Origin: Euryarchaeota archaeon SM23-78
Lineage (GTDB): Archaea; Nanobdellota; Nanobdellia; Woesearchaeales; SM23-78
Reading direction: 5' to 3'
Length of the DNA stretch: 33,457 bases
Assembly (NCBI GenBank): GCA_001595785.1
Contig: LSSJ01000006.1
Span: forward strand, 1-33,457
Shown here piece by piece: positions 1 through 33,457 of this stretch. The notes beneath the pieces are model-generated. The model was given only the letters and a program-made list of their open reading frames with translations, made no database searches and was not told the origin of the DNA. A program made the position numbers and the translations under genes. The first letter of the stretch is position 1, and each line of letters starts with the position of its first letter.

Positions 1-1791
1 TCTTTTACAAGTAGCATCACAAGTATTCACTGGTTCACGCACACAAGCACCATTCTCACAACCATGCTCACACACATGAGTCTCTGAGCTAATACTACCC
101 CCTTCACAATAATACTCTACAACCGCACCACAAGTAACCCTACAATCCACTTGTTCACCGCCTTCAGGAATAGGACAAGCACCAGTACAATAAGTGCAAG
201 AATCAGTTTTCTTCACACCAGCTGCTTCAACAGTTCCTTGAACATAATAATTCCTTCCACCATCAGAATCATAGCATTTTTGTACAACTCCTCCTTTACA
301 ACAGCAGTGATACACCAGGGTTTTGCCTGTTGGATCTAGTATTGCTATCTCAGGACAGCCATCAGCACCAATATCAGTCTCATCAGAATAACACCAACCA
401 GCACTAACACTACCTCCACTTGTTGTTGTCATGGTTACTGGTCCTTCTCTGCACTTACCAGAAGCATAGCCTTCTCTTTTACATGTAGTATCGCAAATAT
501 CACCTACTGGTTTTTGCAAACAAGCACCAAGCTCACAACCATGCTCACACATATGAGTCTCTGAGCTAATACTACCCCCTTCACAATAATACTCAACAAC
601 CGCACCACAAGAAACCCTACAAGGAACAACCTCTTCTCCTTCTACTGTTACAGGACAAGCACCAGTACAAAGAGTACAACTATCAGTTTTTCTCTCATTA
701 CCAGCCTCAACAGTTCCTTGAACATAATAATTCTTGCCGCCGTCAGAATCTGTACATGCTGATTCTATACAGGCTCCATTGGAGCAACCGTTAGGACACC
801 TATAGATATCTACTGTGTAACCAGCATCTTTTGTGTTATCGCAGTAATATTCATAAATCCAAGGTTCTCCAGGATCAAGACCCACATGGCTTTTGCATTC
901 ATCAATTTTTATAGTCACCTTATTGTCAGAACTAACAGTAACTGTTCCTCTAGTATAATAATTAATCCCGCCATCAGAATCATAACATCCAGGGGTGTCT
1001 CCACATAATCTGCACAAATCCAAACTTAATTCTCTGTCTATCCCATTACCACAGTATCGAGCATAAGCTTTATCGCAAAATTCTTGAACAGTCTTATAAG
1101 TTGACTTTCCTTTGCCCAAACAATCCCTTAAGCAGTTGCAAGGATTCTCAAATTCCTCACACACACCATTACCGCAATTAATACATATACCAACAGGACT
1201 TCCACTAACCATGCCAGTATGATAACACTTATCTGCTACAGAAATCCTTGTATCCATACCTGCCTCCCACTCTGTAAGGCCTTGGCAGCAATGATCTGGG
1301 TAATCTTCAGTAAAAACCTTTGAGTAGCGCTCTCCTTCTTGTGCACATTCTCTTCTTTCACAAGTCTTGGGGCAACTACCTCCACAGTCAACACCAGTCT
1401 CATCACCATCCTTTACACCATTCTTGCAATGCCTAGGAACACATCTTTTATATTCGCACCCATCAGAACCAATGTAAGTCTCAATATCACTTCCTTCTTT
1501 ACATAGAATTTGAACTTCAGGGCACTCTACCTGGGTACAATCCCTTGGACAGGTGTGAGCATTCTCAGCACAAGGACACCCTGTGCTTAGACAAACCACT
1601 TCTTGGCATACTCCGTCACCACATTTGTCAACGCATATTTCTTCAGGATAAGTTGTTTTGACTGTAATCTCTGTTGGGCTTATCTCCACTACCTTACCTG
1701 TTATTGCAAAGCCAGAAACCAATGCAATGCTGGCAATCAAAAAAACAAGCATAACTAATGAACTCATTATTTTAGTTGAGCTTTTCTTCAT
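1..1791 (-). CDS. Secreted cysteine-rich repeat protein (partial, C-terminus beyond window)
   Basis: An open frame of 597 codons runs without a stop from ATG at 1791 to the window edge, so the C-terminus is missing. The first ~28 residues form a signal peptide (MKKSS, hydrophobic core, ALVSG), followed by AITGKVVE. The rest is rich in Cys and Gly. A block beginning C-x-DSDGG-x-NYY recurs at residues ~269, 346 and 506. The last two lie in tandem units of ~160 residues, and DNA at 1-280 is a close copy of ~475-760. Each unit contains short CxxxC and ETHxCEHGCE-type motifs. Disulfide-stabilised surface or secreted function is inferred; no catalytic motif is recognised. The start is supported by GGAGGT at 1799-1804, 7 nt upstream. 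Confidence 0.85.
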   Translation of the reverse strand, partial: MKKSSTKIMSSLVMLVFLIASIALVSGFAITGKVVEISPTEITVKTTYPEEICVDKCGDGVCQEVVCLSTGCPCAENAHTCPRDCTQVECPEVQILCKEGSDIETYIGSDGCEYKRCVPRHCKNGVKDGDETGVDCGGSCPKTCERRECAQEGERYSKVFTEDYPDHCCQGLTEWEAGMDTRISVADKCYHTGMVSGSPVGICINCGNGVCEEFENPCNCLRDCLGKGKSTYKTVQEFCDKAYARYCGNGIDRELSLDLCRLCGDTPGCYDSDGGINYYTRGTVTVSSDNKVTIKIDECKSHVGLDPGEPWIYEYYCDNTKDAGYTVDIYRCPNGCSNGACIESACTDSDGGKNYYVQGTVEAGNERKTDSCTLCTGACPVTVEGEEVVPCRVSCGAVVEYYCEGGSISSETHMCEHGCELGACLQKPVGDICDTTCKREGYASGKCREGPVTMTTTSGGSVSAGWCYSDETDIGADGCPEIAILDPTGKTLVYHCCCKGGVVQKCYDSDGGRNYYVQGTVEAAGVKKTDSCTYCTGACPIPEGGEQVDCRVTCGAVVEYYCEGGSISSETHVCEHGCENGACVREPVNTCDATCKR

Positions 1792-1803
1792 TTTTAGGAC
1801 CTC

Positions 1804-1819
1804 CTAGTTTTTAAACTAG
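1804..1819. repeat. Inverted repeat just upstream of the Cys-rich gene's Shine-Dalgarno site
   Basis: CTAGTTT-TT-AAACTAG has 7-bp arms and a 2-nt spacer. In the minus-strand mRNA it lies directly before GGAGGT, so it could be an operator or a small leader hairpin. The structure is seen; the function is inferred. Confidence 0.4.
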
Positions 1820-1843
1820 CTTTTAACATATATTATAGTATAG

Positions 1844-1855
1844 CTTATATAAATT
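1844..1855. promoter_or_regulatory. TATA element between divergent genes
   Basis: CTTATATAAATT reads as an archaeal TATA box on both strands. On the minus strand it predicts a start near 1820, giving a ~30-nt leader with Shine-Dalgarno site for the Cys-rich gene. On the plus strand it could serve the Cbf5 gene, although a second TATA-like site near 1943-1952 fits a leaderless start at 1977. Confidence 0.5.
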
Positions 1856-1976
1856 ATTTGTCATAATTTCAGATTACTTTGAAGTTATCATGAAAATAGA
1901 CCTATTTCCAAGATGTCAGAAACAAAGTCTTTGCCATAACATAATATTTTTAAGCAAAACCCTAATCTCTTGTGTT

Positions 1977-2957
1977 ATGCCCAACCAATTCCCTTGGATG
2001 AAGAAGAGGAAAGTGCTTGTTAAGAAAGAATCTAGCACTAGCCCTAAGTACGGGACCAAGCCAGAACAGAGAAGTATTAAAGAACTCTTAGAATACGGCA
2101 TTGTTAATATTGACAAGCCCTCTGGTCCCAGTAGCCACCAAGTCAGTTCTTATGTAAAACATATTCTTCATATAGATAAATCTGGGCATTCAGGCACTCT
2201 TGACCCAAAGGTTACAGGAGTATTACCTGTTGCTCTTGGCAGAGGCACCAGGATTGTTAACTCCTTGTTAAAAGCTGGCAAGGAATATGTTTGTTTGATG
2301 AGAATACATGAAGAGTATGATGAAAAAAAGCTTAGAAAAATATTTAAGAACTTGGTTGGTGAGATTGAGCAGGTGCCTCCTGTTAGGAGTGCTGTTAAGA
2401 GGCAGCTTAGAAAACGCACTATATATTATATAGATATAATTGAGATAGCTGATAAAGAGGTTTTGTTCATGGTTGGGTGCCAGGCAGGCACATATATTAG
2501 GAAGTTATGCTCTGATATTGGCAAAGAGTTAGAAACAGGGGCGCACATGCTTGAGCTCAGAAGAACAAGAGCAGGTCCTTTTGAAGAGAGTAATATATGC
2601 ACCTTGCAAGACTTAACAGATGCTTATCATTATTATTCTGAAGAAAACAATGAGAAAGAGCTCACAAGACTGGTGATGCCAATAGAAAAAGGAGTAGAGC
2701 ATCTTCACAAGGTATGGGTGCTTGACACTACTGTTGACACTTTATGTCATGGAGCTTTTCTTAATGTTCCTGGTATCTCAAAGATAGAAGAAGGAATCAA
2801 ACCAAATGATAGGGTTGCTATTATGACTCTTAAAGATGAGCTTGTTAGTATTGGAATTGCTCATATGAGCTCAGAAGAGGTTATGCAAAAGAATAAAGGC
2901 TTATTCTTAAAACATGAGCAAGTGTTTATGGAGCCAGGGGTTTATACTGAACACTAA
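1977..2957 (+). CDS. cbf5: H/ACA RNP tRNA/rRNA pseudouridine synthase Cbf5
   Basis: Catalytic subunit of the archaeal H/ACA ribonucleoprotein, which isomerises uridine to pseudouridine in rRNA and tRNA. The TruB-like core shows INIDKPSGP-type motif (here VNIDKPSGPSS), the catalytic motif SGHSGTLDPKVTG (Asp ~76), VPPVRSAVKR, and GTYIRKLCSDIG. A PUA domain follows from about residue 243 (VPGISKIEEGIKPND, AIMTLKDELVSIG). Length from this start is 326 residues, normal for archaeal Cbf5. The frame extends upstream to ATG 1890, but those 29 residues are hydrophobic, Cys-containing and unlike the family. A TATA-like ATATTTTTAA lies ~29 nt before 1977, so ATG 1977 is preferred. Confidence 0.95.
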   Translation: MPNQFPWMKKRKVLVKKESSTSPKYGTKPEQRSIKELLEYGIVNIDKPSGPSSHQVSSYVKHILHIDKSGHSGTLDPKVTGVLPVALGRGTRIVNSLLKAGKEYVCLMRIHEEYDEKKLRKIFKNLVGEIEQVPPVRSAVKRQLRKRTIYYIDIIEIADKEVLFMVGCQAGTYIRKLCSDIGKELETGAHMLELRRTRAGPFEESNICTLQDLTDAYHYYSEENNEKELTRLVMPIEKGVEHLHKVWVLDTTVDTLCHGAFLNVPGISKIEEGIKPNDRVAIMTLKDELVSIGIAHMSSEEVMQKNKGLFLKHEQVFMEPGVYTEH

Positions 2958-2983
2958 GAAAAAAAAATAGAAAAAGAAAAATC

Positions 2984-3394
2984 TTAAAGACTCTTAAACC
3001 AATCTATTGCTAGTTCACCAATTACTGGCAGAGGCTTTTGCTTGTTACTAGCTGCATTTACAATACCAAAAATCCATAGTATGAACACAGCCAAACCACC
3101 CAATCCCAATATTAAAGTGCCTAGGAAAGGAATTATTGACAGAATACTACCAACAATATTAATAACAACAGATGTTATTAACAGCAAAAAAGATTGTTTT
3201 GCATAGTAAACAGCATAGTCGTTTCTGGGCTTAACAACCCACAAGGGAACAAAGAACAGTATGAGAAACACAGCGGATAAAATTGCCCAGAGCTTTCCTT
3301 CGTCAGAAACCTTAGCTTTAACTTCTTTTTTTGTAGCTACTTCTTTTTTTGTAGCTACTTCTTTTTTTGTAGCTACTTCTTTTTTCTTAGCCAA
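2984..3394 (-). CDS. Small membrane protein, DUF4870/Tic20-like
   Basis: A 136-residue protein. A lysine-rich N-terminus carries tandem KKEVAT units (18-bp DNA repeat at about 3322-3376). Three hydrophobic segments follow: LWAILSAVFLILFFVPL, SFLLLITSVVINIVGSIL and GTLILGLGGLAVFILWIFG. The motifs YAKQSF, IPFLGTL, GIVNAASNKQKPLPVIGELA match the DUF4870-type small membrane family, whose function is unknown. The upstream in-frame GTG (3403) overlaps the Shine-Dalgarno sequence, so TTG at 3394 is chosen: GGAGGT at 3402-3407 lies exactly 7 nt before it. A T-rich stretch on this strand follows the stop. Confidence 0.8.
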   Translation of the reverse strand: MAKKKEVATKKEVATKKEVATKKEVKAKVSDEGKLWAILSAVFLILFFVPLWVVKPRNDYAVYYAKQSFLLLITSVVINIVGSILSIIPFLGTLILGLGGLAVFILWIFGIVNAASNKQKPLPVIGELAIDWFKSL

Positions 3395-3401
3395 AAAAAT
3401 C

Positions 3402-3407
3402 ACCTCC
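3402..3407 (-). promoter_or_regulatory. Shine-Dalgarno site that selects a TTG start
   Basis: GGAGGT lies 7 nt before TTG 3394 and overlaps the in-frame GTG at 3403. That excludes the GTG as the start of the DUF4870-like gene. Confidence 0.7.
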
Positions 3408-3496
3408 CAAAGTATATCTAATTAAATTTCACCTCTTATAATGTATAAGAAGGTTCTCATATATATAATTTGTTGTTTTTTTAATTTTTAATTAAT

Positions 3497-3700
3497 ATTC
3501 AAAAATATTTTTTATTTTTGTTTTATTATGTTTTGATAATATTCAAAAATATTTTTGTTTTTGTTTTCTTAATTTTTGATTAAGATTCAAAAATATTTTT
3601 GTTTTTGTTTTCTTAATTTTTGATTAAGATTCAAAAATATTTTTTATTTTTGTTTTCTTAATTTTTGATTAAGATTCAAAAATATTTTTGTTTTTGTTTA
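3497..3700. repeat. Five tandem copies of a 44-bp AT-rich repeat
   Basis: The core ATTCAAAAATATTTTT begins at 3497, 3541, 3585, 3629 and 3674, i.e. a period of 44-45 bp. Each unit contains the palindrome AAAAATATTTTT. From the third copy on, there is also an ATTTTTGA/TCAAAAAT hairpin. The array fills the gap between the DUF357 gene and the promoter side of the DUF4870-like gene. It has no unique spacers, so it is not CRISPR. A role as replication, partition or transcription-termination site cannot be decided from sequence. Confidence 0.85.
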
Positions 3701-3711
3701 GAGCTTCTTTC

Positions 3712-4026
3712 TTAATCACTAGCAAACAACTCAGAATCATTAACTTTGAACAAGCCAATCCTTGCGCCCGCATCTAGCCAGGCATGAGCATAATTAATAG
3801 CTGCCAAGGCTAATACATAGTTGTCTTGCTCTCTGAAGTGCTTTGCATCTGAAAAGTATCTATTAGCCATGTCAAGAAAGTCTGCTGCTTCTTTGGCTCT
3901 TTTAGCATCCTTTTCACTTTCTTTAACTTTCTCAAGAGCTCTGCTAGTTATGTCAAAGTATTTATCAAGTCTTTTATCGCATACAAGATTAATTTTTTTA
4001 CCAGTCTTCTCTTCTTCACCACCCAT
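3712..4026 (-). CDS. DUF357 family protein
   Basis: A 104-residue soluble, mostly helical protein. The C-terminal half carries the archaeal DUF357 signature (NYVLALAAINYAHAWLDAGARIGLF), preceded by an amphipathic, charged helix (ALEKVKESEKDAKRAKEAADFL). The family is archaeal and its biochemical role is not established. ATG 4026 lies ~27 nt from the palindromic TATA box at 4050-4057, so the mRNA is probably leaderless. The gene is divergent from the DUF1385 gene and shares that promoter region. Confidence 0.8.
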   Translation of the reverse strand: MGGEEEKTGKKINLVCDKRLDKYFDITSRALEKVKESEKDAKRAKEAADFLDMANRYFSDAKHFREQDNYVLALAAINYAHAWLDAGARIGLFKVNDSELFASD

Positions 4027-4049
4027 AAAATATCTTATGGTACGTAACC

Positions 4050-4057
4050 TTTATAAA
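4050..4057. promoter_or_regulatory. Palindromic TATA box serving divergent genes
   Basis: TTTATAAA is its own reverse complement. It sits ~27 nt from ATG 4026 on the minus strand (leaderless). On the plus strand it predicts a start near 4078, giving a ~70-nt leader for the DUF1385 gene, just past the in-frame ATG at 4074. Confidence 0.6.
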
Positions 4058-4114
4058 GATTATCAAATAGAGCATGAATAAAATAGGTAAAAAGAAAAGA
4101 AAAATAATAACTGT

Positions 4115-4136
4115 GCTCGCTCGCTTTGCTCGCGAG
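4115..4136 (+). promoter_or_regulatory. Leader hairpin, copy A (22-nt repeat)
   Basis: A GC-rich segment, CTCGC (4116-4120) pairing with GCGAG (4132-4136), sits just before the purine-rich ribosome binding region GAGGGGGAGG and ATG 4146. The identical 22-nt sequence occurs on the minus strand at 20658-20679 upstream of the HIT gene. In both places the reading frame is open through it (residues LARFARE), but its presence before two unrelated genes indicates untranslated leader sequence. Confidence 0.7.
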
Positions 4137-4145
4137 GGGGAGGAA

Positions 4146-5033
4146 ATGAAAAAGGAAAAACCAGAGCTAATGGTCGGTGGCCAAGCAGTTATTGAAGGAG
4201 TTCTTATGAGAACTAAAGATAAATATGCTGTTGCTGTTAGAAAGCCTAATGAAAAAATTGTTGTTAAAAAAGAAAAATATGTTTCAACCACTAAGAAGCA
4301 TAAGTTCTTGGGATTACCATTTATTCGTGGAATAATAATTCTGGTTGAAACCGTGATTCTAGGCTACAAAGCCCTTACTTATTCTGCTAACCAGCAAATA
4401 GAGAAAAAGGAAAAAGGTAAAAAACAAGAACTAGGAACCCTTGAACTCATAGTCACCTTTATCATCTCAATCCTATTTGCCCTTGCTCTTTTCAAACTCA
4501 TACCCTTGCTAGTAGCTACTTTTTTTCAGAACAAGGTTGGAACAAGTAACTTAGTATTCAATCTTATTGATGGCTTAGCCAAGTTCGCAATCCTTGTTCT
4601 CTACATCCTTGCAATTTCTTTAATGAAAGATGTTAAGCGATTATTTCAGTACCACGGAGCAGAGCACAAAACTGTTTACTGCTATGAAGCTAATAATAAG
4701 CTTACAGTTAAGAATGTTAAGGACTACTCAAAAGCACATCCTAGGTGCGGTACCACTTTCATCTTAGTAGTAATTTTCCTAAGCATTTTGTTCTACTTAC
4801 TAATCCCTTTAGAAACTGGTTTTTGGCTTAAACTATTAATACGAATACTCTTCTTACCCTTAATAGCAGGGATTGGCTATGAGTGGATAAAGCTTACCAG
4901 CAAATACCATAACTGGCTTACTAGGATACTAGCAGCCCCTGGCTTACTTGTTCAAAAACTAACCACCCGGGAGCCTGATGATGAGCAGATAGAAGTGGCA
5001 ATCAAGGCTTTGGAAGGGGTTGTAAAAAAATAG
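4146..5033 (+). CDS. DUF1385 (YqhQ-like) integral membrane protein
   Basis: A 295-residue membrane protein with the conserved DUF1385 motifs in order: GGQAVIEGVLMR near the N-terminus, FLGLPFIRGI, FQYHGAEHKTVYCYEA, AHPRCGTTF, and near the C-terminus APGLLVQKLTTREPDDEQIEVA. Hydrophobic stretches lie at roughly residues 65-80, 110-130, 140-165, 205-225 and 230-250. The molecular function of this widespread family is not settled. The frame extends upstream to ATG 4074, but the predicted transcription start lies after it and the intervening residues are encoded by a repeated hairpin, so ATG 4146 with GAGG 8 nt upstream is preferred. It converges with the next gene, 3 nt away. Confidence 0.85.
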   Translation: MKKEKPELMVGGQAVIEGVLMRTKDKYAVAVRKPNEKIVVKKEKYVSTTKKHKFLGLPFIRGIIILVETVILGYKALTYSANQQIEKKEKGKKQELGTLELIVTFIISILFALALFKLIPLLVATFFQNKVGTSNLVFNLIDGLAKFAILVLYILAISLMKDVKRLFQYHGAEHKTVYCYEANNKLTVKNVKDYSKAHPRCGTTFILVVIFLSILFYLLIPLETGFWLKLLIRILFLPLIAGIGYEWIKLTSKYHNWLTRILAAPGLLVQKLTTREPDDEQIEVAIKALEGVVKK

Positions 5034-5036
5034 ATT

Positions 5037-5408
5037 TTAGTTATCTCTAAGAACCTTCTTAACCTCTCTCTTACTCACAAAACTCTCAGGGTTCCACACA
5101 TCCATTCTTTTCTTGAAACGCTCAAACTCTTCTATCTTCACACTTCTCTTAAGCTGGTTTATCACTTCTAAGATTGCTCTTTGAATAAAGCGAATCTCCT
5201 CCCTTATGTCAGCAACCTCTTTCTTAATAACAGAAAAATCCTTTGATAAACCTGCTTTCTTATCAATAATTCTCTTGGTCAAGCTATCAATCTCTGTTGA
5301 GATGTTACTCGCTGTTTTCTGTAGGATTTGCAATCTGAAAGACATGGTTTTAAGATAACCTGAGAGCTCCATCACCTCTTTTTTATCTATCTCACTCGCC
5401 ATAATCAT
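5037..5408 (-). CDS. Hypothetical helical (coiled-coil) protein
   Basis: 123 residues, almost entirely predicted helix. There are heptad-like stretches in the middle (LQILQKTASNISTEIDSLTKRI, then KKEVADIREEIRFIQRAILEVINQLK) and a short C-terminal segment FERFKKRMDVWNPESFVSKREV. No membrane segment or enzymatic motif is seen. Two starts are possible, ATG 5408 and ATG 5402. The gene is transcribed toward the DUF1385 gene and is monocistronic by position. I do not recognise the family; an oligomerising or scaffold protein is the most that can be inferred. Confidence 0.65.
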   Translation of the reverse strand: MIMASEIDKKEVMELSGYLKTMSFRLQILQKTASNISTEIDSLTKRIIDKKAGLSKDFSVIKKEVADIREEIRFIQRAILEVINQLKRSVKIEEFERFKKRMDVWNPESFVSKREVKKVLRDN

Positions 5409-5509
5409 AATAAATTATTTCAGGATTATAAATATTTTTTTATTTAGGGCATTACACCAAAAAGTTTTTATATTAATAGTAAGATTAAGTCTATAAAAGG
5501 GGTGAGGAT

Positions 5510-7534
5510 TTGCCAGAAGAGATTATACCACCAACACCGCCAGGTGAAAAGCCTGAGTATCCTAAAAAGGAGCAAAAGAAAAAGGGTTTTCTAGGATTAT
5601 TTAAGAAGAATAAACAAGATTTACTAGAAAAAGCCCCTATTCCTAAAAAAGTAGAAGAGGAAAAAGAAGATTCTGTAAATATTCCTGAAGATATTGATGA
5701 GATTAGAAAAGAGCTTGGCTTAGAACCTGCTCCTAGCCCACCTACAACAACAGAGGAGGTTGCGCCATTAGAAGAAGCTCCTGTAACACCAGAAACCCCT
5801 TCTAACCTAGAACCAACCCCGCCAGAAGATATTATTTCTGATATAGAACCTTCACTAACAGAAGAGGCTCCTCCTGCTCCTAAACCCAGATCTATTGAGG
5901 AGGCTGCTCCTGCCAAAGAACCTTTTTCTTTTGAAGATGAGGAACCAATGTTAACAAGCGATACTTTTCTTGATGAGGAGATTCCTGAACCACCAAAAAT
6001 AGAACCTAGAGAGGAGTTATCAGAGGAAGAGACTGAAGAAGAGCAGTTTGAACTACCAGATATTGAAGAGCCTTCACAATTAGAAGAAGGAGAGCAAGAG
6101 CTGGTGGAGGAACCCCCAAAGATAAAGCCAAAAGAAAAGAAAATAGAAGAAGAGAAGATAGATGAGGAGGAAGAACTTAAACCTTTTGATGTTGACTGGA
6201 AGGAAGAGGCTGAAGTAGAAAAACCTATAAAAGAAGAATCTGAGTTCATAAAAGAAGTAGAACACATACCAGAAACAAGAGAAGAACCCAAAGAAGATTT
6301 TACAAAAGAAGCAGAGCACATACCAAGAACAAGAGAAGAGCCTCCTGAAGAAGAGGTTAAGATAGAGCCAGCAGAGGATTTCATAGCAGAAGAATCGCTT
6401 GAGCAAGAGGTTAAGGGAATAGAAAAAAAACTTAGACACCCAGAGCCACACGAAGAAGCACAGCCTCTTGTTAAAGAGGAAAAAGAAGAAAAGGCAAAGG
6501 AATATGAAGCTGTCTTAGAAGAGCCAAGCGAAGGTTTCATCACAGAAGCATCACCTGAAGAGGAAATAAAAAGAATAGAAGAAAAATTTGCAAGAGGAGA
6601 ACAAGAAGAAATAAAAATACCTCCTCCAGTAGAGGAAAAACCAGAGGAAATTGAAAAACCAGAAGAAAGAGCTGAGCAGGAAAAAGCTTTGGAGGAGATA
6701 AAAGCAGAAAAAGAAAGAGCAGAGGAGGAGATTAGGCAACAAAAAGAAAACATAGAAAAAGAAAAACAAGAAATAACACAACAAAAAGAAAACATAGAAA
6801 AAGAAAAACAAGAAATAACACAACAAAAAGAAAACATAGAAAAAGAAAAACAAGAAATAATACAAAACATAGATTTCTTGAAAAAGGAAAAACAAGAATT
6901 AGAACACGAAAAAATACGTGTTGCTGGAGAGGCCAACAAGTACCATTTCAGGGAAAAACAATTGGTAAAAGAAAAAGAAGAACTTACACAAGAAAAAGAA
7001 CAACTAATAAAAGAAAAAGAAGAAGCAGATGAGCTATTCAAAAAAATACCTGTTATGAAAGAGGAACAAGAAGAACTAGAAAAAAAGTTAAACGAGCTTA
7101 ATGAGCAGATAAAAGAGTATGAGAAGAGAAATGCTGAACTTCTAAGAATAAAAGAGGATATCACAAGGAATGAAGAAGCCCTAAGAGAAGCACAGCAAAG
7201 ACTGAAAGAGACTGAGGAGAAGATAAAGGAAAAAGGCTTCTCTGCTTATCTTAAATCAGAGATACGAGGAGAATCTCTTATTCATCCAGAACTAAAAGAG
7301 GAAGACATCCTAAAAGCATCTCATCTTGAAATTTATAATAAAATAGATTACTGCAAAGAACTCATAAGAGACAGGCACTTGGAAGAAGCAAAAAAGATTT
7401 ATATGCAGGTAAGAGATGCTCATAATACCTTGAAACTTGATGAAGCAGAAAAAGAAATACTTCACACAGCAATAAGAGAATTATATGATGATATTAAGCT
7501 CGCAGAGATGGAGACTGAGAGGTATGAGTTTTGA
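5510..7534 (+). CDS. Large acidic proline-rich / coiled-coil protein
   Basis: 674 residues. The start is TTG 5510, with GGTGA directly upstream (5501-5505) and a TATA-like TTTTTATATTAA at 5465-5476. Residues ~1-40 hold a basic patch with KKKGFLGLFKK. Residues ~40-390 are Pro/Glu-rich and likely disordered. A long charged coiled coil runs from ~395 to 580 and includes three perfect 14-residue units (QQKENIEKEKQEIT, 42-bp DNA repeat at 6737-6862). A compact helical C-terminal domain (~580-674, SEIRGESLIHPELKEEDI onward) looks conserved. There is no signal peptide. Cytoplasmic scaffold or filament-like role is inferred only. It abuts rtcA tail to tail with no gap. Confidence 0.75.
   Translation: MPEEIIPPTPPGEKPEYPKKEQKKKGFLGLFKKNKQDLLEKAPIPKKVEEEKEDSVNIPEDIDEIRKELGLEPAPSPPTTTEEVAPLEEAPVTPETPSNLEPTPPEDIISDIEPSLTEEAPPAPKPRSIEEAAPAKEPFSFEDEEPMLTSDTFLDEEIPEPPKIEPREELSEEETEEEQFELPDIEEPSQLEEGEQELVEEPPKIKPKEKKIEEEKIDEEEELKPFDVDWKEEAEVEKPIKEESEFIKEVEHIPETREEPKEDFTKEAEHIPRTREEPPEEEVKIEPAEDFIAEESLEQEVKGIEKKLRHPEPHEEAQPLVKEEKEEKAKEYEAVLEEPSEGFITEASPEEEIKRIEEKFARGEQEEIKIPPPVEEKPEEIEKPEERAEQEKALEEIKAEKERAEEEIRQQKENIEKEKQEITQQKENIEKEKQEITQQKENIEKEKQEIIQNIDFLKKEKQELEHEKIRVAGEANKYHFREKQLVKEKEELTQEKEQLIKEKEEADELFKKIPVMKEEQEELEKKLNELNEQIKEYEKRNAELLRIKEDITRNEEALREAQQRLKETEEKIKEKGFSAYLKSEIRGESLIHPELKEEDILKASHLEIYNKIDYCKELIRDRHLEEAKKIYMQVRDAHNTLKLDEAEKEILHTAIRELYDDIKLAEMETERYEF
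6737..6862 (+). repeat. Three in-frame 42-bp tandem repeats in the coiled coil
   Basis: Units begin at 6737, 6779 and 6821 and encode 14 residues each, which is two heptads and so preserves coiled-coil register. Near-identity at the DNA level suggests recent unit expansion. Confidence 0.9.
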
Positions 7535-8578
7535 TTATTTCTCACAACTAATAACATTACCTTCAATAGAAAACTTAACATTTAGAAACTTCTCAGCTAC
7601 ATAAATATTTGACTTGACATGATTGGTTATCTCGCTTGTCTTTATTAATCCGCCTTCCAGAGCCATGAAAGGAATTAACTGATCAGCTAGGTACTTATCA
7701 ACAGCAGCTCCTAAATCAATTACATCAATAAGACTATCACCTGCTTCTTTACCAACAAGCTCTGCTTTTTTCCCTTTTTCACCAAGACAGTCAGCTCCAA
7801 GAATGATGGGATTCTCAAAATCTATTTCTTCATCCCCATAGACTGCCCAGAGAGTGATGCCAGAACCAGGGCTATAACTTTTTGAGTACTCATTTTTTAC
7901 ATTGAAAGGAGTGCCTAGCTCATAAAGAGTAAGTCTTGCACTCTCTGCCTGCCTCTCAGCCACCCTTGCGTTCTCCAAATCAACAGAGGCATGGCTAACC
8001 CCTTTTATCTGTAAAAGCTTTTTTTGTTCTAATAACAAGATTGAAGGTATTTCATCCTCTAGAGTATACTTACCATTAATAGAAATCTTTACCTCTCCTC
8101 CTCCCTTTGGATAATAACCCCGCCTGTAAAGATTGGCTTCTATATCAGCATACCTGTTCATCTGAGGAAGGAATACAAACTTGAAATAATCAAAGGGCTG
8201 AGACCACTTAACATCAGTTCCTCCTGTTATATGATAAGATATTTTTTTACCAGCAAAAATGCTGGGTAACAAAAGAGACTGCAACAATAAGGTTATGGAG
8301 CCTGCAGTGCCAATATCAATCTTATACCTACCTGGTTTTACTTCTCCTGGTTTAAAATATATTTCTGTGCTCCCAATAGCATGCCCCTTAACCTCTGCAT
8401 TGCACAAGTCCTTTGCAGCATTAACAGCTGCCAGGTGCTGGGGTGCTAAGCCAGGGTTACACCTTCCCTTCCTAATGTTAGTTATCTTAAAGGCTTTGCC
8501 TGTTGCCATGCTCAGAGCAAGAGACTGCCTAAGAATAGCTCCTCCACCCTCTCCAAAGCTGCCGTCTAGTTCAATCAT
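7535..8578 (-). CDS. rtcA: RNA 3'-terminal phosphate cyclase
   Basis: Converts RNA 3'-phosphate ends to 2',3'-cyclic phosphate using ATP through a covalent His-AMP intermediate. The N-terminus has the family signature LDGSFGEGGGAILRQSLALS. It is followed by RKGRCNPGLAPQHLAAV, GTAGSITLLLQSLL, YYPKGGGEV and ADQLIPFMALEGG. The expected nucleotidylated histidine is in TNHVKSNIYVAEKFL (His ~320), matching the position of the catalytic His in the family. At 347 residues it has full length. The start is ATG 8578. It is divergent from the glycosyltransferase gene and convergent with the coiled-coil gene. No rtcB or archease is present in the window. Confidence 0.95.
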   Translation of the reverse strand: MIELDGSFGEGGGAILRQSLALSMATGKAFKITNIRKGRCNPGLAPQHLAAVNAAKDLCNAEVKGHAIGSTEIYFKPGEVKPGRYKIDIGTAGSITLLLQSLLLPSIFAGKKISYHITGGTDVKWSQPFDYFKFVFLPQMNRYADIEANLYRRGYYPKGGGEVKISINGKYTLEDEIPSILLLEQKKLLQIKGVSHASVDLENARVAERQAESARLTLYELGTPFNVKNEYSKSYSPGSGITLWAVYGDEEIDFENPIILGADCLGEKGKKAELVGKEAGDSLIDVIDLGAAVDKYLADQLIPFMALEGGLIKTSEITNHVKSNIYVAEKFLNVKFSIEGNVISCEK

Positions 8579-8688
8579 GAGGGAAAGGAAAGATAAAGGG
8601 TATAAAAAATTAAGTATTTATTGAAAACCACTACTGAGTGGTTAAATTAGTAAACTTTTTAAAGGGTTGTTTTTTCTCGCTTCTTAGC

Positions 8689-9960
8689 ATGGTCTATGAA
8701 ATACGGGATTTAGGTAAACTAGCCACAAAACAAGAAATAGACATTGCAAAGAAAAGGTGCGAAAGATACGCAGGTAAGTACCCAACCAGCCTAGCCATAC
8801 CTACAACCATAGATGACGCAATGAACTCAAATTATGACAACATTCTCCAAATAAATGCATCAGAGAACTATTGGACTAAAGAATTCATATTCTCAATTGA
8901 TAGAGCAGATGAAAAAAAAGCTGAAGAAATACTAGAAAATAAGATAGTTCCTGTTCTGGGTGAAATCAAAAAAAATACAAAACTAAACCCAACTGTGGTT
9001 TATATCCATAATGATAACAAACACCTTCAAAGATTTTTTGAACAAGCAGAACCAATAATAGGAGAAATACCAAAAAGAAAAGGAAGAAGTATGTGGATAG
9101 CCAATGGGTACAGACATATATTTTCTCCTAATCACAGCATAATATATCAAGATGGAGATGTGGTAGAAGGACTATACTCAGAACTCTTTCCACTCTCACT
9201 TGCCCGCCCATTAATAGATCCTAGGATGGATGTTCATTTTGTCAAAGCATATTATGATAGAGTCTATGGAAAGGATAAAGAACTAAAAGGAAGGGTAAAC
9301 AGATTCTTCAAAATCCTGTTTCAGGCTCAGAAAGAAGTCTTAGGTTCTGTAAACACAAAGATAGATGATTATCTTGACTTTATACTTAGGTTCCCATATT
9401 ATTTCTCTGGTGAAATCGGTATGTCAGGAGATTATGCCAATAACATGTATTTTGGAAGAGGATTTGATGCAGAAATCCTAAGCTTTGGCTATCCTTTCCG
9501 GTTGCCAAAATGTCATATAAGACTAGTTGACCTGGGTGAATTCGACCATGATCATAAAGGAGTGAAAGGCCTGGTTGACATGGTAGGAGAAATTTATACT
9601 GCAGAACTATCAGACATGTTTGAATTCAAAGACGGACACATGGTTTTGAGTGAAGAATTAGCAGAACAAGTACTGGATATTTTTGCACGCTACGAAGGGG
9701 AGGAAATGAGGGGATGGAACGATTATTGTGAAACCCACGGATACACCTTTAATGGAGCCCAAGACAGAAAAAATAACCAGGAGTTTAAGAAAAGGGTTAG
9801 AAAAGAATTCAAAAACTTCTTAAAAAATCCAAGAGGAAAAGATCCCTTTCCAGGATGGGAATCAAGTAAGACACTAACTGACATGCTAAGCAAAGCATTA
9901 AATGCTATGAAATCAGAAGGCAAGCTAATTCTACTAGAGAATGGAGATATAAAAGTTTAA
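8689..9960 (+). CDS. GT-A family glycosyltransferase, glucosyl/mannosyl-3-phosphoglycerate synthase-like
   Basis: 423 residues from ATG 8689. The core resembles GT81-like retaining glycosyltransferases: KRKGRSMWIANGY, a DxD-type nucleotide-sugar/metal motif IIYQDGDV, then VHFVKAYYDRVYGK and GRVNRFF, followed by FPYYFSGEIGMSGDYA, FDAEILSFGY and a HDHK motif (EFDHDHKG). In the family these motifs accompany transfer from a nucleoside-diphosphate sugar, often to 3-phosphoglycerate to make a compatible solute precursor. Donor and acceptor here are inferred. The frame extends to GTG 8638, but CTTTTTAAAG at about 8656-8665 is a TATA-like site ~27 nt before ATG 8689, favouring a leaderless start there. 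No partner phosphatase gene is adjacent. Confidence 0.8.
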   Translation: MVYEIRDLGKLATKQEIDIAKKRCERYAGKYPTSLAIPTTIDDAMNSNYDNILQINASENYWTKEFIFSIDRADEKKAEEILENKIVPVLGEIKKNTKLNPTVVYIHNDNKHLQRFFEQAEPIIGEIPKRKGRSMWIANGYRHIFSPNHSIIYQDGDVVEGLYSELFPLSLARPLIDPRMDVHFVKAYYDRVYGKDKELKGRVNRFFKILFQAQKEVLGSVNTKIDDYLDFILRFPYYFSGEIGMSGDYANNMYFGRGFDAEILSFGYPFRLPKCHIRLVDLGEFDHDHKGVKGLVDMVGEIYTAELSDMFEFKDGHMVLSEELAEQVLDIFARYEGEEMRGWNDYCETHGYTFNGAQDRKNNQEFKKRVRKEFKNFLKNPRGKDPFPGWESSKTLTDMLSKALNAMKSEGKLILLENGDIKV

Positions 9961-9987
9961 GATTAAAAAATAAGAAAAATAAAAAAA

Positions 9988-10054
9988 CAGAAATTCAAAA
10001 TTTCATCAAACAAAAGTTTGATGGACCAACAAATCGAAGATTTGTTGATTTCTG
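9988..10054. other. Three-way-junction forming intergenic element
   Basis: CAGAAAT (9988-9994) pairs with ATTTCTG (10048-10054), enclosing two perfect hairpins. These are CATCAAAC-AAAA-GTTTGATG (10004-10023) and CAACAAATC-GAA-GATTTGTTG (10027-10047). A further hairpin TTTTAATC-AAA-GATTAAAA follows at 10094-10112. The element lies between two convergent genes, so it could be a bidirectional terminator, a small RNA or a repeat element. Confidence 0.65.
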
Positions 10055-10144
10055 AATATTTTTCTTTAAAAAACAAAAATTAAAATTTTTGAATTTTAAT
10101 CAAAGATTAAAAAAATAAAGAAAAAGATAAAAAAATAAAAAACT

Positions 10145-10366
10145 TTACCAAGTTATCTCATCAAGAGAGTTGTCTATGTCTTCTAGTTCTTCATCGCTTA
10201 TATCTGTGTCTAGGTCATCTACTTCTGTGATGTCTCCTGTGAGGGTTGGTTCTTCTGTTACTTCTTCTTTTTCTTCTCCTGCCGGTTCTTCTGTTGGTGC
10301 TTTGCACCCAATTACAAACAGCAGTAGCAGGCATATTAAGGCTAATGCAATTATTCCTTTTTTCAT
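10145..10366 (-). CDS. Small acidic lipoprotein
   Basis: 73 residues. A signal peptide with a lipobox (IALALICLLLLFVIGC, Cys ~21) predicts lipid attachment and anchoring on the outer face of the membrane. The mature part is very acidic (EEPAGEEKEEVTEEP, then DLDTDISDEELEDIDNSLDEI) and ends in Trp. No known domain is seen. It lies 24 nt downstream of the secreted coiled-coil gene on the same strand, so the two are probably co-transcribed surface components. Confidence 0.75.
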   Translation of the reverse strand: MKKGIIALALICLLLLFVIGCKAPTEEPAGEEKEEVTEEPTLTGDITEVDDLDTDISDEELEDIDNSLDEITW

Positions 10367-10390
10367 GTTTTTTCACCTCACCTCTTATGT

Positions 10391-12016
10391 CTATGTTGCT
10401 TCCTCTTGGCATTCATTGTCAACACACACATAACCTTCATCACAATCAGCATCCTCTGTACACTCTGCCTCTTCCTCAGCCTCTTCACACTCACTGTCAA
10501 CACACACATAACCTTCATCACAATCAGCGTCTACAGTACATTCAGCTTCTTCCTCTTCGTCTTCTTCTTCGTCTTCTATCTCTTCCTCTTCTTCGTCCTC
10601 TACAACCTCTACTTCTTCTTCTTCATCAACTTCGTCAGGGTCAAAGTCTTCTCCGCTCTCATTTATCATGTGCACAAGTTCCATGAGCACTTTGTGAGCC
10701 TCTTTTAAGGCTTCGTGAGCTTCTCTTGTCACACTCTTAGCATCTTCAAGTGCTTGTTTTGCTCCTTCATCATCCCCTTCTGCTCTTAAATCCTTGGCTT
10801 CATTGAATTTTTCGTTGGCTTGCTCCATCTTGTCTCTTGCTTCATCTATATATTCACTGAAGTCATCAAGCAGGTCTTCCATCTCACTTGTGTCAACTCC
10901 TTTTTCTCCAAGTCTTTCAAGCACTCTCTCCAGTTTATCCTCTAGTCTCTCGCTTCTAACAAAGATTTGTCCAACTTTTGCATGCACCACTCTTTCAGCA
11001 TACCTAAAGGCCTTGTACTTCATCTGTTTCCAGACAGCCCTTATCTTATCTGTTGCAGCATCAAGCTCATCCTTATCACTTGCTGCCTCAACATCTTCTT
11101 TGGCTTCTTCTAGTTCTGCTATCATGTTATCTATGTTATCTATCATTGTTTGTGCATCTTCCTCATCAATATTCTCTGCACTCTCTACTCTGCTCTTTAT
11201 CTTTTCAAGATGCTGGATTAGCCTGTCTGCAATGCCTATCAGGTTCTCTTTGGCTTTCTCAAGAAGCTGGCCTTCAAGTTCTGAACAATCTTCACCTGAT
11301 TCTTGGCATGTCCTGAACTGTGTCTTTAAGCCATTAAACTCATTCCTTGCTCTTAGCTGGAAGTTCTTGGCTTTGAGGTACTGGTTCTTTGCTTTTAAGA
11401 AAGCATTGTGTGCTTGTTGAAGCTTGTTCTTTGTAATCTCTCTTTGTCTTATAAGGTTCTTTACTTTTACTGTCTTCTGCACCCAGTTCCTTATCTTTTC
11501 TTTGCACCCCTCTACATCCTCAAGGCATTCCTTTAGCCTTGCTCTATCAAGGTTTTCTAGTATCTCTGCTTTTTCAGGCATAGCTTCCATAATGCTTCTT
11601 GCTCTTTGTGTCTGAGCAGCTGTTAGCCTTCTAACACCTATTGCACTTATAAGCCTGGGTCTTGCTTCTGCTGTGTCTTCATCGCCTTCTTCCTCCATTC
11701 CAGGCGGCATAGGTGGCCTTTCAATTTCTCCCTGCCTCTGGCGAGTCATTCTCTGGAAAGCAAGCGCACATGCAGCTCTTATCCTTAGCTCAGGCACATC
11801 AGGATACTCCGCTTGTAGTTGGTTAACACACTCTGTCGTTGTTCTTGCTCTTACTTTAATCTTTATTCTTTGAGGTGTTGGCTCTGTGTCTTCACTGATG
11901 TCTAGCTCTACTTCCACTGTGTCTTCATCACTCGTATTTGTGTCTTCTGCTAGTGCTAAGGGTAATACACTTAATAGAAACATCACCAGCACCAATACAC
12001 TCCATAGTTGCTTCAT
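10391..12016 (-). CDS. Secreted coiled-coil protein with C-terminal Cys-rich repeats
   Basis: 541 residues. A signal peptide (MKQLWSVLVLVMFLLSVLPLALA) is followed by a Thr/Glu-rich linker, a Cys-containing helical part and long charged coiled coils (~170-440). Next come an acidic run made almost only of Glu, Asp and Val, and two copies of a 26-residue unit with the motif C-x2-DADCDEGYVCV-x3-C (78-bp DNA period). The Cys spacing suggests disulfide-bonded modules exposed outside the cell. The frame begins at ATG 12031, but the GGAGGT at 12024-12029 lies inside that extension and exactly 7 nt before ATG 12016, so 12016 is the start. A TATA-like GTTTATAAAT lies ~60 nt upstream. Confidence 0.8.
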   Translation of the reverse strand: MKQLWSVLVLVMFLLSVLPLALAEDTNTSDEDTVEVELDISEDTEPTPQRIKIKVRARTTTECVNQLQAEYPDVPELRIRAACALAFQRMTRQRQGEIERPPMPPGMEEEGDEDTAEARPRLISAIGVRRLTAAQTQRARSIMEAMPEKAEILENLDRARLKECLEDVEGCKEKIRNWVQKTVKVKNLIRQREITKNKLQQAHNAFLKAKNQYLKAKNFQLRARNEFNGLKTQFRTCQESGEDCSELEGQLLEKAKENLIGIADRLIQHLEKIKSRVESAENIDEEDAQTMIDNIDNMIAELEEAKEDVEAASDKDELDAATDKIRAVWKQMKYKAFRYAERVVHAKVGQIFVRSERLEDKLERVLERLGEKGVDTSEMEDLLDDFSEYIDEARDKMEQANEKFNEAKDLRAEGDDEGAKQALEDAKSVTREAHEALKEAHKVLMELVHMINESGEDFDPDEVDEEEEVEVVEDEEEEEIEDEEEDEEEEAECTVDADCDEGYVCVDSECEEAEEEAECTEDADCDEGYVCVDNECQEEAT

Positions 12017-12023
12017 TTTGTCA

Positions 12024-12029
12024 ACCTCC
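12024..12029 (-). promoter_or_regulatory. Shine-Dalgarno site that sets the start of the secreted coiled-coil gene
   Basis: GGAGGT lies 7 nt before ATG 12016 and directly after the upstream in-frame ATG 12031. That upstream ATG therefore cannot be served by this site. Confidence 0.75.
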
Positions 12030-12244
12030 ATATTTTTGTTTTTTAGATTTGACTTTTAAAAATGTTTTGCTGTTTTTATTTATAAACATACTTTTTCAAG
12101 CAAAGAAAAAAAGCTCATTTTGAGGGTTTAAAACTTTATAAAGGTTTATTTGCATTTATTTTTAAAATAAATACTTATTATCGGGTTTTCTATGTTTTTT
12201 ATTATTTGGAAAAATTTTTATACTAACCTTGCTTTTTTCTTCCT

Positions 12245-12949
12245 ATGAAAAAAAGATTCTTGTTTTCAATAATATTTTTGCTTTTTATTCCTATGGTTCT
12301 AGGCGCAATCATTCATGGCAAAGTGTTTGACTATAATTTTGGACTTGCAAAGAACAGTATTGTAAATATCAACACTGTACCTGAACAAGTAGTTGTTAGT
12401 ACTGCTGGTACTTATTCCTTTAATGCGCCTATTGGTAATTATACTATAACTGCTATCTTAAAAGATGAGCTTGACATTATTAGATTTTCTGTTGATATCA
12501 ACATATCTATCATTGATAATGGGGATTATGTAAGAGACCTTATTTTATTCCCTCATGAAGACTTAAATGAGCTAGATTTAGAAGAGGATGTAGAGCAGGA
12601 CTTAGAGGAAGAAAAAGAAGAAGAAAAAAAGGAAATGCCTTTCTACCTTAGACTTATTATTTCATTTGTAATTCTAGGCATCCTTGGATTGCTGCTCTGG
12701 TTTGTTTTAAAAGATAAGAGCAAGAAAAGGGATTTGGTAGGGGTTGAGACTCAGCCAGAACTTGATGACATGATAAAACTCCTTACCTTTATTATGAAGC
12801 ACAAAAGAGTTACTCAAAAAGAGATTAGAAAAGAGTTTCCAATGTCAGAAGCAAAGATAAGCCTGATGATAACAGACCTTGAGAGCCAAGGCAAGATTAG
12901 GAAGATTAAGAAAGGCAGAGGGAATATTATTGTTTATGTTAAGGATTAA
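12245..12949 (+). CDS. Membrane-anchored winged-helix protein with extracellular beta domain
   Basis: 234 residues in three parts. A signal peptide (FLFSIIFLLFIPMVLGA) leads into a ~80-residue beta-rich domain like the carboxypeptidase-regulatory fold (GKVFDYNFGLAKNSIV, AGTYSFNAPIGNYTIT). An acidic/Lys linker and a transmembrane helix (LRLIISFVILGILGLLLWFVL, ~133-153) follow. Last is a cytoplasmic winged helix (DDMIKLLTFIMKHKRVTQKEI, SEAKISLMITDLESQGKI, KIKKGRGNIIVYV), which includes a typical wing. The architecture fits archaeal membrane-tethered transcriptional regulators, in which an outside signal is passed to a DNA-binding domain; this role is inferred. TTTTTATAC about 25 nt before ATG 12245 suggests a leaderless mRNA. 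Confidence 0.8.
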   Translation: MKKRFLFSIIFLLFIPMVLGAIIHGKVFDYNFGLAKNSIVNINTVPEQVVVSTAGTYSFNAPIGNYTITAILKDELDIIRFSVDINISIIDNGDYVRDLILFPHEDLNELDLEEDVEQDLEEEKEEEKKEMPFYLRLIISFVILGILGLLLWFVLKDKSKKRDLVGVETQPELDDMIKLLTFIMKHKRVTQKEIRKEFPMSEAKISLMITDLESQGKIRKIKKGRGNIIVYVKD

Positions 12950-12970
12950 GTTTTTTCTTTTTTAGTTAAA

Positions 12971-12987
12971 ATCGAAAACTTTAAATA
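12971..12987 (+). promoter_or_regulatory. BRE/TATA promoter
   Basis: ATCGAAAACTTTAAATA matches the recurring (T/A)CGAAA-N-TTTAWA motif of this window. It predicts transcription from ~13008, giving a short leader that includes GGGAG (13022-13026) before ATG 13035. Confidence 0.55.
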
Positions 12988-13034
12988 GTTCAAACACTAC
13001 TAGTATCCTAAAAAGACCACTGGGAGTCATAATA

Positions 13035-13253
13035 ATGAATGCTTGCAACGGTGTTACAAAGCCTAATAGAGATGAGGCCGTAGAAATAACAAGGCTAGAA
13101 CCAGTAATAATTGAGGTGGAAGAAGAGGATAAAATATCCTCCCACCTCATATTATTCGAACTAATATGCAAAGTAGACTTCACACCAGAAGAAATCATAA
13201 TAAATGGAGAAGTACAAGAAACAGTGTTTGAATCAGAAGCAAAAGAATACTAA
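13035..13253 (+). CDS. Small acidic hypothetical protein
   Basis: 72 residues, acidic, with an alternating beta-like pattern (EPVIIEVEEEDKISSHLILFELICKV). It has no signal peptide, membrane segment or metal motif. The case for a real gene is the promoter: a BRE/TATA motif at 12971-12987 and a GGGAG Shine-Dalgarno site 8 nt before ATG. It converges on the cytidylate kinase gene with 4 nt between the stops. Family not recognised. Confidence 0.6.
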   Translation: MNACNGVTKPNRDEAVEITRLEPVIIEVEEEDKISSHLILFELICKVDFTPEEIIINGEVQETVFESEAKEY

Positions 13254-13257
13254 AACC

Positions 13258-13800
13258 CTATTTCTTAATCTGATGCATCACAAACTTATACGCTTGCTCA
13301 GTGGTTTGCTCCACAGTATTATTAGAAGTGTCAACAACAAGGTCAAAGTGGTTATGGTCATAAGCATTAACACCATAAAGCTTTTCAAATCTGGCTAAAC
13401 TGCATTTTTCCGTTTCCCCAATAGTATTAATGGCTTCTTTAAGAGTATCTGGGTGTTCTTCAAAATTCTGTCTCTCAAATAATCTCTTAGCTCTAACCTT
13501 GATATCAGCTTCAAGAAATATCTTTATGCTGTCAGGAAAAAAATAAAAACCAAGCCAGGCATCAATCACAAAATTATCTATTTTCTCAGCCATCTTCTTC
13601 ATGTAATCATCAACAAGATAATCAGAAGTAGGATCCTTCTTGGCCTGCTCATTAAGCTCAGAAAGAGTAATATTCTTATCCCTAGCATACTTTCTTCTAA
13701 CATCACCAGCACTATAGAACTTGTAACCAAGTTTCTTAGCAAGAGCACGGGCAACACTAGACTTGCCACCCCCAGCTCTACCGCCAATAGTTATAATCAT
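13258..13800 (-). CDS. cmk: Archaeal cytidylate kinase
   Basis: Phosphorylates CMP/dCMP to the diphosphate with ATP in pyrimidine nucleotide salvage and synthesis. The N-terminal P-loop reads GGRAGGGKSSVARALAKKLG, followed by the substrate-binding SAGDVRRKYA. Further on come VIDAWLGFYFFPDSIKIFLEAD (Walker B-like region) and the lid with KVRAKRLFERQ. A C-terminal HFDLVVDTSNNTVEQT is typical of the archaeal short form. At 180 residues it is normal for archaeal Cmk. The start is ATG 13800. Confidence 0.9.
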   Translation of the reverse strand: MIITIGGRAGGGKSSVARALAKKLGYKFYSAGDVRRKYARDKNITLSELNEQAKKDPTSDYLVDDYMKKMAEKIDNFVIDAWLGFYFFPDSIKIFLEADIKVRAKRLFERQNFEEHPDTLKEAINTIGETEKCSLARFEKLYGVNAYDHNHFDLVVDTSNNTVEQTTEQAYKFVMHQIKK

Positions 13801-13858
13801 AAAACAAGCAGAAAGATAGATAGTTTAAAAAGTTTATTGTATAAAGTTAAAAAAAGTT

Positions 13859-14416
13859 TTAAATAAAAAGTTTTAAATAATTAGGATCATCTAAATGACT
13901 GTGTGCTGGTTTAAAACCTGCTCCCATTAATCTACTCTCTAAGAATCCTAGTCTTTCTACAACATCTTTTACATCAAGCAGTGGTCGAACATGATATGTG
14001 GCTGTTTCCTGAGGTGTTGGGCCTCTTAGCACTGCAAATCTAGTTTCATCTTTTTTATGTTTATCCTTATCCCATACTCCTAGTGAGAGTGCAACATCAT
14101 TAGGATCAAAATTATAGAAGTAACCTTTTAGACAAACTGATGTTAATCCAGAATCTCCTGCGGATTTTAAAACTTCTTCATTATGCACTGTTACTTGTGT
14201 ATCACAAAATAATCTGCCTAGTATGTATTCAAATCCATTGCTACCATAGGTGATTGCATATGTTCTGTCAGGTTGCTCTTCATTAGTTAGTAATCCGTAT
14301 TGCTCACAAACCCAATTCCACTGCTCAAGTCCAAATCCTAATTTAAAAATTAAGAATACTGCGAAGTCTGGTCTTATAAGGTCTTGTATTTTATGTTGAA
14401 TATTTTTATTATACAT
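13859..14416 (-). CDS. Hypothetical protein
   Basis: 185 residues, soluble, mixed alpha/beta. Visible features are LIFKLGFGLEQWNWVCEQYG near the N-terminus, aromatic-rich KGYFYNFDPNDVALSLGVW in the middle, and a C-terminal DPNYLKLF. No motif ties it to a family I recognise. A promoter with the AAATCGAAAGACTTAAATAAT motif (14450-14470) and GAGGG just before ATG 14416 support expression. It is not obviously linked to its neighbours. Confidence 0.6.
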   Translation of the reverse strand: MYNKNIQHKIQDLIRPDFAVFLIFKLGFGLEQWNWVCEQYGLLTNEEQPDRTYAITYGSNGFEYILGRLFCDTQVTVHNEEVLKSAGDSGLTSVCLKGYFYNFDPNDVALSLGVWDKDKHKKDETRFAVLRGPTPQETATYHVRPLLDVKDVVERLGFLESRLMGAGFKPAHSHLDDPNYLKLFI

Positions 14417-14449
14417 TCTTATCCCTCTAAGCCCTTTATAGGAATAACT

Positions 14450-14470
14450 ATTATTTAAGTCTTTCGATTT
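14450..14470 (-). promoter_or_regulatory. BRE/TATA promoter
   Basis: Minus-strand CGAAAGACTTAAATA shares the motif seen before several other genes in the window. The predicted start near 14430 leaves a short leader with GAGGG before ATG 14416. Confidence 0.55.
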
Positions 14471-14508
14471 CGTAACTATTTAAAAGTGGTAACAAAGTAA
14501 TTCAAGAA

Positions 14509-15141
14509 CTAGCAAATCTTCTTCATGCTCTCCAGCTCCTTAAGTTGGTGCTTAATGAATTCCATGGTCCTCTTATTATCCTGTTCATGCATTAGAGTTC
14601 CGCACTCAGGGCACTTGAAATGGAATTCCATGGACTTCTCAAAAGGCATTCTTACGCAGGCATTTCTGCACATGTAGAAGGTGTGTTTTTGCTCTCTCTC
14701 AAGCCTCTCCTTGAGCTTAGTAATCTTAGAAAGACGAATTTTTTCAGCCAGATAAGGAACCATGTGCTCATTAAAATCCCAGTAACAGATATACCAGCCC
14801 TTTATCCTGTCTTTCTTCCTTATAAAAGACACGATATTGAACTCTAAGAGCCTGTAAAGCAGGTTTCTAACCAGATGAATCTCCAAATCAAGCTCTTCTG
14901 CTATGATAAACTCAGATATCTGCTTTTTTCCTCTTAAATAAAAGATTATGGAAAGGGCTTCCTCTCCTACCAGCTCTGTGACCACATACTTAATAAGGTC
15001 CTCTGTAATCCTCATCTTCTTAGAAATAGTTTCTCCTTTATGATTGGTAAAGACAAAAGAATTATCAACTATTCTGACGTGCCTTTCCACCTGCACGCCG
15101 TCTTCAAGAGTAAAGAGCTTTCTCACGTCTGTTTCAATCAT
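14509..15141 (-). CDS. tfe: Transcription factor E (TFE alpha)
   Basis: Archaeal homologue of TFIIE-alpha, which assists promoter opening and stabilises the RNA polymerase preinitiation complex. From ATG 15141 it has 210 residues. The N-terminal winged helix (VGEEALSIIFYLRGKKQISEF, LVRNLLYRLLEFNIV) is followed by a helical linker. A zinc ribbon comes next, with Cys at ~158, 162, 177 and 180 (CRNAC...CPECG), then HEQDN. The first knuckle has three residues between cysteines rather than two. The frame runs on to 15249, but the TATA box at 15203-15210 predicts transcription from ~15182, inside that extension. GGGGGG lies 7 nt before ATG 15141. Confidence 0.92.
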   Translation of the reverse strand: MIETDVRKLFTLEDGVQVERHVRIVDNSFVFTNHKGETISKKMRITEDLIKYVVTELVGEEALSIIFYLRGKKQISEFIIAEELDLEIHLVRNLLYRLLEFNIVSFIRKKDRIKGWYICYWDFNEHMVPYLAEKIRLSKITKLKERLEREQKHTFYMCRNACVRMPFEKSMEFHFKCPECGTLMHEQDNKRTMEFIKHQLKELESMKKIC

Positions 15142-15196
15142 ATTACTTCCCCCCAAGATACGATCCTGTAAAAATCGCTCATATTGTTTCTTGAAT

Positions 15197-15222
15197 CTAA
15201 TATTTATAAATCTTTTGATTTT
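15197..15222 (-). promoter_or_regulatory. TFE gene promoter
   Basis: Minus-strand AATCAAAAGATTTATAAATA carries a BRE-like purine/A run and the TATA box TTTATAAAT. It predicts transcription from ~15182, excluding any start codon upstream of that. Confidence 0.6.
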
Positions 15223-15317
15223 AATATAGATAAACCCACACTGAAACACGTCCTTAACACTAACTAATCAGGTTTTTTATTATGAGAAAGTAACAATTCC
15301 TCATACTTCTTGTTTTA

Positions 15318-15337
15318 AATCCAAAAACTTTAAATAA
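15318..15337 (+). promoter_or_regulatory. BRE/TATA promoter
   Basis: AATCCAAAAACTTTAAATAA closely matches the promoter at 12971-12987. The predicted start is ~15357, upstream of the small membrane gene at 15382. Confidence 0.55.
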
Positions 15338-15381
15338 TCAAAGAATAATAGAATAAAAAAAGGAGATGTTGGGGTGATAGA

Positions 15382-15558
15382 GTGAAGCATTGTTCAAAAT
15401 GGATTGGCTGGGTTGTCCTGATATTAGGTATTATATATCTAATAGCTGACATCATGAACTGGGGCAAAGAAGGCCCTATTCGCTGGTGGGGCCTTAACTG
15501 GTGGACCGCAGTCTTTATACTTGTTGGTTTATGGGTATTAACCAAGAAGAAAAAATAA
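15382..15558 (+). CDS. Small two-helix membrane protein
   Basis: 58 residues. Starts at GTG 15382 with GGTGAT at 15373-15378 as Shine-Dalgarno site and a BRE/TATA promoter at 15318-15337. Two hydrophobic segments (WIGWVVLILGIIYLIADI, ~7-24, and WWTAVFILVGLWVL, ~40-53) flank a Trp-rich turn containing GPIRWWGLNWW. The protein ends in KKKK, which suggests a cytoplasmic C-terminus. The pattern resembles small uncharacterised archaeal membrane proteins; no function is assigned. The gene lies ~100 nt before proS on the same strand. Confidence 0.75.
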   Translation: MKHCSKWIGWVVLILGIIYLIADIMNWGKEGPIRWWGLNWWTAVFILVGLWVLTKKKK

Positions 15559-15657
15559 ATAAGGATAAAGATTATGGATAAATAAGTATTATCCTTAAAA
15601 AAATATTTTAGGGATTAAATTATTTGGGGATCGTAAGCTTTAATTAAAGGTAATAAA

Positions 15658-17232
15658 ATGAAGGCTAGAAAGACCAAAAAGAAAACTATGAAAAGAAAAA
15701 AGAAAAAAACAATCACAAAAAAGACAAAAAAGAAGGAAAAAACAATAATCCGCGTAGCAGAAGCAAAAAAGATAGATAAAGATAATAATAAGTCAGAATT
15801 AGGCATAACCGTTGAAAAAAACAAGGATTTTAGTGAATGGTACACCCAATTAATCCAAAAAGCAGAACTAATAGAGTACAGCCCTGTATCTGGGTGTATG
15901 GTGATAAGACCTTATGCTTACTCTATCTGGGAGGCTATACAGGACTTCATGGACAAGGAGATTAAAAAGATGGGTATACAGAATGCTTATTTCCCCTTGT
16001 TCATACCTGAGAACCTGCTTAAAAAAGAGCAAGAGCATGTTGAGGGCTTTAAACCAGAAGTTGCCTGGGTTACAGAGCACGGCACCACCAAGTTTGAGGA
16101 GAAACTGGCTATCAGACCTACAAGCGAAACCATAATGTATGATTCTTACAAAAAATGGATTAGGTCTTATAAAGACCTGCCTCTAAGACTAAATCAGTGG
16201 TGTAATGTGGTTAGATGGGAGTTCAAGCACCCAGTACCCTTTCTTAGAACCAGAGAGTTCTTATGGCAGGAAGGGCACACAGCCTTTGCCAAGAGAGAGG
16301 AAGCAGAAAAAGAAGTACTGGACATCCTTAACCTGTATGCCAGGGTTTTTGAAGAACTATACGCTGTTCCTGTTCTAAAAGGAAGAAAAACTGATGCTGA
16401 GAAGTTTGCAGGAGCTGTTTATACTGATAGTGTAGAGATATACATGCCCAATGGAAAGGCAATACAAGGAGGAACCTCTCACTTTCTTGGCCAGAACTTC
16501 TCAAAAGCCTTTGACATCTCATTCCTTGATAAGAAAGGCAAGAAACAGTATGTGTATCAGAACTCCTGGGGCTTGAGCACCAGAACCATTGGAATAATGA
16601 TAGCTGTTCATGGAGATAATAAAGGCCTAGTGCTTCCTCCAAGAATAGCACCTATTCATATAGTAATTATTCCTATTCTTTTTAGTAATAAGCCAACTCT
16701 CAATGAGAAAATCCTTAAAGTAGCTGCAGAGATAAAGAAGGAGCTTAAGAACTTTAAGGTAGAGCTTGATGAGAGAGGTGATTATAGTCCTGGGTTTAAA
16801 TTTAATTACTGGGAGCTAAGAGGGGTTCCTCTAAGGCTTGAGATAGGACCCAGAGACCTTGAAAAACAACAGGTTGTTTTTGTGAGAAGAGATACTGGTG
16901 TTAAAGAAGCTGTTCCTTTAGGACAAATTATAGTTAGAGCAATAAAAATACTTGGAGATATACAAGATAACCTTTATAACAAAGCAAAGAAGTTCCTGAA
17001 TGAGAGCATTGAAAAGGTTAAATCTATGAGTGAATTCAGGAAAGCTATTAAGAATGGAAAGATAGCCTTTGCTCCTTGGTGTAACTGCAAGGAGTGTGAA
17101 GCAGACATAAAAGATAAGACAGGAGCAAAAACCCTTAACATACCCCTTAAACAACCACCCATAAAGGGCAAGTGTTTCTGGGGATGCAGCAAAAAAGCAG
17201 ATAAATGGGTTTATTTTGCAAGGAGTTATTAG
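15658..17232 (+). CDS. proS: Prolyl-tRNA synthetase, archaeal/eukaryotic type
   Basis: Charges tRNA-Pro with proline. This 524-residue class II enzyme has motif 1 around FMDKEIKKMGIQNAYFPLFIPE, motif 2 in FLRTREFLWQEGHTAF and motif 3 in GLSTRTIGIMIAVHGDNKGLVLPP. The TxE proline loop is RPTSETIMY. An anticodon-binding domain follows (~315-420), then the archaeal-type C-terminal domain with CNCKEC and WGCSKKADKWVYFARSY, ending in the usual aromatic Tyr. The editing domain of bacterial ProRS is absent, as expected. Unusually, the first ~35 residues are almost all Lys, Thr and Arg, a basic extension that may bind RNA (inference). Confidence 0.96.
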   Translation: MKARKTKKKTMKRKKKKTITKKTKKKEKTIIRVAEAKKIDKDNNKSELGITVEKNKDFSEWYTQLIQKAELIEYSPVSGCMVIRPYAYSIWEAIQDFMDKEIKKMGIQNAYFPLFIPENLLKKEQEHVEGFKPEVAWVTEHGTTKFEEKLAIRPTSETIMYDSYKKWIRSYKDLPLRLNQWCNVVRWEFKHPVPFLRTREFLWQEGHTAFAKREEAEKEVLDILNLYARVFEELYAVPVLKGRKTDAEKFAGAVYTDSVEIYMPNGKAIQGGTSHFLGQNFSKAFDISFLDKKGKKQYVYQNSWGLSTRTIGIMIAVHGDNKGLVLPPRIAPIHIVIIPILFSNKPTLNEKILKVAAEIKKELKNFKVELDERGDYSPGFKFNYWELRGVPLRLEIGPRDLEKQQVVFVRRDTGVKEAVPLGQIIVRAIKILGDIQDNLYNKAKKFLNESIEKVKSMSEFRKAIKNGKIAFAPWCNCKECEADIKDKTGAKTLNIPLKQPPIKGKCFWGCSKKADKWVYFARSY

Positions 17233-17246
17233 AAAAACAATTTTTT

Positions 17247-17263
17247 TCGAAAACTTTATATTC
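17247..17263 (+). promoter_or_regulatory. BRE/TATA promoter of the PIN-domain gene
   Basis: TCGAAAACTTTATATTC places a TATA box centred ~29 nt before ATG 17286. That fits a leaderless mRNA or one with only a few leader bases. Confidence 0.6.
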
Positions 17264-17285
17264 TTTATTTTAGAGTAAGATTAAC

Positions 17286-18101
17286 ATGGCAGACACTAAT
17301 ATTATAAAACGACCTATAGGAGATATTTTGAAACATTTTGCTCATAGGAATGATTTAAGATCTTTGGCTTATGTTTCTGAACATGAATTAAAGAAGTATG
17401 TTTGGATTCTTGACACCAATATCTTTGTTGATGATGAGTATTACCCTAAATGCGAGTTCATAGTAAAAAATGGGAATTTTATGGTTTCTCAGGATGTTAT
17501 TGATGAGTTGATAAGCGGGGATCCTATTAAAAAGAATGCTGTTTGGGCAAGAGCTCATCACTTAGCGATTTTTATTCAGAAAAATTTTCCTGATAGAATT
17601 TTTCCTAAACCTCGTCATCAGTTAGTAAGAGAGCTTCAGCAACTGGCTGGACTTATTTCAAAGACCTATATTCAAAAGGTTATTTTGGATCATTTTAATG
17701 AAATTTATAATACTTTTAAGAAGAATGAATTCAGACAGAATGAGGTGTTGGATAACTTTATTCATGGGATTAATAGAAATTTAACTACAACCTTAAAAAG
17801 GGGTTTTGAGGCCAGAGCCAGGGGAGTTATTCAACCAGGCAAAATCGCTCATATTGAAGATTTTTTTATTCAGAATATGAAAGCAACTTTAAGGGATATA
17901 TTTCATAATATCAAGAATTATATGCATGCTGAGCTTGGAACATGCAAGAGGCTTATTATAAAACATTTTTTTCGTCCTTTAGAAACAGATATTCAAATTG
18001 CGGCTAGTTATATAGAGCATCATAAACCTAGGCATCACTTGGGTTCTAATGATAAAGATGTTGTTGAATTAGTTGTACTTCACGAGTATCGGGCAGTATG
18101 A
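17286..18101 (+). CDS. PIN-domain protein (putative ribonuclease)
   Basis: 271 residues. The N-terminal part has VWILDTNIFVDDEYYPKCEF (Asp ~43) and VSQDVIDELISG (Glu ~74). The C-terminal end has GSNDKDVVELVVL (Asp ~256/258). Together these fit the acidic metal site of PIN-fold nucleases. Between the halves lies a long helical insertion (~95-235) that is basic in part, so this is a split PIN domain larger than toxin-type PINs (~130 residues). RNA cleavage activity is inferred from the residues; the substrate is unknown. No antitoxin-like gene precedes it. Its last 56 bp overlap the convergent gene at 18046-18558. Confidence 0.75.
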   Translation: MADTNIIKRPIGDILKHFAHRNDLRSLAYVSEHELKKYVWILDTNIFVDDEYYPKCEFIVKNGNFMVSQDVIDELISGDPIKKNAVWARAHHLAIFIQKNFPDRIFPKPRHQLVRELQQLAGLISKTYIQKVILDHFNEIYNTFKKNEFRQNEVLDNFIHGINRNLTTTLKRGFEARARGVIQPGKIAHIEDFFIQNMKATLRDIFHNIKNYMHAELGTCKRLIIKHFFRPLETDIQIAASYIEHHKPRHHLGSNDKDVVELVVLHEYRAV

Positions 18102-18558
18102 TCCCTTTCTCTTCAAGAAAACCAGAAGTTGCAGTGCCAATATAGTCAACCTTTTTTAATCTTTTGACCTTATCAACATTTTCAAGGGTGGTTATCATTC
18201 CGCCTTGATTATCAAAGAGAAAAAAGTTTTCTGCATTTGTGGCTTGCAGAAAGTGAAATATCTCTGCATCTTTTATAATCTCAGAGGGTTTAGAATGATA
18301 TTTAATATAAGGAGATAATTTTATATAGTCATCAAGAAAATTACTTAGCATTTCCATATCCTTGGTTTGTATTTGTGTATCAAGGCTGGCAGAGTCACAA
18401 ACCTTTTTATAGGCAAATCCTAGAGCTCGAAACCCGTGTTTTACATAGTCTTGATCTTCTTTTACAAAGATGTATCCTCTGCTGTCCTTATCCTTTATTA
18501 TGTCATTGAAAACCTTATCAAGGAGAATAACATCTTCTATATGATTAGTATCTGTCAT
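18046..18558 (-). CDS. Hypothetical protein overlapping the PIN gene
   Basis: 170 residues, soluble, no clear family. Seen in it are EDVILLDKVFNDIIKDKDSRGYIFV at the N-terminus, a helical middle, AENFFLFDNQGGM and YIGTATSGFLEEKGI. The pattern of short beta strands followed by helices is compatible with a Rossmann-like or PIN-like fold, but metal-site acids cannot be assigned with confidence. The promoter GAAAGATTTATAAAGG (18579-18594) is ~27 nt from ATG 18558, so the mRNA is probably leaderless. The overlap with the PIN gene covers the C-termini of both. Confidence 0.6.
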   Translation of the reverse strand: MTDTNHIEDVILLDKVFNDIIKDKDSRGYIFVKEDQDYVKHGFRALGFAYKKVCDSASLDTQIQTKDMEMLSNFLDDYIKLSPYIKYHSKPSEIIKDAEIFHFLQATNAENFFLFDNQGGMITTLENVDKVKRLKKVDYIGTATSGFLEEKGIILPDTREVQLIQQHLYH

Positions 18559-18578
18559 AGTCCTGAGAAAAACACCTT

Positions 18579-18594
18579 CCTTTATAAATCTTTC
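18579..18594 (-). promoter_or_regulatory. BRE/TATA promoter
   Basis: Minus-strand GAAAGATTTATAAAGG has TATA box TTTATAAA at 18581-18588. It is spaced for transcription to begin at or next to ATG 18558. Confidence 0.6.
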
Positions 18595-18622
18595 TTTTGT
18601 TACTACTGCGGAATAAATAAAG

Positions 18623-18641
18623 AACGAAAAATTTATATAAA
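18623..18641 (+). promoter_or_regulatory. BRE/TATA promoter
   Basis: AACGAAAAATTTATATAAA predicts transcription from ~18660. This is past ATG 18654 and just before ATG 18663, so it chooses the second ATG. Confidence 0.6.
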
Positions 18642-18662
18642 AACTAGAACTCCATGTTTGCT

Positions 18663-19037
18663 ATGAGTGAGGAGCCAGACCCAATTTATCTTAAAGTTGA
18701 ACACAAAGATAAAAAACCACTTACCAAAAAGGAGTTTGAGAATATTAAAATCAAATACACAAATAAAAAGCACAAAGAACAACTTTCAGAAAAAAAATTT
18801 GTTAATTCTGGATTATTTGAAGTAACCCTTTTACCAAAAAAAAGAGATTATATAATCCTAGAATTCATCCCGTATCATGGTAATTTAGAGTTAAATGTTC
18901 CTAAAGAAAAACTTAGATTCCCAACAAGAGAAGATGCTCGAGATGATATCATCAAATTCTTGAACCAAAAAGAATATCTGGCAAAATCATATAATCTAGA
19001 AGACCTGCTAAGAATAACGGCTGTGATTCAAAGATAA
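18663..19037 (+). CDS. Hypothetical beta-rich protein
   Basis: 124 residues, charged and without membrane segments. The middle alternates strands and turns (FVNSGLFEVTLLPKKRDYIIL, GNLELNVPKEKLRF), and a helical tail follows (ARDDIIKFLNQKEYLAKSYNLEDLL). A small beta-sandwich with a helical end is likely, but no family is recognised. The ATG at 18663 is chosen over 18654 because the promoter at 18623-18641 predicts transcription from ~18660. It ends 2 nt from the 3' end of the tRNA gene on the other strand. Confidence 0.6.
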   Translation: MSEEPDPIYLKVEHKDKKPLTKKEFENIKIKYTNKKHKEQLSEKKFVNSGLFEVTLLPKKRDYIILEFIPYHGNLELNVPKEKLRFPTREDARDDIIKFLNQKEYLAKSYNLEDLLRITAVIQR

Positions 19038-19039
19038 AG

Positions 19040-19167
19040 TGTCGGCGAGGGGATTTGAACCCCCGACTTCCACGGTGCACCACAATCTTTCTTCATTGAC
19101 TTTCGTCTCATCGCTCAAAGATTGTCTTTATGAGCGTGGCGCTCTAACCAGGCTAAACTACGCCGAC
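19040..19167 (-). tRNA. tRNA, probably Met(CAT), with an anticodon-loop intron
   Basis: On the minus strand the acceptor GTCGGCG (19161-19167) pairs with CGCCGAC (19041-19047), with discriminator A at 19040 and no encoded CCA. The D-arm is GTTT...GAGC, the anticodon stem is CCACG/CGTGG (19135-19139 / 19070-19074), and the T-arm is GGGGG-TTCAAAT-CCCCT. The loop begins CTCATA and the stem resumes 53 nt later. A canonical 37/38 intron at 19076-19128 gives the loop CTCATAC, i.e. anticodon CAT. The intron has a 9-bp helix (ACAATCTTT/AAAGATTGT) and an inner GAC-GAAA-GTC hairpin. The bulge-helix-bulge pairing at the junction is imperfect, so the exact splice sites and anticodon are less certain than the tRNA itself. 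The stem lacks the initiator's GGG/CCC pairs, so elongator Met or Ile(CAT) is meant. Confidence 0.8.
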
Positions 19168-19215
19168 AAGTTATTAAAAAAAATTTAAAACTCTGACTGC
19201 TTTTTAAAGCTTTCT

Positions 19216-20190
19216 TTAAAATACGTCAAAAGGGAAAAATAAGTTTCTCATAATTAGATACACCAAGTAGATAGTTATTAGCACCACCCCTTCTCTCTTT
19301 CCTAAGCGATTGTACTTCAAAAACAAAAACAATATTAATAAGCAACCCAGCAGCTTGATTGGAAGGTCATAAAGTATTAACACATTAGGTACTGTGTATG
19401 ATGAGATAATTGCTCCTATTCCCAAGGCAAAGGTCGGATTGGTTATGTTGCTACCAAGCAAGACACCTACAGACATTTCTTTCTCTTTCCTCCTGAGAGC
19501 AACAAAAGCTGTTGTTAGCTCAGGCAGAGCAGCAGCCACCCCTATGATTATGATGCCAAAAAAAGAGGCGCTTATAGGTAAAATCTTTACAATTATTTCT
19601 GCTGATTGTAGGACTTCTCTTGCAACAAAAGCCATTACCACAAAGCTTGCCAGCAGGATAATCACTCCTAGCACTAATTCTTTTCTCTTCAAATGATTCT
19701 TAGCAGCTATGCGTTCCTGTTTTTCCTCTTTTCTAAGATAAACCAGATAAGCCAAATATATTATCACAAGAAATACTCCTTCCCATCTTGAAATTATTCC
19801 ATTATAACTAAGAATGAATAAAATCAGGGTGCCTCCTATTAACCCACCAATAATATCAGGGATGTGCTTCCTCATAATTATTACTGTTCCTAGTATTGCT
19901 ATAACACCAAGGATAAAATTCTGTTGAAAGATATCAGAGCCAATATTGGTTCCTAACACAAGGGAAGACACAGTATTCATAAGACTAGGTTCCTGAATAA
20001 TTTGTAGACTACCAGTGATATGGGTCATGATTTCTGGAAGAGAAGTGCCAATAGATAAAAGAGTCATACCCACAAAGGTTCCTGAAAGACCAAAATGATC
20101 TGCTAAGTCAACTGTTTTCTTAATCACCATATGAGCCAAGAATACTATTACAAAGCATCCAACAATAACTATTATGAATTCTGATAACAA
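19216..20190 (-). CDS. Cation (Ca2+/Na+ type) exchanger, CaCA family
   Basis: A 324-residue integral membrane antiporter. The two inverted alpha-repeats of the family are clear. The first has VGMTLLSIGTSLPEIMTHITGS followed by VLGTNIGSDIFQQNF; the second has IIGVAAALPELTTAFVALRRKE followed by GVLLGSNITNPTFALG. These hold the acidic and polar ion-binding residues. About ten hydrophobic segments are visible, with a short Lys/Glu-rich cytoplasmic loop (RKEEKQERIAAKNHLKRKE) between halves. The ion cannot be read from sequence. The frame starts at GTG 20196, which abuts the Shine-Dalgarno AGAGGT (20197-20202), so TTG 20190, 6 nt after it, is preferred. Confidence 0.88.
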   Translation of the reverse strand: MLSEFIIVIVGCFVIVFLAHMVIKKTVDLADHFGLSGTFVGMTLLSIGTSLPEIMTHITGSLQIIQEPSLMNTVSSLVLGTNIGSDIFQQNFILGVIAILGTVIIMRKHIPDIIGGLIGGTLILFILSYNGIISRWEGVFLVIIYLAYLVYLRKEEKQERIAAKNHLKRKELVLGVIILLASFVVMAFVAREVLQSAEIIVKILPISASFFGIIIIGVAAALPELTTAFVALRRKEKEMSVGVLLGSNITNPTFALGIGAIISSYTVPNVLILYDLPIKLLGCLLILFLFLKYNRLGKREGVVLITIYLVYLIMRNLFFPFDVF

Positions 20191-20228
20191 ATACACACCT
20201 CTTATGCATAAGAATATTTCATTAGTGC

Positions 20229-20645
20229 TTATAAAAAGCTTACTATTTTCTTCTGTACCTTATCTATTTCTCCTTTTTCATATTCGCGATTAGGCCAGTG
20301 TCTTAAGCCATCATCAGAAAACCTTGGGATTATGTGGAAGTGGGCATGAGGTATTACCTGGCCTGAAGCTCTGCCATTATTCATGCCAAGGTTAAAGCCA
20401 TCAGCCTTTGTAGCCTTAACAACTGCATTAGCAACCTTTTTTATAAACTCAATTAAATCAGTTTCCTCTGCTTTAGGAAAATCCAAGAGGTTCTTGCAGT
20501 GAAGCTTAGGCACCACAAGAGTATGGCCTTTATTAATAGGCCTAATATCAAGAAAAGCAAGGAATTCGTTGTCCTCATAAATCTTGCTGCAAGGAATCTC
20601 TGCTCTTACGATTTTACAGAAAATACAATCTTTTTCACTAACCAT
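20229..20645 (-). CDS. HIT family protein (histidine triad hydrolase)
   Basis: 138 residues. A short zinc-type N-terminus (CIFCKIVRAEIPCSKIYED) is followed by FLDIRPINKGHTLVVPKLH, FNLGMNNGRASGQVIPHAHFHIIPRF, i.e. the histidine triad H-A-H-F-H-I-I with the nucleophilic histidine. Such proteins hydrolyse nucleotide phosphoramidates or dinucleoside polyphosphates; the exact substrate is inferred only. ATG 20645 is preferred to the upstream ATG 20681, because the intervening frame is a repeated leader hairpin (20658-20679) and AGAGGG lies 8 nt before 20645. Confidence 0.9.
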   Translation of the reverse strand: MVSEKDCIFCKIVRAEIPCSKIYEDNEFLAFLDIRPINKGHTLVVPKLHCKNLLDFPKAEETDLIEFIKKVANAVVKATKADGFNLGMNNGRASGQVIPHAHFHIIPRFSDDGLRHWPNREYEKGEIDKVQKKIVSFL

Positions 20646-20657
20646 TTTAATATCCCT

Positions 20658-20679
20658 CTCGCGAGCAAAGCGAGCGAGC
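20658..20679 (-). promoter_or_regulatory. Leader hairpin, copy B (22-nt repeat)
   Basis: This is identical on the minus strand to plus-strand 4115-4136. It ends 12 nt before ATG 20645 and directly abuts the AGAGGG ribosome binding site, as copy A abuts the binding site of the DUF1385 gene. Confidence 0.7.
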
Positions 20680-20748
20680 AAATAAATATTTTAAAATTTT
20701 AAATTAAATTTAAATAAATAATTATCAAGTTCTTAAACAAGGGCAGGC

Positions 20749-21474
20749 TTATTCTTCCTTTGCCTCTTCTGCTTTCTGCTCATTTCTTTTCTCTTGCTCA
20801 GCTTCGCCTTTGGATATAAAGTCTTCTATCTCTTTTTTCTCAAGCAAATCTTTTAACTCTCTTAGATTGATTATTTTTGGAGTGAAATCCCTTCTATTCC
20901 TCCTATCAACAAGGATTGATTTAATGCCTGCTCCTCTTGCACCAATTACATCTGTAGGTATTGAATCACCTATCATGATTACTTCCCCTGGTTTTAGCTT
21001 CATCTTTTTTAAGAGTTTTTTGAACATATCCGGATTGGTCTTTAACAAGCCTGTGTCATACGAGAATATAATGCCGTCAAAATACTTGTTAAGGTTAAAC
21101 TTGTCAAGTATCCTAGTAATTGTTGAGGGTGTGTTTGATATCAACCCTATCTTAATCTTGTTCTTTTTAAGATAATCCAGCACCTCTACTGTTTCTAAGA
21201 ATGGGTTTGCAAGCAACTCATTCTTGTTCCACATACCAACCAGCTTCTCAATAATAAAATCGTGGGGTTCTAGGTCAAACTCCTTGCACACAGCTGTAAA
21301 AGCCTCATTTAGGTCTTTGTAAGGCTTGGTCATCATAGCTTGTTCAAACCTCACAATAAAGTCTTTGAAAAGCATTCTTAGGCGTAGAATGTATCTTGCC
21401 TGCTTCACAGGACTAGGAAAAATACCGTTCTCCGCAAGTGTTCCCCAAAAATCAAACAATACCCCTTTTATCAT
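20749..21474 (-). CDS. HAD superfamily hydrolase
   Basis: 241 residues. Motif I is VLFDFWGTLAENG: the nucleophile Asp (~8) is present, but the second acid of the usual DxD is replaced by Trp (D-F-W-G-T), a form met in dehalogenase-like HADs. Motif II is IGLISNTPST, motif III the Lys in GLLKTNPDMF, and motif IV GEVIMIGDSIPTDVIGARGAG. A helical cap lies at ~20-85. The last ~30 residues are Glu/Lys-rich (GEAEQEKRNEQKAEEAKEE) and probably disordered. Phosphatase activity is inferred; without the general acid Asp, another chemistry is possible. Confidence 0.85.
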   Translation of the reverse strand: MIKGVLFDFWGTLAENGIFPSPVKQARYILRLRMLFKDFIVRFEQAMMTKPYKDLNEAFTAVCKEFDLEPHDFIIEKLVGMWNKNELLANPFLETVEVLDYLKKNKIKIGLISNTPSTITRILDKFNLNKYFDGIIFSYDTGLLKTNPDMFKKLLKKMKLKPGEVIMIGDSIPTDVIGARGAGIKSILVDRRNRRDFTPKIINLRELKDLLEKKEIEDFISKGEAEQEKRNEQKAEEAKEE

Positions 21475-21520
21475 AAAAAGCAGAGAACGAGGAAGGATTT
21501 ATAAAAGTTGTTCTTATTTT

Positions 21521-22138
21521 TTATTGGATAAGCTTCCTTTTCACTAAAAACTCTTTTATTATCTGAAACATCAACTCATGCCCTTCTGAATTGGGATGCA
21601 AACCACCCTCTAACAATGCCTTGTAATCCTGTTTTCTAAACTCCTCATATATATCAATAAAAGGGATTTTTTCTTTATCACAAATGGTCTTAATACTATC
21701 ATTGTATTCTTTCACATAATTATTATTATAATCTATGCCTTCTATCCAAGGGATGGGAGTTGTTTTTGATTCATCAACAGGGGTTAAGCCTATGAATACT
21801 ATCTTTGAAGCATGCTTTCTGGCAAGCCTGATTATTTCTTTTAAATTTGTTTTAAAATCTTTTAAATTTACAGATTGGTCTTTTTTACTATGATCCATTC
21901 TTGAATCATTAATTCCAATCGCAAATAGGATGAGTAATTCCTTTTCTGTATTTAGTCTTTGCTTTGTTTCAAAGTCAAATCTTTCCAACACCCCATCAGT
22001 TGTATCTCCTGAAATGCTAAGATTATAAACTGAAACATCATACTTATAAAGACACTCTCTTAATCTTTGAACCCAGCCTCCTTTATTATCACAATCACCA
22101 AAGGCTATGCTGTCACCAAAAACCAAGATTCTAGTCAT
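21521..22138 (-). CDS. SGNH/GDSL-family hydrolase
   Basis: 205 residues, no signal peptide, so cytoplasmic. The four family blocks are present. Block I is VFGDSIAFGDC with the nucleophile Ser, block II has Gly in NLSISGDTTDG, block III is FAIGINDSRM with Asn, and block V is GGLHPNSEGHELM with the Asp/His-type dyad represented by His in LHPNSEGH. Members are esterases, lipases or acyl hydrolases on small or sugar-linked substrates; the natural substrate is unknown. It follows the YfcE-like gene by 10 nt on the same strand, so the two are probably an operon. Confidence 0.88.
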   Translation of the reverse strand: MTRILVFGDSIAFGDCDNKGGWVQRLRECLYKYDVSVYNLSISGDTTDGVLERFDFETKQRLNTEKELLILFAIGINDSRMDHSKKDQSVNLKDFKTNLKEIIRLARKHASKIVFIGLTPVDESKTTPIPWIEGIDYNNNYVKEYNDSIKTICDKEKIPFIDIYEEFRKQDYKALLEGGLHPNSEGHELMFQIIKEFLVKRKLIQ

Positions 22139-22148
22139 AAGCCCACCC

Positions 22149-22640
22149 TTATTTCACATCAACAAACACCACTTTATCTTTCTCAACATCCAAGAGAATG
22201 ATTTTGTTATATTCTGAAGGGTCTCCTAAGAAATGCCCTCCTGGACAAAGCACTCTTGTAGCTTTTACTTTTTTATCCTCAGGTGCATGTGTATGCCCAT
22301 GTATAAAATAATCATAGCCCTTTCTAAGCATCTTATCATTAATCAGGATATCATCGCCATGGAAAACACCGACTTTTTTTCTTTTTATCTTTAACTTCAT
22401 TATTCTTCCATAATGCTCTCCATCAATTTCCCTTACTTTCTCCTCAATCTTTAACCTGTCACCATCGCAGTTGCCAAAAACAAACTTCATGTTAAGCCCA
22501 TCAAAATACTTCACAGTGGCTGGCGATATAATATCACCTGCATGTATAACAAACTCTACGTTGTGCTTCTTAAAGAGCTCAACAGCTTTCTTAATATTAG
22601 GAACATTGTCGTGTGTATCAGAGATTATGCCGATAACCAT
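22149..22640 (-). CDS. Calcineurin-like phosphodiesterase, YfcE/MJ0936 family
   Basis: 163 residues with the full metallophosphoesterase set: ISDTHDN, HAGDI, GNCDGD, FHGDD and HGHTHAPE. These ligate two metal ions. The family cleaves phosphodiester bonds in small substrates; the cellular role is unclear. The start is ATG 22640, with AGAGGT 6 nt upstream (22647-22652). This ribosome binding site lies only 1 nt beyond the discriminator base of the tRNA-Ala gene, so tRNA and mRNA are probably on one transcript and separated by tRNA 3' processing. Confidence 0.92.
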   Translation of the reverse strand: MVIGIISDTHDNVPNIKKAVELFKKHNVEFVIHAGDIISPATVKYFDGLNMKFVFGNCDGDRLKIEEKVREIDGEHYGRIMKLKIKRKKVGVFHGDDILINDKMLRKGYDYFIHGHTHAPEDKKVKATRVLCPGGHFLGDPSEYNKIILLDVEKDKVVFVDVK

Positions 22641-22653
22641 TCTTTCACCTCTA

Positions 22654-22887
22654 TGGACCCTGCGGGACTTTCACCAAGTTTTAACATAGTTCGTAGGACT
22701 TCACGAAGTGAATGTCCTACTTGACTGCATTTTGTCAAGTCTCAGAAATGTGAAGCATTTCTGGACTCTCAAAAGCTTTGCTTTTGATGAGTTTTGGAAC
22801 GAACGAAGTGAGTGGGCTAAAACTTGTTTTGAACCCGCGGCCTCACCCTAGCCAAGGGCGCACTCTACCGAACTGAGCTAAGGGCCC
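22654..22887 (-). tRNA. tRNA-Ala(GGC) with a 160-nt intron in the T-loop (59/60)
   Basis: 5' part (22887 down to 22828): acceptor GGGCCCT, D-arm GCTC...GAGT, anticodon stem CGCCC/GGGTG with loop TTGGCTA (anticodon GGC), then T-stem GCGGG and TTCAAA. The frame of the cloverleaf then breaks and resumes at 22667 with T, CCCGC (T-stem partner), AGGGTCC (acceptor partner) and discriminator A at 22654. Joining A59 to T60 yields the complete T-loop TTCAAAT. The acceptor has the G3:U70 pair that is the alanine identity element. At the junction, T54-A57 (TTCA) pair with TGAA near the intron's 3' end. They are flanked by 3-nt bulges AAA and AGT, as splicing endonuclease substrates require. No CCA is encoded. 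TATA at 22915-22923 fits as its promoter. Confidence 0.9.
22668..22827 (-). other. Intron of tRNA-Ala, multi-hairpin
   Basis: 160 nt bounded by a 9-bp helix CAAGTTTTA (minus 22826-22818) with TAAAACTTG (minus 22683-22675). Inside, on plus coordinates, are hairpins at about 22694-22720 (GTAGGAC...GTCCTAC with inner TTCAC-GAA-GTGAA), 22720-22739 (CTTGAC...GTCAAG), 22743-22763 (CAGAAATG...CATTTCTG) and 22767-22791 (CTCAAAAGC...GCTTTTGATGAG). It has no ORF of homing-endonuclease size. Confidence 0.85.
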
Positions 22888-22914
22888 AACAAGATAAGAG
22901 TTATTAATAAAGGG

Positions 22915-22923
22915 TTTATATAA
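22915..22923 (-). promoter_or_regulatory. TATA box of the tRNA-Ala gene
   Basis: Minus-strand TTATATAAA is centred ~32 nt before the tRNA 5' end, giving a short 5' leader for RNase P to remove. The same stretch also reads as a TATA box on the plus strand, but TTTTTTAAAT nearer 22935-22944 fits the methyltransferase start better. Confidence 0.5.
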
Positions 22924-22966
22924 GTTATCATTAATTTTTTAAATCCTATCTGATTGCACACTCTTC

Positions 22967-23650
22967 ATGGCAAAGAATGGTAGGTTTTGGTGGGATATTA
23001 ATGCAATATTCTATGATGTGCTCATGAGTAAGCTGCACCGCCATCTATACAAAGATATTATAAAAGCCTTAGGACCTCTTGATAATGTTAAGATTGATGA
23101 TGTGGGGTGTGGCACAGGAGAACTCATCCTGCTCATGCCAAAAACAGCTATTATCAGAGGAATAGATTACTCTAAGAAAGCCATTAATAAATGCAGAAAA
23201 AAATGTGCTAAGCACAATGCAAAATTCTATGTAATGGATTTTTACAAAGAGCTTCCAAAAGATTATAAGCCTGACAAAGTGGTTGCTTGCAGAAGCCTTT
23301 ATCATAAAAACTTAGATTTAAGCTTATCCACACTATCAAAACACCTGGGCAAGCACGGCTTAGTAGTGGTTGCTCATCCAAAACTTAAATGGCAGGAATA
23401 TGTAAGTGCTAATGCTAAGTCTGGGTTTATTCGTTTTATGCAAATAACCAAGTCTTCTGCACGTGTATTTTCAAAACTATTGGGTTATCCTTACAATCTT
23501 TTCCCACTCAAAGACTTCAAGAAGTATGGAAAAAAGTATTTTGATAAAGTGGAGTGCAGAGAAGCAGGCTTGAAAACGCATTATTTAATAATATTAAAAA
23601 AAGGGGTATGCAAGGAAATAATTAAGTTATCAAAAAAACAAATTATATAA
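22967..23650 (+). CDS. SAM-dependent methyltransferase (class I)
   Basis: 227 residues. The SAM-binding motif I is IDDVGCGTGELILLMP, with acidic motif II near IIRGIDYSKKAI and a motif III-like AKFYVMDFYKELP, then VVACRSLYHKNLDLSLSTL. The C-terminal third is basic, with many Lys and aromatic residues, and could bind the substrate. Small-molecule, lipid or RNA methylation cannot be told apart. A TATA-like TTTTTTAAAT ~27 nt before ATG 22967 suggests a leaderless mRNA. The promoter of the following gltX overlaps its 3' end. Confidence 0.85.
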   Translation: MAKNGRFWWDINAIFYDVLMSKLHRHLYKDIIKALGPLDNVKIDDVGCGTGELILLMPKTAIIRGIDYSKKAINKCRKKCAKHNAKFYVMDFYKELPKDYKPDKVVACRSLYHKNLDLSLSTLSKHLGKHGLVVVAHPKLKWQEYVSANAKSGFIRFMQITKSSARVFSKLLGYPYNLFPLKDFKKYGKKYFDKVECREAGLKTHYLIILKKGVCKEIIKLSKKQII

Positions 23651-23674
23651 ACTTCTAAGCTTACTCTTTTCTTC

Positions 23675-25351
23675 ATGGAGCTTAAAGAAGTTATTGAGAA
23701 GTATGTTCTTGAGAATGCTGTTAAGTATAATGGCAAGGCTAATCCTAAGGCTGTTATTGGCAGTGTGATTAAGGCTTTGCCTGAGGCTAAGAAGGATATG
23801 AAGAATTTGGCTAAGCTTGTTAATGATAAGGTTAAAGAGATAAATAAATTGGGTGTTGCGGAGCAAAGAAAAATTATTGAAAAAAAGTATCCTGACTTGC
23901 TTGAAGAAAAAGAAAAACAAGAAAAGGACATCTTCGCCTTCTTAGGTATTAAGGAAGGTCAAAAAATTATTAGTGCGTTTCCTCCTGGTCCTGAGAAGTA
24001 CCCTCATATAGGACATGCAAAAGCCCTTATCCTGAACTACTTGTTGGCAAAGAAGTATAATGGTAAATTTTATCTAAGGTTTGAGGATACTAATCCAAGC
24101 CTTGTTAAAAAAGAGTTTTATGATATCATGCTTGATAATTTTAAATGGCTGGGTGTTGAGTGGGATAAGCTTCAGTATGCCTCTGATAACATGCACTTGT
24201 TCTATCATCTGGCTGATAAGATTATCAAGTTAGGAAAGGCTTATATGTGCTCCTGCAAGGTTGAGGTTATGAGGAAGAACAGGGAGAAGGGTAAGGCTTG
24301 CAAGTGCAGGGATAAAGAGCCTAAACAGAATCATAAGGAGTGGAAGCACTTTGATAAAGCAGAGCCTGGCAGTGCTGTGCTCAGACTAAAGATTGATTTA
24401 AAGCATAAGAACAGCACTATGCGTGACCCAACCATTTTCAGGATTATTGATGAACCTCATGCAAGGCATGGAAATAAATATAGGGTTTGGCCTAACTATG
24501 ATTTTCAAAACGCAATAATGGATGGCTATTATAAGATTACTCATAGGCTTAGGAGCAAGGAGTTTGAGATGCGTTCAGAGTTGCAAAGATATATTCAGAA
24601 GCTCCTTGGATTAACAATCACTTATACATATGAGTTTGCAAGGTTTAATCTTGAAGGCGTACCTAGCAGCGGCAGAGTTATTAGAGAGATGATTAAGAAA
24701 AAAGAGCTTATTGGCTGGGATGATCCAAGTTTAGCCACTATTGTTGCTCTTAGAAGAAGAGGTTTTACACCAGAAGCTATTAAGAACTTTGTGATAAGCA
24801 CTGGTATTACTAAGTCAGAGGCTACCATGACATGGGGTGACCTTATAGTTCATAACCGCAGAATTCTTGATGAGAGTGCTGATAGGTACTTTTTTGTAGC
24901 AGAGCCTGTGCTTATTAATATAAAAAATGCTCCTGAGCAAGAGATAGAATTACATTTTCATCCTCATCATAGAAAAGGAGGAAGAAAGCTCAACACCAAG
25001 CAAGAGTTCTATATTACAAAAGACGACCTTGAAGCTTTAAAAGAAGGTGAGCTCTACAGGTTCATGGATTGTCTTAACTTTGTGAAGAAAGGAGATGAGT
25101 TTGTTTTTGACAGCTTAGAACATAAAAAGTATAAAGAGAAAGGAAAAAGAATAATGCACTTCTTACCTGTTCAAAAAGACCTTGCGAATGTGGAGGTTTT
25201 AATGCCTGATAAAAAAGTGGTTGCAGGTTTTGGAGAGCCTTTAATGAAGACATTAAAAATAGGAGATATTATACAGGCAGAAAGGTTTGGGTTTATGAGG
25301 CTTGACAAGAAGGAAAAAGATAAATTGGTTTTCTGGTACACACATCAGTGA
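23675..25351 (+). CDS. gltX: Glutamyl-tRNA synthetase, archaeal type
   Basis: 558-residue class I synthetase that charges tRNA-Glu. Archaeal forms may also charge tRNA-Gln for later amidation. An N-terminal archaeal helical extension (~1-90) precedes the Rossmann core with PHIGHAKA (HIGH motif, ~111-114) and YLRFEDTNPS. A zinc-knuckle insert follows (CSCKVEVMRKNREKGKACKC), then YEFARFNLEGVPSSGRVIRE, where SSGR stands in for KMSKS. The C-terminal beta-barrel anticodon-binding region (from ~380) is of the GlnRS-like class, typical of archaea. TATA AATTATATAAA (23640-23650) inside the end of the methyltransferase gene predicts a leaderless start at ATG 23675. Confidence 0.96.
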   Translation: MELKEVIEKYVLENAVKYNGKANPKAVIGSVIKALPEAKKDMKNLAKLVNDKVKEINKLGVAEQRKIIEKKYPDLLEEKEKQEKDIFAFLGIKEGQKIISAFPPGPEKYPHIGHAKALILNYLLAKKYNGKFYLRFEDTNPSLVKKEFYDIMLDNFKWLGVEWDKLQYASDNMHLFYHLADKIIKLGKAYMCSCKVEVMRKNREKGKACKCRDKEPKQNHKEWKHFDKAEPGSAVLRLKIDLKHKNSTMRDPTIFRIIDEPHARHGNKYRVWPNYDFQNAIMDGYYKITHRLRSKEFEMRSELQRYIQKLLGLTITYTYEFARFNLEGVPSSGRVIREMIKKKELIGWDDPSLATIVALRRRGFTPEAIKNFVISTGITKSEATMTWGDLIVHNRRILDESADRYFFVAEPVLINIKNAPEQEIELHFHPHHRKGGRKLNTKQEFYITKDDLEALKEGELYRFMDCLNFVKKGDEFVFDSLEHKKYKEKGKRIMHFLPVQKDLANVEVLMPDKKVVAGFGEPLMKTLKIGDIIQAERFGFMRLDKKEKDKLVFWYTHQ

Positions 25352-25360
25352 GTTATTATC

Positions 25361-26161
25361 ATGTTATTCATCGGAGTTGATTTGGCCTGGTCTGAGAAGA
25401 ATGCAACAGGCATAGCTGTTTTAAAAGGCAACAGGAATAAGGCTGAGTTCTGTTTCGGCGATGTTGTTCTTTCTGATGATGAGATTATTGAGTGTGTTAA
25501 GAAGCATGCAGGGAATGATACTGCTTTCATTGCCATTGATGCCCCGCTAATTGTTCCTAATGAAGAGGGGAGAAGGGTTGCTGAGGAGCTCACAGGCATG
25601 CTTTTTAGAAAGTATGATGCAGGGGCCCACCCTGCTAACAGGAAGAGGCTCAGCCAGTGGTCTGGTAAGATTAGAGGAGAAGAAATATCCAAGCTCTTGG
25701 AGAAGAACCATTTTAAGCACGACCCTTATATTGAAAGATTTGAGAAGACAAGGAAGTTCTTTGAGGTCTATCCGCACCCATCCATGGTTGTATTGTTCAA
25801 ATTAAACAAGATTCTGCAGTACAAGTCAAAGCCCAAAAGGGATTATGATTTCCTGTATGCACAGTTCAAGAGATACCAAGAGCACTTGAAGGAATTAGGA
25901 AAAAACAAGCCAGCCCTTGTGCTGCCCAGGAAGATTGTGAACAAAGATGTTAAAAAACTAAAGGCCAAGAGATTAAAAAATTATGAGGACTTGCTGGACG
26001 CTATTTTCTGTGCTTACATAGCTTATTACACTTGGCATTTCCCTGATAAGTGCGCTGTTCTTGGGAGCATGGAAGCGGGCTATATCTTGACTCCTGTTTT
26101 TGACAGCATGCACCAGCAGCTGCAGGGGAGGAAGGCCCAGAAAAGCCTGAGTGATTTCTAA
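25361..26161 (+). CDS. DUF429 predicted RNase H-fold nuclease
   Basis: 266 residues. Begins FIGVDLAWSEKNATGIAVL, the first strand of an RNase H-like fold with its Asp. FIAIDAPLIVPNEEGRR follows, with the second acidic position, then HPANRKRL, FFEVYPHPSMVVLF, and near the C-terminus YEDLLDAIFCAYIAYYTW, which holds the last Asp. These match DUF429, a family predicted to be nucleases from its fold; activity has been inferred rather than shown here. It starts 9 nt after gltX on the same strand and is probably co-transcribed with it. Confidence 0.85.
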   Translation: MLFIGVDLAWSEKNATGIAVLKGNRNKAEFCFGDVVLSDDEIIECVKKHAGNDTAFIAIDAPLIVPNEEGRRVAEELTGMLFRKYDAGAHPANRKRLSQWSGKIRGEEISKLLEKNHFKHDPYIERFEKTRKFFEVYPHPSMVVLFKLNKILQYKSKPKRDYDFLYAQFKRYQEHLKELGKNKPALVLPRKIVNKDVKKLKAKRLKNYEDLLDAIFCAYIAYYTWHFPDKCAVLGSMEAGYILTPVFDSMHQQLQGRKAQKSLSDF

Positions 26162-26240
26162 TAAAAAAGCAACCTTTATATACCTCTACCTTGTTTTCTT
26201 TTTAAAAACATTCAAAAACAAGTATCATGAGGTGGTATTG

Positions 26241-26411
26241 ATGCCAGAGATGCTGATAGTAAAAGCAAAGGTCAAAGAAGCTTGTGGTGACATGAGTGTT
26301 GCTGCAGACTTTGTAGAGATTCTTAACGAGAGGGTTAATGAGCTTGTTCAAAAAGCTTTGTGGAGAGCCAAGGAGAACAGCAGAAGAACAGTTATGGGAA
26401 AAGACGTTTAA
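26241..26411 (+). CDS. Half-length histone-fold protein (DUF1931-like)
   Basis: 56 residues. MLIVKAKVKEACGDMSVAAD fits helix 1 and the first loop, and FVEILNERVNELVQKALWRAKEN the long central helix. RRTVMGKDV fits the second loop signature, seen in archaeal histones as R(K/R)TVxxxDv. The usual third helix is missing: the frame stops right after KDV. Such short forms occur in DPANN archaea and may dimerise through the central helix; DNA binding is inferred. ATG 26241 is chosen because a GAGGT site lies 7 nt upstream (26229-26233). The upstream 30-residue extension of the frame is hydrophobic and unlikely to be translated. Confidence 0.75.
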   Translation: MPEMLIVKAKVKEACGDMSVAADFVEILNERVNELVQKALWRAKENSRRTVMGKDV

Positions 26412-26492
26412 TTTCTGAATGGGCTTGACCGAACAAAGTGAGGGAAACCCATGATTTTCGCCAACGTTTTGCGCCGAAGGCGGAAAAGGTTG
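26412..26492. other. Insertion with two hairpins after the histone-fold gene
   Basis: Between the histone gene stop and the duplicated gene end lies an 81-bp segment. It has ATGGG/CCCAT (26419-26423 / 26448-26452) enclosing GAACAAAGTGAGGG, and TTTTCGCC/GGCGGAAAA (26455-26462 / 26479-26487). The GAAC-AAAGTGAG motif resembles GAACGAAGTGAG in the tRNA-Ala intron. Confidence 0.55.
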
Positions 26493-26534
26493 AAGGAGAA
26501 CAGCAGAAGAACAGTTATGGGCAAGGATGTATGA
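26493..26534 (+). pseudogene. Duplicated 3' end of the histone-fold gene
   Basis: 29 nt (26493-26521) are identical to 26370-26398 of the histone gene and encode KENSRRTVMG. They continue with KDV and a stop, but in different codons (AAG GAT GTA TGA against AAA GAC GTT TAA). There is no N-terminal half or start, so this is a remnant of a second gene copy or of a recombination event. Confidence 0.75.
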
Positions 26535-26540
26535 AAATAA

Positions 26541-26774
26541 TTAATATATTTCTTTTTTCTTTGCCTTAATCGCTCTTTTTAGTTGTGAAAGTCTAGCCTC
26601 AAAAGCCAGCTTGGTTCTAGAAGGAAGTCTTATGCCTTTTTTTTCTAGATCAAAATATTCTTCTTCAGCTATCATAACCATTGCTTCTAGCTGAGTAAGC
26701 TCTTTCATCTTGTTCTCTTTAGCATACATGCATGCTTTTATAAAGAAGTCTCTTGTAGGCGTGTGAAGCATCAT
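26541..26774 (-). CDS. Small helical protein downstream of the coiled-coil gene
   Basis: 77 residues, all helical in appearance and charged: FFIKACMYAKENKMKELTQ, MVMIAEEEYFDLEKKGIRL and LAFEARLSQLKRAIKAKKKE. No known motif is seen. Its ATG overlaps the stop of the preceding gene (ATGA at 26771-26774), which points to translational coupling and joint function. Confidence 0.7.
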   Translation of the reverse strand: MMLHTPTRDFFIKACMYAKENKMKELTQLEAMVMIAEEEYFDLEKKGIRLPSRTKLAFEARLSQLKRAIKAKKKEIY

Positions 26775-27388
26775 TTTCTAGAGAATAGACGAAAGGGTTT
26801 TTTCTTTGTACCTGGTTCCTGCGGAGGTGGTATTGAAGTGCCTGGAGCAGGATGTGTATCAGGAGCAGAATCTTCTATTGTACCTGGTGGTGGACCAGAA
26901 TAAGGGTCTGTTGTTAGGTCAGGATCTGGTCCTGGCGGCGGCGGCATTGGACCTGGAGCATCATCAAAGTCTGGGAGAGATGCACCCATTGTAGAGCGAG
27001 GTCGAACCACAGGGATTTTGGGTCCTGGACGTAGAGTAGCGGGTTCTTGTGTGGTTGTGGTGAGGGAACTTTCTGGCGATTCTTTCATTTCTTTCACCAT
27101 GTCAGCAACTGCTACTATGCCTTGAGCTATTTCTTCATTTTGTTCCCTAATAGTTTTTAAGTCATCAGCAGTGTTGCCTTCATTGTATTCTTTCACAAGA
27201 TCTGCTTCTACCTTGCTAAAGATATCTATTAGTCTTCGGATATTATTGTTAAGATGATTAATGGCTTCTAAAAGGGTTTCGCCTTCTTTTAAGCTTCCAA
27301 AAGGTTCTTTTTTTAGGCGCTCAACCTCTCTTTTCAGGTTCTCTACTTCTTCTCTAGGAAGCAGTTCATACTCATCAGCGCGTACCAA
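26771..27388 (-). CDS. Coiled-coil protein with proline-rich tail
   Basis: 205 residues from TTG 27388. The N-terminal half is helical (LLPREEVENLKREVERLKK, then a second helix with EAINHLNNNIRRLIDIF), followed by a probable third helix (~75-105). The C-terminal half is Pro/Gly/Thr-rich and disordered (PMPPPPGPDPDL). It ends in KKKPFRLFSRK, reminiscent of KKKGFLGLFKK in the large coiled-coil protein at 5510-7534. The longest frame starts at GTG 27400, which lies within the Shine-Dalgarno AGAGGT, so the downstream TTG is preferred (~10 nt away). It is the first gene of a two-gene operon with 26541-26774. A TATA-like box near 27442-27450 fits. Confidence 0.7.
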   Translation of the reverse strand: MVRADEYELLPREEVENLKREVERLKKEPFGSLKEGETLLEAINHLNNNIRRLIDIFSKVEADLVKEYNEGNTADDLKTIREQNEEIAQGIVAVADMVKEMKESPESSLTTTTQEPATLRPGPKIPVVRPRSTMGASLPDFDDAPGPMPPPPGPDPDLTTDPYSGPPPGTIEDSAPDTHPAPGTSIPPPQEPGTKKKPFRLFSRK

Positions 27389-27494
27389 AGAACATACCAC
27401 CTCTTTTTCATTATCTGTAGGATAAAGTAATATTAAAGGTTTATATAATTTACGGAAAAATATATAAATAACCTAGTTAATTCAAATTAAAAAA

Positions 27495-27578
27495 ATGGTT
27501 GAACACAATCTTTTCAAAAAGATTAGAAAGATTTTGTTTAGCTATACTTCTCTTTATAACAAGCACCTTATATGGTAA
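27495..27578 (+). CDS. Very small ORF 1 (27 aa), possible leader peptide
   Basis: Encodes MVEHNLFKKIRKILFSYTSL followed by YNKHLIW and a stop. TATATAAAT at 27461-27469 is centred ~30 nt before this ATG, so it is the first ATG on a near-leaderless transcript. The peptide is basic. Whether it is translated for its product or as a leader for the structured RNA that starts within it is unknown. Confidence 0.3.
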   Translation: MVEHNLFKKIRKILFSYTSLYNKHLIW

Positions 27579-27635
27579 GAACGGGTTGCTTGCTTTCAAA
27601 GTTTCTGCAACCCTTGCTAAGACTATAAAGAGAAG
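27547..27635 (+). ncRNA. Structured RNA candidate in the small-ORF cluster
   Basis: CTTCTCTTTATA (27547-27558) pairs perfectly with TATAAAGAGAAG (27624-27635). Inside are CTTA-TATGG-TAAG and GGGTTGC...GCAACCC (27583-27589 / 27607-27613). The layout of a long lower stem, an open region and an upper stem could suit a guide RNA or a leader regulatory structure. No H/ACA or C/D box is convincing. Confidence 0.45.
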
Positions 27636-27644
27636 AGCATAAAG

Positions 27645-27767
27645 ATGAAAAAGAAAGGACAGGAAAATAAGGAACGTGATGTTGGACTCATTAACCTAGC
27701 CAGACCTGTCTTTTTTAAATGGAAGATTAAGAATATTTATTATAAAAAGCACCTAATGCTCATATAA
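27645..27767 (+). CDS. Very small ORF 2 (40 aa)
   Basis: A basic 40-residue peptide (MKKKGQENKERD...KWKIKNIYYKKHL). It lacks a good ribosome binding site. Its end shares a DNA repeat with ORF 1 (27740-27754 matches 27554-27568 at 14 of 15 bases), and its start shares ATGAAAAAGAAAGG with ORF 3 (27903-27916). These repeats suggest that the cluster arose by local duplication. Coding status is uncertain. Confidence 0.3.
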   Translation: MKKKGQENKERDVGLINLARPVFFKWKIKNIYYKKHLMLI

Positions 27768-27884
27768 GGCCTTGGGTTTAAAAACCATACCTTGAAAGGA
27801 CTCAGGGCCTGGCTATTTCTATGCTAAGCTTTGGGTCCTCCCATAGGTCTTTTTTAAAGAAAAAGAACGTGGAGGTCGAAAAAA

Positions 27885-28013
27885 ATGAATTTAACAAAAG
27901 AAATGAAAAAGAAAGGGATAAAGAAAGCGATTGCTTCTGAACATAATAAAATAAGAGGATTATCTTATTATTTTAAAAGTGCAAGCAGCCCTTCGGGAGG
28001 TGGTCCGTCATGA
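27885..28013 (+). CDS. Small ORF 3 (42 aa), basic peptide with Ser/Gly/Pro tail
   Basis: Starts at ATG 27885, 8 nt after a perfect GGAGGT (27871-27876), so translation is well supported. The peptide has a basic helix (LTKEMKKKGIKKAIASEHNK), then RGLSYYFKSASSPSGGGPS. Codons for the Gly-rich end double as the Shine-Dalgarno site of ORF 4, which overlaps by 4 nt (ATGA). The two are therefore translationally coupled. Function unknown. Confidence 0.6.
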   Translation: MNLTKEMKKKGIKKAIASEHNKIRGLSYYFKSASSPSGGGPS

Positions 28014-28171
28014 TGCTTGAAATAGAGGAGGAGATAGTGGAAGAAGAAACACAGGAAGCATGGGAGGACTTACTAGAAGATGATGAGATAAGTCCTGAAG
28101 AGCAAGGCTTTATGCTTGGATGGATAGAGGCAGGTAAATCAAGAAAGAAAGCAGAGATTACTGAAGAGTAA
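28010..28171 (+). CDS. Small ORF 4 (53 aa), acidic protein
   Basis: Starts at ATG 28010 (or 28013), 8 nt after GGAGGT at 27996-28001, and overlaps the stop of ORF 3. The N-terminal half is strongly acidic (EIEEEIVEEETQEAWEDLL). The motif ISPEEQGFMLGWIEAG follows, with a short basic end. The acidic product next to the basic product of ORF 3 could pair with it (inference). It ends 9 nt before the stop of the convergent gene at 28181. Confidence 0.65.
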   Translation: MMLEIEEEIVEEETQEAWEDLLEDDEISPEEQGFMLGWIEAGKSRKKAEITEE

Positions 28172-28180
28172 GAGGGTCAC

Positions 28181-28828
28181 TCATTTGATTAAACCTAGCA
28201 TTCTCTGGGTTTTCTCAGGGAGAAGTTTAACTTTGTTTTTATTTATTTTTTTATAAGCCTCCCAGTTGGTGCCATAGGCATTTTCATCTAAGCTATCACT
28301 AAGGCAGGTTATGTTCATATTAAAGTATTTCCAAGGATTATTAGGTTTAAATTCAGAACATTTAATTGATTTAAGGTAATCCACAAGGCCTTCATCCATG
28401 ATATTGGATACTATAAAGGTTTCTCCTCTTCTATCCTCTGGTCTTTGTTTTCTTTCTGAGAGTATATCAAAAGGAATTCCTTCATCTACAATCCATTCAA
28501 GATGCTGATTTTCTATAGGATCTAACTCATATAATTTTTTAGGTATATAAAGCTCAAAATAAAGATTTATTAAATGCAAGACTTTTTTTCCATGGAAATT
28601 TTTGCTCTCTGCTCTTAGGAGAAGGCCTAAGTCGTGTTCTGCCCATAATGCGAACTCATCTTCTACTTTGTCTGAATAAAAAGGTGATATAAAAGTGTAG
28701 TTAAGTACTCTTTCAAAATTGTTTCTTCTTAGAACATCATTAAAGTCTAGCCAAGGCATATCAGGGTATATGTCATTATTAATCCTGGATTGTGGGTTAA
28801 GGGGTATTTTATACAGGAAGTATCTCAT
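28181..28828 (-). CDS. Hypothetical protein
   Basis: 215 residues, soluble, rich in aromatic and acidic residues. Parts that stand out: PDMPWLDFNDVLRRNNFERV, FALWAEHDLGLLLRAESKNF, INLYFELYIPKKLYELD and LSERKQRPEDRRGETFIV. No membrane segment, metal motif or nucleotide loop is seen. I do not recognise the family. Promoter AATCGAAAGATTTATAAATT (28854-28873) places transcription next to ATG 28828, so the mRNA is probably leaderless. Confidence 0.65.
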   Translation of the reverse strand: MRYFLYKIPLNPQSRINNDIYPDMPWLDFNDVLRRNNFERVLNYTFISPFYSDKVEDEFALWAEHDLGLLLRAESKNFHGKKVLHLINLYFELYIPKKLYELDPIENQHLEWIVDEGIPFDILSERKQRPEDRRGETFIVSNIMDEGLVDYLKSIKCSEFKPNNPWKYFNMNITCLSDSLDENAYGTNWEAYKKINKNKVKLLPEKTQRMLGLIK

Positions 28829-28853
28829 TTTTGAGCATATGAATAGATTATAG

Positions 28854-28874
28854 AATTTATAAATCTTTCGATTT
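28854..28874 (-). promoter_or_regulatory. BRE/TATA promoter
   Basis: Minus-strand ATCGAAAGATTTATAAATT is one of the best matches to the promoter motif repeated in this window. TATA is centred ~30 nt before ATG 28828. Confidence 0.6.
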
Positions 28875-28899
28875 TTACTACTGATAAGAAGTAAAATTT

Positions 28900-30534
28900 T
28901 TAGTACTCAGGCATCCCGCCAGAAGGCATCTGAGGCATCTTACCCCCGCCTTCTGCTCCACTACCGGCAATAACATCATCAATCCTTAATATCATCACAG
29001 CAACCTCTGCAGCACTGCTAACAGCCTGGGTCTTAATCTTTAATGGTTCAATAACACCATGCTTCCAAGCATCAATGATTTTTCCTGTAAAAACATTTAT
29101 TCCAGCCCATTTCTGTTTTTTATCATGAGCAGCCCTTAGCTCTGTAAGCACATCAATCGGGTCTAAGCCAGCATTTTCTGCAAGGGTTCTTGGAATAATC
29201 TCCATTGCCTCTGCAAATGCCTTTACTGCCAGCTGCTCTCTACCACTAAGTGATTCTGAATATTTAAGCAGGTTTCTGCTCAGCTCAATCTCAGGGCTTC
29301 CTGCACCACCAACAGCTTTATGATTCTTTAGAGAAGCAATTATATCACCAATCGCATCTTCCACTGCTCTCTTAACCTCATCAACAACATGCTCTGTGCT
29401 GCCCCTCACCAAAAGGGTTACTGCTTTTGGATTACTGCATTTCATAACATAAGTCATTGCTTCATCACCAACTTTTGTTTCCTCAACAATGCCTGCTTTT
29501 CCAAGGTCTTTTGCTGATAAATCATTAAGATCAGTAATAATGTTCCCTCCTGTTGCCTTTGCAAGCTTTTCCATATCAGTCTTGCTAATCCTTCTACAAG
29601 CAAAAATTCCTTTTTTTGCAAGAAAGTGCTGAGCAGTGTCATCAACTCCTTTTTGACAGAATAAAACATTAGCTCCTGATGCAGATATTTTATCAACCAT
29701 CTTCTTAAGCATGTTCTCTTCCATATCAAGGAAGGCTTGCATCTTCTCAGGGTCTGTAATACTGATTTTTGCATCAATCTCAGTGTTCTTAACCTCAACT
29801 GCAGAGTCAATAAGGGCAATCCTTGCATTCACCACTTTCTTAGGCATAGAGGAATGAATCCTTTCCTTGTCAAGCACAATACCCTCAATAAGAGTGCTGT
29901 CCTCAACACCCCCGCCAATCTTTTTCTCAAGCTTAATATCATCCTTATCCATGTTATTACCTTCCTTGGTCTTGGTGATAATTCTCTTAACACCCTTAAC
30001 AACCAGGTCTGCTAATAAGTCTTTTGAACTCTCTGCTCCTTTACCAGTCATGGCAGTAATAGCGATATTTTTTAACAGAGCATCATCTGTTTCTTTAACA
30101 TTCTCAGCAATAGTATTAAGAATCTGTCTTGCCTTCTCCCCAGCAAGTCTATACCCCTTTGCAATAACAGTTGGATGAATCTCTTGGTCAAGCAAGTCTT
30201 CTGCTTTTTTTAAAAGCTCACCTGCAAGCACAACAGCCGTGGTTGTTCCATCACCAACCTCATCCTCCTGAGTCTTAGCAACCTCTACAATCATCTTAGC
30301 AGAAGGATGTTCTATGTTCATCTCTTCAAGGATTGTAACACCATCATTAGTAACAATAACATCACCCACACTATCAACAATCATCTTATCCATGCCCTTA
30401 GGCCCAAGGGTTGTGCGCACTGTTTCTGCTACTAGCTTGGCTGCCATTATGTTCATTCTCTGAGCATCCTTGCCAGTAGTTCTCTTAGTGTTTTCAGGAA
30501 GAATAAAAATTGGTTGTACTTCTCTATTAGCCAT
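28900..30534 (-). CDS. thsA: Thermosome subunit (group II chaperonin)
   Basis: A 544-residue ATP-driven folding chaperonin that forms double rings in the cytoplasm. The equatorial domain shows [27 protein letters not shown], and the nucleotide-binding [15 protein letters not shown]. The apical part carries [18 protein letters not shown], with the helical protrusion of group II chaperonins between. The return equatorial half has [31 protein letters not shown] and the catalytic-Asp region around [18 protein letters not shown]. The tail is Gly/Met-rich ([16 protein letters not shown]). GGAGGT lies ~10 nt before ATG 30534. A TATA-like AGTATTTAAA near 30605 fits a leader of ~45 nt. Only one subunit gene is in the window. 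Confidence 0.97.
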
Positions 30535-30635
30535 TTTAATCTAAACCTCCAATTAGTATAAAAACAAGTATTACTGTTAGACGAGAGAATAGGTAATGGT
30601 TTAAATACTTTATGGAAGCATGTCCAATGCAAAGC

Positions 30636-31031
30636 CTAATCAAAAGTCTTTTTCTCAACCAAACCCTTTTTTTTAAGCCTGCGCAAAATCCACCTTTCCT
30701 TTGACACTAAATACTCCAAATAAGGCCAAGTAAAAGGGAAGCGTTTCAAAGCCTTTTCTTCTCTTCTCTGAGTCTTATAATAACTCATAAAGGTTTTCTT
30801 TTTTATACCACCATAAGAACTCACAGTAATCCCGCTGGTGTCTTTATGTATTACAATACCGCTCTGATTTTCAGGAAGATAATAAAAGTAGTGTTTGGCA
30901 TCAGGAGAAGCAATGCTTTCCTCTAACGCACCTATGTATTCACCTTTTCCTTTTAAGTCTTCTAGATAACTTATTTGCGCAGATAGTTTATTTCTTTGCA
31001 ATGCAAGTTCTTCTATGATTTTTTCAATCAT
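30636..31031 (-). CDS. Hypothetical protein with N-terminal coiled coil
   Basis: 131 residues. A coiled-coil N-terminus (MIEKIIEELALQRNKLSAQI) is followed by a beta-rich middle (KHYFYYLPENQSGIVIH, ISYGG-type turn in VSSYGGIKKK). A basic C-terminus with many Arg/Lys (ERWILRRLKKKGLVEKK) could bind nucleic acid (inference). The frame runs on to TTG 31100, but that start lies inside a structured intergenic repeat. GTATATATTTATT (about 31055-31067) fits a leaderless start at ATG 31031. Family not recognised. Confidence 0.65.
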   Translation of the reverse strand: MIEKIIEELALQRNKLSAQISYLEDLKGKGEYIGALEESIASPDAKHYFYYLPENQSGIVIHKDTSGITVSSYGGIKKKTFMSYYKTQRREEKALKRFPFTWPYLEYLVSKERWILRRLKKKGLVEKKTFD

Positions 31032-31090
31032 TCTAAAAAAAGGAATGTTAAAATAAATATATACTTTTCTATAATGTTCAGACAGGTCTG

Positions 31091-31231
31091 ATACTGTCAA
31101 GTTTTAGACGTCTGTGCCTTCATTTGCCGAATTTACGTAGTAAATGAAGGCAAGGCCAGACGGAGCAGAACACGTCCCCATACGAAGTAGGGGGGTTGTG
31201 GTCTGCGGAGTAGGATAAAACTTGACAGTAT
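31091..31231. other. Free-standing structured element with ends like the tRNA-Ala intron
   Basis: A perfect 16-bp inverted repeat, ATACTGTCAAGTTTTA (31091-31106) with its complement (31216-31231), encloses two arms. Arm 1: CGTCTG/CAGACG around GCCTTCATTT/AAATGAAGGC. Arm 2: GCAGA/TCTGC around CCCC/GGGG with loop ATACGAAGTA. It is GC-richer than its surroundings and lies between two divergent genes. The inner end of the repeat, CAAGTTTTAG...TAAAACTTG, equals the ends of the tRNA-Ala intron. Confidence 0.75.
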
Positions 31232-31251
31232 GGAAAGATTTGATAATAAAC

Positions 31252-31259
31252 TTTATAAA
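31252..31259 (+). promoter_or_regulatory. TATA box of the TIM-barrel gene
   Basis: TTTATAAA is centred ~28 nt before ATG 31283, spaced for a leaderless mRNA. Confidence 0.6.
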
Positions 31260-31282
31260 AGTAACTACTTTCCAGAAAGAGC

Positions 31283-32134
31283 ATGTTATGGGCGGGTCAG
31301 AACAAGCACTGGGGAAACATCGAAGAAGGCACCCAATTCTGGTTAGAATTAGGAATAAATCATGTCATGGTAAAAGATTATCAAGACACTCCATTAATAA
31401 CTCGAGAAGGAGAGCTACAACTAGATACCTTTGAAAAACTAAGTAAACTCCAAGAAAAATACAAGGTTAAATACCATTTCCATCCTTGCAACCTAGTTGC
31501 AAAGAAGACCTACTTAACACCAGCCATAAAAGAAGCACAACCTATTCTAAAAGGGTTTTTAAAAGACCTGGACACCATCATATCTGACCACGGATTCTAT
31601 CCCTTAATAACCCTTCATTTGCCTTTTATTACACATCAAAGATACAAGATAGATATTGATGAGAAGAGTGCTCTAGAATTAAGTGTTGATTTTTATCAAG
31701 ACTTAGACCTAAAATCAAGATTGGCTCTGGAAACCATGCATGACCCTTATAAGAATAAAAAAAAACCAAATAATAATCTGCTAGGATATAAACCAGAGCA
31801 CTTCACAAAAATCATAGGAGAGAAAAATACACAAAAGAAAAACATAGGTTTATGCATAGACACAGGCCATCATAACATGACTGAAACACCAACCCAAGAC
31901 TTTCTAGAACTACCTTATCCTATCTACTCTGTTCATCTCAATGGGAATAATTGGGAAGAAGATGAGCACGCTCTTCCAAACTACCTATCAGTAAGAGACT
32001 TCAAAGCAACTATTAAAGCAATAAAGAAATGTGAAGGACCAATAGTTCTTGAAATAAAGAGGAATAATTATTCCAAAAACCAGATTAAGGAGTGCCTTGA
32101 TTACTGGAAGAACCTTGCAAGTTATGAAGCATGA
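31283..32134 (+). CDS. Xylose isomerase-like TIM-barrel protein (sugar isomerase/AP endonuclease 2 superfamily)
   Basis: 283 residues. Strand/helix periodicity fits a TIM barrel, with metal-site candidates at strand ends: Glu in RLALETMHD, Asp/His in GLCIDTGHHN, His/Asn in VHLNGNNWEEDEH and Glu in IVLEIKRNN. The HFHPCN and LHLPFI strands also carry His. This set fits sugar-phosphate isomerases/epimerases or endonuclease IV. It is shorter on the DNA-binding motifs of Nfo, so a sugar-type role is more likely, but the substrate is unknown. ATG 31283 lies ~28 nt from its TATA box. Confidence 0.8.
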   Translation: MLWAGQNKHWGNIEEGTQFWLELGINHVMVKDYQDTPLITREGELQLDTFEKLSKLQEKYKVKYHFHPCNLVAKKTYLTPAIKEAQPILKGFLKDLDTIISDHGFYPLITLHLPFITHQRYKIDIDEKSALELSVDFYQDLDLKSRLALETMHDPYKNKKKPNNNLLGYKPEHFTKIIGEKNTQKKNIGLCIDTGHHNMTETPTQDFLELPYPIYSVHLNGNNWEEDEHALPNYLSVRDFKATIKAIKKCEGPIVLEIKRNNYSKNQIKECLDYWKNLASYEA

Positions 32135-32204
32135 AAGAAATTATATAATTTTCCCTTAACATTTTCCACAACCTTTATTAACAATCTCTTATTTGCGTTT
32201 TTTT

Positions 32205-32990
32205 ATGAGGTGGCCAGCTTTTATCATATTAATCATACTCTTATCTTTTCCAGCTCTTGCTCTTGACCAGCTCACAGGCTTTATTAATGACGAGGCAAAT
32301 GTTATTTCTGCTGAGTATGAGAATCTGCTTAACCAGGAACTCTATGACTTAAAGCTTAATACATCTGTTGAGATGGCTGTTGCTACTGTAAGCACCACAG
32401 GAGATGTTCCTTTGGAAGAATACTCTATTGAACTTGCTCATAACACTCTGGGGGAAAAAGAAAAAGATAATGGCTTATTAATCTTCTTAGCTGTTGATGA
32501 TCGTGCTTATAGAATAGAAGTTGGCTATGGACTTGAACCAATAATTCCTGATGTGCTTGCTGCAAGGATTGGTAATGAGGTTATGAGGCCTAGGTTTGCA
32601 GAAGGCAATTATGAGCAGGGTCTGCTTGACGGAGTGCTTGCTGTAAGCGCAGTGCTAAAAGGTGATGAGAGCTGGGAGACTACAGGAACAGGGGCTTCAA
32701 ATATTGATTATGATAGAATAAAGCTGGGTTTCTGGGCGTTCTTTATACTTGTCATCATCATAGCAAATATTATTGCTGGTTACAGGCATGCAAAAAAAAA
32801 GACTAAAGGCAAGAGAAAAAAAGGAGCAAGACCTGATACAGGCGACTTCCTAGCTGCTTGGTTTATAGCCAGCATGTTTGGCAGAGGAGGAAGAGGAGGT
32901 GGAGGTTTTGGAGGCTCTGGCGGCTTAGGAGGCTTTGGTGGATTTGGCGGTGGAGGCTTTGGAGGAGGAGGCTTTAGTGGCCGTTTTTGA
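32205..32990 (+). CDS. TPM-domain membrane protein with Gly-rich tail
   Basis: 261 residues. A signal peptide (FIILIILLSFPALALD) is followed by a TPM domain (~22-145). This shows the opening TGFINDEANVIS, then VEMAVATVSTTGDVPLEEYS, NGLLIFLAVDDRAYRIEVGYGLE and NYEQGLLDGV, the usual order in YgcG-type proteins. A transmembrane helix follows (LGFWAFFILVIIIANIIAGY), then a Lys/Arg patch and a Gly/Phe-rich tail of FGG and GGGG repeats. TPM domains have been linked to membrane-protein or photosystem repair phosphatases, but the archaeal role is unknown. ATG 32205 is preferred over in-frame TTG 32193 because CTTTATTAA (~32172-32180) is spaced for it. Confidence 0.85.
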   Translation: MRWPAFIILIILLSFPALALDQLTGFINDEANVISAEYENLLNQELYDLKLNTSVEMAVATVSTTGDVPLEEYSIELAHNTLGEKEKDNGLLIFLAVDDRAYRIEVGYGLEPIIPDVLAARIGNEVMRPRFAEGNYEQGLLDGVLAVSAVLKGDESWETTGTGASNIDYDRIKLGFWAFFILVIIIANIIAGYRHAKKKTKGKRKKGARPDTGDFLAAWFIASMFGRGGRGGGGFGGSGGLGGFGGFGGGGFGGGGFSGRF

Positions 32991-32991
32991 A

Positions 32992-33086
32992 ATGCTGCCT
33001 TGGAGTGTTTCCAGGAGAAGCGCCGATTTATGCAGGCGCTTCGACGCAAATCCTGTGAGGTACGAGCAGAAAAACCTCCGCAGCAT
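32992..33086. ncRNA. GC-rich structured element / ncRNA candidate
   Basis: ATGCTGC (32992-32998) pairs with GCAGCAT (33080-33086) around three arms. These are TGGAG/TTCCA; CAGGA/TCCTG enclosing GAAGCGCC...GGCGCTTC; and GAGGT/ACCTC. It starts right after the stop codon of the TPM gene and is much richer in GC than flanking DNA, as archaeal structural RNAs are in AT-rich genomes. The strand is not determined. It is not a tRNA: no T-loop or anticodon arm can be drawn. Confidence 0.55.
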
Positions 33087-33118
33087 GAAAGAAGAATTTA
33101 AATACTAAACATTATTTC

Positions 33119-33123
33119 GAGGT
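33119..33123 (+). promoter_or_regulatory. Shine-Dalgarno site of the zinc-ribbon gene
   Basis: GAGGT lies exactly 7 nt before ATG 33131 and overlaps the in-frame GTG at 33122, excluding the latter as start. Confidence 0.7.
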
Positions 33124-33130
33124 GAATATT

Positions 33131-33361
33131 ATGGGATTATTTGGAAAAAAGAAATTTGACGAGCATGATCCTGAGATTAATTGCCCCAGATGCCATGTCC
33201 CTATGATAAAGAAGACAAGGATGGGAGTAACCATTGATAAGTGCAAGAAATGCGAGGGTATCTGGCTTGATGGTGGTGAGATAGAAAAAATATTAATGAA
33301 GATAGAGGAGGAGAGAAAGAAATTTGAGCAAAGACAGAAAAAGTTTAAGAAAAAGAAATAA
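33131..33361 (+). CDS. TFIIB-type zinc-ribbon protein (zf-TFIIB family)
   Basis: 76 residues. After a short MGLFGKKKF start, a single zinc ribbon is seen: INCPRCHVPMIKKTRMGVTI followed by DKCKKCEGIWLDGGEIEKIL, i.e. CxxC...CxxC with the GIWLDGGE signature of the zf-TFIIB family. A charged helix follows (EEERKKFEQRQKKFKKKK). These are small stand-alone proteins, not transcription factor B, and their role is unknown. A TATA-like TTTAAATA (33099-33106) lies upstream. ATG 33131 is chosen from the 7-nt spaced ribosome binding site. Confidence 0.85.
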   Translation: MGLFGKKKFDEHDPEINCPRCHVPMIKKTRMGVTIDKCKKCEGIWLDGGEIEKILMKIEEERKKFEQRQKKFKKKK

Positions 33362-33396
33362 AATGAACCTCCTCGCCTTAAGGCGAGGTATCATTT
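33361..33396. terminator. Nested hairpin after the zinc-ribbon gene
   Basis: A perfect 18-bp palindrome CCTCGCCTTAAGGCGAGG (33371-33388) is enclosed by AAATGA/TCATTT. Its place right after the stop codon suggests a transcript 3' end structure. T-runs (33415-33419) follow downstream. Confidence 0.5.
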
Positions 33397-33422
33397 GAAA
33401 TAAAAACAAAATATTTTTTATG

Positions 33423-33447
33423 CAACGAAAGTTGAAAGCTTTCGTTG
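33423..33447. repeat. Hairpin near the right window edge
   Basis: CAACGAAAG (33423-33431) pairs with CTTTCGTTG (33439-33447) over a 7-nt loop. It may belong to a larger element that continues beyond the window. Confidence 0.5.
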
Positions 33448-33457
33448 TTGATAGTAG

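Follow-up and report, generated by a model that had tools for sequence, protein, structure and literature searches.

The tRNA-Ala(GGC) gene of the woesearchaeal genome G000 is interrupted by an insert of 160 nt that separates T-loop positions 59 and 60. We hold with high confidence that the gene is functional and that the insert is a bulge-helix-bulge (BHB) intron enlarged by repeat-related sequence. In this reading, for which there are no RNA data, we infer that the precursor is cut and its exons ligated, and also which way the repeat moved. Directly observed are the anatomy of the gene and its BHB, a single copy in the assembly, conservation of the interrupted site, an intron-less syntenic orthologue, the presence of EndA and RtcB, and the homology between intron and repeat. 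The host belongs to the Woesearchaeota (DPANN); its genome of 1.48 Mb is 90% complete, and its nearest named relatives are Candidatus Woesearchaeota HyVt-71, Nanoarchaeota OS_PC_MetaG.mb.11 and CSMAG_1970. The window, the whole stretch of DNA analysed here (33,457 nt), is contig C6 of this genome. The intron had been proposed in an earlier note, whose coordinates proved exact, on the minus strand (Table 1).

The exons, when joined, give a tRNA of 74 nt, GGGCCCTTAGCTCAGTTCGGTAGAGTGCGCCCTTGGCTAGGGTGAGGCCGCGGGTTCAAATCCCGCAGGGTCCA, with a full cloverleaf that includes the G3:U70 pair, the anticodon GGC and A73, in agreement with the earlier description of a rejoined molecule with all stems intact. 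ARAGORN calls this 74-mer tRNA-Ala(ggc) once the intron is removed, which meets the check that the note had proposed for the spliced sequence, and makes no call on the uncut gene. The Rfam tRNA model also had no match to the uncut gene, even with E up to 10, so the forecast that default tRNA finders would miss it held for both programs. The precursor is folded by RNAfold into the T-stem, a 4-bp TTCA/TGAA central helix, two 3-nt bulges and an inner helix of 11 bp, with four hairpins inside the intron beyond the inner helix. The T-stem, the central helix and the bulges AAA and AGT had been described correctly, but the inner helix is not the 9 bp first given, and an unpaired G (22674) opposite the 5' bulge makes a 3x1 internal loop on that side. 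The precursors of G002 and G003 (two species of the same genus) adopt the same junction fold. Of 40,000 versions of the intron made by dinucleotide shuffling, none combined a central helix of 4 bp with an inner helix of 9 bp at these places. The splicing endonuclease cuts a BHB after the second base of each bulge. Such cuts are predicted to yield the T-loop TTCAAAT, as the note had claimed, and exactly this T-loop is found in the contiguous tRNAs of G005, G092, G073 and others.

Table 1. Features of the interrupted tRNA-Ala(GGC) gene, its surroundings and related loci (window positions, unless a locus or contig is named)
Feature	Position	Strand	Basis
Phosphodiesterase-like gene, start 13 nt past the tRNA; syntenic partner	22149..22640	-	
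tRNA-Ala(GGC) 3' exon: T60, T-stem 3' strand, acceptor 3' strand, A73	22654..22667	-	Spliced-sequence analysis
160-nt intron, positions 59/60	22668..22827	-	Missing in contiguous orthologues; BHB fold; 0/40,000 shuffles
tRNA-Ala(GGC) 5' exon, positions 1-59, ends TTCAAA	22828..22887	-	ARAGORN on spliced sequence; contiguous orthologues
BHB 3' bulge AGT; inferred cut after base 2	22667..22669	-	RNAfold
BHB central helix, intron side, TGAA (CGAA in G003, exon TTCG)	22670..22673	-	RNAfold, relatives
Inner helix 3' strand TAAAACTTG, intron nt 145-153	22675..22683	-	RNAfold
Intron nt 88-138, 84% similar to the T-loop intron of tRNA-Glu on C31	22690..22740	-	
Intron nt 2-102, similar to dispersed intergenic repeat (83% and 81% in the two best copies)	22726..22826	-	
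Inner helix 5' strand CAAGTTTTA, intron nt 2-10	22818..22826	-	RNAfold
BHB 5' bulge AAA; inferred cut after base 2	22827..22829	-	RNAfold and BHB cut rule
BHB central helix, exon side, TTCA	22830..22833	-	RNAfold
TATA-box-like TTATATAA, ~30 nt upstream of tRNA position 1	22916..22923	-	Sequence; inference
Glutamyl-tRNA synthetase (GluRS) gene; syntenic partner, other side	23675..25351	+	
EndA, N-terminal tail of ~48 aa rich in lysine and glutamate	L063:1474-2127	-	
Genes with a 59/60 intron	C6 Ala-GGC; C5 two; C23; C3 Ser; C4 Ile; C2; C13		
Genes with a 59/60 intron, continued	C22 two; C31 Glu and Ala-TGC; C21; C19 Ser; C35 Leu; C30 Gly		

The same base of tRNA-Ala is interrupted in other species of the genus, by introns of 95 nt (G001), 97 nt (G002) and 27 nt (G003). 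Both neighbour genes are kept around the interrupted tRNA-Ala in G001 and G003; in G002 the phosphodiesterase neighbour is kept and the contig stops before the other. The G003 exon carries TTCG, which pairs with CGAA, a compensatory change relative to TTCA/TGAA. With G000 this makes four sampled species of the genus in which the site is interrupted, so the intron most likely predates their split. A tRNA beside GluRS is interrupted at the identical base in another family as well (G034) and is contiguous in G005, G092 and G073. The intron-less syntenic orthologue comes from G006, of the same genus, where both neighbours are kept and tRNA-Ala is contiguous. Its T-loop (L055:1501-1572) is TGCGACT and not TTCAAAT, which counts against our reading; another contiguous tRNA, of G053 (L037:1501-1572), has the T-loop TGCGATT, and both lack the usual T55.

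A search with the spliced tRNA, which the note had suggested, turned up no further tRNA-Ala(GGC) in the assembly; at 90% completeness a second copy is not excluded. The alanine codons GCT and GCC account for 272 of 474 in 25 ORFs of the window. An intron ORF or homing endonuclease was considered and rejected: only two frames of at least 60 aa overlap the intron (72 and 60 aa), both on the plus strand and entering from the neighbouring gene region, and we read them as chance. The Rfam scan of the window gave no match to a group I or group II catalytic intron model, and with the intron and the repeat as queries only tRNA scored above the gathering score. Elsewhere in the window (19040-19167, minus strand) lies a tRNA-Met (CAT) with an anticodon-loop intron of ~55 nt and an intact T-loop.

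Interruption at 59/60 is not a peculiarity of this one gene. Selected stretches of G000, without tiling of the genome, were scanned on the criteria of T-stem, BHB centre, acceptor and D-arm, and at least 16 tRNA genes with a 59/60 intron were found, tRNA-Ala(GGC) included. Two false positives (L004 and L125) were removed from this tally by hand, and Ala(TGC) on C31, Leu on C5 and C35, and Gly on C30, which the scan filters had dropped, were added; a reversed-sequence control of the scan gave two low-GC matches. The introns are 21 to 160 nt long, and many of the genes carry another intron too. None of the 16 genes is called by ARAGORN when uncut, and 14 are called with the right end point when the T-loop intron alone is removed, the isotype being unreliable where a further intron remains. 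By our own reading, the full 4-bp central helix is present in 11 of the 16 introns, and the other five have one mismatch. A further 14 tRNAs score above the cut-off of the Rfam model and one slightly below, and a T-loop intron was seen in none of these in the scan. With 16 interrupted genes set against these 14 + 1, about half of the ~30 recognised tRNA genes of G000 are split in the T-loop. The start of contig C31 (L207:1-120) and the end of C30 (L209:1480-1592) bear an identical tRNA-Gly intron and 3' exon, and for this reason the two contigs probably overlap. At L104 (C13), the tRNA start GCCACGGTCGCATA recurs ~70 nt upstream of the gene, resembling a partial duplication.

Of 338 genomes of the order, 286 contain the pattern GGTTCRAA-N(10-40)-YGAANNYCC at least once. 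It exceeds its reversed control about five-fold (424 vs 80 matches, first 136 order genomes listed); in other orders of the class the figures are 140 vs 49 (172 genomes). Strict tRNA tests were passed by 24 of 32 pattern matches (30 order loci), and several more nearly pass. Among the 128 distinct matches listed, base 57 and its intron partner are A-T in 97, G-C in 21, G-T in 6 and A-C in 4. This covariation (118/128 A-T or G-C; Fisher p = 5e-15) is not corrected for kinship, and the pattern already requires the partner to be Y. Near-identical introns stand at different places within one genome in several cases (e.g., G342, G392, G414 and G498), and an intron core of the CTTTCGGTTT type is common to different tRNAs within one family. 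Such recurrence in different tRNAs is reminiscent of intron transposition as reported from Thermoproteales (PMC4090602). The genome and order surveys rule out that the intron is unique to the tRNA-Ala(GGC) gene. The earlier note was right to suspect a DPANN host; its view that the intron would be unusual there did not survive, with at least 16 genes interrupted at 59/60 in this genome alone and such introns widespread in the order.

The note had also asked for the type of splicing endonuclease. G000 encodes one EndA protein (PF01974) of 217 aa, which from its sequence we class as alpha4-like: a single match with a short open frame fits neither an (alpha beta)2 nor an epsilon2 architecture, though a diverged beta subunit cannot be ruled out completely. 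The protein aligns almost without gaps to the alpha4 enzyme of M. jannaschii. Half of the 48 residues of its N-terminal tail are K or R, and lysine-rich N-terminal tails occur in some relatives too. The 9-residue stretch VEKPRGADF of the A. pernix enzyme, in which we place residues K44-P45-R46 of the loop specific to Crenarchaea (PMC12397907), is missing from EndA of G000 and of 29 aligned relatives, as is the insertion of N. equitans EndA; the CSL criterion for a broad-specificity endonuclease is likewise not met by the G000 protein. A PF01974 match is present in 94 of 98 relatives, nearly always as a single, short open frame. Endonucleases of the alpha4 form are listed as narrow in specificity (PMC6379350), and it counts against our reading that five of the 16 introns nevertheless have a central-helix mismatch. 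The plain alpha4-like enzyme may still suffice for most of the G000 introns, since 11 of them have the full central helix; their cleavage is inferred.

The host also has the RtcB ligase (PF01139), and the most likely route to the mature tRNA is as follows. Transcription would start from the TATA-like box, and in the pre-tRNA the exon TTCA would pair with TGAA near the intron 3' end. The alpha4-like EndA would then cut both 3-nt bulges without requiring the folded tRNA body, the D-loop/T-loop contact being unable to form until splicing. Ligation of the exons by RtcB would regain the T-loop TTCAAAT, and the excised intron would be released, probably as a circle. All of these RNA steps are inferred from the established archaeal pathway; the anatomy and the presence of the enzymes are observed.

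The length of 160 nt and the four hairpins, which the note had singled out as unusual, are both real, and the length is traced to sequence related to a dispersed, hairpin-rich repeat restricted to this genus. The best genomic match to intron nt 2-102 has 83% identity over ~100 nt (E = 1e-23). Copies of the repeat are mostly intergenic, beside stop codons or directly before start codons as read from the sequence. Its 86-nt core has 17 matches in G000, 10 in G002 and one each in G001 and G004, and no match in 25 other genomes. The core contains two hairpins; in the second one and its base, four pairs have changed on both sides. It also lies inside 59/60 introns of tRNA genes for Ser and Gly (G000), Ala (G001) and Leu (G002), and one tRNA of G002 (L212, on its contig C11) has the core in a long upstream intron, in the D-arm region, together with a short 59/60 intron. 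As the core recurs in 59/60 introns and in intergenic copies alike, the long Ala intron is, by sequence comparison, a 59/60 intron that contains the repeat or descends from it. Another short repeat, near GCCCGTCCGGCG, flanks several of the hairpin-repeat copies (L018, L019 and L013 of G000).

Resemblance to an intergenic repeat would also be expected if a repeat insertion had broken the tRNA gene and taken it out of use, and splicing is without RNA evidence. We give such a pseudogene next to no credence. The exons are intact and form the full cloverleaf, the gene is the sole copy found of a needed isoacceptor, and three sister species are interrupted at the same site, one with a compensatory change; it is the single copy, the conserved site and this change that rule the pseudogene out. 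Fifteen more tRNAs are, moreover, in the same state, and a viable cell could not afford to have all of them dead. A selective explanation, in which T-loop introns spread by destroying the 3' tRNA attachment site of integrases, accords with where the introns sit: all of them divide the tRNA gene in its 3' part. It has been put forward in print for tRNA introns as well as split tRNAs (Randau and Soll, cited in PMC3218864; also PMC3293823). Without a survey of integrated elements we consider it unlikely.

Whether the intron itself is mobile touches the origin of the functional, BHB-bearing gene that we favour. The repeat would be a transposable element whose terminal stem doubles as the BHB inner helix, so that any landing in a conserved T-loop could be spliced. 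Accordant with this are the occurrence of the core in T-loop introns of several tRNAs, in the upstream G002 intron and in many intergenic copies, and the two-sided changes in hairpin 2 and its base. Intron nt 2, furthermore, matches the usual 5' end of the intergenic copies, and this common boundary favours a mobile intron. However, the intergenic copies lack the intron 3' end (YGAANN), the sole match to a Y1 (IS200-type) transposase is partial and does not adjoin repeat copies, and in G003, where tRNA-Ala has its 27-nt intron, the repeat was not detected, a point in favour of its later entry into older introns. The direction is not settled. With neither a target-site duplication nor an empty site shown, we put forward only as a tentative possibility, and a doubtful one, that a small palindromic mobile element uses the conserved tRNA T-loop as its landing site, TTCRA providing half of the BHB and the element the rest. 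If this were true, each insertion would be self-removing at the RNA level, and the element would persist as tRNA introns and intergenic copies in an order whose endonuclease is of the simple alpha4-like form.

Several elements of this picture have precedents, and position 59/60 as a processing site and non-canonical introns in Thermoproteales, Asgard archaea, ARMAN and others are already known. In Thermoproteales (Pyrobaculum and relatives), BHB introns lie outside 37/38, with several per tRNA and similar introns across tRNAs, according to Fujishima 2010 as cited in PMC4090602 and PMC4033280, and in all these respects the Woesearchaeota introns are alike. Crenarchaeal endonucleases, in contrast, are mostly (alpha beta)2 with the Crenarchaea-specific loop (PMC4033280, PMC6379350), whereas G000 EndA is alpha4-like without the loop. 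The junction 59/60 is also a processing site in the permuted tRNAs of Thermofilum pendens and Cyanidioschyzon merolae (PMC3218864); these have the 3' half first, whereas the G000 gene keeps the normal order and its insert is an intron. Most tRNA genes of Atabeyarchaeia and Freyarchaeia are interrupted, often non-canonically and by more than one intron; these are, however, of Asgard lineage, and the main text of that report does not name the T-loop or T-arm (PMC11291895). ARMAN-1/2 and Nanoarchaeum equitans are, like G000, DPANN hosts with unusual tRNA gene structure (PMC4033280), but have epsilon2 and (alpha beta)2 endonucleases, and split tRNAs in N. equitans, where the present order has one short single-domain EndA. 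A tRNA intron is linked to repeated, possibly mobile DNA in Caldiarchaeum also (PMC3293823), where a 1.9-kb plasmid-like element was proposed to bring a 24/25 intron; here it is a short hairpin-rich repeat inside 59/60 introns. We found no prior report of T-loop introns in Woesearchaeota, nor of a BHB intron that shares sequence with an intergenic repeat as in G000; our literature search was incomplete, with subscription papers and preprints largely outside it, and this is weak evidence. What appears to be new is that such introns occur throughout an order of DPANN, the type of enzyme found with them, and the repeat common to introns and intergenic DNA.

Since about half of the G000 tRNA genes were missed by the finders tried (ARAGORN and the Rfam model), the tRNA counts used for judging genome quality are likely too low in Woesearchaeota. 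Endonuclease loops have been proposed to accompany tRNA intron diversity (PMC12397907), and an order rich in non-canonical introns without either known loop insertion offers a clear test of that idea. Finally, with an intron family that has intergenic relatives, it could become possible to observe directly how BHB introns arise.
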